Source of the DNA: Candidatus Gemmiger faecavium
GTDB lineage: Bacteria > Bacillota > Clostridia > Oscillospirales > Ruminococcaceae
DNA length: 64,000 nt
Direction: 5' to 3'
Assembly: GCA_019114415.1 (NCBI GenBank)
Contig: DXFO01000009.1
Coordinates: 62,001-126,000, forward strand
Of the stretch, positions 1-64,000 are shown one piece after another (within the stretch, counting starts at the first letter, position 1; the number at the start of each line of letters is the position of its first letter). Made by a program: the position numbers and the translations under genes. The notes beneath the pieces are model-generated. The model searched no databases. It was not told where the DNA came from and saw nothing but the letters and a program-made list of their open reading frames with translations.

Positions 1-357
1 TACACCGAACACCGGCGCTTTTCCGCGGCCGAACTTATGCCCGGCGGGCCGGACGGCATCTACACCCTGTGGCTGGACCATGAACCCCGGGAACTGCGGG
101 ATGCTGCCGCCGCGGGGGCTGACCTGGCCCTGTGCGGTCACACTCACGGCGGTCAGGTCTGGCCGGTGGGGCTGGTGTCCCGGCTGTTCGGCTACAATGA
201 GGTCAACTACGGCAAAAAACGCTTTGGGTCCTGCACCGCCATTGTGTCGGGCGGCACCGGCACCTGGAGCTACCAGCTGCGCACCGAGGGCCGCACCGAG
301 ATCGTCTGCGTAGATGTGGAAAGCCGGCCCGATGGGCATCTCGGGCAAAAACCATAA
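1..357 (+). CDS. Metallophosphoesterase, C-terminal fragment (5' end outside window)
   Basis: Open frame from base 1; contains LALCGHTHGGQVWP, the GHTHGGQ motif of calcineurin-like phosphoesterases. Confidence 0.85.
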   Translation, partial: YTEHRRFSAAELMPGGPDGIYTLWLDHEPRELRDAAAAGADLALCGHTHGGQVWPVGLVSRLFGYNEVNYGKKRFGSCTAIVSGGTGTWSYQLRTEGRTEIVCVDVESRPDGHLGQKP

Positions 358-417
358 AATCCCCCGGGCGGCAGAGCAAAATCTTGGCATTGGGAATGCT
401 TCCTTTTACCGATTGGG

Positions 418-427
418 CATGCTATAA
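418..427 (+). promoter_or_regulatory. Extended -10 promoter element for 2-hydroxyacid dehydrogenase
   Basis: TGCTATAAT about 80 bp upstream of the ATG. Confidence 0.45.
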
Positions 428-507
428 TGGGAGACGGGATAACACACTAAAACAGTATGATATAGATTCCCGCCCGCATCCAACCCGCCAAAAAGGAGGA
501 ACCCTGC

Positions 508-1509
508 ATGAAGATCGTGTTTTTTGGTACAAGAGAGTACGACCACTACTACTTTGACGTTCTGGCCGCCGACCCGGATTACGGCTGCGAGATCAAGTTT
601 TTGACCGCCAACCTGGACGTGGATACCGCCCCCCTGGCCAAGGGCGGCGACGCGGTCTGCGCTTTTGTCAACTCCGACTGTTCCGCCCCGGTGCTGGAAG
701 TGCTGGCGGAAAACGGCATCCGCCTGCTGCTCATGCGCTGCGCCGGCTTCAACAACGTGGACCTGGCCGCGGCCAAGCGGCTGGGCATCACGGTGCTGCG
801 CGTGCCGGGGTACAGCCCCGAGGCCGTGGCCGAGCACGCCATGGCTCTGGCCCAGGCAGCCAACCGCCGCCTGTGCAAGGCCTACGTCAAGGTGCGCAAC
901 AACAACTTCGCTCTGGACGGTCTGCTGGGCTACAACCTGTACGGCTCCTCGGCGGGCATCATCGGCACCGGACGCATCGGCGCCGCCATGGCCCGCATCT
1001 GCCACGGCTACGGCATGACGGTGCTGGCCTACGACCAGTACAAGAACCCCTCCCTGGAGGGCATCGTCCGCTATGTCTCCCTGGAGGAACTGCTGCGCGG
1101 GTCCGACCTCATCAGCCTGCACTGCCCCCTCACCGCCGAGACCCACCACCTCATCAACCGGGAGACCATCGGCATGATCCGGGACTCCGCCATTCTGGTC
1201 AACACCAGCCGGGGCGCCCTCATCGATACCGAGGCCCTCATCGAGGCCCTGCGCGCCCGCAAGTTCGCCGGCGTGGGCCTGGACGTCTACGAGGACGAGG
1301 ACGGCCAGGTGTTCGAGGACTTCTCCGATGAAGTGCTCCAGAACGAGGTGGTGCCCGTGCTGCTCAGCTTCCCCAACGTGGTCATCACCAGCCATCAGGC
1401 CTTCTTCACCCGCACGGCGCTGCAGAGCATTGCCATCGTGACCATGGAAAACGCCCGCGCCTTTGCCCGGGGTGAGACTCTGGTCAACGAGGTCAGGGCG
1501 GACGCCTGA
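508..1509 (+). CDS. D-2-hydroxyacid dehydrogenase (D-lactate dehydrogenase-like)
   Basis: GIIGTGRIGAAMARI Rossmann motif, SLHCPLTAETHHLINRETI, NTSRGALIDTEAL, GLDVYEDE; RBS aaggagg. Confidence 0.9.
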   Translation: MKIVFFGTREYDHYYFDVLAADPDYGCEIKFLTANLDVDTAPLAKGGDAVCAFVNSDCSAPVLEVLAENGIRLLLMRCAGFNNVDLAAAKRLGITVLRVPGYSPEAVAEHAMALAQAANRRLCKAYVKVRNNNFALDGLLGYNLYGSSAGIIGTGRIGAAMARICHGYGMTVLAYDQYKNPSLEGIVRYVSLEELLRGSDLISLHCPLTAETHHLINRETIGMIRDSAILVNTSRGALIDTEALIEALRARKFAGVGLDVYEDEDGQVFEDFSDEVLQNEVVPVLLSFPNVVITSHQAFFTRTALQSIAIVTMENARAFARGETLVNEVRADA

Positions 1510-1570
1510 ACCGGGAAAACCGCAGCCCCGGACAACCACTGAATCTTTGCCGGCCGAAAGCCGGTCTTGC

Positions 1571-1614
1571 ACCGCCCGCAGGAGGGAAAACTCTCCGGCG
1601 GGCGGTTCTTTTTT
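1571..1614 (+). terminator. Rho-independent terminator
   Basis: ACCGCCCGC...GCGGGCGGT followed by TCTTTTTT. Confidence 0.75.
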
Positions 1615-1633
1615 GCTCTTCGCCCCGGGCCGG

Positions 1634-1662
1634 TTGACCTGTCCGCACACAGGCGATATAAT
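1634..1662 (+). promoter_or_regulatory. Sigma-A type promoter upstream of rsmI
   Basis: TTGACC-N17-TATAAT. Confidence 0.7.
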
Positions 1663-1744
1663 AACTAAAATGACGAATTATGTCCCATCGGGACGATTCC
1701 GGCGGGGGAGATGCCCCGCAAAACCAACGGAAGGAGGCGCTGCC

Positions 1745-2614
1745 ATGGCGGGCACGCTGTATCTTGTGGCGACGCCCATCGGCAACCTGGACGACATGCC
1801 GCCCCGGGTGGCCAAAACCTTTGAAGCAGCGGACTTTGTGGCCGCCGAGGACACCCGCGTGACCCTGAAGCTGCTCAACCATCTGGGACTGAAAAAGCCC
1901 ATGGTCAGCTACTATGAGCACGCCCTGCACCACGGCGATGCCATTCTGGCTCGCATTGAGGCGGGGGAGGACTGTGCCCTGTGTTCCGATGCCGGGATGC
2001 CCTGCATCAGCGATCCCGGCGCCGTGCTGGTGAAAGATGCCCTGGACCGGGGCATCCGGGTGGTACCGGTGCCGGGGGCTTCGGCCTGCATCACGGCGCT
2101 GGCGGTGTCGGGGCAGGATACTTCCCGGTTCGTGTTCGAGGGATTCCTTCCGGTCCCCAAAAAGGAGCGCCGGGCGCGCCTGGACGCATTGCGGGGCGAG
2201 GAGCGCACCATCCTGTTTTACGAGGCTCCCCACAAGCTGCGGGGAACCCTGGCCGACCTGGCGGCGGCCTTGGGAGAGGAACGGTCGGTCACCCTGTGCC
2301 GGGAACTGACCAAACTCCATGAGGAGATCGTCAAGACCACGCTGGGAGCGGCAGTGGAATACTACCGCACCAACGACCCCCGGGGCGAGTACGTGCTGGT
2401 GGTGGCGGGCGCACAGCCCGGGCAGGGCGGCGACACTGCCGGACTGACCAAAGACGATGTGGTGGCGGCGGCAAAGGCGCTGCTGCGGAGCGGCAAGCCC
2501 CCCTCGGCTGCGGCAAAGCAGGCAGCGGCGGGGACGCCATTCTCCCGCGGGGAGATCTATAAGGATCTGATTTCGGACCGGGACGGGGAAAACGCCCGCC
2601 CGGACGGTGAGTGA
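1745..2614 (+). CDS. rsmI: 16S rRNA (cytidine(1402)-2'-O)-methyltransferase
   Basis: LYLVATPIGNLDDMPPR, AAEDTR, SDAGMPCISDPG; start chosen at ATG after ggaagga. Confidence 0.95.
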   Translation: MAGTLYLVATPIGNLDDMPPRVAKTFEAADFVAAEDTRVTLKLLNHLGLKKPMVSYYEHALHHGDAILARIEAGEDCALCSDAGMPCISDPGAVLVKDALDRGIRVVPVPGASACITALAVSGQDTSRFVFEGFLPVPKKERRARLDALRGEERTILFYEAPHKLRGTLADLAAALGEERSVTLCRELTKLHEEIVKTTLGAAVEYYRTNDPRGEYVLVVAGAQPGQGGDTAGLTKDDVVAAAKALLRSGKPPSAAAKQAAAGTPFSRGEIYKDLISDRDGENARPDGE

Positions 2615-2622
2615 GGTGCAAT

Positions 2623-3114
2623 ATGAGCAAGGCAAAGATTCTGGTAATCAGCGATGTGCATGGGCGGCTGCCCGCACTGCGGTGGATTTTGAAAAACGAG
2701 ACGGCCGATGCAATGTTCTTCCTGGGCGACGGGCTGAAGGACCTGGACGGCGCGGTGAACCTGCTGCGGGAGCCGCTGCCCTACCCGGTCTACCGGGTGC
2801 GCGGTAACTGTGACGGCGGCTTCCCCGACCCGGAGGAGGGACTTGTTCCCATTGCTGGGGTGCTGTTCTTCTACACCCACGGCAACCAGTTCTATGTCAA
2901 GAGCGGCTACGACGAACTGTCCGAAGCCGCCCAGGCCCGGGGCGCCGATGTGGCGCTCTTCGGCCACACCCATCGCCGGGGATTGATCAATCCCAACCTG
3001 CCCGGTGTGCCGGCCCTCTTCAACCCCGGCTGCCTGCGGGACAGCGGCTGCTACGGCGTTATCACCGTGGAGGACGGCAAGTGCAGCTATGACTGGAAGT
3101 GGGTGGAGCAATGA
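2623..3114 (+). CDS. YfcE-family metallophosphodiesterase
   Basis: ILVISDVHGRLPAL, FLGDGLKDL, RGNCD, GHTHR motifs. Confidence 0.9.
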   Translation: MSKAKILVISDVHGRLPALRWILKNETADAMFFLGDGLKDLDGAVNLLREPLPYPVYRVRGNCDGGFPDPEEGLVPIAGVLFFYTHGNQFYVKSGYDELSEAAQARGADVALFGHTHRRGLINPNLPGVPALFNPGCLRDSGCYGVITVEDGKCSYDWKWVEQ

Positions 3115-3848
3115 ACCATCCGCTGATTTCTTTGCCCAGTGTGGAAAACACCAACACCTGGGCAAAGGAACATCTGGACCGTTTCGGCGCGTTCGGCGCG
3201 GTGTACACCACCAGCCAGACCGCCGGGCGGGGACGCCTGGGACGGACCTGGGTCAACGCGGCGGGACAGGCGCTGTATTATTCCTGCGTGGTGCGGGAAC
3301 CCCTGGTCCAGCCGGAGACTCTGCCCCTTCTGGCCTGTCTGGTCACCGCCAAGGTGCTGCACGGGCGCTACGGCATCGACTGCCGCATCAAGTGGCCCAA
3401 CGATCTGCTGCTGAACGGTAAAAAGATCGTGGGCATCCTGTGCGAGGGCGTGCCGGACAAGGGCGCGTGGATCATGGGCATCGGCATCAACCTGGCCCAG
3501 CCCCAGTCCTATTTTGACCAGGCAGGCCTGCCCCACGGGGCCAGCCTTTTGACCAGCGGCGTGCCGGTGCAGGTGGAGCGGGACGCGGACATTCTGGCTG
3601 CCGGCCTGACCGAACCGGGATTTTCGGCGGTGATGCCCCGCTTTGCCAAGGAGGGCATCGAGCCCTTTTTGTCCGACTACCGCACCCACTGCGTGAACCT
3701 GGGCCGCCATGTCAGCTACGACGGCGGAGAGGGCACTGCCCTGGATGTGGACAAAGACGGCCGCCTGGTGGTCAGCGACGACGCCACGGGGGAGCATCGC
3801 ATTTTCAGCGGTGAGGTCAGCGTCCGCGGCGTTTACGGCGCGGTCTGA
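3111..3848 (+). CDS. birA: Biotin--[acetyl-CoA-carboxylase] ligase
   Basis: TSQTAGRGRLGRTWV and KWPNDLLLNGKKIVGIL motifs; lacks an N-terminal HTH. Confidence 0.92.
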   Translation: MNHPLISLPSVENTNTWAKEHLDRFGAFGAVYTTSQTAGRGRLGRTWVNAAGQALYYSCVVREPLVQPETLPLLACLVTAKVLHGRYGIDCRIKWPNDLLLNGKKIVGILCEGVPDKGAWIMGIGINLAQPQSYFDQAGLPHGASLLTSGVPVQVERDADILAAGLTEPGFSAVMPRFAKEGIEPFLSDYRTHCVNLGRHVSYDGGEGTALDVDKDGRLVVSDDATGEHRIFSGEVSVRGVYGAV

Positions 3849-3890
3849 CCCGGCGCGACAAAAATACTGTATCAAAGAGAGGTACACACC

Positions 3891-4517
3891 ATGGATATCG
3901 GGATGTATATCGCACTGGCAATCGTTGTTGTGGCCGGAATCGTGGCCATTGTCCTGTACTACCGCGCTGCCGGCAGCGAGAACAAGCGCCATGCGGGCGC
4001 GGTGAACGCAGGACCGGAGGATACCGCGCCCCTGCGGGACAAAAACGCCAACGACGCCTTTGTGCGCAAGCTGCGCCGTGCCGCCCTTCGCCGCGGCCTG
4101 ACCGTGGTGCAGCCTGACCCGGCCAAGACGGCCTTCTGCGCTATGATCGTCGGCCCCCACGGCGTGACGGCGGTCTACGGCGCCGACTACACCGGCACGG
4201 TGTACGGCAGCAGTGACCCCAGCTGGGCGCAGCTGCAGGACGGCGTCCGCCGCACCTTTGAAAACCCCCAGCTCTCCGCCGAGACCGCCCGCCGCGCCCT
4301 GCGCGAGGTCATCGGCCAGGGCAAGTTCCGCCCCTTCATGGTGGACGCCCGGGTGGTCATGACCGCCCCCAAGGCGGAACTGGCCATCCCCCGCACTCTG
4401 CCGGTCTACACCGTTAAGAGCTTCTGCCAGTATGTGGAAAACTCTGCCGACTTTGACAACGACCGCAAGGTGGATGAGCAGGCCCTCAAGAGCTACCTGG
4501 AAGAGCATTTCTGCTGA
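3891..4517 (+). CDS. Hypothetical protein with N-terminal transmembrane helix
   Basis: Clean ORF with RBS; MYIALAIVVVAGIVAIVLYY helix. Confidence 0.7.
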   Translation: MDIGMYIALAIVVVAGIVAIVLYYRAAGSENKRHAGAVNAGPEDTAPLRDKNANDAFVRKLRRAALRRGLTVVQPDPAKTAFCAMIVGPHGVTAVYGADYTGTVYGSSDPSWAQLQDGVRRTFENPQLSAETARRALREVIGQGKFRPFMVDARVVMTAPKAELAIPRTLPVYTVKSFCQYVENSADFDNDRKVDEQALKSYLEEHFC

Positions 4518-4566
4518 GAGCCAGCCATAACCTCCGCGCATGGAAGGACATGCGGTATAAGTATTT

Positions 4567-4595
4567 GCACATCTGCCGGACCGGTGGTATCCTAA
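4567..4595 (+). promoter_or_regulatory. Candidate sigma-A promoter for the DUF362/ferredoxin gene
   Basis: TTGCAC-N17-TATCCT. Confidence 0.45.
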
Positions 4596-4689
4596 TGTTG
4601 GAACTATTGGTCCGGCTGTGTCTTGTCTGTAACAGACCGGACCCACAGGAGAGCGCGGCCGACGCCGCCGCGCAAGGGAGGAAACAAAC

Positions 4690-5820
4690 ATGGAGAAATC
4701 CAAGGTCTATTTCACCGACTTTCATACCAAGCTGGGCGAGGGCCTGCCCACCAAGCTCAAGCGCCTGATGCATGCCGCCGGTGTGGATGGCATCGACATG
4801 TACGGCAAGTTCGTGGCCATCAAAATGCACTTCGGCGAGCTGGGCAACCTGGGCTTCCTGCGCCCCAACTACGCCAAGGCCGTGGCCGACGTGGTCAAGG
4901 AACAGGGCGGCAAACCGTTCCTGACCGACTGCAACACCCTCTACCCGGGCAGCCGCAAAAATGCCCTGGAGCACCTCTACTGCGCCTGGGAGAACGGTTT
5001 CACCCCCATGACCGTGGGCTGCCCCATCCTCATCGGTGACGGCCTGAAAGGCACCGACGACATCGCTGTGCCGGTGAACGGCGGCGAGTATATCAAGGAA
5101 GCCTACATCGGCCGCGCCGTCATGGACGCCGACATCATCATCAGCCTGAACCACTTCAAGGGCCACGAGACGGCGGGCTTCGGCGGCGCCATCAAGAACC
5201 TGGGCATGGGCTGCGGCAGCCGCGCCGGCAAAAAGGCGCAGCACAACAACGGCCAGCCCATCATCCACGAGGACAAGTGCCGCGGATGCCGCCGCTGCCA
5301 GCACGAGTGCGCCAACAATGGTCTGTCCTTTGACGAGACCACCCGCAAAATGCACATCAACACCGACAACTGCGTGGGCTGCGGCCGCTGCATCGGCGCC
5401 TGCAACTTTGACGCCATCGAGTTTGCCAACTGGGCGGCAGTCAAGGACCTGAACTGCCGTATGGCCGAGTACGCCAAGGCTGTTGTGGACGGCCGTCCCC
5501 AGTTCCATGTGTCGCTGGTGCAGGATATTTCCCCCAACTGCGACTGCCACGCCGAGAACGACGTGCCCATCCTGCCGGATGTGGGCATGTTCGCCTCCTT
5601 TGACCCCCTGGCACTGGACCAGGCCTGCGTGGATGCCTGCCTGAAGCTGCAGCCCCTGCCCGGAAGCCAGCTGGCGGAGCAGATGGCAAAGCCCGATTTC
5701 TGCGACCATCACGACCACTTTGAGAACTGCACCCCCGAGCCTGAGTACAAGACCTGCCTGGAGCACGCTGAAAAGATCGGCATCGGCACCCGGGAGTACG
5801 ATCTGGTCACTATGAAATAA
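4690..5820 (+). CDS. DUF362 domain protein with two 4Fe-4S ferredoxin motifs
   Basis: N-terminal DUF362-like region; CRGCRRCQHEC and CVGCGRCIGAC clusters. Confidence 0.9.
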   Translation: MEKSKVYFTDFHTKLGEGLPTKLKRLMHAAGVDGIDMYGKFVAIKMHFGELGNLGFLRPNYAKAVADVVKEQGGKPFLTDCNTLYPGSRKNALEHLYCAWENGFTPMTVGCPILIGDGLKGTDDIAVPVNGGEYIKEAYIGRAVMDADIIISLNHFKGHETAGFGGAIKNLGMGCGSRAGKKAQHNNGQPIIHEDKCRGCRRCQHECANNGLSFDETTRKMHINTDNCVGCGRCIGACNFDAIEFANWAAVKDLNCRMAEYAKAVVDGRPQFHVSLVQDISPNCDCHAENDVPILPDVGMFASFDPLALDQACVDACLKLQPLPGSQLAEQMAKPDFCDHHDHFENCTPEPEYKTCLEHAEKIGIGTREYDLVTMK

Positions 5821-5849
5821 TTATCTTGCCCGGGACTTGGCAAGAATCA

Positions 5850-5907
5850 AAGGCCCCCGCCTTTCCCTGCGCAGATGCGCGGCGGAAAAGGCAGGAGCCT
5901 TTTTGTT
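5850..5907 (+). terminator. Rho-independent terminator
   Basis: AAAGGCCCCCGCC...GGCAGGAGCCTTTTTGTTTT. Confidence 0.55.
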
Positions 5908-5950
5908 TTGTTCGGATATTCGGCCGGAAGTTTGAGGTGGCTGGCGCGGG

Positions 5951-8071
5951 TCAGCCCAGCAGGTAGACGGCTACGTCGGCATTTTCAAAGGCGGGGGAAA
6001 GGTCGGGGGCGCTGCCGCCGAACCGTTTGGACCAGACCAGGCAGTCGATGCCCTCCTCCTCGCACAGGGCGGTGAGGGTGCCAGCATCGGCGGTGCCGTC
6101 AAACAGCCGGGTCACCACGGCGCGGCGATGCTCCACGATGTTCTGCTCCACGCCCATGTTGCTCATGGCGTAGGTCCAGCCCTCCATATAGCACCGTACC
6201 CCCGAGAAGGCGGTGTACAGGTTGGAAATGCCGTCCTCGTCGGCAGGGGCGGGGGTGCTGCTGGTGCGGTTGGTGGCGAACACCGTCCCGGCGGGCAGGC
6301 TGTCCCGCATCCACAGGGCGGCTTCCTCGTCGCTGGCGGTGGCGGCGTTGGGGGCGGATACCGGCTCGGCTGGGCCGACGGTGCGGACCAGCTGTACCCC
6401 GCCGATGCGGCAGAGGGCCAGCGCCATACATACCGTGGTCACCAGACCCGCCGCGCCGCATACCCACCCGGCGGCGGTCATCAGACCGAATTTGCGCAGC
6501 CTGGGCAGCTGCTCCACGGCCAGCAGCGTCATGCAGATCATGGCGAACAGGGCAAAGTAGACCTGGCTGGAACTTTCATGCCAGAAAATGTGATAGGCCA
6601 GAAATCCTCCCACCGTTCCGGCATGGAGCAGGGTGTGGGCCGGGTCCAGCTTGGGCAGGTGACGCAGGGCGCCGGGGACTGCCCGAAGCCACAGCACGAA
6701 CTGGAAGGGCATCATGAGGAAAGCGTCCGCAATGCCGATGCCCACCAGCCACACATAGCCGGAAACGGGCAGATGGGCGCAGAGCCAGTCTGTGAGGGGG
6801 GAAAGCCACTGGTAGGCGCGGGTCTTTTCCATGGCAAAGATGGAAAAGATCATGCTGGTGTTGGCCCCGGCGGAGTAGAGCAGCCGGTACATTCCCGCAA
6901 AGACGGCGGCGGTGCCGGCCAGGCAGAGCAGCGCCTGGCCGTATTTGGGCCGCTGGAAGATCAGCACAAAGACCATGGCCACTGCCAGGGCGCAGAGGGC
7001 AATGACTGCCTGGGGGCCTTTGGCCAGGGTGAAAAGGGCAAAGGTCAGGAAATAGGCGACCCACCACGCAGGGCTCACGGCGAATTTCTGCCGGGAGATC
7101 AGGGCGAACAGGCCCAGGAAGGCCGCGAAAAACACAAGGGCCGTGGCCTGGGCGTTGATGTTGGTGGTCAGGTGGCGCAGCAGGGTGTTGCCGAAGATGC
7201 CGTCGCCGGTGGGCAGGGCCTTCCACATGGAGGCGGACTGAAAGCCGAAGAGCAGCACGGGCAGCACCGCCGCCTTTTTGCCCTGGCCTTCATACAGGAT
7301 CAGGCCCAGGGAATAAAGGGCGGCCAGCTCTCCCAGCAAAAACAGGGGGCCCGAAAAGAAGGTGAAAACATCGTAGCAGGGGACCCCGGCGGCGGCAGCC
7401 AGAGCGGCGGCCATCAGCTCGGTGAGATAGTGGTAGGAAAAGCGTACCCCGGAAAAACGGATGTCCTGGGGTGGGAAGGCGTCGCAGAAGGCCTCGGCAT
7501 TGCCGATGTTCCACAAAAGGTCCTTGTCCAGCACCACGCTGCCTGCCGCCAGCGGGTGGGCGTTGCGGGCGCCGAAGGAGAGAGCAAAAAAGACGCAGAG
7601 CGCGCCCCAGAACACCGCCAGCAGCGGCAGAGCGGCGGGCAGGCCGGAAAATTTGGGGCGGCGGAAGAGGGGGGCGGCATCCCGGGCGGGAGCGCGCCAT
7701 TCCCAAAAAGCCAGTATCAGCACGGCCAGGGGCGGACCCAGGCGGAAGAGCCATCCTGCGCCCAGACGGACGGCGGCACAGAACAGGACCACGGTCAGGG
7801 CGCAGCCGTACACCGCCGTCAGAAGCGGGGCAAGGCCGGAGGCACGGGGGCCGAACCGCCGGGCCAGCAGCCAGCCGGGCAGAATGAGATAGAAGGCCGC
7901 AGCCAGGAAAAAACGCACCGCCCCGAGCAGGGGAGCCCCCGACAGGGTGATGACGGCCAGGTAGACCACAAAACAGGCCCCGGTCAGGACCCAGGGCAAA
8001 GGTGCGGGGATACGGCTGCCGCGGGCGGCAGGGGCGGCGGGGCGTTCAAGGACAGGGACGGCGGCGGGCAC
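5951..8071 (-). CDS. Large polytopic membrane protein (glycosyltransferase/YfhO-like topology)
   Basis: Many hydrophobic segments; GTG start at 8071 preceded by AGGAGGT on the minus strand. Confidence 0.7.
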
Positions 8072-8311
8072 GGCGGAGGACCTCCTGTTATTATAAGAAT
8101 GAGAGAACGGGCGGAACAGAAAGTGCGGAAGGAGCCGGAGAACCGGTCCCTTCCACAAATGAAAAACGCCGGGAAAAACCAAATTCTTTCCTATCTTGTG
8201 CACAATATCCCCCAAATGTTGCAAAGATGCAGCAAAATCGCTCCCAAGAGGCCGAAATCCGGGGAAAAACTGAAAAAATCCAAGGGAAACAGCCTGCCCG
8301 GCACATCCGGC

Positions 8312-8340
8312 TTGACGGGGCAGGGGGCGGGTGCTATATT
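8312..8340 (+). promoter_or_regulatory. Sigma-A promoter for ABC exporter operon
   Basis: TTGACG-N17-TATATT. Confidence 0.65.
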
Positions 8341-8391
8341 GTGCCCAGACAGCGGCTTTGGGGACAGGGCCGCGGACAAGGAGGCGTCGTG

Positions 8392-9207
8392 ATGGATGCG
8401 ATAGAGATCAAAGGCCTGACACGGGACTACGGCGGAGGAAAAGGCGTGTTCGACCTGAGTTTTTCGGTGGAAAAGGGGGAGACGTTCGGCTTTCTTGGCC
8501 CCAACGGCGCGGGCAAGACAACGACCATCCGTCATCTCATGGGATTTCTGCGTCCCAGGGCGGGCAGCTGCACCGTGGGCGGCATGGACTGCTGGAAAGA
8601 GCGGGAGAACATCCAGCGGGACCTGGGGTACATCCCCGGGGAGATCAGCTTTTTCAACGACATGACGGGGATGGAATTCCTGCGGTTTTCCTCCCGGTAC
8701 CGGGGGCAGGAGCCTGTCCGGCGCAAGGAACTGCTGGACCGGTTTGAGCTGGACCCCCGGGGCGGCATCAAAAAGATGAGCAAGGGCATGAAGCAGAAAC
8801 TGGGCATCGTAGCGGCGTTCCAGCACGACCCCGGCGTCCTGATCCTGGACGAGCCCACCAGCGGTCTGGACCCCCTGATGCAGAACCGGTTCATTGAACT
8901 GCTGCGGGAGGAGACCGCCCGGGGCAAGACCATCCTGCTGTCTAGCCATATGTTTGAAGAAGTGGAGCGCACCTGCCACCGGGTGGGCATCATCCGGGCA
9001 GGACGGCTGGCGGCGGTGGACTCGGTGGAGGCCCTGCGCAAGCGTCATCTGCGCAGCTATACCGTCACCCTGGACACGCCCGCCCAGGCCGAGGCCTTTG
9101 CCCGGGATTTCGGCGGGCAGCAGGACGGCTGCCGGGTCGCCGTCACGGCAAAACAGAGCCTGGAAGAAATTTTCCTGCATTATTACGGAGGCGGCGAACA
9201 TGATTAA
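8392..9207 (+). CDS. ABC transporter ATP-binding protein
   Basis: Walker [11 protein letters not shown], signature MSKGMKQKL, Walker [14 protein letters not shown]. Confidence 0.95.
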
Positions 9208-10000
9208 CACCACCCTTTATCTGCGCGGCATGAAAGGCAGCCTGCGGCTGCTGGCGGTGCTTGCCGCAGTCATCACCATGTACGTCACCATCATCATCAG
9301 CATGTACGACCCGGAACTCATGGCCACGCTGGACGGCTTTGTGGAGCTGATGCCGGAACTGATGGCCGCCGTGGGCATGGACAGCGGAGCCAACAATCTG
9401 CTGGAGTTTATGATCTCCTATCTGTACGGCTTTATTCTGCTCATCTTCCCCATGGTCTTTGCCATTTTGCGGGGCAACGGCCTGGTGGCCAAATATGTGG
9501 ACGAGGGTTCCATGGCCGCCCTCATCGCCGCGCCGGTGCGGCGCACCACCGTGGCCCTGACCCAGGCGGCGGTGCTGGTCTCGGGGACCGTGATCCTGCT
9601 GGGCTATGCCACGGCGGTGGAACTGGTCAGCGTGGCCGCCATGTTCCCCGGCGAGGCCGCCACAGCTGACCTGCTGCGGGTCAACGGGGCGCTGTTCTGC
9701 CTGCAGTTTTTCATCGGCGGCATCTGCCTGCTGGCGTCCTGCCTCTTTTCCGATACAAGGTACAGCATCGGCTTCGGCGCGGGTATTCCGGCCCTGGCCT
9801 ATGTCATCAACATGCTGGCCAATGTGGGCGGCGACGCCGAGGCGGCCCAATATTTCACCTTTTTCACCCTGTTTGACCCCTCCGGCATTGCGGCGGGGGA
9901 GAGCGCGGCCTGGGCCGGTGCGGCGGTGCTGCTGGCGGCCGGCGCGGTGCTCTATGCTCTGGCCGTGGGCATCTTTGCCCGGAAAGATCTTTCCATTTAA
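9200..10000 (+). CDS. ABC-2 type transporter permease
   Basis: Polytopic; 8-nt overlap with ATPase gene. Confidence 0.85.
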   Translation: MINTTLYLRGMKGSLRLLAVLAAVITMYVTIIISMYDPELMATLDGFVELMPELMAAVGMDSGANNLLEFMISYLYGFILLIFPMVFAILRGNGLVAKYVDEGSMAALIAAPVRRTTVALTQAAVLVSGTVILLGYATAVELVSVAAMFPGEAATADLLRVNGALFCLQFFIGGICLLASCLFSDTRYSIGFGAGIPALAYVINMLANVGGDAEAAQYFTFFTLFDPSGIAAGESAAWAGAAVLLAAGAVLYALAVGIFARKDLSI

Positions 10001-10069
10001 GACTGCACCGGCTTTGACGGGTGTGGTATACTGTTACTTAAATGATTTGCAAGCAAAGGAGAACCCCAT

Positions 10070-11773
10070 ATGACTTTTTCCGAAATGTCCTATGAGCGCC
10101 CCGACCTGGCGGCGCTGAAAGAACAATACAACGAGCTGACCCGCCGTCTGTCCGCCGCCGGGGACTATGCTGCCGCCCGCGCTGCCTTCCTGGACAAGGA
10201 GACGCTGGAAAAGCACATCGACACCCAGGCCACCCTGGCCAGCGTCCGCCACAGCATCGACACCCGGGACGAGTTCTACAACGCGGAGAAGAAGTTCTGG
10301 AACGCCGCTATCCCCGAGATCGAGACCTGCCGGGACGCTTTCACCCAGGCCATGCTGGAATCCCCCTTCCGCCCCGACTTTGAGAAGGAATACGGCACCC
10401 TGATGTTCGTCAACGCCGAGCTGGCCCGCAAGGCTTTCTCCCCCGAGATCGTCCCCGAGATGCAGCAGGAGAATGACCTGACCCAGGAATACGAAAAGCT
10501 GCTGGCCAGCGCCCAGATCCCCTTTGAGGGCGGTGTCTACACCTTGTCCCAGCTGTCTCCCTTCAAGACCGATGCCGACGACGCCCGCCGTCTGGCTGCC
10601 TGGCAGGCCGAGGGCCGCTGGTACAAGGAAAACCAGCCCGCCATGGACGACATCTACGACAAGCTGGTCCATCTCCGTGACGCCATGGGACGCAAGCTGG
10701 GCTACGACGGCTACACCACCCTGGGCTATGCCCGTATGCAGCGCAACTGCTACACCAAGGAGGACATTGAAAAGTTCCGCGCCGCCGTGGTCAAGTACCT
10801 GGTCCCCCTGGCTGACCGCATCTACCGCGCCCAGGCCCAGCGGCTGGGCGTGCAGTATCCCCTGAGCTTTGCCGACGAGGCCCTGGCCTTCCGTTCCGGC
10901 AACCCCCGCCCGGCGGGCGACGCCGACGCCATCCTGGTCCAGGGCAAGCGCTTCTACGATGAACTGTCCCCCGAGACCAGCGAGTTCTTCAACACCATGC
11001 TGGACGGCAAGCTGCTGGACGTGCTGTCCACCCCGGGCAAGGAGAGCGGCGGCTACTGCACTTCCATCGCCGACTACCGCGTGCCTTTCATCTTCGCCAA
11101 CTTCAACGGCACCCAGCACGACGTGGAGGTGGTCACCCACGAGGCCGGCCATGCCTTTGCCGCCTACACCAACCGCGACCGCATCCCCATGCAGTATGTC
11201 TGGCCTTCCCTGGAAGCCTGCGAGGTCCACTCCATGTCCATGGAGTTCTTTGCCTGGCCCTGGGCCGAGGGCTTCTTCGGCAAGGATGCCCGCAAGTTCC
11301 GCTACACCCATCTGGCCGGGGCGCTGACCTTTATCCCCTACGGCACCATGGTGGATCACTTCCAGCACATCGTCTACGAAAAGCCCGACATGACCCCGGC
11401 GGAGCGCCACGCCGTCTGGAAGGAACTGCTGGGCGTCTACATGCCCTGGATGCGCCTGGACGGCGAGATCCCCTTCTACAGTGAGGGCCAGGGCTGGCAG
11501 CGTCAGCATCACATCTACTCCAGCCCCTTCTACTACATCGACTACTGCCTGGCCCAGACGGTGTCGCTGCAGTTCTGGGCGCGCATCCAGAAAGATCCCA
11601 AGGATGCCTGGGCACACTATATGGCGTACACCCGTCAGGGCGGTACCGCCGTCTTTACCGAACTGCTGAAAAACGCCGGGCTGGACAATCCCTTTGAGGA
11701 AAGCTGCCTGCGCGGCGTCTGCGAGGAAGCCGGCCGCTGGCTGGACAACTATGACCTGACGGGAATTCTGTAA
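10070..11773 (+). CDS. M3 family oligoendopeptidase
   Basis: HEAGHAFAAY zinc motif plus downstream E ligand (EACEVHSMSMEFF). Confidence 0.93.
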   Translation: MTFSEMSYERPDLAALKEQYNELTRRLSAAGDYAAARAAFLDKETLEKHIDTQATLASVRHSIDTRDEFYNAEKKFWNAAIPEIETCRDAFTQAMLESPFRPDFEKEYGTLMFVNAELARKAFSPEIVPEMQQENDLTQEYEKLLASAQIPFEGGVYTLSQLSPFKTDADDARRLAAWQAEGRWYKENQPAMDDIYDKLVHLRDAMGRKLGYDGYTTLGYARMQRNCYTKEDIEKFRAAVVKYLVPLADRIYRAQAQRLGVQYPLSFADEALAFRSGNPRPAGDADAILVQGKRFYDELSPETSEFFNTMLDGKLLDVLSTPGKESGGYCTSIADYRVPFIFANFNGTQHDVEVVTHEAGHAFAAYTNRDRIPMQYVWPSLEACEVHSMSMEFFAWPWAEGFFGKDARKFRYTHLAGALTFIPYGTMVDHFQHIVYEKPDMTPAERHAVWKELLGVYMPWMRLDGEIPFYSEGQGWQRQHHIYSSPFYYIDYCLAQTVSLQFWARIQKDPKDAWAHYMAYTRQGGTAVFTELLKNAGLDNPFEESCLRGVCEEAGRWLDNYDLTGIL

Positions 11774-12333
11774 TGGACAAGGACAAGAAAAAGCGCGGCG
11801 GCCGCGCCTATCTCAACGACTTTGAACGGGACCTGACCGGACGCTACCATTACCGCGGAAAAATGTACCACTACCGCGGCACGCTGCCCCGGCAGCGGGT
11901 TCTGGGCCTTTTGTGGGCCGGCGCCGCCGTGGCCCAGGTGCTGCTTCTGGCGGCGGGATGCCTGGACGGACAGGGACTGGGACGCTGCTTCTATGTGCTG
12001 CTGCCCTATGTGGCGGCCTTTGTGGCCAATGTCTCGGTCTGCTGGGCGCTGGGCCGCCTGACCGCCGGGGGAGACCCTATGCGGGAGTACGTGTATGAAG
12101 CGTCGGTGGCCAAACTGCCCATGCGCAGCATGCTCACTGCCGTGTTTTCGGCGGCGGCAGCCCTTATGTGCCTGGTGCATATTCTGCTCAACGGCGCAAG
12201 CTGGCAGAGAGTTGTCTTTATCCTGCTGGCGGTGACCGCCGCTGGCGTACAGGTCGCTTTGCGGCGGTTTTTGGGGGCTTTTTCGTGGGAGTGCGGCAAT
12301 GAAGGCCAAATGTCCGCTGCTGAAAAACGGTGA
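11773..12333 (+). CDS. Hypothetical membrane protein
   Basis: ORF with several hydrophobic helices, one-base stop/start overlap with the peptidase gene. Confidence 0.65.
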   Translation: MDKDKKKRGGRAYLNDFERDLTGRYHYRGKMYHYRGTLPRQRVLGLLWAGAAVAQVLLLAAGCLDGQGLGRCFYVLLPYVAAFVANVSVCWALGRLTAGGDPMREYVYEASVAKLPMRSMLTAVFSAAAALMCLVHILLNGASWQRVVFILLAVTAAGVQVALRRFLGAFSWECGNEGQMSAAEKR

Positions 12334-12420
12334 CCGGATGCGGATTCTACCCTATGCATGGAAATCCTACTGAAAAGTTGTGAAAAATAGGGAAAGCAGG
12401 GAGGAAAACCTCTGCAAACA

Positions 12421-12450
12421 TTGACATTGCGGGAAACTGTAATATATAAT
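12421..12450 (+). promoter_or_regulatory. Sigma-A promoter for opp operon
   Basis: TTGACA-N18-TATAAT. Confidence 0.75.
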
Positions 12451-12510
12451 ATTAAAATCGGCCGGGAAACAAGTGTCCGCAATGAGGGAACATTGGGGGT
12501 ATTTGCACCG

Positions 12511-12555
12511 GAAAAGGACATGTCCTTTTCTGTTGCTGCGCAGCTGCGCAGCAAC
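12511..12555. promoter_or_regulatory. Two adjacent perfect palindromes in the oppA leader
   Basis: GAAAAGGACATGTCCTTTTC (20 bp) and GTTGCTGCGCAGCTGCGCAGCAAC (24 bp), separated by 1 bp. Confidence 0.75.
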
Positions 12556-12600
12556 AAGGAAACCTGACCGAGAGATGAAAGGGAGGTTATTGACCACATC

Positions 12601-14886
12601 ATGAAAAAGGTAAAACAGACACTTGCCTTGCTGACCGCGGCTGCGATGAGCGTGGGTGTGCTGGCCGGCTGCTCCAAGGATGCGAGCTCCGGTTCCACCG
12701 CCACCGGCGAATCCTCCGCCACTGCCGAGACCACCGGCAGCAGCAACACTCTGGTCGCGTCCGAAACTGGCATGGAGGGTAAGTTCTCGCCCTTCTTTGC
12801 CGCTTCTTCCTCGGACAACAACATTGTCAGCCTGACTCAGCTGCTCCTCTTCCAGCCTGACCGCAACGGCGAGATGATCCTCAACGGCATCGAGGGTGAG
12901 ACCAAGGAGTACAACGGCACCGATTACACCTACTACGGCCCCGCTGACTGCGTCGTTACCCAGAATGCTGACGGCACCGTTACCTACGACATCACCATGC
13001 GTGATGACCTGAAGTTCTCTGATGGCGAGCCCGTCACCATCGACGACGTCATCTTCAGCCTGTACGTTTTCATGGACCCGACCTACGACGGTTCCGTGAC
13101 CCTGTACAGCATGCCCATCGCCGGTGTTGAGGAATACCGCAGCGGTATGTCCACCAAGGCTGCCCTGATCGGCGCCGCCGGTGAGGACAACACCGACTTC
13201 AGCCTGTGGACTGAAGAAGAGCAGACCGCTTTCTGGAACGCTGTCAACGACGGCGGCGTCAAGTTCGCTCAGGAGATCGTTGACTACTGCGTCGCCAACG
13301 GTCTGGCTGCCGACAGCAACGACGTTGCTACCGCTGCTGCCAACTGGGCTTACGACGGCCTGGCTGCCGATGCTACCGCCAAGGACTTCTTCCTGGCCAT
13401 CGCAGCAAACTACAACTGGAACTTCAGCCAGATGGAGGCTGAGACCGCCGGTTCCGCTCTTGCTGACCTGATCCCCGAGGAAGTCTACAACATGGGCTCC
13501 GAGGGCGTCACCACCGGTACTTCCGCTCCCAACATCAGCGGCATCGTCAAGACCGGCGATTACAGCATGACCATCACCACCACCGAGCTGTCCAACTCCA
13601 TGGTCTACCAGCTGCAGATCCCCGTCGCTCCTCTGCACTACTACGGCGACGAGAGCCTGTACGATTATGAGAACAACTCCTTCGGCTTCACCAAGGGCGA
13701 CCTGAGCAAGATCCGCTCTGTCACCGGCAGCCCCATGGGCGCTGGCCCCTTCGTGTTCAACAACTACACCGACGGTGTTGTTTACCTGGATGCCAACGAG
13801 GGCTACTTCCTGGGCGCTCCCAAGGCTCCCCATCTGAACGTCATCGAGACCCAGGAGGCCGATAAGGTCACCGGTGTTCAGGCCGGCACCCTGGATATCT
13901 CCAACCCCGATTACTCTCTGGAAATCGCTGACCAGATCGCTCAGATCAACGGCGGCGACGACAGCCTGGACGGCAGCGTCATCACCACCCGTCTGAAGGA
14001 CTTCCTGGGCTACGGCTACATCGGCATCAGCGCCAACAAGGTCAACGTCGGCGGTGATCCCTCCTCCGAGGCTTCCAAGAACCTGCGCAAGGCCATTGCT
14101 ACCGTGATCGCTGCTTACCGTGACGAGGGCATCACCTCCTACTACGGCAACACCGCGTCCATCATCAACTACCCCATCTCCGACACCTCCTGGGCTGCTC
14201 CCACCGTCACCGACGACGGCTACCGTGTGGCCTACTCTGTCGACGTGGACGGCAACCCCATCTACACCGACAGCATGAGCGCCGACGACCGCTACGCTGC
14301 TGCTCTGCAGGCTGCTCTGGGCTACTTTGAGGCTGCCGGCTACACCGTCACCGACGGCAAGATCACTGCTGCTCCCGCAGGCGCCAAGATGGAGTACACC
14401 TGCAACATCGGCGGCGGCGGCAACGGCGATCACCCGACCTTCCTGGTCCTGACCAATGCTTCCAAGGCTCTGTCCACCATCGGCTTCACCCTGACCGTCA
14501 ACGACCTGGCCAACGCTGCCGATCTGTACGCTTCTTACCAGTCCGGTGAGGCTGAGATGTGGTGCGCTGCCTGGCAGGCCACTCCCGACCCGGATATGTA
14601 CCAGCTGTATCACAGCCAGGGTTCCACCAACTACTACTGCATCAACGATGCTGACCTGGATGCTCTGATCGAGGCTGCCCGTGCTACCACCGACGTTGAG
14701 TCCCGTCGCGCCATGTACAAGGAAGCGATGGAGATCATCCTGGATTGGGGCGTTGAGCTGCCCGTCTATCAGCGCAGCGAGTGCACTCTGTTCTCCAGCG
14801 AGCGCGTTGATACCAGCACCATCCCGCAGGATATGACCCCGTACTGGACCTGGATCAGCGAAGTTCAGAACATCGCTCTGGCCTGA
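12601..14886 (+). CDS. oppA: ABC transporter substrate-binding protein, family 5 (oligopeptide)
   Basis: Lipobox LAGCSK; SBP_bac_5 features; followed by oppBCDF. Confidence 0.92.
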
Positions 14887-14940
14887 TCACCGGCCGAGTT
14901 TTCCGGCAAAAAAACATTCATATCGTTTTTAGCAGCCGGA

Positions 14941-15196
14941 AGCGGGTTGTTATAACCGCTTGAAAAAGCAAGTGACCGCCCTGTGTTTGCAACAAAACAT
15001 TGGGGCGGTTACTTGTGCTGTGCCGGCAGGAGCGTTGACGCCTTTGCCCGGCAGGCGGAAGTTACGGCAGAAAAAGGACCGCTCTGCGTCGTTTTGACGG
15101 CGCGGAGCGGCCCGGGGCCGTTGCTTCGGCAGTTACTGATAGTTAGGAAGTTAATGTGGCTATCCCATTCCACCGGCAGACACCGCGCTGCCGGTG
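14941..15196 (+). promoter_or_regulatory. Cluster of four hairpins in the oppA-oppB intergenic region
   Basis: Stems at 14941-14960, 14970-15014, 15079-15110 and 15171-15196. Confidence 0.6.
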
Positions 15197-15263
15197 GAGA
15201 GGGATATCCATATTACAAAAGGTGCGCATCCCGCGCGCGCCCATAGGAAGGGAAGGGACCCCC

Positions 15264-16250
15264 GTGCGAAACTACATCATTAAACGTATCCTTCTGTCGA
15301 TCCTGATCTTGTTCTGCGTCACCTTTGTGCTGTATGTGCTCATGCGCAGCCTGCCCGCGTCCTTTGTTGAGACGATGGCCATGCAGCTTGCCCAGGCGCC
15401 CGGCGCAAAGCCCTACGAGGAATGGATCGCACAGCTCAATGCCTCCTACGGCCTGGATCTGGGCATCGTCCCCGGCTACCTGAAGTGGCTGGGCGAGTTC
15501 GTCACCGGTCAGTTCGGTGACAGCTGGAAGTGGAACGTCCCCGTTGTGGAGGAGTTCAAGTCCAGCATCGGCCTGTCCGCCGTCATGGGCATCATCGCCT
15601 TTGTGCTGGAGCTCATCATCGCCATCCCTCTGGGTGTCATTGCGGCGACCAAGCAGTACTCCCGCGCAGACTACGCCATCACCGCCGGCGCTCTGGTCGG
15701 TATCTCTCTGCCGACCTTCTTCTTCGCCACCCTGCTCAAGCTGGTCTTTTCCGTCAAGCTGGGCTGGTTCGACCTGTACGGTCTGGTGGGACGTGACTAC
15801 GCCCAGCTGGATGCCATGGGTCAGTTCCTGGACAAGGCAAACCATCTGGTCCTGCCCATCGCGACCCTGGTCATCGTGTCCGTCGGTTCGCTGATGCGCT
15901 ACACCCGCACCAACATGCTGGAAGTGCTCAATGCTGACTATATCCGCACCGCCCGCGCCAAGGGCCTGTCGGAGCATACCGTCATCTACAAGCATGCCTT
16001 CCGCAACACGCTGATCCCCCTGGTCACCATCATCGGCGGCTCTCTGCCGGGCCTGTTCTCCGGCGCCCTCATCACCGAGACGCTGTTCTCTCTGCCGGGC
16101 ATCGGCTACAACTCCTACCAGTCCATGGTTGCGGGCGACATTCCCTTCACCATGTTCTATCTGACGTTTATCGCGGTTTTGACTCTGGCCAGCAACCTCC
16201 TTTCCGACATTCTGTACGCCGTGGTCGACCCCCGCGTGCGCATCTCTTAA
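15264..16250 (+). CDS. oppB: Oligopeptide ABC transporter permease
   Basis: BPD permease signature (TRTNMLEVLNADYIRTARAKGL); GTG start. Confidence 0.93.
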   Translation: MRNYIIKRILLSILILFCVTFVLYVLMRSLPASFVETMAMQLAQAPGAKPYEEWIAQLNASYGLDLGIVPGYLKWLGEFVTGQFGDSWKWNVPVVEEFKSSIGLSAVMGIIAFVLELIIAIPLGVIAATKQYSRADYAITAGALVGISLPTFFFATLLKLVFSVKLGWFDLYGLVGRDYAQLDAMGQFLDKANHLVLPIATLVIVSVGSLMRYTRTNMLEVLNADYIRTARAKGLSEHTVIYKHAFRNTLIPLVTIIGGSLPGLFSGALITETLFSLPGIGYNSYQSMVAGDIPFTMFYLTFIAVLTLASNLLSDILYAVVDPRVRIS

Positions 16251-16268
16251 CGAAAGGAGCGATTTACT

Positions 16269-17816
16269 GTGAGCGAAGCCATCAAAAACACCCCGGCCGG
16301 AAATGAGCCGGAGCATTATTCCCTGAACGATGACCGCCGCGTCAAGGTCCTTTCGCCGGGTGCGCTGGTCGCAAAGCGGTTCTTCCGCAACCGTCTGGCT
16401 GTTATCGGCCTGGCCATGCTGGTCGCCATGTTCGTGTTCTCCTTCGTCGGCGGCGTGATCAGCCCCTACGGTCAGGATGAGCAGTTCTTCACCATCAACA
16501 CCCTGGAGCGTGAATACGTTGGCGTGAGCGTCAACTCCAGCTACCGTTACAGCGTGGCGGAGGGCCAGGACTTCGGCGCTCTGGCCCAGAGCGAACTGCT
16601 CAAGGCCATCAACGCCGGGGAAGAGAGCTTCACCTACAAGGACGTCACCTACACCGTCGTCAATGAGGGTGAGGACCTGTACAGCGTCTACCAGGGCGAC
16701 ACCCTGGTGGTCGTGGCAGCCAAGGATATCTTCAACGCGCCCGACAGCGGCAGCGTGCCCTCGCTGGAGATCCGGCTGGCGGCACTGCGTGCCTACGTCA
16801 ACGGCGAGACCGACTTCGAGGTGGACGGCACTGCCTACACCATGGACGAGGACGGCAACCTGCTGGAAGGCGGCACCGAGCTGGGCTACATCAGCCGCTT
16901 CATCGTGTCTTCCGCCGACAGCACCGTGGTCGTGACCCGCGACTTCAAGGAAAAGCTGGAGGAAGCCATCAGCGACAACGCCGAGGACTTTGTCTACACC
17001 AGTGAGGACGGCACCGAGGCAGAGTATATCATCTCCTACGACGCCTACACCTCCAGCTGGTCGGTCAAGCAGATGACCGAGACCCAGGTCTACGACCGTT
17101 ACTCCAGCCCCTCCCTGAAGCACTGGCTGGGCACCGATACCAACGGCATGGACATGCTGACCCGTCTGATGTACGGCGGCCGTGTCTCCCTGGTCATCGG
17201 CTTCATCGTCGTCGGCATCGCCGGCGTGCTGGGCGTCCTGATGGGCGGTCTGGCCGGCTACTTCGGCAAATGGGTCGACAACCTCATCATGCGTATCGTG
17301 GACGTGTTCTACTGCATCCCGTCCACTCCCGTCATCATCATCCTGGGCTCCGCCATGGACGCCATGCGCATCGACCCCATGATCCGTATGCTCTACCTCA
17401 TGCTGATCCTGGGCTTCCTGAGCTGGCCCTCCATCGCCCGTCTGGTCCGCGGCCAGATCCTCTCCCTGCGTGAGCAGGAGTTCATGACCGCCACCGAGGC
17501 CTGCGGCATCCGCACCTGGCACCGCATTTTCCGTCACCTGATCCCCAATGTCATCCCTCAGCTCATCGTCACCTGCACCATGATGCTTGGTTCCACCATC
17601 ATCACCGAGGCGACGCTGTCCTTCCTGGGTCTGGGCGTCAAGTTCCCCTTTGCTTCCTGGGGCAACATCATGAACGACGTCAACAACGCCTACGTCATGA
17701 CCAACTACTGGTTCATCTGGATCCCGGCCGGCGTCTGCCTGCTGATCACGGTCCTTGGCTTCAACTTTGTGGGCGATGGTCTGCGCGATGCCTTTGACCC
17801 CAAGATGAAGCGATAA
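16269..17816 (+). CDS. oppC: Oligopeptide ABC transporter permease with large extracytoplasmic insertion
   Basis: N-terminal TM1 as in OppC, then ~200 aa insert, then LGTDTNGMDMLTRLMYGGR permease domain. Confidence 0.9.
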   Translation: MSEAIKNTPAGNEPEHYSLNDDRRVKVLSPGALVAKRFFRNRLAVIGLAMLVAMFVFSFVGGVISPYGQDEQFFTINTLEREYVGVSVNSSYRYSVAEGQDFGALAQSELLKAINAGEESFTYKDVTYTVVNEGEDLYSVYQGDTLVVVAAKDIFNAPDSGSVPSLEIRLAALRAYVNGETDFEVDGTAYTMDEDGNLLEGGTELGYISRFIVSSADSTVVVTRDFKEKLEEAISDNAEDFVYTSEDGTEAEYIISYDAYTSSWSVKQMTETQVYDRYSSPSLKHWLGTDTNGMDMLTRLMYGGRVSLVIGFIVVGIAGVLGVLMGGLAGYFGKWVDNLIMRIVDVFYCIPSTPVIIILGSAMDAMRIDPMIRMLYLMLILGFLSWPSIARLVRGQILSLREQEFMTATEACGIRTWHRIFRHLIPNVIPQLIVTCTMMLGSTIITEATLSFLGLGVKFPFASWGNIMNDVNNAYVMTNYWFIWIPAGVCLLITVLGFNFVGDGLRDAFDPKMKR

Positions 17817-17832
17817 AGGAGGGCGACGAATC

Positions 17833-18984
17833 ATGGCTAAGAAACACAGCGAAGGATATCTCTCCGCAAAAGAATCCCGGCGTATCTCCAAAGAGAACCG
17901 CCGCATCACCGACCGCATGGAAAAGCAGCGCAAGCGCAAGAACGTGCCTGAGTCGGAATACACCACCCAGATGCATGACCCCAAAAATGCGGTGGAATTT
18001 GATAACCTGCACACCTACTTCTTCACCGACGCCGGTACCGTCAAGAGCGTGGACGGCGTTACCTTTGAAGTGCCCATCGGCAAGACCGTGGGCGTCGTGG
18101 GTGAGTCCGGCTGCGGCAAGTCGGTCACCAGCCTGTCCCTGATGCAGCTGCTGCAGCGTCCCCAGGGCCAGGTGGTGGAGGGCGAGATCCGCCTGAATGT
18201 GGGCGACGGCAAGGCCTACGACATTGCCAAGATCCCCGCCGAGAAGATGCAGCGCCTGCGCGGCAACTACATCTCCATGATCTTCCAGGAGCCCATGACC
18301 AGCCTGAACCCGGTGTTCCGCATCGGCCAGCAGGTGGACGAGGTCATCGCTCTGCACGAGGGCGAGGGCAAGACCAAGGATGAGATCAAGGCCCGCACCA
18401 TCGAGATGCTCAAGACCGTCGGCATTGCCAACAGCGAGGGCGTCTACGGCATGTATCCCCACGAGCTGTCCGGCGGTATGCGCCAGCGTGTCATGATCGC
18501 CATGGCCCTGGCCTGCAACCCCCGCATCATCATTGCGGACGAGCCGACCACTGCTCTGGACGTGACCATCCAGGCCCAGATCCTGGACCTGCTGCGCAGC
18601 CTGAAAGACCGCATCAACTCTTCCATCATGCTCATCACCCATGACCTGGGCGTTATCGCCGAGACTGCCGACTACGTGGTCGTCATGTACGCCGGCCGCG
18701 TGGTGGAAAAGGGCACCGTTGAGGAGATCTTCGCCCATCCCGCTCACCCCTACACCATCGGCCTGATGGCCTCCAAGCCTGTGGTGGGCAAGCAGGTGGA
18801 CAAGCTGTACTCCATCCCCGGCAAGGTCCCCAACCCCATTGACATGCCCAACTACTGCTATTTCAAGGACCGCTGCGAAATGTGCGTGGAAGGCTGCGAC
18901 GGCGCGTATCCCTGCGAGATCAGCCTGTCGCCCACCCACAAAGTCAGCTGCTATCGTTACTATGACAAGAAGGGGGCAGAATAA
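17833..18984 (+). CDS. oppD: Oligopeptide ABC transporter ATP-binding protein
   Basis: [30 protein letters not shown]-terminal oligopeptide-type Cys-rich domain. Confidence 0.95.
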
Positions 18985-20028
18985 ATGAGCACCAAAAATA
19001 CCAAGGCAAAGACCCCCGCTGCGGATCAGCTGGATTACACCCCGGTCACCTATGACCCGCAGTATATCCTGATGGTCAACAACCTCAAAAAATACTTCCC
19101 CATCAAGGGCGGACTGGTCAGCCGCACCGTGGGCCAGGTCAAGGCCGTGGACGGCGTTACCTTCAACCTGCGCCGCGGCTGCACCATGGGTCTGGTCGGC
19201 GAGTCCGGCTGCGGCAAGTCCACCACCGGCCGCACCATCCTGCGCCTGTCCGGTGAAAAGACCGGTGGCCAGGTCCTGTTCAACGGCCAGGAGGTCTACG
19301 ATCTGGACGCCAAGGCCATGCGCGCCCTGCGTCCCAAGATGCAGATCATCTTCCAGGACCCCTTCTCCAGCCTGTCTCCCCGTCTGCCCGTCGGTGAGAT
19401 CATCGGCGAGGCCGTCCGTGAGCACAATCTGGTGCCCAAGGCGGAGTTCAACGACTATATCGACAAGATCATGGACCAGTGCGGCCTGCAGCCCTTCCAC
19501 AAGGACCGCTATCCCCACGAGTTCTCCGGCGGCCAGCGCCAGCGTATCTGCATCGCCCGTGCCCTGGCTCTGAACCCCGAGTTCGTCGTCTGCGATGAGC
19601 CGGTCTCCGCTCTGGACGTGTCCATTCAGGCGCAGATCATCAACCTGCTGAAAGATCTGCAGGATCAGTACAACCTGACCTACCTGTTCATCTCCCACGA
19701 CCTGTCCGTCGTTGAGCACATCTCCGACACGGTGGGCGTCATGTACCTGGGCAACCTGGTGGAGTACGGCGAGACGGAGGACATCTTCCGCAACCCGCTG
19801 CACCCCTACACCAAGGCGCTGTTCTCGGCCATTCCCATTCCCGACCCCACCGTCAAGCGCGAGCGTATCGTGCTGGAAGGCACTCTGCCCTCCCCGGCAA
19901 ACCCGCCCAAGGGCTGCAAGTTCCACACCCGCTGCAAGTACTGCACCCAGCGCTGCAAGGAGGAAGCTCCCGTCCAGCGTGAGGTCGAACCCGGACATTA
20001 CGTGGTCTGCCATCTGTTTGACAAATGA
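18985..20028 (+). CDS. oppF: Oligopeptide ABC transporter ATP-binding protein
   Basis: [37 protein letters not shown]. Confidence 0.95.
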
Positions 20029-20312
20029 AAAAACGCGAACCCTTCGAGGACGATGGACGCACCATCGTCGATATGAGCGGCATCGACCTGCCGTCCCCTT
20101 TTCTGCCGCGCAAGCCGCGGCAGCTTGAACGGGACAACGCCCCCCAGGACAAGCCCGAGACCAGTCGGCGGCCCTGGGAGCAGCCTGACGAGCTGGATGG
20201 AAAACAACGGCTCTGGGCGGCGCTGGGGGCATTGAAGGCGGGGCTGATGATCGGCGCCGTATATATCGTGGGCCTGGGACTCATCGTCCTGCTCATGGTC
20301 CTGCTCTGGTAA
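20025..20312 (+). CDS. Small membrane protein at end of opp operon
   Basis: ATGA overlap with oppF stop; single C-terminal TM helix. Confidence 0.7.
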   Translation: MKKREPFEDDGRTIVDMSGIDLPSPFLPRKPRQLERDNAPQDKPETSRRPWEQPDELDGKQRLWAALGALKAGLMIGAVYIVGLGLIVLLMVLLW

Positions 20313-20353
20313 CGGCGCTGCGGCGGTCCCACCGCCCGCAACACAAACAAATA

Positions 20354-20396
20354 AGCGGCTCCGGCACATCCCGCAGGGGATGGGCCGGGGCCGCTT
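20354..20396 (+). terminator. Rho-independent terminator-like hairpin after opp operon
   Basis: GCGGCTCCGGC...GCCGGGGCCGC then a T-rich stretch. Confidence 0.45.
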
Positions 20397-20415
20397 TGTG
20401 CATTTTGGGGACAGG

Positions 20416-21228
20416 TCAGAGATAGATCTCGTTGGAGCGGGAGGGCAGGCGCACGGCGGGGCCGGGGGCGTTGGAATCCCGCCAGGCCGCAGGGGTCTGG
20501 CCGGTCTCCCGCTTGAACACCCGGCAGAGGTAGTTGGCGCTGGAAAAGCCGCACAGGGCGGCGATCATGTCCAGGCTGTACTCCCGTTCCAGAAGCAGCA
20601 GCTTGGCGGCTTCGATGCGGGTGGTGGTGAGGTACTTGCCGGGGGAGACGCCCATCTCCGCGGAGAAGGTCCGCACCAGGTGGCATTTGGAGACGCCCAG
20701 CTGACGGCTGAGCTCTTCCACGCCGTACAGACCGATGTAGTTGTCCCGGATGGCGGCCACCGCTTCCGCCACAAGGGGGCTGAGACGGCGGACAGCCTCG
20801 TCGGCATGGGAGAGCTCGCACAGCAGGGCATAGGCCCGCTGGCTTTGCTCGGCGGTATCCGCAGGATGGGCGTCGCACAGGCGGGCCAGCAGTTCCGCCG
20901 CCCCGGGGCACAGGGCACCGTCCGCAAAGCGGGGACGGCCCAGGTTGGCGGAGAACTCCTCCGCCGCCAGGCCGGTGAGTCGCACCGCCAGCAGGTGGCA
21001 GTCCTCCAGGGGCAGCAGGGTGACGGTGCCGCCGCAGAGCAGCAGGTCTCCCGAGGCGCCCGCCGCATCGTGGCCGCCGGGACCCTCCGCCCGACAGCAG
21101 CCGCTGGACAGAATGCCCGCCCACAGCCCCGGCCCCGGCAGAGAGGCGGGGGCGCTGCCAGTCAGCTCCCGCACCTCCGCCACGGCGCAGCAGCGATTCC
21201 AGTCAAAAATCAATTTCTGGTCCTCCAT
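20416..21228 (-). CDS. AraC-family transcriptional regulator
   Basis: Two C-terminal HTHs: VEELSRQLGVSKCHLVRTF and LDMIAALCGFSSANYLCRVFKRETGQTPAAWR. Confidence 0.92.
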   Translation of the reverse strand: MEDQKLIFDWNRCCAVAEVRELTGSAPASLPGPGLWAGILSSGCCRAEGPGGHDAAGASGDLLLCGGTVTLLPLEDCHLLAVRLTGLAAEEFSANLGRPRFADGALCPGAAELLARLCDAHPADTAEQSQRAYALLCELSHADEAVRRLSPLVAEAVAAIRDNYIGLYGVEELSRQLGVSKCHLVRTFSAEMGVSPGKYLTTTRIEAAKLLLLEREYSLDMIAALCGFSSANYLCRVFKRETGQTPAAWRDSNAPGPAVRLPSRSNEIYL

Positions 21229-21334
21229 ATCAATAAAGTGCTATATCTTTTCTTAGAATAAGCTGTTATTATAGACTTGTCAAGAGAAAACAACCCGAAA
21301 GGGTATCAACAAATTGCAATGGAGGTACATCGCA

Positions 21335-22447
21335 ATGGCCAGTATCAGCTGCCGTCACATCTACAAGATCTACCCGGGTAACGTCACCGCCGTCAAGGAC
21401 TTCAACCTGGAGATCCAGGACAAGGAGTTCGTCGTTTTCGTCGGTCCTTCCGGCTGCGGCAAGTCCACCACCCTGCGTATGGTCGCCGGTCTGGAGGAAA
21501 TCTCCAAGGGCGAAATGTACATCGGCGATCGCCTGATCAATGACGTTCCCCCGAAGGATCGTGACATCGCGATGGTGTTCCAGAACTACGCGCTGTACCC
21601 CCATATGACCGTTTACAAGAACATGGCTTTCGGCCTGGAACTGCGCAAGATGCCTAAGGACGAGATCGACAAGCGCGTCCGCGAGGCTGCCAAGATCCTG
21701 GAGATCGAGCACCTGCTTGACCGTAAGCCCAAGGCTCTGTCCGGCGGCCAGCGTCAGCGTGTTGCCCTGGGCCGCGCTATGGTCCGTAACCCGGCGGTCT
21801 TCCTGCTCGACGAGCCTCTGTCCAACCTGGACGCCAAGCTCCGTACCAGCATGCGTACCGAGATCATCAAGCTGCACAAGCGCCTGGCTACCACCTTCAT
21901 CTACGTTACCCATGACCAGACCGAGGCCATGACCATGGGCGACCGCATCGTCGTTATGAAGGACGGCGTCATCCAGCAGGTCGATACCCCGCAGAACCTG
22001 TACGATTACCCCTGCAACATCTTCGTTGCCGGCTTCATCGGCAGCCCCCAGATGAACTTCATGGACGGCACCCTGGAGAAGAACGGCACCACCTATACCG
22101 TCGACCTGGCCGGCACCAAACTGCCTCTGCCCGCCGAAAAGACCAAGGACGGCAAGCTGGATGCTTACGTCGGCAAGACCCTCAAGGTCGGCATCCGTCC
22201 CGAGGATATGAAGGACGACGAGGAATTCCTGGCCAAGCACCCCGACACCCAGCTGCAGGCTGAGGTCGAGGTCTCCGAGCTGATGGGCGCTGAGATCTAC
22301 CTGTACCTGACCTACAAGGGCCAGAACATGATGGCTCGCGTTGCTCCCACCTCCAAGGCTCGCCGCGGCGACAAGGTCACCGTTGCTCTGGATTCCAACA
22401 AGATCCACCTGTTCGATCCCGAGACCGAGCTGACCATCCTCAACTGA
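21335..22447 (+). CDS. Sugar ABC transporter ATP-binding protein (UgpC/MsmX/MalK type)
   Basis: [54 protein letters not shown]-terminal OB domain. Confidence 0.94.
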
Positions 22448-22467
22448 TTGATCGTCTCCTGAATAAT

Positions 22468-22515
22468 ACACAAAAGCAGCCCCGCCAACAGGCGGGGTTG
22501 CTTTTGTGTTGGGGG
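22468..22515 (+). terminator. Hairpin terminator after UgpC-like gene
   Basis: ACACAAAAGCAGCCCCGCC-AACA-GGCGGGGTTGCTTTTGTGT, 19-bp stem with one G.U. Confidence 0.75.
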
Positions 22516-22869
22516 GAAAACCGGTGATATGAGCCGGTGGGGGCTGTCCCTGGGGGAGGGTGGACTTTTGGGGGAAAGAGGTGCGCGCCGGGGCGGGAAG
22601 GCAGGAAGCAGGGAACCGGGGTGGCAGGTGCGGTGGGGGAGGCAGATGTGGCAGTCGGCGGGAAACTGTCAGGAGGGCGGAATGGGATAACGGAATGAAG
22701 AACGGCGGGGGCGCTGTTTATTCTGTGCCGGAAAAACGGGAACAGAAAGTGAGAACAGACGAAAACAGAAAGTAGAAACAAAAAAATACAGCGCCCATAT
22801 AATACAAACTGTAATATATAGGCGTTGTATTCTGGAATGTATTACTTTGGGCCGCTGGTTTACAGGCGG

Positions 22870-24246
22870 TCAGTGCAGGTTGCCCCGGGTGGGAGCGCCG
22901 CCGCCGGGGGAGGGCAGTGGGCAGTGAGCCAGGTACCAGGCAAACAGGATGGAGCTGATGCTCCAGGTCAGGGGATAGGCCCAGAAGATGACGCCGATGT
23001 CGGGAATCAGGCGCAGGACCACGGTGATGTAGGTGATACGCAGGGCGCACCAGACCGCCAGCATGACGATCATGGGGACGGTGGGGCGGCCCAGGCCGCG
23101 CAGGATGCCGGCACAGCAATGGCTGAAGGCCAACAGGCAGTAGAACAGCGAGACGGTGCGGGCCTGCCGGACACCGAAGGCGATGACATCCGGTTCCCCG
23201 TTGAAGGCGGCGATGAGCAGGGGGGCCAGGGCAAAGATGGCAAGGCCGATGGCTTCCGCCAGCAGGGGAGAAGTCACCAGGCCGAAGCGCATGCCCTTGC
23301 GCACACGGTCCAGCTTGGCCGCGCCGATGTTCTGGCTGACAAAGGTGGCCAGAGCCATGGAAAAGCAGGTCACGGGCAAAAAGGCAAAGCCTTCGATCTT
23401 GCTGTAAGCGCCGCAGCCGGCCATGGCCTGTGCGCCGAAGGAGTTGATATTGGCCTGGACAATGACGTTGGCCAGGGAAATGACCGAGTTCTGCACGCCG
23501 GAGGGAACGCCCTGGGCGACCACCGCCCGCAAGGTGGCCGGGTGGAAGCGGACCTGCTTCCAGCGGACGCCGTAATCCTCGGGGGAGAGGGTGAGCTTGC
23601 GGAAAGCTAGGAACGCGCTGGCCGCCTGGGAGATGATGGTGGCCAGGGCGGCGGCGCCTACCCCGAAGTGAAAGACCCCGACGAACAACAGGTCCAGCAC
23701 CACATTGAGCAGGGATGCCGCAATAAGATAATACATGGGGCTGCGGCTGTCACCCACCGATTGCAGGATGCTGGCACCGATGTTATACAGCACCACCGCC
23801 GTGGAACCCAGGAAGTAGACCCGGAAATACACCACGGAATTGACAAAAACATCGTCCGGGGTGCCCATCCAGCGCAGGATCTGCGGGGTCAGCACCACGC
23901 CCAGCACCGTCAGCACTACGCTGACCGCCAGGCCCAGGGCCACGGTGGTGTGCACCGTCCGCTTCAGGGCTTCCGAGTCCTTGGCACCGTAGTGGCGGGC
24001 AATGAGCACGCCCGCGCCCAGGCTGACACCGTTGACAAAACCGGTGAGCAGAAAAATCAGGCTGCCGGAGGAACCCACCGCTGCCAGGGCGTTGCCGCCC
24101 AGAAAGTTGCCCACGATGAGGGAGTCTACCGCGTTGTACAGCTGCTGAAACAGATTGCTGAAAAAAATGGGAATTGCAAATACCAGCATCCCCTTGGCGA
24201 CACTGCCTTCGGTCAGAGAGACCTGTCCTTTGAACATCCTATCCAT
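22870..24246 (-). CDS. MATE family efflux protein
   Basis: IPIFFSNLFQQLYNAVDSLIVG and overall 12-TM MATE pattern. Confidence 0.93.
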   Translation of the reverse strand: MDRMFKGQVSLTEGSVAKGMLVFAIPIFFSNLFQQLYNAVDSLIVGNFLGGNALAAVGSSGSLIFLLTGFVNGVSLGAGVLIARHYGAKDSEALKRTVHTTVALGLAVSVVLTVLGVVLTPQILRWMGTPDDVFVNSVVYFRVYFLGSTAVVLYNIGASILQSVGDSRSPMYYLIAASLLNVVLDLLFVGVFHFGVGAAALATIISQAASAFLAFRKLTLSPEDYGVRWKQVRFHPATLRAVVAQGVPSGVQNSVISLANVIVQANINSFGAQAMAGCGAYSKIEGFAFLPVTCFSMALATFVSQNIGAAKLDRVRKGMRFGLVTSPLLAEAIGLAIFALAPLLIAAFNGEPDVIAFGVRQARTVSLFYCLLAFSHCCAGILRGLGRPTVPMIVMLAVWCALRITYITVVLRLIPDIGVIFWAYPLTWSISSILFAWYLAHCPLPSPGGGAPTRGNLH

Positions 24247-24317
24247 CCACACCTTATTATAAAGTCATAAAATTAATGGTAGTCCGTGTGGGGACGGTTG
24301 TCAAGTGGAAAGGGGCG

Positions 24318-25352
24318 TCAGAGCAGGTCGTCGGTGGTACCCAGCCGGGTGCCGGGGAAGTAGTAGTCCAGAATATCCTGCCAGGAGGCTCCTCCCGCCG
24401 CCATGGCCCGGGCGCCCTCCTGGCTCAGGCCCACGCCATGGCCGTAGCCCCGGGTGGTGACGGTGAATTCCCCATCCTGCCAGGCGATGGCAAAGCAGGC
24501 GGAACGCAGGCTCAGGGCGGAGCGCATCTGGGTACCGGTGACGCTCTGGCCGCAGACCTGGATGGTGTCCACGTAGCCCGCGTCGTCCCAGACGGTCTCG
24601 CCGATCCAGGTGTCCGGGTTGCCGGTGACGTCGATACCCAGATAGGCATACATAGCGTCGGAGACCTGCTGGGCGTCGTACTGGACGGTGACTTCAAAGT
24701 CGTCGGCGGTTTTGTCCCAGGAGGAATCCACCCCCTGTAAGTAAGGCAGAGACTCCACCCAGACCCGCTGGCTGGCCTGGGTATGCCCGGCGCTGATGGC
24801 ATGGTAGCAGGTGGCGGCGGGAGCATCGTCGTACAGCACCAGGTCGTACAGCACTTCCTCCGCCAGTTGGGTGAAGTGCTGCCAGCGGGTCTCGAAATCC
24901 TCCCCCCAGCGGCTGCGCAGGACTTCCTCGGTGGTCCAGCCGCTGCACTGGGCGCTGTTGACGGTGATGGCCGCGTCCTTCTGGTCACTGTGCTCCAGCT
25001 GATAGAGTGCCCAGCTGTGGCTGGCCACCATCTGGGCCATCAGGGCGTCGTCCGGCCAGTCGGGGGGCATCTCACAGGCGGCGGCTCCGATGAGGTACTC
25101 CAGGGCGGGGACGCTGACGGCCTCCCCTGCGGCATCGTCCCACACCAGAATGGCCTGGGGTTCGGCCCGGGGCGTGTCGGGGGCGGTGTCCTCCTGCTCT
25201 TGGGCGGAGGCATCGGGAAGGGCAGTGGGCGAGGGGGAGGCTCCGGCATCTCCCGGGGCAAAAAAGGGAAGCAGACACAAAAACGGCGCGGCCGCAGCCA
25301 GGATCAGCAGCAGGACCGCACAGAGAACGGTGCGTTTGACAGCGGTTTTCAT
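24318..25352 (-). CDS. SpoIID/LytB domain protein
   Basis: Signal/TM; VASHSWALYQLEH; GYGHGVGLSQEGARAMA motif typical of SpoIID. Confidence 0.88.
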   Translation of the reverse strand: MKTAVKRTVLCAVLLLILAAAAPFLCLLPFFAPGDAGASPSPTALPDASAQEQEDTAPDTPRAEPQAILVWDDAAGEAVSVPALEYLIGAAACEMPPDWPDDALMAQMVASHSWALYQLEHSDQKDAAITVNSAQCSGWTTEEVLRSRWGEDFETRWQHFTQLAEEVLYDLVLYDDAPAATCYHAISAGHTQASQRVWVESLPYLQGVDSSWDKTADDFEVTVQYDAQQVSDAMYAYLGIDVTGNPDTWIGETVWDDAGYVDTIQVCGQSVTGTQMRSALSLRSACFAIAWQDGEFTVTTRGYGHGVGLSQEGARAMAAGGASWQDILDYYFPGTRLGTTDDLL

Positions 25353-25562
25353 GATACCCTCCGGGACAGGCCGGTATTGCAATTTGCCGCCTGCACGGGT
25401 AAAATAGTAAAACAAACCCGGAAGCTGCCCCTGTGGCGGGCGGCGGCCTCCGAAACGAGTGAAACAGGCGGCGGGGCGTGTCCCCTTTGCTACCAATGTA
25501 TGCGGCAGCGGCCGCAAATATGCCGCGGGTCTTTTGTGCGGCCCCGGCGGTGGGAGGAAACC

Positions 25563-26366
25563 ATGAACAAACGAATTGCGGCTGTGGCCGCGGCGGTCTT
25601 TTGCCTGGCGCTGGGCGCCGTGCGCGCCGTGGATCTGGTCCGCTGGACCGAAACTTCTACCGGCTTTCCCCTGGTGGGGGAGGCCTGGTACCGGTATCTT
25701 GCGGCGCTGGCCGGTGTGGTGGTGCTGTATCTGCTGTCCCGGTGCGCCCAGCCCCGCCCGGCGGCCATGGTCCGGGGCAAGGCATGGCTGGGCATCGGGA
25801 TGCTGCTGGCCGGCGGTCTGATGCTGGAGACCGGCGTCAGCACGATTTTGGTCCGCAGCGGCGCGCTGGTCATGCCCCGGGGCATTCTGGAGGCAGTGAG
25901 CGGCGGGTGGATGATCCTGTTCGGGTTGCAGGCCTTTCTGGCGCCGCCCAAAAAGCCCCTGCCTGCGGTGCTGGGCCTGCCCATGCTGGCCGGGCCGCTG
26001 TGGCTGACGGTGGAGCGCTTTGCCATGGAACCGGCCTCGGTGACGCGGACCACCCATATCTTTGCGGTGCTGTCCGCAGCCGCGGCCCTGTGCGCGGTGA
26101 ATGCTCTGCTGAAGGTGATCTTTCTGCCCACGGCGGCGTTCGGCAAGGGACTGTTCTTTTACGGGATGCTGGCTTTTCTGTTCTGCACCTGCGGGGAACT
26201 GCCCCAGACGGTGCTGGCCTTTGTGGGCGGCACGGCGGACCTGCTGGAACTGGTGGAGTCCTGCGGTCTGGGCGCGGTGGGCCTGTGCGGCCTGATCTGC
26301 GCGGTGTATGCCACCGGCCCCCAGCGCAGCCCTGTCCCCGGAGAGCGCACCGGGGAAAACGACTGA
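25563..26366 (+). CDS. Hypothetical multi-pass membrane protein
   Basis: ORF with RBS (gggaggaaacc) and multiple TM helices; divergent from SpoIID-like gene. Confidence 0.65.
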   Translation: MNKRIAAVAAAVFCLALGAVRAVDLVRWTETSTGFPLVGEAWYRYLAALAGVVVLYLLSRCAQPRPAAMVRGKAWLGIGMLLAGGLMLETGVSTILVRSGALVMPRGILEAVSGGWMILFGLQAFLAPPKKPLPAVLGLPMLAGPLWLTVERFAMEPASVTRTTHIFAVLSAAAALCAVNALLKVIFLPTAAFGKGLFFYGMLAFLFCTCGELPQTVLAFVGGTADLLELVESCGLGAVGLCGLICAVYATGPQRSPVPGERTGEND

Positions 26367-26377
26367 CAAAACAACAA

Positions 26378-26425
26378 ACCCGCCCGGACGATGGGATGTG
26401 ACATCGTCCGGGCGGGTTATTTTTA
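26378..26425. terminator. Bidirectional terminator
   Basis: ACCCGCCCGGACGATG-N8-CATCGTCCGGGCGGGTT then ATTTTTAT, between convergent genes. Confidence 0.85.
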
Positions 26426-26439
26426 TGGGAAAAGGCCGG

Positions 26440-27336
26440 TCAGCCCTGGGGCGGGAACTCCGCCCAGAAGGTGCGGGCGAATTCCAGGAACTTGGCGGCG
26501 GCGGGGCCGAAAGGCTGATGCCGCTTCCAGGCGAACACGGTGGAGGTGGTCATGGGCGGGTCCAGCGGCCGGGTGCAGAGCTTGGTGGTGTCCAGAAACG
26601 GCAGGGATCCCTCGATGGTGACGGCGATGCCCATGCCGCCCGCCACCAGCACGGCGGCGTTGGTGCTCATGTTGCAGGTAAAGGGGACATCCAGGTCGCC
26701 GCAGCGATCCCCGAACCAGCTGGCGACCTCGCTGAGGACCCGGGGGCGCTGGGGCAGCAGCAGGGGGCGCCCGGCCAGGTCGTCCACCGTGACGGCGGAT
26801 TTGGCGGCCAGCGGATCGTCGGCGGGCATGAGGGCGATCCACTGTTCCCGCACCGGCAGGCGGATGAACTCGTATTTTTCCACGTCCACCGGTTCCAGCA
26901 AAATGCCCGCATCCAGCAGCCCCCGGTCCATCCGCTCCTTGACGTCGTCCGCTGTGCCGCTGTACAGCGTATAGTCTACCAGCGGGTAGCGCATGCGGAA
27001 GGCCTGAAACAGCCGGGGCATGACCCGGACGGCCTCCAGCTCGCCGCTGCCCAGGGCCACCGTGCCGGCCAGCGTCTCGTCCTGAAAGGCCAGCTCCTGC
27101 CGGGTCTTGTCCACCAGCTCGGAGATCTCCTCCGCCCGGCGGCGCAGCAAAAGGCCGTCCGGCGTCAGGGTGATGTGCCGGGTGCCGCGCTCAAACAGGC
27201 GGGTGCCCAGCTCCTCCTCCAGCTGGGAAAGCTGGCGGCTGAGGGTAGGCTGGGTGATGTGGAGGGATTCCGCAGCGCGGGTGATGCTCTCCTCCCGGGC
27301 GACGGCCAGAAAATATTGTAAGACCCGCAATTCCAT
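26440..27336 (-). CDS. LysR-family transcriptional regulator
   Basis: MELRVLQYFLAVAREESITRAAESLHITQPTLSRQLSQLEEELGTRLFER. Confidence 0.95.
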   Translation of the reverse strand: MELRVLQYFLAVAREESITRAAESLHITQPTLSRQLSQLEEELGTRLFERGTRHITLTPDGLLLRRRAEEISELVDKTRQELAFQDETLAGTVALGSGELEAVRVMPRLFQAFRMRYPLVDYTLYSGTADDVKERMDRGLLDAGILLEPVDVEKYEFIRLPVREQWIALMPADDPLAAKSAVTVDDLAGRPLLLPQRPRVLSEVASWFGDRCGDLDVPFTCNMSTNAAVLVAGGMGIAVTIEGSLPFLDTTKLCTRPLDPPMTTSTVFAWKRHQPFGPAAAKFLEFARTFWAEFPPQG

Positions 27337-27447
27337 GGGAATACCCCTTTCTGTGACAGGAGTTCTGTCCTTATTATAAATGCCGAACAGGCGGGTGTCA
27401 AAGCAAGCCATGCCTTTTGCGCATGACCGGGCATGGAAAGCAGGTAT

Positions 27448-27476
27448 TTTACAAGGGCGGGGCAGGGCGGTACAAT
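27448..27476 (+). promoter_or_regulatory. Candidate promoter reading through repeat copy A into the CMD-family gene
   Basis: TTTACA-N17-TACAAT. Confidence 0.5.
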
Positions 27477-27498
27477 AAAGACAGAAAAACGGCGGCAA

Positions 27499-27678
27499 GC
27501 GCGAGTGACATAGGAAAACGAAGGCCTGCAAGGACTGCGAAGCATGGGAAACCCCTGCGCTGCGGCGGATACAGGGCAGAGGGGCGAAGCGCTCTTGTAT
27601 GGAACGCAAGGCCCGATAAAGCGGCAGATGCCGTTTTGCAGTCAGAGGTTTGGGGCGATGTTTTTTACGGAACCGCGC
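27499..27678 (+). repeat. Dispersed repeat element, copy A (divergent)
   Basis: GCGCGAGTGACATAGGAAAACGAAGG ... GGCAGAGGGGCGAAGCGCTC ... GGAACGCAAGGCCCGATAAAGCGGCAGATGCCGTTTTGCAG ... GGAACCGCGC, colinear with copies B and C. Confidence 0.85.
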
Positions 27679-27703
27679 AGAAAGCAAAGGAGAGTGCTTG
27701 TAT

Positions 27704-28453
27704 ATGACACGGAGTGAAACGGCGCACGAAAAGGACAATGCCTGGTTTGCGGGGGAGGCCTTCCACGGCTGCGGGCTGGACCCGGAGTTTGAACAGATCG
27801 CCAAGAATTTCCTGCTGGGGGATGTGTCGGCCCGGGGCTGCCTGACCGACGTCCAGCGGGCGCTGGTGACGGTGGCGGCTCTGACGGCCACCCAGTCCCT
27901 GACCCATATGGAGCAGTATCTCCTGGCCGGGATGAAGATGGGCGCCACGGCGGAACAGCTGCGGGAGACCATCTACCAGTGCGCCCCCTACGTGGGGCTG
28001 GAGCGGGCGCTCTGCGCCCTGGAGGCGGCGTCCCCGGTGCTGTTCCGGGCGGACGGCGACGCGGCGTCCAACACCCGCGTCACCGAAAACGACCGCTTTG
28101 ATAAGGGCCTGGCGGTGCAGCGGCAGCTGTTCGGGGCGGAGAATATCGACAAGATGCGCGCCGCCGCCCCGGAGGAACTGCGGCACATACAGGACTATCT
28201 GTCGGCCCACTGCTTCGGGGATTTCTATACCCGGAGCGGGCTGGATCTGCCCACCCGGGAGCTCATCACCTTCTGTGCCATCTGCTGCCTGGGCGGGTGC
28301 GAACCTCAGGCCACCAGCCACGCGGGGGCCAACCTGGGCATCGGCAACGGGCGGGAGCTGCTCATCGACGCAGTGACCCAGTGTCTGCCCTTCATCGGGT
28401 TCCCCCGGACCCTCAACGCGCTGGGGTGCATCGACGCGGCCTGCCGCAAGTGA
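27704..28453 (+). CDS. Carboxymuconolactone decarboxylase family protein (tandem CMD domains)
   Basis: LVTVAALTATQSLTHMEQYLLAGMKMGATAEQLRETIYQCAPYVG and a second CMD-like half. Confidence 0.88.
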   Translation: MTRSETAHEKDNAWFAGEAFHGCGLDPEFEQIAKNFLLGDVSARGCLTDVQRALVTVAALTATQSLTHMEQYLLAGMKMGATAEQLRETIYQCAPYVGLERALCALEAASPVLFRADGDAASNTRVTENDRFDKGLAVQRQLFGAENIDKMRAAAPEELRHIQDYLSAHCFGDFYTRSGLDLPTRELITFCAICCLGGCEPQATSHAGANLGIGNGRELLIDAVTQCLPFIGFPRTLNALGCIDAACRK

Positions 28454-28484
28454 GGACCCCGACAGCATACATTATTATAGAAAG

Positions 28485-28532
28485 AAAGGCCTCCCGGCCG
28501 GGACAGAAGTCCACATGCCGGGAGGCCTTTTG
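28485..28532. terminator. Bidirectional terminator between convergent genes
   Basis: AAAGGCCTCCCGGC...GCCGGGAGGCCTTTTGG. Confidence 0.8.
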
Positions 28533-28555
28533 GTTTGCGTTTGGGGGAGTTTCGG

Positions 28556-29929
28556 TCAGATGCGGAGGCTGGCGCCCTCGCCGGTGCCGTCGCCGTCGTC
28601 GAACTCGTAGTCATTGCCGGGCAGGATGGCGTTGAGCAGGATGCCCAGGATGGCGGCAATGGCCAGGCCGGACAGGTTGACGGTAACGCCCAGGACCACG
28701 AAGGACAGGCCGCCCAGAGAGTTGAAGCCCAGGGCGCTGACCAGGATGACCGCCGCAATGATGAGGTTGCGGGAATTGGTCAGGTCGACCTTGTTCTCCA
28801 CCACGTTGCGGACACCGATGGCGGAGATCATGCCGTACAGCACGAAGCTGATGCCGCCGATGATGCCTGCGGGAATGGTGTTGATGATGGCCTCAAACTT
28901 GGGGCAGAAGCTGAGCAGGATGGCGAAGCAGGCAGCCAGGCGGATGACCAGGGGATCGTAGATCTTGGTCAGGGCCAGAACGCCGGTGTTCTCGCCGTAG
29001 GTGGTGTTGGCGGGGCCGCCCAGCAGGCCGGCCATGGTGGTGGCCAGGCCGTCACCCAGCAGGGTGCGGTTGATGCCGGGGTCGCGGATGTAGTTCTTGC
29101 CAGTGGTGGCGCTGATGGCGGCAATGTCGCCGATGTGCTCCATCATGGTCGCCAGGGCGATGGGCATGATGGTGAACAGGGCGCTGATGAACTCGGGGCT
29201 GCCGTCAATGGCCAGCAGGCCGGTGGCCTCCGCCTTGATGGGGAAGCCGAACCAGCTGGCCGAAGAAATGGCAGTGAAGTCGATCTGGCCGGTGACGAGG
29301 GCCACGATATAGGACGCGATGACGCCCAGCAGGATGGGCAAAATCCTGATCATGCCCTTGCCCCAGATGTTGCAGACGATGACGACGCCCAGAGCCACGA
29401 TGGCCAGCAGCCAGTTGGTCTGGCAGTTGGAGATGGCGCTGGGGGCCAGGATCAGGCCGATGGAGATGATGATGGGGCCGGTGACGATGGGCGGGAAGAA
29501 CCGCATGATGCGGCGGATGCCGAACACCGAGATCAGGCCGCTGACCAGCACGTACAAAAGACCCGAGAAGGCCACGCCTGCGCAGGCGTAGGGCAGCATT
29601 TCGGTGTTGGCGATGGTGGCCTCACCGTTGGCGTCGGGCAGCATGGGAGCCACGATGGCAAAGCCGCCCAGGTAGGCAAAGGACGAACCCAGGAATGCGG
29701 GGACCTTGCCCTTGCAGAGGAAGTGGAACAGAAGCGTGCCCAGGCCTGCGCACAGCAGGGTGGTGGAGACGCTCAGACCGGTGATCAGCGGGACGAGGAC
29801 CGTCGCGCCGAACATGGCGAACATATGCTGGATGCCCAGCACCAGAACGCGGGGCGTGCCCAGCGTGCGCGCATCGTAAATACCTTTGGAGTAATCGATG
29901 GGCGCGGTGTTTTTGGATTTCTCACTCAC
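28556..29929 (-). CDS. uraA: Uracil permease (NCS2 family)
   Basis: LGIQHMFAMFGATVLVPLITGL, GSSFAYLGGF, TTYGENTGVLALTKIYDP signature. Confidence 0.93.
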   Translation of the reverse strand: MSEKSKNTAPIDYSKGIYDARTLGTPRVLVLGIQHMFAMFGATVLVPLITGLSVSTTLLCAGLGTLLFHFLCKGKVPAFLGSSFAYLGGFAIVAPMLPDANGEATIANTEMLPYACAGVAFSGLLYVLVSGLISVFGIRRIMRFFPPIVTGPIIISIGLILAPSAISNCQTNWLLAIVALGVVIVCNIWGKGMIRILPILLGVIASYIVALVTGQIDFTAISSASWFGFPIKAEATGLLAIDGSPEFISALFTIMPIALATMMEHIGDIAAISATTGKNYIRDPGINRTLLGDGLATTMAGLLGGPANTTYGENTGVLALTKIYDPLVIRLAACFAILLSFCPKFEAIINTIPAGIIGGISFVLYGMISAIGVRNVVENKVDLTNSRNLIIAAVILVSALGFNSLGGLSFVVLGVTVNLSGLAIAAILGILLNAILPGNDYEFDDGDGTGEGASLRI

Positions 29930-29983
29930 AGATAATTACCTCCTGACCTTATCTCCTCCGGAAGCACGCCGGGCGACGGCACA

Positions 29984-30025
29984 AAAAAAGAAGCCCTGCA
30001 TCCGAAACAAACGGAAAAGCAGGGC
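29984..30025 (-). terminator. Leader terminator (candidate attenuator) upstream of uraA
   Basis: Minus strand GCCCTGC-N19-GCAGGGC then TTCTTTTTTT, ~55 nt before the uraA start. Confidence 0.75.
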
Positions 30026-30054
30026 CTGTGGCCGTTGCAATAGCAAAGGAAAAA

Positions 30055-30108
30055 GACAATGCGTCCATATTATGCTGCCGCAGCAAATACGGACCGTGAT
30101 GCATTGTT
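30055..30108 (-). promoter_or_regulatory. Long leader hairpin upstream of the uraA attenuator
   Basis: Minus strand AACAATGC...GTCCGTATTTGCTGC-GG-CAGCATAATATGGAC-GCATTGTC TTTTTCC. Confidence 0.65.
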
Positions 30109-30442
30109 ACCCCTCCGCTCTGTCCGGCGCGTGACCGGATTCTTTATAGAATATACCACACTGGCCCGCCCGTTGCAAGGCGGAGAGCCGGTTTTGTTGG
30201 GGACGGAAGAGTAAATGTAAAATTCCTGTGCGCCCGGCGGGGCAAATTTTGCACGGTCTTTACACTTTGCGGCTGTGGATTACCGCGATTTTACATCGAT
30301 TGTACCGGCGCATGGTCGATAACGGGGCTTTGCCGCGATACAATAGAACCGTTCCGAGCGAAAGGAACAGGGGCGGCCGGGTGGCCGCCGAGTCTACACA
30401 AAACAGCCGTACAACGGCGAAAAAAGGGAGAAGAAATTACTT

Positions 30443-31384
30443 ATGAAACGTATCGTTGCGACTATCTGCGCTGCGGCTATGGCTCTGAGCCTGGCTGCCT
30501 GCAGCACCACCGACAGCAGCTCTTCCGCTTCCACCGCTGACGAGAGCAGCTCCGCTTCCACCTCCAGCTCTGCCGCTACCGAGGAATCCACCGGCAGCGA
30601 CTTCGACAACAGCCAGAAGATCTCGGTCGTTACCCGTGAGGATGGCTCCGGCACCCGCGGCGCGTTCATCGAGCTGACCGGCGTTGAGACCGACGAGGGC
30701 GACATGACCACCGTCGATGCCCAGCAGGCCAACTCCACCAACAACGTTATGACCTCCGTTGCCGCCGAGGAAGGCGCCATCGGCTACATCTCCCTGGGTT
30801 CTCTGAACGAGACCGTCAAGGGCATCGCGGTGGACGGCGTTGAGCCCACCGTCGAGAACGTCAAGAACGGCAGCTACACCATCGCCCGTCCCTTCAACAT
30901 CGTCACCAACGGCGATGTCACCGGCCTGGACGAGGTTTCTCAGGACTTCATCAGCTACGTGATGTCCGCTGAGGGCCAGACCATCATCACCGAGGAAGGC
31001 TACATCGGCGACGACGCCGCTGAGAGCTACACCAGCACCCAGCCTTCCGGCAGCATCGTGGTCGGCGGTTCCTCCTCTGTCTCTCCTGTCATGGAAAAGC
31101 TGATCGAGGCTTACGCCGAAGTCAACCCCAACGCCACCATCGAGCTGCAGACCTCTGACTCCACCAACGGCGTCAACTTTGCTCTGGACGGCACCTACAC
31201 CATCGGTATGGCCAGCCGTGAGCTGAAGGACAGCGAGGTCGAGGCCGGCGCTGTGGCTACCGTGCTCGCCATGGACGGCATTGCGGTCGTCGTCAACAAC
31301 GCCAACCCCATCACGAACATCACCATGGACAATCTGCGCGCTGTCTACACCGGCGAGCTGACCACCTGGGCTGACGTTCAGTAA
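30443..31384 (+). CDS. pstS: Phosphate ABC transporter substrate-binding lipoprotein, apparently circularly permuted
   Basis: Lipobox LAACS; VVTREDGSGTRGAF precedes GGSSSVSPVMEKL...IGMASRELKDSE...MDGIAVVVN...VYTGELTTWADVQ; next to pstCAB-phoU. Confidence 0.92.
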   Translation: MKRIVATICAAAMALSLAACSTTDSSSSASTADESSSASTSSSAATEESTGSDFDNSQKISVVTREDGSGTRGAFIELTGVETDEGDMTTVDAQQANSTNNVMTSVAAEEGAIGYISLGSLNETVKGIAVDGVEPTVENVKNGSYTIARPFNIVTNGDVTGLDEVSQDFISYVMSAEGQTIITEEGYIGDDAAESYTSTQPSGSIVVGGSSSVSPVMEKLIEAYAEVNPNATIELQTSDSTNGVNFALDGTYTIGMASRELKDSEVEAGAVATVLAMDGIAVVVNNANPITNITMDNLRAVYTGELTTWADVQ

Positions 31385-31537
31385 CCAGACAAACGGCAGG
31401 TCCGTAAGGGCTGCAGCGATTAAATGCCGGGCGCGCGCCGCTTTCTCGATCACGGGTTAGGGGGCCGCCCGGTTCTGCTGTGTCCGAAAAGAACCGGCAA
31501 GGCGTATCTGTGTGTTCAAATTTAGCGAGGTATCGGT

Positions 31538-32443
31538 ATGGAAAACAATGCTGCGACCGCCGTGGTAATGGCCGGCGGAACGTCAAAATGGAAAGAGTCC
31601 GCCATGCGGATCCTGTTTCTGGCATGTGCGTGTGTGTCCATCTGCGCTGTTGCGCTGATCTGTATTTTCCTGTTCGCAAACGGTCTGCCCACCATCTTCA
31701 AGATCGGGCCCCTCAACTTCCTGCTGGGAACAGAGTGGAAACCCTCCGCGGATGTGTACGGCATCTTCCCCATGATCATCGGCAGCATCTACGTCACGGC
31801 CGGGTCCCTGGTCGTCGGCGTGCCCATCGGAATTCTGACGGCGGTATATCTCTCCCGCTTTGCCGGCCAGAAAACCAAAAAACTGCTGATGCCCGCCATC
31901 CAGCTGCTGGCCGGTATTCCCTCCGTCGTTTACGGTTTCTTCGGCGTCATGGTGCTGGTGCCCTGGGTGGCAGAGCTTGCGGAGCCCTTTGACGGCAGCG
32001 GCATGAGCATGTTCACCGCCAGCCTGCTGCTGGGTATTATGATCCTGCCCACCATCATCACCGTTTCCAAAACTTCCCTTGACGCGGTGCCCCAGAGTTA
32101 CTACGAAGGCAGTCTGGCCCTGGGCGCTACCCACGAGCGCAGTGTTTTCTGCATCCTGCTGCCCGCCGCCAAGTCCGGCGTGCTGTCCGGCGTCATCCTG
32201 GGCGTGGGCCGTTCCATCGGCGAGACCATGGCTGTCATCATGGTCGCGGGCAACCAGCCCCGTATGCCCCAGGGCCTGTTTGAGGGCCTGCGCACCATGA
32301 CCAGCAACATCGTCATGGAAATGGGCTATGCCGCCGACCTGCACCGCGAGGCGCTGATCGCCACCGGCGTTGTGCTGTTCGTCTTTATTCTGCTGATCAA
32401 CTTCTGCTTCAGCATGGTCAAGGGAGGAAAAGAACATGCCTGA
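31538..32443 (+). CDS. pstC: Phosphate ABC transporter permease
   Basis: Position in pst operon; GILTAVYLSRFA, AGIPSVVYGFFG. Confidence 0.94.
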   Translation: MENNAATAVVMAGGTSKWKESAMRILFLACACVSICAVALICIFLFANGLPTIFKIGPLNFLLGTEWKPSADVYGIFPMIIGSIYVTAGSLVVGVPIGILTAVYLSRFAGQKTKKLLMPAIQLLAGIPSVVYGFFGVMVLVPWVAELAEPFDGSGMSMFTASLLLGIMILPTIITVSKTSLDAVPQSYYEGSLALGATHERSVFCILLPAAKSGVLSGVILGVGRSIGETMAVIMVAGNQPRMPQGLFEGLRTMTSNIVMEMGYAADLHREALIATGVVLFVFILLINFCFSMVKGGKEHA

Positions 32444-33390
32444 ACTGAGTATCAATGCAAACGGACGGGTGACCGCCGGCTCCGATATGACCGCCAGCCA
32501 TCCCACCGCCCTCAACCGCGGACACCGGGGCAAGGACCCCTACCGCAACCGCACCGGCGCCCGGGTCTTTTCCGTGGCCATGCGCTGGCTGGTCCGTCTG
32601 GCCGCGCTGTTCACCGCCGGTATCCTGATCTTCCTGGTGGGCTACATTCTGGTCCGGGGCATCCCCAACCTCAAGCCCTCCCTGTTTGAGTGGACCTACA
32701 ACTCCGACAACGTTTCCCTTATGCCGTCCCTCATCAACACCCTGCTGATGACGGTGCTGGCACTGCTGGTTGCCACCCCGCTGGGCGTCTTTGCGGCCAT
32801 CTATCTGGTGGAGTACGCCCCCCGCGGCAGCAAGCTGGTCAAGGTGGTCCGTCTGACCGCCGAGACGCTGCAGGGCATCCCCTCCATCGTGTACGGCCTG
32901 TTCGGCATGCTGTTCTTTGTCACCCAGCTGCACTTCGGCCTGTCCCTTCTGTCCGGCTCGCTGACGCTGGCCATCATGATCCTGCCCCTCATCATGCGCA
33001 CCACCGAGGAATCCCTCATGTCGGTGCCGGATTCCTACCGTGAGGGCAGCTTCGGCCTGGGCGCGGGCAAGCTGCGCACCGTCTTTGCCATCGTGCTGCC
33101 CCCGGCCATGCCCGGCATCCTGTCCGGTGTCATCCTGGGCACCGGCCGTATCGTGGGCGAGACCGCCGCGCTGCTGTACACCGCCGGCTCCGCCACCAAG
33201 ATCGCGTCGGGCGCGGATTTCCTGTTTGACTCCACCCGTACGCTGGCCGTGCATATGTACGTCCTTTCCAGCGAGGGTCTGCATGTGGGCGAGGCATTTG
33301 GCACCGCAGTGGTCCTGCTGGTGCTGGTGCTGGCCATCAATGCCGTCTCCAGCCTGATTGCCAGAACATTGACGAAAGGAACTCAGAACG

Positions 33391-33398
<8 letters not shown>
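32436..33398 (+). CDS. pstA: Phosphate ABC transporter permease
   Basis: [37 protein letters not shown]; 8-nt overlap with pstC. Confidence 0.94.
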
Positions 33399-34143
<745 letters not shown>

Positions 34144-34164
34144 TTCAGAAGGGAGTTTTGCATT

Positions 34165-34839
34165 ATGGGATACAGCAGCCGCAAAGTCTACGACGCAGAG
34201 CTGCTTGAGCTGGATACCATGCTGGCACGCATGGGCCATGCGGCAGGCGGAGCCATCGGCAGCGCCCTGCGGGCACTGCGGGAGGGCGACGTGGAGCTGG
34301 CGCGCAGCGTCGTTGCCCGGGACAACGAGATCAACGCCGTGGAGCGGGAGATCGAACACCGCTGCCTGACGCTTTTCCTGCGCCAGCAGCCGGTGGCCAG
34401 CGACCTGCGCAAGGTGTCCACCGCCCTCAAGATGGTCACCGACATTGAGCGCATCGCCGATCAGGCTTCCGACATTGCCGAGATCGTGCTCCACCTCAAG
34501 ATCGACCGCGCCCATGCCGTGGGCGTCCTGGAGGACATCTACGAGATGGGCGACCTGGTCCACCGTATGGTCAAGGATGCCATCGGCGCTTACGTCCAGG
34601 TGGACCTGGACGCTGCCGCCAAGGTCATCCGCAAGGACGACAAGGCCGACGCTTTCTTCAGCCGCATCAGCGACGAGATCGCCGCCTACATTGCCGCCAA
34701 CCCTCAGGATGCCACCACCGCCCTGGACCTGTTCATGATCACCAAGTATCTTGAGCGCCTGGGCGACCACGCGGTCAACGTGGCCGAGTGGGTGGAGTTC
34801 CTCAAGACCGGCGTGCACAAGTCGCAGCAGATCGTCTGA
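34165..34839 (+). CDS. phoU: Phosphate transport system regulator PhoU
   Basis: LRQQPVASDLRKVSTALKMVTDIERIADQASDIAE. Confidence 0.95.
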   Translation: MGYSSRKVYDAELLELDTMLARMGHAAGGAIGSALRALREGDVELARSVVARDNEINAVEREIEHRCLTLFLRQQPVASDLRKVSTALKMVTDIERIADQASDIAEIVLHLKIDRAHAVGVLEDIYEMGDLVHRMVKDAIGAYVQVDLDAAAKVIRKDDKADAFFSRISDEIAAYIAANPQDATTALDLFMITKYLERLGDHAVNVAEWVEFLKTGVHKSQQIV

Positions 34840-34923
34840 TCGGGACGGTCTTTGCGGGTACGGCGGGGGACAGCCCCGCGCGCCCGCATACTGAAATGCC
34901 ATCCTCTTATTTTCCAGATACCG

Positions 34924-34970
34924 CTTTCAGGGCGTCCGGCCATCAGGCCGGGCGCCCTGAAAGTATTTTT
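34924..34970 (+). terminator. Terminator of pst operon
   Basis: CTTTCAGGGCGTCCGGCC-ATCA-GGCCGGGCGCCCTGAAAG-TATTTTT. Confidence 0.85.
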
Positions 34971-34984
34971 GGGAAAAACGGACA

Positions 34985-35023
34985 GAAAAACCGCCGCCCC
35001 GGTACAGCACGGAGCGGCGGTTT
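34985..35023 (-). terminator. Terminator of gdhA
   Basis: Minus strand ACCGCCGCTCC...GGGGCGGCGGT TTTTCTG. Confidence 0.75.
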
Positions 35024-35052
35024 GTTATTTATGGAGTTTCAGTCAGGAGGGA

Positions 35053-36468
<1,416 letters not shown>

Positions 36469-36641
36469 TTACGCCAGTTTCTATGTTACCACCGTATGGC
36501 CCGCCGCGCAAGAGAAAATCACAAAAAATGTCCGTATTTTTGTTCCGAATGTGTTTGTATGGAGAACAAACAACAAGCGATTTTCAAAAAACATACGGTA
36601 TTTTGTGAGAAAAAAGGTTTTGAGGACGGGCGGCCGGGCAA

Positions 36642-36675
36642 AGAAAAAAGACCGCGCAAAACTGCGCGGCCTTGG
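36642..36675 (-). terminator. Terminator of MIF-like gene
   Basis: Minus strand GGCCGCGCAGTTTTGCGCGGTCTTTTTTC. Confidence 0.75.
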
Positions 36676-36685
36676 AAGATACGGG

Positions 36686-37027
36686 TCAGAAATTGCTGCC
36701 GTTCCAGCCCCAGTCGCTGACGGGGTGGTAGGTGACATAGACGCTGCTGCCCGGAATACCCAGCTGCTCTTCCAGAATATCGCAGAGCTTGCCGGTCATG
36801 GCATCGTAGTCGGCGGGGGCGGCGCTGCCGTACAGGCTGACCGCCAGGTAAGCGCCCTTATCCAGCTTTTTCCCGGCCATCCACAGGTCGTAGTTGTCCT
36901 GGATGCCCACCATCAGGTAGGTCTCGGTCTTGTGCAGGGTGGGAATGGCCTTGCCGAAAGCGGTCTTGAGGGCCTCTTTCTGGGCGTCGGCGACGGATAC
37001 GGTGAGTTTTGCGTCAATGAAAGGCAT
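36686..37027 (-). CDS. Phenylpyruvate tautomerase / MIF-like protein
   Basis: MP start (catalytic Pro after Met removal); C-terminal SSVYVTYHPVSDWGWNGSNF resembles MIF [19 protein letters not shown]. Confidence 0.85.
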   Translation of the reverse strand: MPFIDAKLTVSVADAQKEALKTAFGKAIPTLHKTETYLMVGIQDNYDLWMAGKKLDKGAYLAVSLYGSAAPADYDAMTGKLCDILEEQLGIPGSSVYVTYHPVSDWGWNGSNF

Positions 37028-37061
37028 GGGAAACCTCCTTGTTCAGCAGGGGATCAGACGG

Positions 37062-38192
37062 TCAGCGCCCGCGGGCCCGCAGCTCCGCCTGGGCGACCTG
37101 GTACAGACGGGGAGCGGCGTGGGCGAAAAAGCGCTGGAAAGAGGGGCAGTAGTAATTCCGCTTGCCCCCGGCGGGGTCGTCGCACCAGTCGCGCTTGCAG
37201 CCGCCGAAGCAGAGCTGCCGCCACTGGCAGGAAGCGCAGGCGGTAGGATGGTTCAGGCCGTCCTGCAGGAACCGCACCGCGCGGTCGCTCTGGGCCAGGG
37301 CGGGCAGAGGCTGGTCACCCAGGTGGCCCAGTTTCCACTCGTCCAGGACGTAGAAGTCGCAGGGATAGACTGAGCCGTCGGCCTCCACCACAAAGTAGGC
37401 GCCGCAGCTGCCGCTGGTGGCGCAGGTGCCGGCCGGCAGGCCCATGGCAAGGTGGACGTAGTCGTCAAACAGGCGCACGCTGGTGTAATGGCCGGAGGAC
37501 CAGTCCCGGTACCACTCGTCAAACAGGGCGCAGAGGAAGGTGCCGTAATCTTCCGGCAGCAGCGAGTAGGGCATGCTGCCCCGGGGCATTTCCAGGGGGT
37601 CCAGGCAGGGAATGAACTGCAAAAAGTTCACGCCGGTCTTTTGCAGGGCATGGTAGACCCGCACCGCGCTTTTGGCGCAGCGCTTGGTGACCACGCACAG
37701 CAGGTTCAGGTCCACCCCGGCCCGCTGAAGCATGGTGACATTCTGCCGCACCCGCGTCCAGGTGCCCTTGCCCGCCGCGTCGATGCGGAATTCATCGTGC
37801 AGGGCTTTGTCGCCGTCCATGGAGATGCCCACCAGGAAGCGGTTTTTGGCCAGGAACTCTGCCCATTCCTCGTCCAGGGCCAGGCCGTTGGTCTGGATGG
37901 AGTAATTGACCGGAATATGGCGGGTGTTGCGGCGGGTGACTTCCTCCACAAAGTGGCGGAAAAAGTCCAGCCCTGCCACCGTGGGCTCGCCGCCCTGGAA
38001 GGCAAAGCTCAGGCGGCCGTTGAAGTCCACCGCGTCCAGGGCCTCGCCGATGAGAAGATCGGCGGTCTCCCGGGTCATGATGCCCATGCTGGCCTGGGTG
38101 CGGTTGGCGGCTTCATCCTCGTAAAAGCAATACCGGCAGCGCATGTTGCACAGGCTGGATGCCGGTTTTATAAGAAAATTGACGAACTGCAT
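37062..38192 (-). CDS. Radical SAM/SPASM protein, anaerobic sulfatase-maturase (anSME) type
   Basis: CNMRCRYCFY, GGEPTVAG, C-terminal SPASM cysteines CxxCxWRQLCFGGCKRD. Confidence 0.9.
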   Translation of the reverse strand: MQFVNFLIKPASSLCNMRCRYCFYEDEAANRTQASMGIMTRETADLLIGEALDAVDFNGRLSFAFQGGEPTVAGLDFFRHFVEEVTRRNTRHIPVNYSIQTNGLALDEEWAEFLAKNRFLVGISMDGDKALHDEFRIDAAGKGTWTRVRQNVTMLQRAGVDLNLLCVVTKRCAKSAVRVYHALQKTGVNFLQFIPCLDPLEMPRGSMPYSLLPEDYGTFLCALFDEWYRDWSSGHYTSVRLFDDYVHLAMGLPAGTCATSGSCGAYFVVEADGSVYPCDFYVLDEWKLGHLGDQPLPALAQSDRAVRFLQDGLNHPTACASCQWRQLCFGGCKRDWCDDPAGGKRNYYCPSFQRFFAHAAPRLYQVAQAELRARGR

Positions 38193-38266
38193 GGCGGTAG
38201 AAACCTTTCCCCAATAAATTTGTTGCTTCCATTATAGCGGACGGCCGGGCGGGAAGCAAGGCGGTG

Positions 38267-39601
38267 TCAGCGGGAAAAGGAGGTGGCGCGGCGATAGATG
38301 AACCAGGACAGGGCGGCGGTCAGGACCTCGGTGATCCAGAAGGCATGCCAAACGCCGTCCGCGCCCAGAAAACGGCTGAGCACCCAGGCCAAGGGCAGGA
38401 TGATGACGGTATAGCGGCACAGGGAAATGCACAGGGATTCGATGCCCTTGCCCAGGCCTTCCAGGGCGCCGGAAGCAGTGACCGAAAGGCTGGACACCAC
38501 AAAGCCCAGGGAGATGATGCGCAGGGCGCCCGAGCCCAGGCGGATGGTCTCGGCATTGTCGGTGAAAAGGCCGATGAGGGTACCGGGAACAGCCAGGCAG
38601 AGCACCGTGCCCACCAGCATGACGGCGGCGATGATCAGAAGGCTGGTGCGGAAGATCTGGCGCACACGGCGGTACTCGCCCGCGCCGTAGTTGTAGCCCA
38701 TGAGCGGGCGGATGCCCTGCACCACGCCGTTGGCGGTGAGGTACAAAAAGGATTGCAGCTTGTAGTAAGCGCCCAGGATGAGGACGTAGGTCTGGGAGAA
38801 AGCGGACAGGATACCGTTGAGGACGGTGATGAGCAGCGAGGCCAGGGCCAGGCTGAGGGTGGCGGGGATGCCCACCAGATACATCCGGCGGGTGAGGAAG
38901 CCCGCCGAGGTCAGACCGCGCAGGCGGATGCGCAGGGGCAAAGCGCCCGTGGCATAAAATACAAGGTAGGCGACCATAGTCATACACTGGCCCAGGCCGG
39001 TGGCGATGGCGGCGCCCTCGATGCCCAGGGCGGGGAAGGGGCCGATGCCGAAAATGAGCAGGGGGTCCAGGATGATGTTTGCCACGCAGCCGATGAGCAT
39101 ACACACCATGGTGGCGGTCATTTTGCCCACAGCCTGGAAGATCTTCTCAAAGGACATGCCCACCGCGATGGGGATGCAGAACCAGAACACGATGTTGGAG
39201 TAGCGCAGGCCCAGGGAAATGGTGGCCTGGGAATCGGTGAACATGGCGAGAAAGGCGGGCATGGCCAGCAGGCAGCCTACGGTCAGCACCGCCCCGTGCA
39301 GGATGTTGAGCCACAGGCCCAGGGATGCGGCCGAGTCGGCCTGCTCCTTTTGGTTGGCGCCCAGCAGGAAGGAGATGACCGCGTTGACGCCGATGGCAAA
39401 ACCCACCGTGATGGAGGTGACGAGGTTCTGCACCGGGTAGACCAGCGAGAGGGCGGTCATGGCGTCCTCGCTGATCTGGGCGACAAAGTAGCTGTCCACG
39501 ATGTTGTACAGCGAACTGACCAGCATGGAGAGCGTCATGGGCAGTGCCATGAAAATGACCAGCGGCAGTACAGGGCGTTCTTTCATAAATACCTGATCCA
39601 T
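38267..39601 (-). CDS. MATE family efflux protein
   Basis: MATE fold pattern (LPMTLSMLVSSLYNIVDSYFVAQ); GGAGG RBS. Confidence 0.93.
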   Translation of the reverse strand: MDQVFMKERPVLPLVIFMALPMTLSMLVSSLYNIVDSYFVAQISEDAMTALSLVYPVQNLVTSITVGFAIGVNAVISFLLGANQKEQADSAASLGLWLNILHGAVLTVGCLLAMPAFLAMFTDSQATISLGLRYSNIVFWFCIPIAVGMSFEKIFQAVGKMTATMVCMLIGCVANIILDPLLIFGIGPFPALGIEGAAIATGLGQCMTMVAYLVFYATGALPLRIRLRGLTSAGFLTRRMYLVGIPATLSLALASLLITVLNGILSAFSQTYVLILGAYYKLQSFLYLTANGVVQGIRPLMGYNYGAGEYRRVRQIFRTSLLIIAAVMLVGTVLCLAVPGTLIGLFTDNAETIRLGSGALRIISLGFVVSSLSVTASGALEGLGKGIESLCISLCRYTVIILPLAWVLSRFLGADGVWHAFWITEVLTAALSWFIYRRATSFSR

Positions 39602-39767
39602 TGTTTACCTCCGTAAGATGGGAAATGAGGGGGCGCGCACCGGCATCGGGGCAAAAAAATACCACACGATCCGGTGCATAACGCACCAGGCGATCATGTG
39701 GCGAAAAGGAAAGCGAATTGCTTTGGGAAAAAATCCACAACTCCGCAACGGCGGATTTTACAGTAAC

Positions 39768-39796
39768 ACTATACTGTGTATTGCATGGTTTGTCAA
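39768..39796 (-). promoter_or_regulatory. Promoter of MATE gene overlapped by inverted repeat operator
   Basis: Minus strand TTGACA-N17-TATAGT; ACAGTAACACTATACTGT (39760-39777) spans the -10. Confidence 0.65.
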
Positions 39797-39969
39797 CGCT
39801 GGAGCGCATAAAAAGTCAAAACGGGAAAAATTGGAACGAAACTATGGGGAAAAACGGAGAAAACAGGAAAGAAAATCCTGTTCGCATGCAGAAAAAGGGG
39901 AGGGGTGCCGGGCGGCTGTGACAGGAAAGGCGGGGCAAAAGTCAGGCCGCGCAAGGGCGGGGACGGCAG

Positions 39970-39999
39970 CAAAAAGGACCGCCGGTGCCCGGCGGTCCT
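39970..39999 (-). terminator. Terminator of ROK regulator gene
   Basis: Minus strand AGGACCGCCGG-GCA-CCGGCGGTCCTTTTTG. Confidence 0.8.
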
Positions 40000-40012
40000 G
40001 ACGCTGCGGGGG

Positions 40013-41245
40013 TCACTCCCGCAGGAAGTATTTTTCGATGCAGCTTGCCGCGGCGCCTACGGCACCGCCGTATTCGCCCAGATCTACATAGACCAGCTGG
40101 AGCTTTTCGTCGCTGGAACGGAAGGCGTAAGTGCGCAGGGAGCGCTCCACCGTGTCGAAGTTCTCCCGGTTGCGGAACATGGGCCCGCTGAGGAAGATCA
40201 GGTGGGGGTTGAGGAAGCCGACGATGTTGGCCAGCGCAATGCCCAGATAGAACATGCCCCGGTCCAGGATACGGCAGACGGCGGGGTCGCCTTTGGTCTG
40301 GGCTTCCAGCACCTGCTCCAGCGTGAGCTGCTCGGGGTCGGAGCAAAGCTCGGCCAGGACGGTGCATTCCCCGGCGCGCAGGGCCTGACGGCAGTATTCC
40401 AGCACGGCACGCATGCTGGACAGGGCTTCCAGGCTGCCGGGCATACCGCAGTCGGGCAGCTCGGGGCCGTTGGGGTCCAGGATCATTTTACCGATCTCGC
40501 CCGCGGCGGCGTCCTGTCCCCGGAAGGACTGGTTGCTCAGAACCACCGGGCAGGCAATACCCCATGCCACGTGGCAGAAGGCAAAGGTGGTATCCTCGGC
40601 AAGGAGGTTGGGACGGAACAGCGAGATGGCGCAGGCCCGGGCACGGACGTTGTTTTCCAGCCGGACGGGCAGGTGCGTTGCCTGGCTGATCGTCTCGCCA
40701 AAGGGCTGGTTGCACCAGCTGACACGCTCGGTGCCCAGGTTCTTGATGACGCCGGTGTGGGCGTTGACGATGCCCGGGACCGTGATGCCGATGCCGATGA
40801 GACGCTCCCACTCGGCAGGATAGCGCTTTTCCAGTGTGTTCAAAAGGCGGAGAAGCTGTTTGACCATGGTGTCGTAATCTTCCGACAAAAGGTCATAGGA
40901 ACCCTGGGCGCGGATGCCGCCGCGCAGGTCGGTGATGCAGTAATGGGTAAAATCACGTCCCAGGGATATGCCCAGCGCCAGCCGGGAACCCGGTACCAAA
41001 TCAATATTGATGGGCTTGCGGCCTACACTGTGGGTGGCAACGGCGTTGCTGGGGCCGGTAAGCTCCTGCACAACGCCCTGCTGGATCAGCTCGGCAACGA
41101 TATTGGTGATCGTGGGCGGGGTCAGCTCCAAACGCTCGGCAATTTCGGCGCGTGATAGGGGTGCATAGCGGAACAGGATCCGCTTGATGGATTCCAGATT
41201 TTGCAGCTTGATCTTGGCCAGATTTTTGCCGTGCATCTTGGGCAT
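40013..41245 (-). CDS. ROK family transcriptional repressor (NagC/XylR type)
   Basis: N-terminal HTH LSRAEIAERLELTPPTITNIVAELIQQGVV; ROK domain. Confidence 0.92.
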   Translation of the reverse strand: MPKMHGKNLAKIKLQNLESIKRILFRYAPLSRAEIAERLELTPPTITNIVAELIQQGVVQELTGPSNAVATHSVGRKPINIDLVPGSRLALGISLGRDFTHYCITDLRGGIRAQGSYDLLSEDYDTMVKQLLRLLNTLEKRYPAEWERLIGIGITVPGIVNAHTGVIKNLGTERVSWCNQPFGETISQATHLPVRLENNVRARACAISLFRPNLLAEDTTFAFCHVAWGIACPVVLSNQSFRGQDAAAGEIGKMILDPNGPELPDCGMPGSLEALSSMRAVLEYCRQALRAGECTVLAELCSDPEQLTLEQVLEAQTKGDPAVCRILDRGMFYLGIALANIVGFLNPHLIFLSGPMFRNRENFDTVERSLRTYAFRSSDEKLQLVYVDLGEYGGAVGAAASCIEKYFLRE

Positions 41246-41458
41246 GTATGACGCCCCTCTTTCTGTCAGATTTTGAGGAAATAACAGGGAAATATATATT
41301 TATTAAGATTATAAAATATAAATATCCTTTTTATATCATACCACATTTTGAAGGAATTGTCAGATAATTCCTAAATGACGAAACCGCCAAAAAAGCCTGT
41401 ACAAAACTGACAAAATGGACAAAAAAATGTTTTTTATCGGAAATATAAATGTGGAGCC

Positions 41459-41521
41459 TTGCAATGACGCCGGCGTAGAGCTATAATATGTTTTAGATGG
41501 TTGATTAAATTAATAAATCAA
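41459..41521 (+). promoter_or_regulatory. Promoter with adjacent palindromic operator for sugar operon
   Basis: TTGCAA-N17-TATAAT (41459-41487) and TTGATTAAATTAATAAATCAA (41501-41521). Confidence 0.6.
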
Positions 41522-41844
41522 ATCAGAAGTGCTTTTACCCTGAATTACTCCCGCAGCTGCCCGGCGGCGGGAGTCTGTGCGGATGGGGGAAGGCCGGAAC
41601 AAGTCCGGGAATTTTCCCTTTGGGCCGCACGCAAAAACGAGGGGCAAATGCCGGGCGGCAGGTTCCGGCCTAATGGTCCGGAATCCCATGCCGGAACTTG
41701 GCGGGATCGGCTGTCCGAAAGACGCGGGCGGTCTGTTTTTGTCAGGCCGCTGCAAAATTGCTCCGGGCGTATAAGGCCGGGCAAAAGCCGGGAATGGATG
41801 CAGTGAAAAGGAAAGCGGAGACTACACAACAACGGAGGATGACT

Positions 41845-42759
41845 ATGAAGATCGGGTTTCTGACCAATGCGTTGGTGGAACAGGCAAAGCGTTCGGGCAG
41901 CGATGCCTTCAGTACGCTGGATCAGGTGGCGGACTGGGCTGCGGACCATGGTTTTACCGACCTGGAATGCGGCCCCATGCTGCCGCTGGACCGCGCCGCC
42001 TATGAGCGGGTGCTGGCTGCGGGCCGCATCGACATCACGGCGCTGATCTACTGCCGCAACTACCTGAGCACCGACGCGGAGGAAGCCGCCAATCATCTGG
42101 CAGAGCTGAAAAAGCGCATCGAGTTTGCCGGGGCGCTGGGCATCGACAAGGTGGTGACCTCCACCGGCATCGACAAGACCATCGAGGAAGGCATCTACGA
42201 CCGTGACCCCAACGTGAAGGACCGGGGCAATATGATCCGCCGTATCCCGGTGCGCAGTCTGGACCGGGTGGTGGATCTGTTCGGTCCCCTGCTGGAACTG
42301 GCCGAGAAAAACAACGTCCGCCTCTGCTTTGAAAACTGCCCCCTTATGGGCAACATTGCCATCTCTCCGGTGATGTGGCGGCGCATCTTTGAGCGCCTGG
42401 ACAGCGACAAACTGGGCATCGCCTACGACCCCAGCCACCTGGTCTGGGAGATGGTGGACCCCTACGCGCCCATCGACGAGTTCAAGGACCGCATCTTCCA
42501 CGTCCACGCCAAGGATGCGGCCATCGACCGGGAACAGCTGGCCCAGACCGGCATCCTGACCGATTTCAGCTGGTGGAGCTACCGCATCCCCGGCCGCGGC
42601 GAACTGGACTGGAAAAAGCTGCTGGGCATGCTCAAGGCCAACGGCTACGACGGCACCATCAGCCTGGAGCATGAGGACGCCGCCTACGAGGGCACCCTGG
42701 AAGCGGTGGAAAACGGCCTGCTGGACGGCAAGGCATATCTGGAACAGTCCATGAAATAA
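41845..42759 (+). CDS. Sugar phosphate isomerase/epimerase (TIM barrel, AP-endonuclease-2 family)
   Basis: AYDPSHLVWEMVDP, FHVHAKDA, LEHEDAAYEG motifs. Confidence 0.9.
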   Translation: MKIGFLTNALVEQAKRSGSDAFSTLDQVADWAADHGFTDLECGPMLPLDRAAYERVLAAGRIDITALIYCRNYLSTDAEEAANHLAELKKRIEFAGALGIDKVVTSTGIDKTIEEGIYDRDPNVKDRGNMIRRIPVRSLDRVVDLFGPLLELAEKNNVRLCFENCPLMGNIAISPVMWRRIFERLDSDKLGIAYDPSHLVWEMVDPYAPIDEFKDRIFHVHAKDAAIDREQLAQTGILTDFSWWSYRIPGRGELDWKKLLGMLKANGYDGTISLEHEDAAYEGTLEAVENGLLDGKAYLEQSMK

Positions 42760-42810
42760 GTCAATTTATAAAAAGAAATAGACAATCAGTAACAGAAAAG
42801 GAGAAACAAC

Positions 42811-43917
42811 ATGGTACGGATCGGCATTATCGGAAGCGGCAACACCATCGGCATCGCACAGAACCATGTGAATGCCTACAAACACTGCAAGGACGCGCAG
42901 ATCACCGCCGTCTACGACATTCTGGACGGCCGCGCCCAGAGCTACATCGACAAGTTTGAACTCACCGACGCCAAGGTCTGCGCCAGCCTGGAAGAACTGT
43001 TCAGCCTGTGCGACGCGGTGAGCATCTGCACCCCCAACGCCACCCACATCGAGCTGTCGGTGGCGGCCCTCAAGGCGGGCAAGCACGTCCTGTGCGAGAA
43101 GCCCTTCGCGCCCACCCCCGAGGAGTGCGCCGAGGCCATCAAGTATGCCAAGCTCACCGGCAAGGTCGCCATGATCGGCCTGTGCTACCGTGACATCCCC
43201 GGCTTTGTCTACATGAAGAAGCTGCTGGACGAGGGCAAGATGGGCCGCGTCTTCTTTGTCCGCGAGGAGCAGGGCGGCGACCGCATCGCCAGCCCCGACG
43301 TCAAGCTGGAATGGCGTATGCAGAAGGATCTGTCCGGCCCCGGCGCTCTGGCAGACTTCGGCAGCCACATGATGGACATCTGCGACTATCTGCTGCGGGA
43401 TACCTGCGGTCCCATCTGCGAAGTGCAGTGCATGCAGGACATCTGCATCCCCCAGCGTGAAGTCATCGGCCGCCCCGGCAAGATGGGCAAGGTCACCAAC
43501 GACGACGTGGCCTGCTGGATCTGCCGTACCACCAGCGGTACCCTGTACAACTTCACCGCCAGCCGCATCGGCGCGACCTTCATGCTGGAGATCGTGGGCG
43601 AGGGCGGCAAGATGATCTTCAACGGCGCCCGTCCCTTTGAACTCACCCTGCAGCTCAAGGACAAAAACGGCGGCTATGCCTCCCGTCCCGAGGTCGTGCC
43701 TGTGCCGGAAGAGTGCTACGGCGGCGACGAGAACGCCCCCCGCGTTCCCTTTGACATCAACTTCTACTACGAGATCCGCCAGTTCCTGGATGCCATCGAG
43801 ACCGGCAAGGAGAGCCTGCTGACCTTCGAGCGCGGCCAGTACATCCAGAGCCTGATCCAGGCTGCCCAGGAAGCAGCCGACTGCGGCGAGACCGTTTACC
43901 TGAACGTGGAAGAATAA
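42811..43917 (+). CDS. Gfo/Idh/MocA family oxidoreductase
   Basis: IGIIGSGNTIGIA Rossmann, GKHVLCEKPFAPTPEE. Confidence 0.93.
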   Translation: MVRIGIIGSGNTIGIAQNHVNAYKHCKDAQITAVYDILDGRAQSYIDKFELTDAKVCASLEELFSLCDAVSICTPNATHIELSVAALKAGKHVLCEKPFAPTPEECAEAIKYAKLTGKVAMIGLCYRDIPGFVYMKKLLDEGKMGRVFFVREEQGGDRIASPDVKLEWRMQKDLSGPGALADFGSHMMDICDYLLRDTCGPICEVQCMQDICIPQREVIGRPGKMGKVTNDDVACWICRTTSGTLYNFTASRIGATFMLEIVGEGGKMIFNGARPFELTLQLKDKNGGYASRPEVVPVPEECYGGDENAPRVPFDINFYYEIRQFLDAIETGKESLLTFERGQYIQSLIQAAQEAADCGETVYLNVEE

Positions 43918-43929
43918 GGAGGACGCACC

Positions 43930-44799
43930 ATGAAACTGGGAGCACATTGCGTATTGTTCGGACCGGAAATTGCCACCGATACCGATGCCGTCATCGGCCG
44001 TCTGGCCGAAGTGGGCGCCGAGGGCTGCGAGCTGGGCGAGCGCTTTTTCGGCGTGGATGACCGGGAAAAGCTGACCACCGTGCTGGACAAGTACCATGTG
44101 GATCTGGCAGGTATGCACTGCAACAACCTCAACCTGCTGGACCTTTTGTATGACCCCGAAAAGAGCCGTGCAGCCCTGGAAAAGGTGGCCCGCTTTGTGG
44201 CGCCCCTGCCCAACAAGAACATCATTGCCACCGGCGCCTGCGGCTACGGCGAGATGGTCAAGGAACTGAACCCCCGCACCCTCAAGGAGGGCGCCGTGGC
44301 CGAGGAACTGCATGACCCCGAAAAGGTGGCCATCATTGCCAAGAACCTCAACGACATTGCCCGGGACATCCGGGAGCAGTACGGCGTGCAGGTCAACTAC
44401 CACAACCACAGCTGGGAGTTCTGCGACAACGGTCTGATCTGGTTCGCGCTGGCTGACCAGGCTCCCGATGTGATGTTTGCCCTGGATACCGGCTGGGCGG
44501 CGTCCTCCGGCTATGATCCGGTGGAGCTGATGGACAAGTATCCCGGACGGTTCCACTATGTCCACCTGCGCGACTACCGCAAGGTGGAAGATCCCAGCGC
44601 ACAGAAATTTGAGCAGGTCCACACCGGCTTTGTCGCTCTGGGTACCGGCGACATGAACTATCCCCGCCTGATGCGCAAGCTGAACGAGACCCTGGGCAAG
44701 GATGACTGGGCCATTGTGGAATACGAGATCGGCAACTTTGACAAGAACAGCTATCTGCGTGCGCTGAGCTATCTGCACGGCGTGCGGGACATGCTGTGA
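43930..44799 (+). CDS. Sugar phosphate isomerase/epimerase (TIM barrel)
   Basis: VNYHNHSWEF, FALDTGWAASSGYDP, FHYVHLRDYRKV. Confidence 0.9.
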   Translation: MKLGAHCVLFGPEIATDTDAVIGRLAEVGAEGCELGERFFGVDDREKLTTVLDKYHVDLAGMHCNNLNLLDLLYDPEKSRAALEKVARFVAPLPNKNIIATGACGYGEMVKELNPRTLKEGAVAEELHDPEKVAIIAKNLNDIARDIREQYGVQVNYHNHSWEFCDNGLIWFALADQAPDVMFALDTGWAASSGYDPVELMDKYPGRFHYVHLRDYRKVEDPSAQKFEQVHTGFVALGTGDMNYPRLMRKLNETLGKDDWAIVEYEIGNFDKNSYLRALSYLHGVRDML

Positions 44800-44816
44800 A
44801 AGCGGGGCGACCACCG

Positions 44817-45854
44817 ATGAAAAAGCTGCGCGTTGCGGTGTTGGGCTGCGGCAGAATTGCCGCGGTCTACAAAAGTGCGCTGGAGCATCTGGACGGCCTG
44901 TGTGAAGTGGTGCTGGCCATGGACAAGCATCTGAACCGGGCCCAGGCGTTTGCCGCCGGCTTTGCCGGGTGCGAGGCCTCCGATGCGGTGGAGCCGGAAG
45001 CGTTCCGCCGCAAGCTGACCGAATGCAGTCCCGATCTGGTGCACATTCTGCTGCCCCACCACCTGCACTGCACCTATGCTGTGACGGCGCTGGAATGCGG
45101 CGTCAACGTGCTGACCGAAAAGCCCATTGCCATCACCCTGACCGACGCCGACCGCATGATCGCGGCCCAGAAGGCCAGCGGCAAGCAGCTGGGCGTTATC
45201 TTCCAGAACCGCTACATCGACGGTGTCCGCCGGGTGCGGGAGCTGATCCGGAGCGGCGAGCTGGGCGCGGTGAAGGGGGCCTTCTCCACCCTGAACTGGT
45301 ACCGTCCCGCCAGCTACTATGAATGCGACTGGAAAGGCCGCTGGGAGACCGAGGGCGGGGGCGTGGTCATCGATCAGGCCATCCACTCCATCGACCTGGT
45401 GCGCTACATGACCGGCATGGAAGCCGTCAAGGTGCAGGGCCACACCGCCCGCCGCATTTTGCAGACCATTGAGGTGGAGGACGAGGCGGACGCCGCCATT
45501 ACCCTGGAAAACGGTGCGGTGTACTCCTTCTTTGCCTGCAACTACTACACCATGAGCAGTCCCATCCGGGTGGAGATCAGCTGCGAAAAGGGTACCGCCC
45601 TGCTGACCCTGGAAGAGATGGAGATCCGCTGGAACGACGGACGCCGCGAGGTGATCCACCCCGATTCCGCCGCAGGCACCGCCGTGGGCGAAAGCTACTG
45701 GGGCGCCTTCCATGAGATCCAGGTCCGTGACTGCTATGAGGCGCTGCTGGAAGGCCGCGCCATGCCCTGGACGCCGCAGGACGCCAAAAAGACACTGGAG
45801 ATCGTACAGGCGATCTACCTGTCTGCCCGCGTCGGCAGCGATGTGACGCTGTGA
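44817..45854 (+). CDS. Gfo/Idh/MocA family oxidoreductase
   Basis: VAVLGCGRIAAVY Rossmann, GVNVLTEKPIAITLTDAD. Confidence 0.93.
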   Translation: MKKLRVAVLGCGRIAAVYKSALEHLDGLCEVVLAMDKHLNRAQAFAAGFAGCEASDAVEPEAFRRKLTECSPDLVHILLPHHLHCTYAVTALECGVNVLTEKPIAITLTDADRMIAAQKASGKQLGVIFQNRYIDGVRRVRELIRSGELGAVKGAFSTLNWYRPASYYECDWKGRWETEGGGVVIDQAIHSIDLVRYMTGMEAVKVQGHTARRILQTIEVEDEADAAITLENGAVYSFFACNYYTMSSPIRVEISCEKGTALLTLEEMEIRWNDGRREVIHPDSAAGTAVGESYWGAFHEIQVRDCYEALLEGRAMPWTPQDAKKTLEIVQAIYLSARVGSDVTL

Positions 45855-47875
45855 GCGGGGCGCGGGGCGGCGCAGGGTACAGCGACGGCCAGCTGCGGTA
45901 TCTGGCCATGCTGGCCCGGCAGTATCCCACCATCTCGGCGGCAGCCAGCGAGATCATCAAGATCGAAGCGGTGCTGCGCCTGCCCAAAGGCACCGAGCAT
46001 TTTATGAGCGACCTGCACGGGGAGCATGAGGCTTTCGTGCACATCCTGAACAGCGCATCCGGGGTCATCCGGGAAAAGATCGACACTGTGCTGGGTCAGG
46101 ATGTGCCGCCCCGTCAGCGGGCCGAACTGGCAACCTTGATCTACTATCCGGCGCAGAAGCTGCCCGAACTCAAGGCCGCCCAGAGCGATCTGGACGCCTG
46201 GTACCGGCAGACGCTTCTGCGCCTGATTGAGTTGTGCCGGTTTGTGTCCAGCAAGCATACCCGGGAACACGTGCGCGGCTGTCTGCCCGCCGACTGCGGC
46301 TATGTGCTGGACGAGCTGCTCCATGCCCATTTTGAGGATCACGACAAGGACCTGTACTACGGCGAGATCGTGGACAGCATTCTGCGCTACGACCGGGCGG
46401 ACGCCTATATCCTGCGCCTGTGCCAGGTCATCAAGCGGCTGGCCGTGGACCGGCTGCACATCGTGGGCGACCTGTTCGACCGCGGCCCCCGGCCTGACCG
46501 CATCCTGGATCATCTCATGGCCCACCATGACGTGGACATCCAGTGGGGCAACCACGACGTGGTCTGGATGGGCGCCGCTGCGGGCAGCCCCGTCTGCGTG
46601 CTGACGGTGGTGAAAAATTCCCTCCAGTACGACAACGTGGATCTGCTGGAAAACGGCTACGGCATCAGCCTGCGCAGGCTGGAACATTTTGCCGAGAGCG
46701 TCTACGGATGCAGCGCCGTGGGACGGTGGTATCCCCATGCCCGGGGCGGCCACAACAACGAGGCCACCCTTATGCGGGTGGCGCGGATGCACAAGGCCGT
46801 GACCGTCATGCTGCTCAAGGCGGAGGCCGGGGTCATTGCCCGCAACCCCGATTTCGGGATGCAGGGGCAGGATTACATCAACCAGATCGATTACGCCGCG
46901 GGCACCGTCCGCTGCGGCGGCAGGAACTACCCCCTGCTGGACAACGGATTCCCCACCGTGGACCCGGACTGCCCCGCCCGCATGACGGCCCGGGAGCAGA
47001 GCATCCTGGACGAGATGGTGCGGGCTTTCCGGGAGAGCGAACGGCTGCAAAGGCATGTACAGTTCCTCTATGCCCGGGGCGGTCTGTACAAGATCATCAA
47101 CGGCAACCTGCTCTACCACGGTGCGGTGCCCATGACCCCCGACGGACAGTTTGCCGCCGAGGAGTTTGAGGGCAAGCAATACGCCGGGCGGGCGCTGTTC
47201 GACTACTGCGACCGCAGGGCAAGACAGGGATACTTTGCACCGGAGGGCAGCATGACCCGGAGAGCGGGCCAGGACTTTTTGTGGTATCTGTGGTGCGGAG
47301 CCGGGTCCCCGGTGTTCGGCCGCAGCGCCATGACCACCTTTGAGCGGATGTACATTGCCGACGAGGAAACGCACCTGGAGCGGAAAAATCCCTACTATAC
47401 CCACATTGACCGGGCCGAGACTGCCGAGAAAATTCTGCGGGAGTTCGGGCTGTTTGATGCGGGCAGCCACATCATCAACGGTCATGTGCCGGTGCGGGCC
47501 ATCGAGGGGGAAAGCCCCGTCAAGGGCGGCGGCAGGCTGGTGGTCATTGACGGCGGGTTCTGCCGGGCATACCATCAGCGCACCGGTATTGCGGGGTATA
47601 CCCTGGTCTACAACAGCCGGGGCCTGGCCCTGCGCACCCATCAGCCCTTTGAAAGCACCGAAAAGGCCATCCGGGAGGACGAGGACATCGATTCCCGCAG
47701 CGAGTACATCTACCTGGCACCCCGGCGGGTCCTGGTGCGGGATACCGACGAAGGCCGGGAACGCCAGGCCATGATCTGCGACCTGCGCAAGCTGGTGGAC
47801 GCTTACCAGAGCGGCCTTTTACGCCAGCCGGGCCTGGAGGACAGCGGCGCCTCGGGGGCGTTTGCCCTTGTGTGA
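45851..47875 (+). CDS. fbp: Fructose-1,6-bisphosphatase class III
   Basis: FMSDLHGEHEAF, IVGDLFDRGPRPDRI, WGNHDVVWMGA; GTGA overlap with upstream oxidoreductase. Confidence 0.94.
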   Translation: MSGARGGAGYSDGQLRYLAMLARQYPTISAAASEIIKIEAVLRLPKGTEHFMSDLHGEHEAFVHILNSASGVIREKIDTVLGQDVPPRQRAELATLIYYPAQKLPELKAAQSDLDAWYRQTLLRLIELCRFVSSKHTREHVRGCLPADCGYVLDELLHAHFEDHDKDLYYGEIVDSILRYDRADAYILRLCQVIKRLAVDRLHIVGDLFDRGPRPDRILDHLMAHHDVDIQWGNHDVVWMGAAAGSPVCVLTVVKNSLQYDNVDLLENGYGISLRRLEHFAESVYGCSAVGRWYPHARGGHNNEATLMRVARMHKAVTVMLLKAEAGVIARNPDFGMQGQDYINQIDYAAGTVRCGGRNYPLLDNGFPTVDPDCPARMTAREQSILDEMVRAFRESERLQRHVQFLYARGGLYKIINGNLLYHGAVPMTPDGQFAAEEFEGKQYAGRALFDYCDRRARQGYFAPEGSMTRRAGQDFLWYLWCGAGSPVFGRSAMTTFERMYIADEETHLERKNPYYTHIDRAETAEKILREFGLFDAGSHIINGHVPVRAIEGESPVKGGGRLVVIDGGFCRAYHQRTGIAGYTLVYNSRGLALRTHQPFESTEKAIREDEDIDSRSEYIYLAPRRVLVRDTDEGRERQAMICDLRKLVDAYQSGLLRQPGLEDSGASGAFALV

Positions 47876-47902
47876 GGGCGGCTGCCCCAAAACAGCAACA
47901 GA

Positions 47903-47937
47903 AAAACGCCCCTGCGTCTGATGCGCAGGGGCGTTTT
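47903..47937. terminator. Bidirectional terminator
   Basis: AAAACGCCCCTGCG...CGCAGGGGCGTTTT. Confidence 0.8.
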
Positions 47938-47960
47938 GGGGCGTGTGAAACCGGGCGGCG

Positions 47961-48230
47961 TTACAGCGGGATCTTGCCGTCCACCTTATTGATGACGTAG
48001 TAGGCGCAGCCTTCCTCCGGCTTGATATAGATGCGGCAGGAATGGATGCCGATCTTGTGGGTGGAGCGATAGTCCGCCTTGGCCTGTTCCACCAGCGCGG
48101 CGCAGTCGTATTCCTTGCCGGCGACCTGAAGGTAGATCTCGGTGGCAGGGGTATGGGCCTTGCGGGCCGGCTGCTTTTTGGCCGGTCTGCCCGGAGCCTT
48201 GGGCTCTGCATTTTCAGTCGATTTACGCAT
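47961..48230 (-). CDS. Small conserved protein, Lys/Pro-rich N-terminus (DUF6465-like)
   Basis: MRKSTENAEPKAPGRPAKKQPARK... EIYLQVAGKEYD...IYIKPEEGCAYYVIN. Confidence 0.7.
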   Translation of the reverse strand: MRKSTENAEPKAPGRPAKKQPARKAHTPATEIYLQVAGKEYDCAALVEQAKADYRSTHKIGIHSCRIYIKPEEGCAYYVINKVDGKIPL

Positions 48231-48445
48231 AGAAAAAACCGCCTTTCCGGTAAATATCCACCTTGAAATTTGCATTTAGTATAGCATATGAATAGCGCTT
48301 TGACTAGAGAAAAAAGCCTGATTTTGCCGCCTTCTTCCCTGTTTTTTTGAGAAAAAAGGTGAAAAGATCCCGGGAAAACATGCCGCTGCGGCGCAGAGGT
48401 CCCCGGTATGGGATTAGTCTGGGCTAATGATGCCGCATATGACAA

Positions 48446-48496
48446 GCCGGGCCGGGATGCAGCTCCTTCTTTTGGAGCGGTGCATCCCGGCCCGGC
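48446..48496. other. Long GC-rich hairpin downstream of nitroreductase gene
   Basis: GCCGGGCCGGGATGCA-(GCTCC TTCTTTT GGAGCGG)-TGCATCCCGGCCCGGC, 16-bp perfect lower stem. Confidence 0.6.
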
Positions 48497-48522
48497 GGAA
48501 CGTTGAACGGCGGGAAAAAGGA

Positions 48523-49101
48523 TCAGAAACGGCCGAGCAAAATCTCGGACAGGGGACGCTTGGGGACGCAGTAATCCCGGGCGTCGTCCAGGTAATAGCG
48601 GACGTCGCCGTCGCGCATTTCCACCACGCGGCTTTCGTGTGCGGGATAACCGAAGGCTACCATGCTGTGCAGACGCAGGGACGGCGCGGTGCCGAACAGA
48701 TCGCACAGGGCGGGGCGGTCAATGGCGCCCATGATGCAGCTGCCCACCCCGTGGGACCAGGCCACGGCGGTCATGCTGCCCAGGGCCAGGCCGGCGTCAG
48801 TATCGTTGGCGCCGGGCAGGGCGTCGTCCTGAAAGACCGCAACGAACAGGGTGGGGCCTTCCTCCGGGCCGGGGGTGCCCTGCTCCGGAGGCAGGTAGGC
48901 CGCCCAGTGTACCAGGGCGCCCACCTTTGCCACCTGTTCGGGGCTTTGCACCACAAGGTATTTCAGCGTCTGGCGGTTGGCACCGCAGCTGGCAATGCGG
49001 GCGGCTTCCAGAATATCATCGACCACGGCGGCAGGCACCGGCGTCTGTTTGAACCGGCGGTAGGTACGGCGGGTGCGCAGGAACTGCATGAAATCTTCCA
49101 T
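48523..49101 (-). CDS. Nitroreductase family protein
   Basis: RTRRTYRRFKQTPVPAAVVDDILEAARIASCGANRQTLKYLVV. Confidence 0.9.
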   Translation of the reverse strand: MEDFMQFLRTRRTYRRFKQTPVPAAVVDDILEAARIASCGANRQTLKYLVVQSPEQVAKVGALVHWAAYLPPEQGTPGPEEGPTLFVAVFQDDALPGANDTDAGLALGSMTAVAWSHGVGSCIMGAIDRPALCDLFGTAPSLRLHSMVAFGYPAHESRVVEMRDGDVRYYLDDARDYCVPKRPLSEILLGRF

Positions 49102-49161
49102 GGAAAATACCTCCTTGTTGATAAAAGGGCCGGAGCGGCAGGCGGCGGAAAAGGCGGGGCG

Positions 49162-49506
49162 TCAGGTCTCCCCGGGGAGCGTCACCGACGAGGCGGACAG
49201 CATGGCACGGAACTCGGCGTCCGGCATGTCGATGCAGAGGTCCTTCACCATGGTGGGTTCCTGAAAATGCACCTGCCAGGGGGCGCCGCCCTCCTGCTGG
49301 CAGAACACCACCGCGCTGACCGTGCCGAAGGAGGTGATGGTCTCATCCGCCAGAAGGGACGGGGCGGGGGTGACGAAGTAGTGGTCGATCATCGTCCCCT
49401 GGGGGAAAAGATGCTCCACGGCGGCGGGAAGCTCGCCCTCCGCCTGTTCATTTTTGTATTGCGGACGGATGGAGAGAAAGTCGGCGGCGGTGAGGATATC
49501 CGGCAT
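49162..49506 (-). CDS. Hypothetical protein
   Basis: ORF with RBS (aggaggtc on minus strand). Confidence 0.65.
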   Translation of the reverse strand: MPDILTAADFLSIRPQYKNEQAEGELPAAVEHLFPQGTMIDHYFVTPAPSLLADETITSFGTVSAVVFCQQEGGAPWQVHFQEPTMVKDLCIDMPDAEFRAMLSASSVTLPGET

Positions 49507-49718
49507 GAAAAAAGACCTCCTGTGGATGGTTTGTTATCAGTATACCCCTTGCCGGACCCTTTTGCAATGCGCGCGGAGAGGGGCAAAAATGCCCGCGCGG
49601 CAGCCTGCCTTTTTTGTTCAAAAAGTCCATGACATATTTTGGAAAAGGGTGCTATACTATATAGTAGGCGAATTATCGCGTTTTTTTTAAGCGGATTTTT
49701 GAGAAAAGGAGCGGAAAG

Positions 49719-50225
49719 ATGTTTCAGGTTGGGGATATGGTTTGTTATGGTACGACCGGAGCTTGCCAAATCGCCTCCCGCGAGGAACGGCAGCTTGGGG
49801 ATCAGAAACAGAACTGTTTTGTATTGAAACCGGTGTTTGACAAGAGCATGACCATCTGTGTGCCGGAGGCAAATGACCTGCTGATGGCACGGATGCACCC
49901 GGTCATGACCAGGGAGGAGATCTTTGCCCTGATCCGCCAGCTGCCGGAGGAGGATGTCCAGTGTGACCCGAACCCGGATGTGCGCCGTCAATACTACAAT
50001 GAAACGCTGAAAAAGGGCGATCACCGGGAACTGCTGCGGATGGTCAAGGCCATCTACAATTTCCGCAGCGCCCGCCGTGCCGTAGGCAAACGGCTGTCCG
50101 GCTTTGACGAGAACGCCATGCGGGAGGCGGAAAATGCCCTGTATACCGAGTTCGCGCTGGTGCTGGACATTCAGCCCGCCGATGTGGTGCCGTTTATCCG
50201 CAGGGAACTGGGCGGCGAAGAGTGA
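49719..50225 (+). CDS. CarD-family transcriptional regulator
   Basis: MFQVGDMVCYGTTGACQIASREER..., CarD/TRCF N-terminal domain. Confidence 0.88.
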   Translation: MFQVGDMVCYGTTGACQIASREERQLGDQKQNCFVLKPVFDKSMTICVPEANDLLMARMHPVMTREEIFALIRQLPEEDVQCDPNPDVRRQYYNETLKKGDHRELLRMVKAIYNFRSARRAVGKRLSGFDENAMREAENALYTEFALVLDIQPADVVPFIRRELGGEE

Positions 50226-50272
50226 GAAATTCAAATACAAACATAAATACGTGAAAAAGTGCTGGTTTTTGG

Positions 50273-50315
50273 GGCGGCGCACATCTGTGAGTTTACAGAT
50301 GTGCGCCGCCTTTTT
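50273..50315 (+). terminator. Terminator after carD-like gene
   Basis: GGCGGCGCACATCTGT-GAGTTT-ACAGATGTGCGCCGCC-TTTTTG, perfect stem. Confidence 0.85.
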
Positions 50316-50442
50316 GCTGTTTGCGGGGAAGGGAAAGAGCGTACGAAAGAAGGCAAAAAGAGCAAAAGAGGGCGCACAGTGACCCTCGCAGACCCCGTTG
50401 ACGGCGTGCTATAACTAAACTGGAAAAACGCACCGGAACAAG

Positions 50443-50625
50443 GCGCGAGTGACATGAGAAAACAAAGGTTTTATAAAAACTGCAACGCATCGCAAAAGCG
50501 CTGCAAGGCGGCAGATGCAAGGCAGAGGGCTGAAGCGCTCCTGGGTGGAACGCGAAGCCCGATAACGCGGCAGATGCCGTCTTGCAGCTAGAATTTTGCG
50601 GCTTTGTTTTCTTATGGAACTGCGC
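50443..50625 (+). repeat. Dispersed repeat element, copy B
   Basis: GCGCGAGTGACATGAGAAAACAAAGG ... CGGCTTTGTTTTCTTATGGAACTGCGC terminal inverted repeats; inner CTGCAAGGCGGCA/TGCCGTCTTGCAG. Confidence 0.9.
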
Positions 50626-50800
50626 AGAAAACAGGAGGGCGGAATTTCCACGGGAGAATCCAGGCAAAAAACAGTGGGATTTGCCAGTAAATCACAGCAG
50701 GAAAAAGGCGGAAAAGCCCGGCGGTATGCCGGTTTGGACGCCTTTTTTTATGCCTGCGGCGATGATTCGGATTTTGGAGCGGGAAAGGGGGCGGACAGAG

Positions 50801-51100
50801 ATGGACCGGGCGAAAGACGGCGCTCAACCGGCGGCTGTGCCGAAACGGCGGCGGTCGCCGGTCAGGATGAAAGAGATCGAGCAGATGTGGGCCGACGTCA
50901 TGCGGGACGAGACGGTGGAACTGCGCCAGCGGATGCACGCGGCGGAGCTGTGCGCCAAGGCAATCAATGCGGCGGCGGACAGCGGCAAGCAGGAGGAGGC
51001 CGCCGCCGCGGGACGTCTGGACGAAGTGCTGAACGCCCTGTGGGGGTACACGGCGGGACACTGGAACGGGGAGGACGAAGCAGATTGCGGGCAGAGTTGA
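50801..51100 (+). CDS. Phage terminase small subunit-like protein
   Basis: Small charged protein immediately before TerL: RMKEIEQMWADVMRDETVELRQRMHAAELCAKAI. Confidence 0.65.
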   Translation: MDRAKDGAQPAAVPKRRRSPVRMKEIEQMWADVMRDETVELRQRMHAAELCAKAINAAADSGKQEEAAAAGRLDEVLNALWGYTAGHWNGEDEADCGQS

Positions 51101-52434
51101 AATTTTCCGCCAAGAGCATGGCTTTTCTGCGCTGCCGGGCGCGGTGTGAGTTTCTGGAAGGGACCACCGCCGCGGGCAAGACTACGGTGGCGCTGCTGAA
51201 ATTTATGCTGCGGTGTGCGGCCAGCGGAAAAAAGCTGCACATCCTGTCGGGGCTGGACATCGGCACGGTGGAGAAAAACATCATCAACAAGGAGTTCGGC
51301 ATTCTGGACGATTTCGGACCCCTGGCCGAGTATTACCCCGCAGGATACGGCAAGACCACCCAGGCTCACATCCGGCTGAAAACCTCCGACGGGGAGAGGA
51401 TCATCTACGTGCTGGGCTACGGCAACCGGGAACGGTGGAAAAAGGCTTTGGGCGGCCAGTACGGCTGCGTCTACATCGACGAGGTGAACATCGCCGATAT
51501 GGAGTACCTGCGGGAGGCTGCCATGCGGGCCGATTACCTGCTGGCCACCCTAAACCCCGACGACCCCCGCAAGCCGGTATACGATGAGTACATCAACCAT
51601 GCAAGACCCCTGCCGGAATGGGAAGACTTCACCCCGGAGCAGATCCGCAAGCAGCTGTGCCAGCCACCCAAAAGCGGGTGGGTGCACTGGTTTTTCGGTT
51701 TTGAGGACAACGCCGCCCTGAGCGAGGAGACCCGGCGCAGGATCTTTGAAAACGCCCCCGCGGGCAGCAGGCTCTACCGCAACAAGGTCCTGGGCCTGCG
51801 GGGCCGGGGAGAGGGCGTCATTTTTGAAGTGGGACCTGCCCACCGCATCGGCGCGGCGGAACTGCGACGCCAGCTGGAGGCGGGGAGCATCCGCTTTGCC
51901 CGGTTTTCCTGCGGGGTGGACACCAGTTACAGCCAGCGCACCCAGGATACCTTTGCCTTTGTGTTTGACGGAGTTCTGGAGGACCGGCGCAAGGTGACGC
52001 TGGCGGTGCGGGTCTACTCCAACCAGGAGCGGGCCCGGCAGGGCTTGTCCGTGCTGGCCCCCAGCGACATTCCGCCTCTGCTGGAGGAATTTCTGGAGGA
52101 ACAGCGGGGGGCATGGGGGTTCGGGCGGCGGGTGTTCATCGACAGCGCCGACCAGGCTACCCTGGCCGAATGCCGCAAGTACCGGCGGCTCAAGGGCGGG
52201 GTATATGAGTATCTGCCTGCCTGGAAAGGGCTGCCGGTGCTGGACCGCATCCGGCTGGAGAGCGGCTGGCTGGCCCACGGCATGCATCTGTTTGTGGAGG
52301 AGGGCTGTGGACCTTTGCTGGAGGAGATGGACTGTTACAGCTGGGAGGCGGACGGCCGCCCGGAGGACGGCAACGACCACTGCATCAACGCCGAGCAGTA
52401 CGCTTGGATGCCCTACCGGGAGGAGATCGGATAA
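51085..52434 (+). CDS. Phage terminase large subunit
   Basis: Walker A EGTTAAGKTTVAL, CVYIDEVNIAD; TTG start at 51085 inferred from RBS ggggagga. Confidence 0.9.
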   Translation: MRAELKFSAKSMAFLRCRARCEFLEGTTAAGKTTVALLKFMLRCAASGKKLHILSGLDIGTVEKNIINKEFGILDDFGPLAEYYPAGYGKTTQAHIRLKTSDGERIIYVLGYGNRERWKKALGGQYGCVYIDEVNIADMEYLREAAMRADYLLATLNPDDPRKPVYDEYINHARPLPEWEDFTPEQIRKQLCQPPKSGWVHWFFGFEDNAALSEETRRRIFENAPAGSRLYRNKVLGLRGRGEGVIFEVGPAHRIGAAELRRQLEAGSIRFARFSCGVDTSYSQRTQDTFAFVFDGVLEDRRKVTLAVRVYSNQERARQGLSVLAPSDIPPLLEEFLEEQRGAWGFGRRVFIDSADQATLAECRKYRRLKGGVYEYLPAWKGLPVLDRIRLESGWLAHGMHLFVEEGCGPLLEEMDCYSWEADGRPEDGNDHCINAEQYAWMPYREEIG

Positions 52435-52451
52435 GGCGAGGAGGAAACAGG

Positions 52452-53879
52452 ATGAATTGGATGGAAAGGATGAGGACCATGTTGCAGACCTGGCTGGAGA
52501 TCCAGCCGGCCCAGGGCCGCCGGATGAGCATCCGGGAGCCGGTGGGCCACGGAGCCAATGTGCTGCGCAACCGGGTTTGGTACCGGGGCGACGCCAGCGA
52601 GCTGGACCAGCTGTTCAAGCAGCTGGGGGAGGATGCCGTGGGCCGGGCAAGGTTCTGGGCGGCGGCTCCCGAAAGTGAAAACCTGCGCAAGGCCCACAGC
52701 GGCCTGCCCGCCGTGATGGCCGACACGCTGGCAGGCATCGTGCGGGCGGATCTGGGGGAACTGACCTTTGAGGACCCCCAGGCCGCTGCCCGCTGGCAGG
52801 CCATTGCCCGGGACAACGACTTTGACGCCCTGGTGGGCCGGGCGGTGTCCGAGTGTCTGGTCACCGGAGACGGGGCCTTCAAGATCAGTCTGGACCCCCA
52901 GGCGGCGGAGGGGCCGATCCTGGAATTTTACGGCGCGGACCGGGTGGAGTATACCCGCCGCCACGGCCGTGTCACTGGAGTGGATTTTCTGACCCCGGTG
53001 GGACGCAAAGGCAGGGTGCTGTACGAGGAATACCGCCCCGGCAGCGTGACCTACCGGCTGGAGGCGGAGGGCAAACCGGTTCCTCTCTCTGCCGAGGAGG
53101 AGTGCGCCGGGCTGCAGAATACCGCCTTTGACCCGGCGGTATCCCTGGCCGTGCCGCTGATGTTCTGGCCCAGCGCCCGCTGGCCGGGACGTGGGGCGTC
53201 CATTTTTGACAAGAAAAACGACGCCTTTGACGCTCACGACGAGATCATCAGCCAGTGGCTGGACGCCGTGCGGGCCGGGCGGGTGCAGCGGTACATTCCC
53301 GAGTGCCTGATCCCCCGGGACCCCGAGACGGGAGCACTGCGGGTGCCGGGACGCTTTGGGGCCAGCTTTGTCAAGATCGCCTCCAGTGATCGGGAGAACG
53401 CCGCCGACCGCATCGAGACGGTGCAGCCGGAGATCCGCTACGAGGCCTTTGAGAGCGCCTACGCGGCCACCCTTGACCTGTGTCTGCAGGGAGTGCTCAG
53501 TCCGGCGACGCTGGGCATCGACCTGGGACGGATGGCTTCCGCCGAGGCACAGCGGGAGAAAAAGGACGTGACCGGCTTTACCCGCAATGCCATTACGGCG
53601 GCGCTGGAAAAGACCCTGCCACTGCTGGCCCAGGCGGCCTTGCAGGCCCAGGATCTGGCCGAGGGCCGCGCCCCCGGCCATTACCCTGCCCAGGCGGGCT
53701 TTGGAGAGTACGCCGCGCCCTCCTTTGAGGAGAGGGTCAAAACGGTGGCCCAGGCGGCGGAGGCAGGCATCATGAGCGTGGAGGCCCAGGTGGATGAGCT
53801 GTGGGGCGCCAGCAAGGACGATGCCTGGAAAGCGACCGAGGCGGAGCGCATCCGCAGTGAGCGGACTGCGGCGGGCTGA
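52452..53879 (+). CDS. Phage portal protein
   Basis: Position after TerL, ~475 aa; portal-like sequence (QLGEDAVGRARFW...; FDAHDEIISQWLDAVRAGRVQRYIPECLI). Confidence 0.75.
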   Translation: MNWMERMRTMLQTWLEIQPAQGRRMSIREPVGHGANVLRNRVWYRGDASELDQLFKQLGEDAVGRARFWAAAPESENLRKAHSGLPAVMADTLAGIVRADLGELTFEDPQAAARWQAIARDNDFDALVGRAVSECLVTGDGAFKISLDPQAAEGPILEFYGADRVEYTRRHGRVTGVDFLTPVGRKGRVLYEEYRPGSVTYRLEAEGKPVPLSAEEECAGLQNTAFDPAVSLAVPLMFWPSARWPGRGASIFDKKNDAFDAHDEIISQWLDAVRAGRVQRYIPECLIPRDPETGALRVPGRFGASFVKIASSDRENAADRIETVQPEIRYEAFESAYAATLDLCLQGVLSPATLGIDLGRMASAEAQREKKDVTGFTRNAITAALEKTLPLLAQAALQAQDLAEGRAPGHYPAQAGFGEYAAPSFEERVKTVAQAAEAGIMSVEAQVDELWGASKDDAWKATEAERIRSERTAAG

Positions 53880-53976
53880 AGCCCGGCAAATCATCAGGAG
53901 CGAAGGGGCGGCAGGGCCGGTTGGTCCGCTGCCCTTTTGTGATACAAAAGCCCCACGGGCGGAAAGGAGAAGGAAC

Positions 53977-54471
53977 ATGACCGACAAGGAAAAGGACAAA
54001 AAGCCCGGCCCCGAGCAGGCGGTACCCGAGACCGACAAGGCGGAGGCCCCGGAAACTCCCGGTGCACAGCAGCCGGAGGAGACCGAACCGGCGGAGGAAG
54101 CTGCGGAGGAGGAACCCGCCGAGCCTGCCGGACCCCGGGAGGAGGACGGCAGTGCGGCGCGCATCGCCGAGCTGGAGCGGGAGCTTCTGCAGGCGCGGTG
54201 CCGTCTGGCGGCCTACGCGGCGGGGGTGGACCCCGAACTGGCGGAGGATGCCGTGACTCTGGCCATCGGAGCAGCACAGCGGGAGGGAGAAGTGACCGAG
54301 GAGAGCGTGACCCGTGCCATGGCAGGGGTGCTCCAGCGGCACCCTGACTGGAAGAACGGCGGCCGGAACATGGCGGGCTTCCGCCTGGGAGCCGACACCG
54401 ACCCTGCTGCCATCCCTGCACCCGGCGGTGAGCCGGAACCCGAAAAGCGGCGCTGGAACCGCTTTAAGTGA
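53977..54471 (+). CDS. Phage scaffolding-like protein
   Basis: Acidic Glu/Pro-rich N-terminus, coiled-coil, located between portal and MCP. Confidence 0.65.
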   Translation: MTDKEKDKKPGPEQAVPETDKAEAPETPGAQQPEETEPAEEAAEEEPAEPAGPREEDGSAARIAELERELLQARCRLAAYAAGVDPELAEDAVTLAIGAAQREGEVTEESVTRAMAGVLQRHPDWKNGGRNMAGFRLGADTDPAAIPAPGGEPEPEKRRWNRFK

Positions 54472-54498
54472 CCCAAACAAAGAAAGGATGGATGATAC

Positions 54499-55437
54499 AT
54501 GCCCAATACCGTGAACTATGCTGAAAGCTGGCAGTCGGAACTGCTGGAGGTCATGACCCAGAACGCCCTGTGCGGCCCCTTTGTCACCGACAACGTCCGC
54601 TGGCTGGACGCCAAGACCTTCCATTTTACCCAGATGTCGGTGTCCGGCTACAAGAACCACAGCCGTGACGGCGGCTGGAACCGCGGCAACGTGACCCAGA
54701 CCGACCACGCCTATGTGGTCACCCACGACCGCGATGTGGAGTTCCTCATCGACCGCGCCGACGTGGATGAGAGCAACTCCGCCGCATCGGTGATGAACAT
54801 TTCCCGCACCTTTGAGCAGACCCAGGCCGCCCCCGAAGCGGACGCCCTGTTCTTCTCCAAGGTGGCGGCGGCCGCCAAGAAAGAGTCGGGCTACAACAGC
54901 TCCACCGCTGCCGCCGACTTTACCCCCGAGGCGGTCTTTGGCAAGCTCAAGACCATGCTGGCCGCCGGCAAGCTGCGCCGTTACCGCGCCCGCGGGGCCC
55001 TCATCGCCTATGTGTCCAGTGCCGTCATGAACGCTCTGGAGCAGGCCCCCGAGCTGACCCACACCATCGAGCTGACCCGCATCGCCGACGGCGGTACCGG
55101 CATCGAGACCCGCGTCACCGAGATCGACGGCGTGCCCATCATGGAAGTGGTGGACGACGAGGTCTTTTACGATGACTTCAAGTTCGACGGGGAGGATGGC
55201 GGCTTTGCCCCGGCATCCGGCGCGCACAAGATCAACGTGCTCATTGCCAGCCCCCTGACCACCAAGCTGGTGCCCAAGATCTCCAGCATCTACTTCTTTG
55301 CTCCGGGCGGCCACGCCGAGGGCGACGGCTACCTCTACCAGAACCGCGCGCTGAGCGACGTCTTTACCTTCCCCAACGGCAAGGACGGCAAGATCGACAG
55401 CGTCTACGTGGACATCGACACCTCTGCCGTGTCCTGA
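54499..55437 (+). CDS. Phage major capsid protein
   Basis: ~312 aa, position after scaffold; YAESWQSELLEVMTQNALCGPFVTDNVRWLDAKTFHFTQMSVSGYKNH. Confidence 0.8.
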   Translation: MPNTVNYAESWQSELLEVMTQNALCGPFVTDNVRWLDAKTFHFTQMSVSGYKNHSRDGGWNRGNVTQTDHAYVVTHDRDVEFLIDRADVDESNSAASVMNISRTFEQTQAAPEADALFFSKVAAAAKKESGYNSSTAAADFTPEAVFGKLKTMLAAGKLRRYRARGALIAYVSSAVMNALEQAPELTHTIELTRIADGGTGIETRVTEIDGVPIMEVVDDEVFYDDFKFDGEDGGFAPASGAHKINVLIASPLTTKLVPKISSIYFFAPGGHAEGDGYLYQNRALSDVFTFPNGKDGKIDSVYVDIDTSAVS

Positions 55438-55450
55438 GGACGGTGAGACG

Positions 55451-55834
55451 ATGGCGCTGCAAAGCTATGCCGCCCGGCAGGACTATGAGGAACTGTACGG
55501 CGCGGACGAGACCCTGACCGGGGAGGACCTGGACCGGGCGCTGTGGCAGGCCAGCCGGGACGCCGACCGGCTGACCCTGGGACGCATCGAGGCGGCGGGC
55601 GGGGCAGAAGCTCTGCCCGAGCGCGCCGCCGAACTGGTGCGCCGGGCCGTCTGCGTCCAGGCAAACTGGCTGCTGGAGGAGGGCTCGGCCTGGCGGCAGG
55701 GCCTGAAACAGTACGACGTGGGCGGGGTGAGCATGACCTTTGAGGGTACTGCCGCCCGGGACTGCGGTATCTGCACCGGGATGCGGGAGCTGTTGCTCCT
55801 GAGCGGCCTTTGCTGCCGCGGGGTGGGACCATGA
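55451..55834 (+). CDS. Phage head-tail connector protein
   Basis: Size and position; YEELYGADETLTGEDLDRALWQASRDADRLTLGRI. Confidence 0.65.
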   Translation: MALQSYAARQDYEELYGADETLTGEDLDRALWQASRDADRLTLGRIEAAGGAEALPERAAELVRRAVCVQANWLLEEGSAWRQGLKQYDVGGVSMTFEGTAARDCGICTGMRELLLLSGLCCRGVGP

Positions 55835-56211
55835 GCCGCCGCTGGCCGAAACTGGTGCGGCCGGAACTTTGCCGCACCCCCGTGACCGTGACGCTGACCG
55901 ACGGGGAAAACGCCGACGGCGCCCCCGACGGGGTGCTGGTGCTGTCCCTGATGTGCCGTCTGGACGACGCGCCCCAGGAGAACATCAGCCCCAACCGGGA
56001 TTTCGGCGACGGTGCGCGGCGGAGCATCAACGCCGAGCGTGTGGTGCGCAGACGGGGAGGCACCGCGCTGTTTGACGGCGACATCGCCCCGGAGCGGGAG
56101 GTGCTGACCGGCAGCGTGGAGATCGGCGGGCAAAGCTGGCGCATCGAGGCAGCGGCCAAGGCACGCAATCCCGACGGCAGCGTGAACTACACCCGGCTGA
56201 CACTGGCGTAA
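55831..56211 (+). CDS. Phage head closure/minor structural protein
   Basis: ATGA overlap with upstream gene; position. Confidence 0.55.
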   Translation: MSRRWPKLVRPELCRTPVTVTLTDGENADGAPDGVLVLSLMCRLDDAPQENISPNRDFGDGARRSINAERVVRRRGGTALFDGDIAPEREVLTGSVEIGGQSWRIEAAAKARNPDGSVNYTRLTLA

Positions 56212-56227
56212 AAGGGGAGGAAACGAC

Positions 56228-56629
56228 ATGACGCTGAAACAGTTGTACGGCTGGCTGGCTCCGCGCTTTGACCGGCCGGAGTATGTGCGCCTGGGCAGCG
56301 TGGATGGCAGCAAACCCTATTTCCTGGGCATCTTTGACGACCGGGAGGAAAAGACGGAGGGGCGGGCGAAGGTCTGCCTGGGGGGAGCGGAATGCACCCA
56401 CTGGGATGTGATGACCGCCCGGCTGCTGCTGCGCTGGGGTCAGAGCCAGCCCGAGGCCGAAGCCCAGGCCCAAAAGCTGTGGGCCATGTTTTACGGCCAG
56501 ACCGGGCTGACCATGGACAGCGCGCTGGTCTTTTGGGCCGACCCGGGGGCCGGCCCCGTGCCTTTGGGCAAGGGCGGAGACGGGGTATTTGAGTACCTGA
56601 TCCGGGTACAGCTTTATTACGGGCGCTGA
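56228..56629 (+). CDS. Phage tail terminator/minor capsid protein
   Basis: Position and size between connectors and tail tube. Confidence 0.55.
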   Translation: MTLKQLYGWLAPRFDRPEYVRLGSVDGSKPYFLGIFDDREEKTEGRAKVCLGGAECTHWDVMTARLLLRWGQSQPEAEAQAQKLWAMFYGQTGLTMDSALVFWADPGAGPVPLGKGGDGVFEYLIRVQLYYGR

Positions 56630-56675
56630 AACACGCCCGTATCTCAAAAGAAAATGACAAAAGGAGTGAAGGCAA

Positions 56676-57125
56676 ATGGCAAGAACCGGCGTTTACCCGG
56701 TGTTTGAAAACAAGTTCAAGATCGGAACCAAGGGCAGGACCAGCATCGATGACGACATGAAGGCGGTGTCCAGCCTGGAGACCTTCTCGGTGGAGATCGA
56801 CGGCAACGTGGAGGAATGGTCCCCCATGGAGGCGGAAGGCTGGAAGCGCCGCATGGTCACGGGCAAGAGCCTGACCATCACCCTGTCCGGCAAGCGGGAG
56901 ATCGGCGACGAGGGCAACGACTATGTGGCCTCCAACGCCTGGGGCACCGGCAGCGACTGCGACACCAAGTTTGAGTGGGAGTTCCCCGACGGGGCCAAGC
57001 TGGCCTTTGACTGTGTGCTCAGCGTGACCAACCCCGGCAGCGGCGACGCTACCGACGTGGCGGCTCTGGAATTTGAGGTGCACAGCGACGGCAAGCCCAC
57101 CTATACCCCGGCGGCTGCGGGCTGA
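56676..57125 (+). CDS. Phage major tail tube protein
   Basis: FKIGTKGRTSIDDDMKAVSSLETFSVEIDGNVEEWSPMEAEGWKR; position before tail chaperone. Confidence 0.75.
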   Translation: MARTGVYPVFENKFKIGTKGRTSIDDDMKAVSSLETFSVEIDGNVEEWSPMEAEGWKRRMVTGKSLTITLSGKREIGDEGNDYVASNAWGTGSDCDTKFEWEFPDGAKLAFDCVLSVTNPGSGDATDVAALEFEVHSDGKPTYTPAAAG

Positions 57126-57177
57126 TCCGGACAAAGACAAATTGACAGAAGGGAACGGGGCGCTGGCCCCGATGGGA

Positions 57178-57458
57178 GCGCAAGTGACATAAGAAAACAA
57201 AGGTTTGAAAAAACTGCGGATCACCGCAAAATCGCTGCAAGGCGGCAGATGCAAGGCAGAGGGGCGTAACCTTGCCGTCCGAAAACGGCGGGCGGCATCT
57301 GCGCAGAGCGCAGACCGGTTTGGCCGGTCGAAAGCCCCACTGGGGCTTTCGTGGCTGTGCCATCCCGGCGTCCCTGCGTGGAACGCAAGACCCGATAACG
57401 CGGCAGATGCCGCCTTGCAGTTAGAATTTTGCGGCTTTGTTTTCTGATGGAACAGCGC
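57178..57458 (+). repeat. Dispersed repeat element, copy C (with ~100 bp internal insertion)
   Basis: GCGCAAGTGACATAAGAAAACAAAGG ... CGGCTTTGTTTTCTGATGGAACAGCGC; inner CTGCAAGGCGGCA/TGCCGCCTTGCAG perfect 13-bp pairing. Confidence 0.9.
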
Positions 57459-57492
57459 TGTGGGTGGGAAAATCATTTTACAGGAGGATACC

Positions 57493-57819
57493 ATGGGGAA
57501 ACTGTATACCCTTGACGACAAACTTTTGACCGAAGTCCCCGAGGTGCGTGTGGGGGACAAGGTCTATCCGGTGGACAACCGCCAGAAAACGGTGATGCAG
57601 ATCCAGCGGGTGATGGCAAAGGCGGACGCCGAACCGGAGGCGCAGCTGAGCGAGGCCTTCCGGCTGGCGCTGGGCGGCCAGGCTGCTAAAGAACTGGAGG
57701 AGAAAAATCTGCCCTACCCGGCGGTACAGGAACTGTTTGCCCTGGTGCTGGCCGCGGTGACCGGCGAGGAGGCCGAGGTCGTCCGCCGGCGATTTCGCAC
57801 CGCACGGGAACAGGTCTGA
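57493..57819 (+). CDS. Phage tail assembly chaperone (N-terminal product)
   Basis: ~108 aa between tail tube and tape measure; RBS aggagg. Confidence 0.7.
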   Translation: MGKLYTLDDKLLTEVPEVRVGDKVYPVDNRQKTVMQIQRVMAKADAEPEAQLSEAFRLALGGQAAKELEEKNLPYPAVQELFALVLAAVTGEEAEVVRRRFRTAREQV

Positions 57820-57874
57820 ACCGGTTTTTGCCGGGCAGGTCCCCTACGATCTGCTGTTTGACGAGGACGCTCTT

Positions 57875-58195
57875 TTGCAGAGCGTGGCGGCCCAGTACGG
57901 TGTGCTGCCCGCCGTCCAGAGGGAACTGCCCTGGCCGGAATGGGAGCGCCTGGTGTCCGGCCTGATGGAGGATACCCCCCTGGGGAAGCTGGTGGCGGTG
58001 CGCACCGAGCGTGACCCCGCCGCTTTGCGGCGGATGACGCCCTGGCAGCGTAAGGCCCGGCGGGACTGGAACCGCTTTCTGGCCCGGCGGGCGGGGCAGA
58101 CCAAGCCGGACACCGGGGCGCAGCGGGCCTTGCAGGTACAGCTGGCGCGGATGTTCGGCGGGGAGACGGCAGAGACCAAACGGAAACAAGGCTGA
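57875..58195 (+). CDS. Gp15-like tail assembly chaperone C-terminal region (possibly expressed by frameshift from 57493)
   Basis: LLFDEDALLQSVAAQYGV...ELPWPEWERLVSGLMEDTPLGKLV; only a TTG start available, frame open back to 57761. Confidence 0.6.
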   Translation: MQSVAAQYGVLPAVQRELPWPEWERLVSGLMEDTPLGKLVAVRTERDPAALRRMTPWQRKARRDWNRFLARRAGQTKPDTGAQRALQVQLARMFGGETAETKRKQG

Positions 58196-58209
58196 AAGGA
58201 GGAACGGCG

Positions 58210-59931
58210 GTGGCGGAAAAACTGTACAAAGCCAAAACCGAAAAATATGAACTGCCCTCCGTGGGGAGGGACGGGTGGCGGGCCGCAGCCGCCGCGGCGG
58301 CTGCAACGCTGCGCCCGGCAGCGGCTGCGGCCGGAAGCATGACAAAGATGGAGAGCGCGGCCCAGGGGGCGGCGTCCGCCATGAAGGCGGCGGCATCCGC
58401 CGCGGCAAAAACGGCCACGGCCACCGCAAAGGCGGCAGCGTCGGCGGCGCGGTACACCGCCAGCTTTGACGAGCTGGAAAAACTGCCCGCCGCGGCAAAA
58501 ACATCGGGTTCGGGCTCGGGGGCGAGTTCGTCCAAGGGCAAAAATCCCAAGGAGGACGGCGGAGAGGACGGCGCGGCGCAGCTGAGCCTGTGGGACCGCA
58601 TCCGGGCCGCCGCGGCCCAGTTCTGGGCCTGGTGGAACAGCCTGACCGAGACGGGACGTGCGGCTTGGGCCACCGCCTGGGCAAGCATCCGGGAGACGGC
58701 GGCGGGTGCCTGGGCGGGGATCACATCGGCGGCGTCAGGACTCTGGCAGGGAACGCTGCTGCCTTTTCTGACCTGGCTAGCGGGAGTGTTTGCGCCGGGT
58801 ATCTACAACAGCTTTTCCACCGCCGTGGCGCCCATCGCGTCGGGGGTGCTGACCACCCTCGTGAACGCTTTCGTGACCGCCTTCCAGACCGGATGCACCC
58901 TGGTGTCCCAGGCGGTGTCCAGCGTGCTGGTGCCTGCCCTGGAACTGCTGCTGACCATCTGGAACGGCATGATGGCGGGCATCTCGGCGGCGTGGACCAC
59001 CTGGGGACAGCCCATTCTGGACGGGGTGACGCTGGGGGTGCAGAACCTGATGCTGCTGGTGACCAACCTGTGGCAGAGCGTGCTGCAGCCGGTGCTGACG
59101 GCGTTTCTGGCGGCGGTGGAATCGCTGTGGAACGAACACTTGCTGCCCCTGTGGAACCAGGCTTTGCAGCTGCTGGGGGCGGGGCAGACCATGGTGCTCA
59201 ACTACTGGAACAACATCCTGATGCCCTTCCTCAACTGGATGGCGGAGACGTTCGGCCCGCTGGTGGCCCAGGTGCTTATCGTGGCGGGGCAGGCGGCAAC
59301 GTCCGCGGCGGCTTTGATGAGCGAGGCCGCCCGGGTCATTCTGACAGTATTCACCGGCGTGGCCGAGTTCATGTCCAACGTCTTTGCGGGCAACTGGGCC
59401 GCCGCCTGGGAGAGCGTGCGCGCCACCGTGGACAGCGTGTGGACGTCCATTCAGGACCTTGTCCGCACGGCGGTCAATGGGGTCATCGGTTTCGTGAACG
59501 GGATGCTCAGCGCCATTGCGGCGGGCATCAATGCGGTGGCGGATGCTCTCAACAGCCTGTCCTTTACGGTGCCTGACTGGGTGCCGGGGCTGGGCGGGTC
59601 CCATATCGGGTTTTCCATCGGCCATGTGGCGGCGCCCCAGATCCCCATGCTGGCGTCCGGCGGTGTCATCCGCCAGCCCACTCTGGCCATGATGGGCGAG
59701 TACCCCGGGGCGGCTTCCGACCCTGAGATCGCGGCGCCCCAGTCGGCCATCGCCCGGGCGGTATCCGATGCCAACGGCGACGTGGTGGATGCCGTTCTCA
59801 CTGCGGCCCAGCAGATCATTCAGGCCATCCGGGAAAACGGCGGGGAGATCGTCATCGGGGATGAGGTCATCGGCCGGGCGGCCCGGCGCTACAACGACCG
59901 CAGAGCGGTCATGACGGGAGGTGTGGTATGA
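58210..59931 (+). CDS. Phage tail tape measure protein
   Basis: Long Ala-rich helical N-terminus, repetitive Trp-rich segments, hydrophobic C-terminal portion. Confidence 0.8.
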   Translation: MAEKLYKAKTEKYELPSVGRDGWRAAAAAAAATLRPAAAAAGSMTKMESAAQGAASAMKAAASAAAKTATATAKAAASAARYTASFDELEKLPAAAKTSGSGSGASSSKGKNPKEDGGEDGAAQLSLWDRIRAAAAQFWAWWNSLTETGRAAWATAWASIRETAAGAWAGITSAASGLWQGTLLPFLTWLAGVFAPGIYNSFSTAVAPIASGVLTTLVNAFVTAFQTGCTLVSQAVSSVLVPALELLLTIWNGMMAGISAAWTTWGQPILDGVTLGVQNLMLLVTNLWQSVLQPVLTAFLAAVESLWNEHLLPLWNQALQLLGAGQTMVLNYWNNILMPFLNWMAETFGPLVAQVLIVAGQAATSAAALMSEAARVILTVFTGVAEFMSNVFAGNWAAAWESVRATVDSVWTSIQDLVRTAVNGVIGFVNGMLSAIAAGINAVADALNSLSFTVPDWVPGLGGSHIGFSIGHVAAPQIPMLASGGVIRQPTLAMMGEYPGAASDPEIAAPQSAIARAVSDANGDVVDAVLTAAQQIIQAIRENGGEIVIGDEVIGRAARRYNDRRAVMTGGVV

Positions 59932-60296
59932 TCCGCACAAAAAGTACACAGTACACCATCGACGGCCAGCCCATGCCGGAACCGGATGAGGAGGCCGAAC
60001 TGAGCTTTTCCGACCTGGATGCGTCGGACAGCGGCCGGACGGAGGACGGCGTCATGCACCGTATCGTGGTGCGGGAGAAGGTGGCGACCTTCGGGTTTTC
60101 CTACGCCCTGCTGGACCGGGAGGACTATGCCTGTCTGGAAGGACTGATGGCCGGCAAGGCACAGTTTGCCTTCGGCTACACCGGCTCCGACGGGCAGCCC
60201 CGCACCATCACGGCATACTGCTCCAAGACGAGCATCGTTCTGAAAAGCCGGAACGGGCTGTACAAAAATTACAAGTTCAACATCATCCAGTGCTGA
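59928..60296 (+). CDS. Phage tail protein
   Basis: ATGA overlap with tape measure gene; position. Confidence 0.6.
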   Translation: MIRTKSTQYTIDGQPMPEPDEEAELSFSDLDASDSGRTEDGVMHRIVVREKVATFGFSYALLDREDYACLEGLMAGKAQFAFGYTGSDGQPRTITAYCSKTSIVLKSRNGLYKNYKFNIIQC

Positions 60297-60308
60297 GGGG
60301 GTGGCGGA

Positions 60309-62162
60309 TTGCTGGTACATAAACTGACGCTGCCCGACGGCTCCGTGCTGGATGCTGGGGTCATCCGCAGCGTGATGCTGACCGAGCAGATCAACGATCA
60401 GACCGACCTCTGCCCCGGTGCGGCCTGTGCGGCCTGCGCCGAGATCGAACTGTGGGCGCCCCGAAATGGGTTGCAGATCGCCCAGGGGGAGGAACTGATC
60501 CTGACCCGGGTGGATACAGGCTTGGGCAGGGAAACGCAGGCGGGGATATTCCTGGCGGAAAAGCCGGTGAAGGTCAGCGCCAATGTCATCCGGGTCACGG
60601 CCTACGACCGCATGACCCTTTTAGACAAAACGCTTTCCCCCTGGCTGCGGGAACAGCAGGGAGCTTTCCCCATGACACTGGCGGACTTTATCCGGGCGGT
60701 CTGCGCACAGTGCGGCGTGGTGCTGGCGGAAGGGGCGCTGGATGGTCTGCCCAATGCCGGGTATGAGATCCAGGCTTTCTATGCCGACGACCTGACGGGG
60801 CGGCAGCTCATTCAATGGGCGGCCCAGGCGGCCTGCCGTTTTGCACGCATGACACGGTTGGGAATGCTGGAATTTGGCTGGTACCGCGGGTCTGCGGCTG
60901 CCAGGGTGGGACCGGCGGAAAATCCGGATGTCCGGACCGGGCTGAGGTTGGCGGGAGCTGCCCTGCGCACTGTCTCCGGAGAGGTATGGCGGTTTGGCAT
61001 GAGACAGGCGGGGTATCTGTCCGGAACCCTGACCTATGAGGAATACACTGCCGCCCCCATCGACAAGGTGCAGATCCGGCAGTCGGACGACGATGTGGGC
61101 ATCATTTACCCGGAGGAGGAGCAGGAGACCAACGCCCTGGTGCTCCAGGGCAACCTGCTGCTGACCACCGAATCCGCCGAAGTCCTGCGGCCGGTGGCAC
61201 AGGCCATTTACGAACAGATTGCGGATATCCGATACACGCCGCTGTCCGTGGCGGTGCAGGCGGGGGAGGCCCTGCCGCAGCCCGGCGACATGGTGACGGT
61301 GGCAGACGCCTACGGCAGGACCATGCAGACCTGCATCATGGAACGGACTTTGTCCGGCCAGCGCTGCACCCTGGAAAGCACCGGCAACGCCCGGCGGGAT
61401 TCCACGGCGGCGGTGAACCGGCAGAGCTATTCCAACCTGCGGGGCAAGATGCTGGAGATCGCCGCCGATGTGGACGGGCTGAAGATCACGGCGTCGGAGC
61501 TGTCGGGCGGGATGGCGTCGCTGGAACTGACGGTGGACGGACTGCGCACCGAAGTGTCCGGCAAGCTGGACGGAGACGAGGCGTCCACCATGATAGAGCA
61601 GAGCCTGCAGGGGCTGACCCTGTCGGCGGAGGCGGGGGACCAGAGCAGCACCCTGACCCTTAAGGCGGGTGGGGTGACGCTGTCCAGCGCGGAAATCACC
61701 TTCCGGGGCATGGTGACCTTTGAGGACCTGGCCGCGGAGGGCGGTACCACCATCAACGGCGGCAACATCACCACCGGCAAGATCGGGTCGGAGGCGGGCA
61801 ATACCGTCTACGACCTGGACGCCGGTACGCTGCGCACCGGGCGCTCGGGCGGAAGTCGGGTGGAGATGGATGACCGGGGCATCAAATGGTATGTGGAAAA
61901 TGGCGGCAAAAGTTATCTGACAGGGGTTTTGTACAGCAAGTACGGGGCTACCTACATCGGTGACAACAGCCGCTATACCTTTTTGGGGTGGTTCTCCAGC
62001 GCAACGCCGGATTTTGGCTGGTCCAGCGGCGGAGCGCACAGCAATTTTGTGGGCATTGCCATTGACCAGACCGGCGCGACCATCCACTGCAACGCCAGCA
62101 AGTTTGAGATCCCGGGGCGCATCGAGTGCACGACACTGGCGGTGAACGGGAGAGAAATATGA
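60309..62162 (+). CDS. Phage tail/baseplate (tail-associated) protein
   Basis: ~617 aa; C-terminal GGTTINGGNITTGKIGSEAGNTVYDLDAGTLRTG tail-spike-like motif; TTG start. Confidence 0.75.
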   Translation: MLVHKLTLPDGSVLDAGVIRSVMLTEQINDQTDLCPGAACAACAEIELWAPRNGLQIAQGEELILTRVDTGLGRETQAGIFLAEKPVKVSANVIRVTAYDRMTLLDKTLSPWLREQQGAFPMTLADFIRAVCAQCGVVLAEGALDGLPNAGYEIQAFYADDLTGRQLIQWAAQAACRFARMTRLGMLEFGWYRGSAAARVGPAENPDVRTGLRLAGAALRTVSGEVWRFGMRQAGYLSGTLTYEEYTAAPIDKVQIRQSDDDVGIIYPEEEQETNALVLQGNLLLTTESAEVLRPVAQAIYEQIADIRYTPLSVAVQAGEALPQPGDMVTVADAYGRTMQTCIMERTLSGQRCTLESTGNARRDSTAAVNRQSYSNLRGKMLEIAADVDGLKITASELSGGMASLELTVDGLRTEVSGKLDGDEASTMIEQSLQGLTLSAEAGDQSSTLTLKAGGVTLSSAEITFRGMVTFEDLAAEGGTTINGGNITTGKIGSEAGNTVYDLDAGTLRTGRSGGSRVEMDDRGIKWYVENGGKSYLTGVLYSKYGATYIGDNSRYTFLGWFSSATPDFGWSSGGAHSNFVGIAIDQTGATIHCNASKFEIPGRIECTTLAVNGREI

Positions 62163-62428
62163 GAAAGCTGCGGGCTGCGGGGGCGGTATTGCTGCTGGAG
62201 GTGGTTCTGCTGACGGCCTGTCTGCCGCAGGGCGGCGTGTTCGGCCATGGAGACAAAACGCCCCGGCCGGAATTCCCCGGCAGCCCCATGGCCCCGGGGG
62301 TACAGATACAGAAAAGGGAGGGACAGCAATGGACGCAGGACGGGCGGTGGAAGCCTTTGAACAGCAGGTGGTGGGAGCCATCAACAAAAGCGGTCTGCAC
62401 CCGGTGGTGGTGCGGCTGGTGCTTTTGA
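62159..62428 (+). CDS. Small predicted lipoprotein of prophage
   Basis: MRKLRAAGAVLLLEVVLLTACLPQ lipobox; ATG overlaps the upstream stop (ATATGA). Confidence 0.5.
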   Translation: MRKLRAAGAVLLLEVVLLTACLPQGGVFGHGDKTPRPEFPGSPMAPGVQIQKREGQQWTQDGRWKPLNSRWWEPSTKAVCTRWWCGWCF

Positions 62429-62502
62429 ATCTGGTGCATGTGGTGGAGGACAAGGAACGGGAGCTTGCCAAGCAGGCGGAACAGGAGGGAACCGGTGGCT
62501 GA
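62329..62502 (+). CDS. Overlapping small phage protein (57 aa), absent from supplied ORF track
   Basis: MDAGRAVEAFEQQVVGAINKSGLHPVVVRLVLLNLVHVVEDKERELAKQAEQEGTGG; RBS gggaggg; 8-nt overlap with next gene. Confidence 0.65.
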   Translation: MDAGRAVEAFEQQVVGAINKSGLHPVVVRLVLLNLVHVVEDKERELAKQAEQEGTGG

Positions 62503-63460
62503 AACAGGATATTATGACAGCCCGATGACGGGCGAGGAACTGGATGCGGCCTTTGCCAAAATGGCAGGCATTGACGAGAGTGTCCGGCAGGCGGCCCAGA
62601 GCGCCGAAACGGCCCGGCAGTACGGGCAGATCGTGGAACAGAACGCACAGGCAATCCGGGACATCGAGGAAAATCTTGACGTGATCCTGGAAGCCCCGAG
62701 CCAGGCGCAGGCGGCGTCCCAGAGTGCGGAGCGGGCTGCGGCAAGCGAGGCTTCGGCGGCGGGAGCAGCCGCACAGGCAGGACAGAGCGCGTCCGCGGCG
62801 GCACAGTCTGCCGAACAGGCCCAGCAGGTGGCTCAGGGCGCCCAGGGATGGTATGAGACCGAGGAAGCTTTGCGGGCGGCACATCCCACGGGGGAAAACG
62901 GCCAGTGGGCCATTGTGGGAAGCACGGATACCATCTGGACCTGGGACAGCGATACGGGCGCCTGGAAAAACACCAGCGTCAAGACTGACCTGTCCGGGTA
63001 TTACACCAAGGAACAGGCGGACGAACGGTTCGCGACCTCGGAACAGGGCGTCAAGGCGGACAGCGCGGTGCAGTCGGTCAACGGGGTCAGACCCGGCAGC
63101 GGCGGCGCGGTGACCATCCCGGTGGGAACAAAGATGACCCTGCTGTGGACCAACCCGGCGCCTTCCAGCCCGTTTGGGGCGCAGAGTGTCAGCATCGATG
63201 GGGAGAAATACGACGCTTTCCTGGTGCTGGGAATGGACGGAAGCTGTATCCTGAATAACCGGTCTGGGGCATCCAATGTGCTGTTTGGAAAATTCGGCTT
63301 TTGGAACAACACCGGTTATAACCTATCCATGAGATCGGTGACGCGTGGATCGAATACGATAAATTTCAGCGAGTGTAAAATTTTGGATGGCGGACCGCTG
63401 AATGCTGGTGTGTTCAATCAGAACTGCGTCCCGCAGAAAATTTACGGCATCAACTTGTAA
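62495..63460 (+). CDS. Phage tail fibre/receptor-binding protein
   Basis: MAETGYYDSPMTGEELDAAFAKMAGI..., Ala/Gln/Ser coiled-coil, C-terminal tip domain; GTG start. Confidence 0.7.
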   Translation: MAETGYYDSPMTGEELDAAFAKMAGIDESVRQAAQSAETARQYGQIVEQNAQAIRDIEENLDVILEAPSQAQAASQSAERAAASEASAAGAAAQAGQSASAAAQSAEQAQQVAQGAQGWYETEEALRAAHPTGENGQWAIVGSTDTIWTWDSDTGAWKNTSVKTDLSGYYTKEQADERFATSEQGVKADSAVQSVNGVRPGSGGAVTIPVGTKMTLLWTNPAPSSPFGAQSVSIDGEKYDAFLVLGMDGSCILNNRSGASNVLFGKFGFWNNTGYNLSMRSVTRGSNTINFSECKILDGGPLNAGVFNQNCVPQKIYGINL

Positions 63461-63486
63461 ACGGATGGGAAAAGGCGGTGAAAGAT

Positions 63487-64000
63487 ATGCGACTGGAAAA
63501 CGGAGAAGTGCTTTTGCTCTGGCCGCTGGCACTGCATGTGCTGACGGCGGGGTACTATTATAACAGCGGCGGCTTGCATCAGGCCATCGACCTGCGGACC
63601 AATCAGGACGGCAGCATCGTCAAGCCGGTGTATGCGGCGGAAAGCGGTACTGTGGATCAGGTGCAGGCCTGGGACGGCCACACCAAGACCGGGATGCAGA
63701 GCTATGGCAACATGGTGCGCATCAGACACGCGGACTACAACGGCAAGACGCTGCAGACCCGGTACGCCCATCTGTCCTCCTGTTGCGTGGCGCAGGGAGA
63801 ACGGGTCGAGGAGGGACAGCTCATCGGTTATACCGGGCAGACCGGCAACGTTTATGGCGCACACCTGCATTTTGAGGTCATCTGGGACGGGGTGCGGAGA
63901 AATCCCCTGGTCTGGCTGGACGAGGACTTTACCCTGGCCACCGGCAGCGAGTACACCTACGGCGCGGGAGAGCACGGGGTGACGCGCCCGGCGGAACAGG
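63487..64000 (+). CDS. M23-family peptidase (phage endolysin-type), truncated by window end
   Basis: HQAIDLRTNQDG...VYAAESGTV...YAHLSS...GQTGNVYGAHLHFEV; continuous frame to base 64000. Confidence 0.85.
   Translation, partial: MRLENGEVLLLWPLALHVLTAGYYYNSGGLHQAIDLRTNQDGSIVKPVYAAESGTVDQVQAWDGHTKTGMQSYGNMVRIRHADYNGKTLQTRYAHLSSCCVAQGERVEEGQLIGYTGQTGNVYGAHLHFEVIWDGVRRNPLVWLDEDFTLATGSEYTYGAGEHGVTRPAEQ

Follow-up and report, generated by a model that had tools for sequence, protein, structure and literature searches.

A naturally circularly permuted PstS in a Gemmiger pst operon, an ancient and widespread variant

Introduction

Natural circular permutation has rarely been described for the binding proteins of ABC importers. 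We found one case, MglB-2 (Tp0684) of Treponema pallidum, a naturally permuted binding lipoprotein with glucose as its ligand, designated 'Type Ic' (PMC4990184). Proteins of the MglB-2 type occur in treponemes and also in Gram-positives, and membrane tethering was proposed as the reason for their permutation (PMC4990184).

Among solved structures of the phosphate-binding protein PstS, the closest to the protein analysed here is 4H1X, which was released in 2012 and represents SP_2084 of Streptococcus pneumoniae TIGR4. SP_2084–8 constitute the pneumococcal Pst1 transporter with PhoU (PMC6722419). At low Pi, expression of pst1 rises more than 100-fold via PnpRS, and deletion of pst1-phoU1, an experiment on the whole operon rather than on its receptor, decreased the initial rate of Pi uptake about twofold in low Pi (PMC4913102). 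The numbering of 4H1X is in conflict: its title gives SP_2084, which is the PstS of Pst1 in the papers, and its molecule name is 'PstS 2', while pstS2 is SP_1400 (PMC11075461). Our literature search for permuted PstS or 4H1X covered open-licence papers, a scope that leaves absence unproven, and returned no description as a permutation. As far as searched, the variant is therefore already known as a structure and apparently undescribed as a permutation.

Here, we report on the PstS gene of a 64,000-nucleotide stretch of Gemmiger DNA (the window). Its product is a PstS in naturally circularly permuted form, with the two halves swapped without loss.

Results

Order of the halves

The features of the locus are collected in Table 1. 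Homology to PstS (TIGR02136, PF12849) extended over both domain halves. Pfam PBP_like_2 matched the protein in two separate stretches, and TIGR02136 matched the genome at 92608–93006 (model positions 160–293) and then at 93016–93396 (model positions 28–163). The score of 185.5 bits remained below the cut-off of 206.6, because the match splits into two stretches in reverse order, and the protein does not pass as a canonical-order member of this model. A profile of 65 canonical PstS proteins gave the same picture: columns 115–242 matched residues 57–188 (E = 3.6e-38), and columns 1–111 matched residues 202–312 (E = 5e-35). Columns 112–114, which correspond to the hinge, were the sole columns absent from the window protein. 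The halves rejoined in silico in canonical order yielded a single full-length match of 253 bits to this profile, which was matched by none of 200 shuffled sequences. Since all the other columns are present and the rejoined halves match over the full length, the permutation is lossless.

Table 1. Features of the permuted pstS locus and its operon (window coordinates).
Feature	Position	Strand	Details or basis
Pho-box-like element, TTTACA-like repeats	30248..30306	+	conserved in eight Gemmiger upstream regions
PstS ORF	30443-31384	+	313 aa, Gemmiger sp.
Lipoprotein signal peptide, lipobox LAAC, acylated Cys20	30443..30502	+	sequence; Cys20 conservation
Ser/Thr-rich tether, residues 21–56	30503..30610	+	sequence; low confidence in AF2 model
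Canonical C-terminal half, residues 57–188	30611..31006	+	profile matches
New linker, residues 189–201, old C-terminus to old N-terminus	31007..31045	+	gap between the two profile matches
Canonical N-terminal half, residues 202–313	31046..31381	+	profile matches
Stop codon of permuted PstS, in hinge	31382-31384	+	sequence
pstC permease	31538..32443	+	TIGR02138, 297 bits, cut-off 196
pstA permease	32436..33398	+	TIGR00974, 265 bits, cut-off 193
pstB ATPase	33391..34143	+	TIGR00972, 429 bits, cut-off 343
phoU regulator	34165..34839	+	TIGR02135, 215 bits, cut-off 130

The phosphate loop TREDGSGTR (R65, S69, G70, T71) is located in the C-terminal half, and the motifs GGSSSVSP, TSDSTNG, and GMASREL are in the N-terminal half. 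Cys20 was at least 90% conserved in an alignment of 64 permuted proteins. Both halves are homologous to those of canonical PstS proteins (e.g., 4gd5, 4q8r, Clostridium perfringens; phmmer, E = 1e-46), with which the window protein has the ligand motifs, the lipobox, and the operon in common. It differs from them in the reversed halves, the new linker, and the chain end at the hinge. The parts are thus retained, their order is swapped, one linker is new, and the fold is that of 4H1X (see below), which characterizes a circular permutation. The preliminary description, made from the sequence alone, had proposed this domain order, and its ORF coordinates, LAAC signal with Cys20, Ser-rich linker, and motif order all stand. 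It let the N-terminal half begin at about residue 203, which the profile places at 202, and it correctly had the chain stop exactly before the TREDGSGTR segment, as the stop falls within the hinge.

Fold and ligand site

The best PDB match was 4H1X, collinear over residues 57–311 (E = 5.5e-56, about 42% identity). The strongly matching canonical PstS proteins in the PDB were aligned as two swapped pieces. AF2 with the 64-sequence alignment predicted a bilobed fold with a pLDDT of 89.8; the prediction from the single sequence was useless (pLDDT 37). Foldseek, which keeps sequence order, aligned the model with 4H1X at 1.6 Å over 261 columns, with a TM score of 0.94 relative to the target and 0.78 relative to the query, the latter counting the disordered signal and tether. 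Against canonical PstS (4gd5, 4q8r, 1twy), about half of the model was aligned, and no listed match exceeded a TM value of 0.51. SP_2084 thus has the same permuted order and the same predicted fold, and the collinear full-length match together with the common clade (see below) assigns the window protein to the 4H1X-type permuted clade. In S. pneumoniae, a canonical PstS (4exl) is present as well, whereas the permuted PstS was the only one found when the window genome was searched with the PstS model (E ≤ 1), a result that holds within the limits of a 2.55 Mb draft in 75 contigs with 92% completeness. The same search gave one extra short match, which fell at the end of the model that covers the signal peptide.

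The ligand residues of E. coli PstS (T10, S38, D56, R135, S139, G140, and T141) were aligned by hand, yielding S211, S240, S258, R65, S69, G70, and T71 as the putative ligand positions of the window protein. Across the 64 permuted proteins, S240 and S258 were invariant, and R65, S69, G70, and T71 were at least 90% conserved. In this hand alignment, Ser258 occupies the position of Asp56. The GMASR motif is shared by the canonical clostridial protein 4gd5, whose structure contains bound phosphate; therefore, Ser in place of Asp56 is a trait of the subfamily and not an effect of the permutation.

The resemblance to MglB-2 is in kind only; the matches are to PstS, which has the class II fold. MglB-2 differs in PBP class, ligand, and cut, and it has a fourth hinge crossing, whereas two would be expected in the window protein. 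The latter accordingly falls outside 'Type Ic', which comprises sugar-binding proteins of the class I fold whose hinge is crossed one additional time.

Operon context

The adjacent genes are pstC, pstA, pstB, and phoU, all above their NCBIfam cut-offs, so the flanking genes are as normal as they had seemed from the sequence. Upstream of pstS, TTTACA-like repeats start at 30248, 30259, 30279, 30290, and 30301, with spacings of 11, 20, 11, and 11 nt. Repeat pairs with 11/22-nt spacing numbered 1 per upstream region versus 0.01–0.04 in shuffles. The repeats look like a Pho box and may bind a regulator.

Distribution of the permuted form

Separate profiles of the halves classified the loci (n = 199) by half order as 125 C–N, which include a few duplicates of the window locus, 65 N–C, 2 N–C–N–C, and 2 fragments. 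About 120 loci have the same half order and cut site as the window protein; Gemmiger gallinarum carries it at 96% identity. All permuted relatives have 0–6 residues beyond the N-half profile at the C-terminus and a linker of 12–22 residues.

In the family of the window genome (120 genomes, 119 genera), 33 genomes gave a permuted match running through the C-to-N junction, and 46 had a canonical PstS above the model cut-off. Both forms above the cut-off occurred together in 0 of the 120 (hypergeometric P = 3e-9, ignoring kinship). Two of the permuted genomes (G006 and G112) also contained a weak canonical-order match below the cut-off. A sample of 399 genomes of the phylum, with the matches read by hand, contained 13 permuted genomes besides that of the window, from 10 families; the remaining matches were three canonical C-halves and two tandem proteins. 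Among the carriers with names are Gemmiger, Agathobaculum, Faecalicatena, Dorea, Coprococcus, Roseburia, Butyricicoccus, and Intestinimonas. Beyond Bacillota, the permuted gene was found in the spirochaete Treponema saccharophilum (L200), on the 382-kb plasmid pTS2 (NZ_AP025290.1), with pstCAB-phoU adjoining.

Some loci carry further variants. Genome G149 has a second, diverged permuted PstS (L139 and L129), with L139 being 42% identical to the window protein, and another second, diverged copy (L102:347-1024) is 34% identical to it. PstS-like domains were also seen in open frames of 804–985 aa in two family genomes (G097:C13:44365-51369 and G112:C13:31205-31960). Five faecal records of 5–8 kb filed as 'Bacteriophage sp.' (MT837530, MT837962, MT838145, MT838544, and MT837061) encode permuted PstS and are probably bacterial DNA filed as phage.

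We considered the permutation as a tethering adaptation, as proposed for MglB-2, and found this unsupported, since a simple lipobox pattern marks nearly all of the sampled canonical PstS proteins (61 of 65) as lipoproteins as well. Within the family, tether length did not differ between the two forms (medians 26.5 and 27; p = 0.90). Overall, the lengths did differ (29 versus 21), but this was not seen within the family and may reflect sampling.

Phylogeny

For the trees, the halves of permuted PstS were reordered to match the canonical proteins, and 4H1X was included. Permuted PstS formed one clade with an SH-aLRT of 94 in the tree of 131 rows and with bootstrap/SH-aLRT values of 99/97 in the tree of 50 rows and 98/85 in the joint tree of 61 rows. 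The C-half alone also gave a permuted clade (98/83). In the N-half tree, the canonical row L152 was placed among the permuted rows, and a single clade was not rejected (p-AU = 0.48). The PstC partners of permuted PstS likewise formed one clade, with a modest SH-aLRT of 91. Because they group like PstS, the operons seem to have been inherited and replaced as units. In the window's genus, genome G054 encodes a canonical PstS that branches far away (L140, G054:C2:291561-292436) and no permuted one. Its PstC groups elsewhere too, which looks like a replacement of the whole operon within the genus.

Two proteins of one genus, L133 (G473) and L134 (G431), are tandem PstS with the order N–C–N–C in single frames of 531 and 544 aa. 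They contain the C–N order internally, between the copies, but they consist of two full copies and occupy a separate branch of the tree. A role as direct ancestors was not supported, as they are not sister to the permuted clade; their existence does show a duplication intermediate of the presumed kind to be viable.

Discussion

With these results in hand, we consider it very probable that the window protein is the ordinary Pi-binding PstS of a normal pstSCAB-phoU importer, circularly permuted by one ancient, lossless event. The chain starts at the old mid-protein hinge, runs through the C-half, a new linker of about 13 residues, and the N-half, and stops at the hinge. Pi would be captured by the usual closure of the two lobes and then passed to PstCA. 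The strand order of the AF2 model and the known class II topology suggest a cut within lobe 2 and a junction of the old termini in lobe 1. With this placement, two hinge crossings would be retained, lobe 1 would become the continuous lobe that is inserted into the other, and lobe 2 would carry the lipid anchor. As for the origin, one in-frame tandem duplication of PstS may have produced N–C–N–C, the outer N-half and C-half would then have been lost to leave the C–N order, and the entire operon would then have spread by descent and transfer. The trees point to one apparent origin of the permuted clade and to the permutation as its fixed form.

The source genome is a draft in 75 contigs with 92% completeness, which might suggest that the order is an artefact of assembly or of a local rearrangement, or that the gene is a recently scrambled pseudogene. 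The chance of this is negligible. Independent assemblies and cultured isolates, such as G. gallinarum DSM 109015, G. formicilis ATCC 27749, and Faecalicatena orotica, carry permuted PstS, and the crystal structure 4H1X has the same order, which together rule out an assembly artefact. The single conserved cut site and the motifs kept across 64 proteins speak against both an artefact and a pseudogene. The placement of L152 among the permuted rows of the N-half tree would be compatible with halves fused independently from two genes or with several separate permutations, but the C-half and joint trees recover one clade, the N-half data are compatible with it, the cut site is identical everywhere, and the two halves are placed near broadly the same canonical PstS proteins. 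Such a composite history is thus unlikely.

A change of role toward phosphate sensing or another oxyanion, instead of high-affinity Pi import, seems very unlikely to us. It could be argued from the invariant Ser258 at the position that the hand alignment equates with E. coli Asp56 and from the unreached TIGR02136 cut-off; however, the phosphate-bound canonical 4gd5 has the same motif, and the missed cut-off follows from the split match. The pstCAB-phoU neighbours and the lack of another PstS among the genome matches also favour import, as does the pneumococcal Pst1, a Pi importer (PMC4913102). Since SP_2084 belongs to Pst1, which is required for full uptake at low Pi, the permuted form very likely works.

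The view of the preliminary description that the protein is probably functional is thus supported by the conserved motifs, the operon context, and analogy with the pneumococcal relative, and its guess that permuted forms exist in other gut Clostridia proved right. Of the checks it named, structure prediction and a profile search across Firmicutes yielded a bilobed fold matching permuted 4H1X and the carriers in 10 families; neither of the findings it regarded as refuting, a full canonical-order binding protein or an assembly artefact, holds. Our analysis adds that a solved structure exists and that the protein is not a lone oddity but represents a form that an entire clade has fixed.

A clade fixed for the permutation, with a crystal structure, a studied pneumococcal relative, canonical sisters in the genus and family, and tandem proteins, makes the duplication route testable. 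The effect of the permutation on anchoring and docking is likewise open to direct test. Permuted PstS is an ancient, widespread variant overlooked by annotation pipelines: because the curated model splits its match and misses the cut-off, the pst operons of many gut bacteria would lack a named pstS. In T. saccharophilum, and likewise in Monoglobus, the permuted gene bears the NCBI name 'substrate-binding domain-containing protein'.
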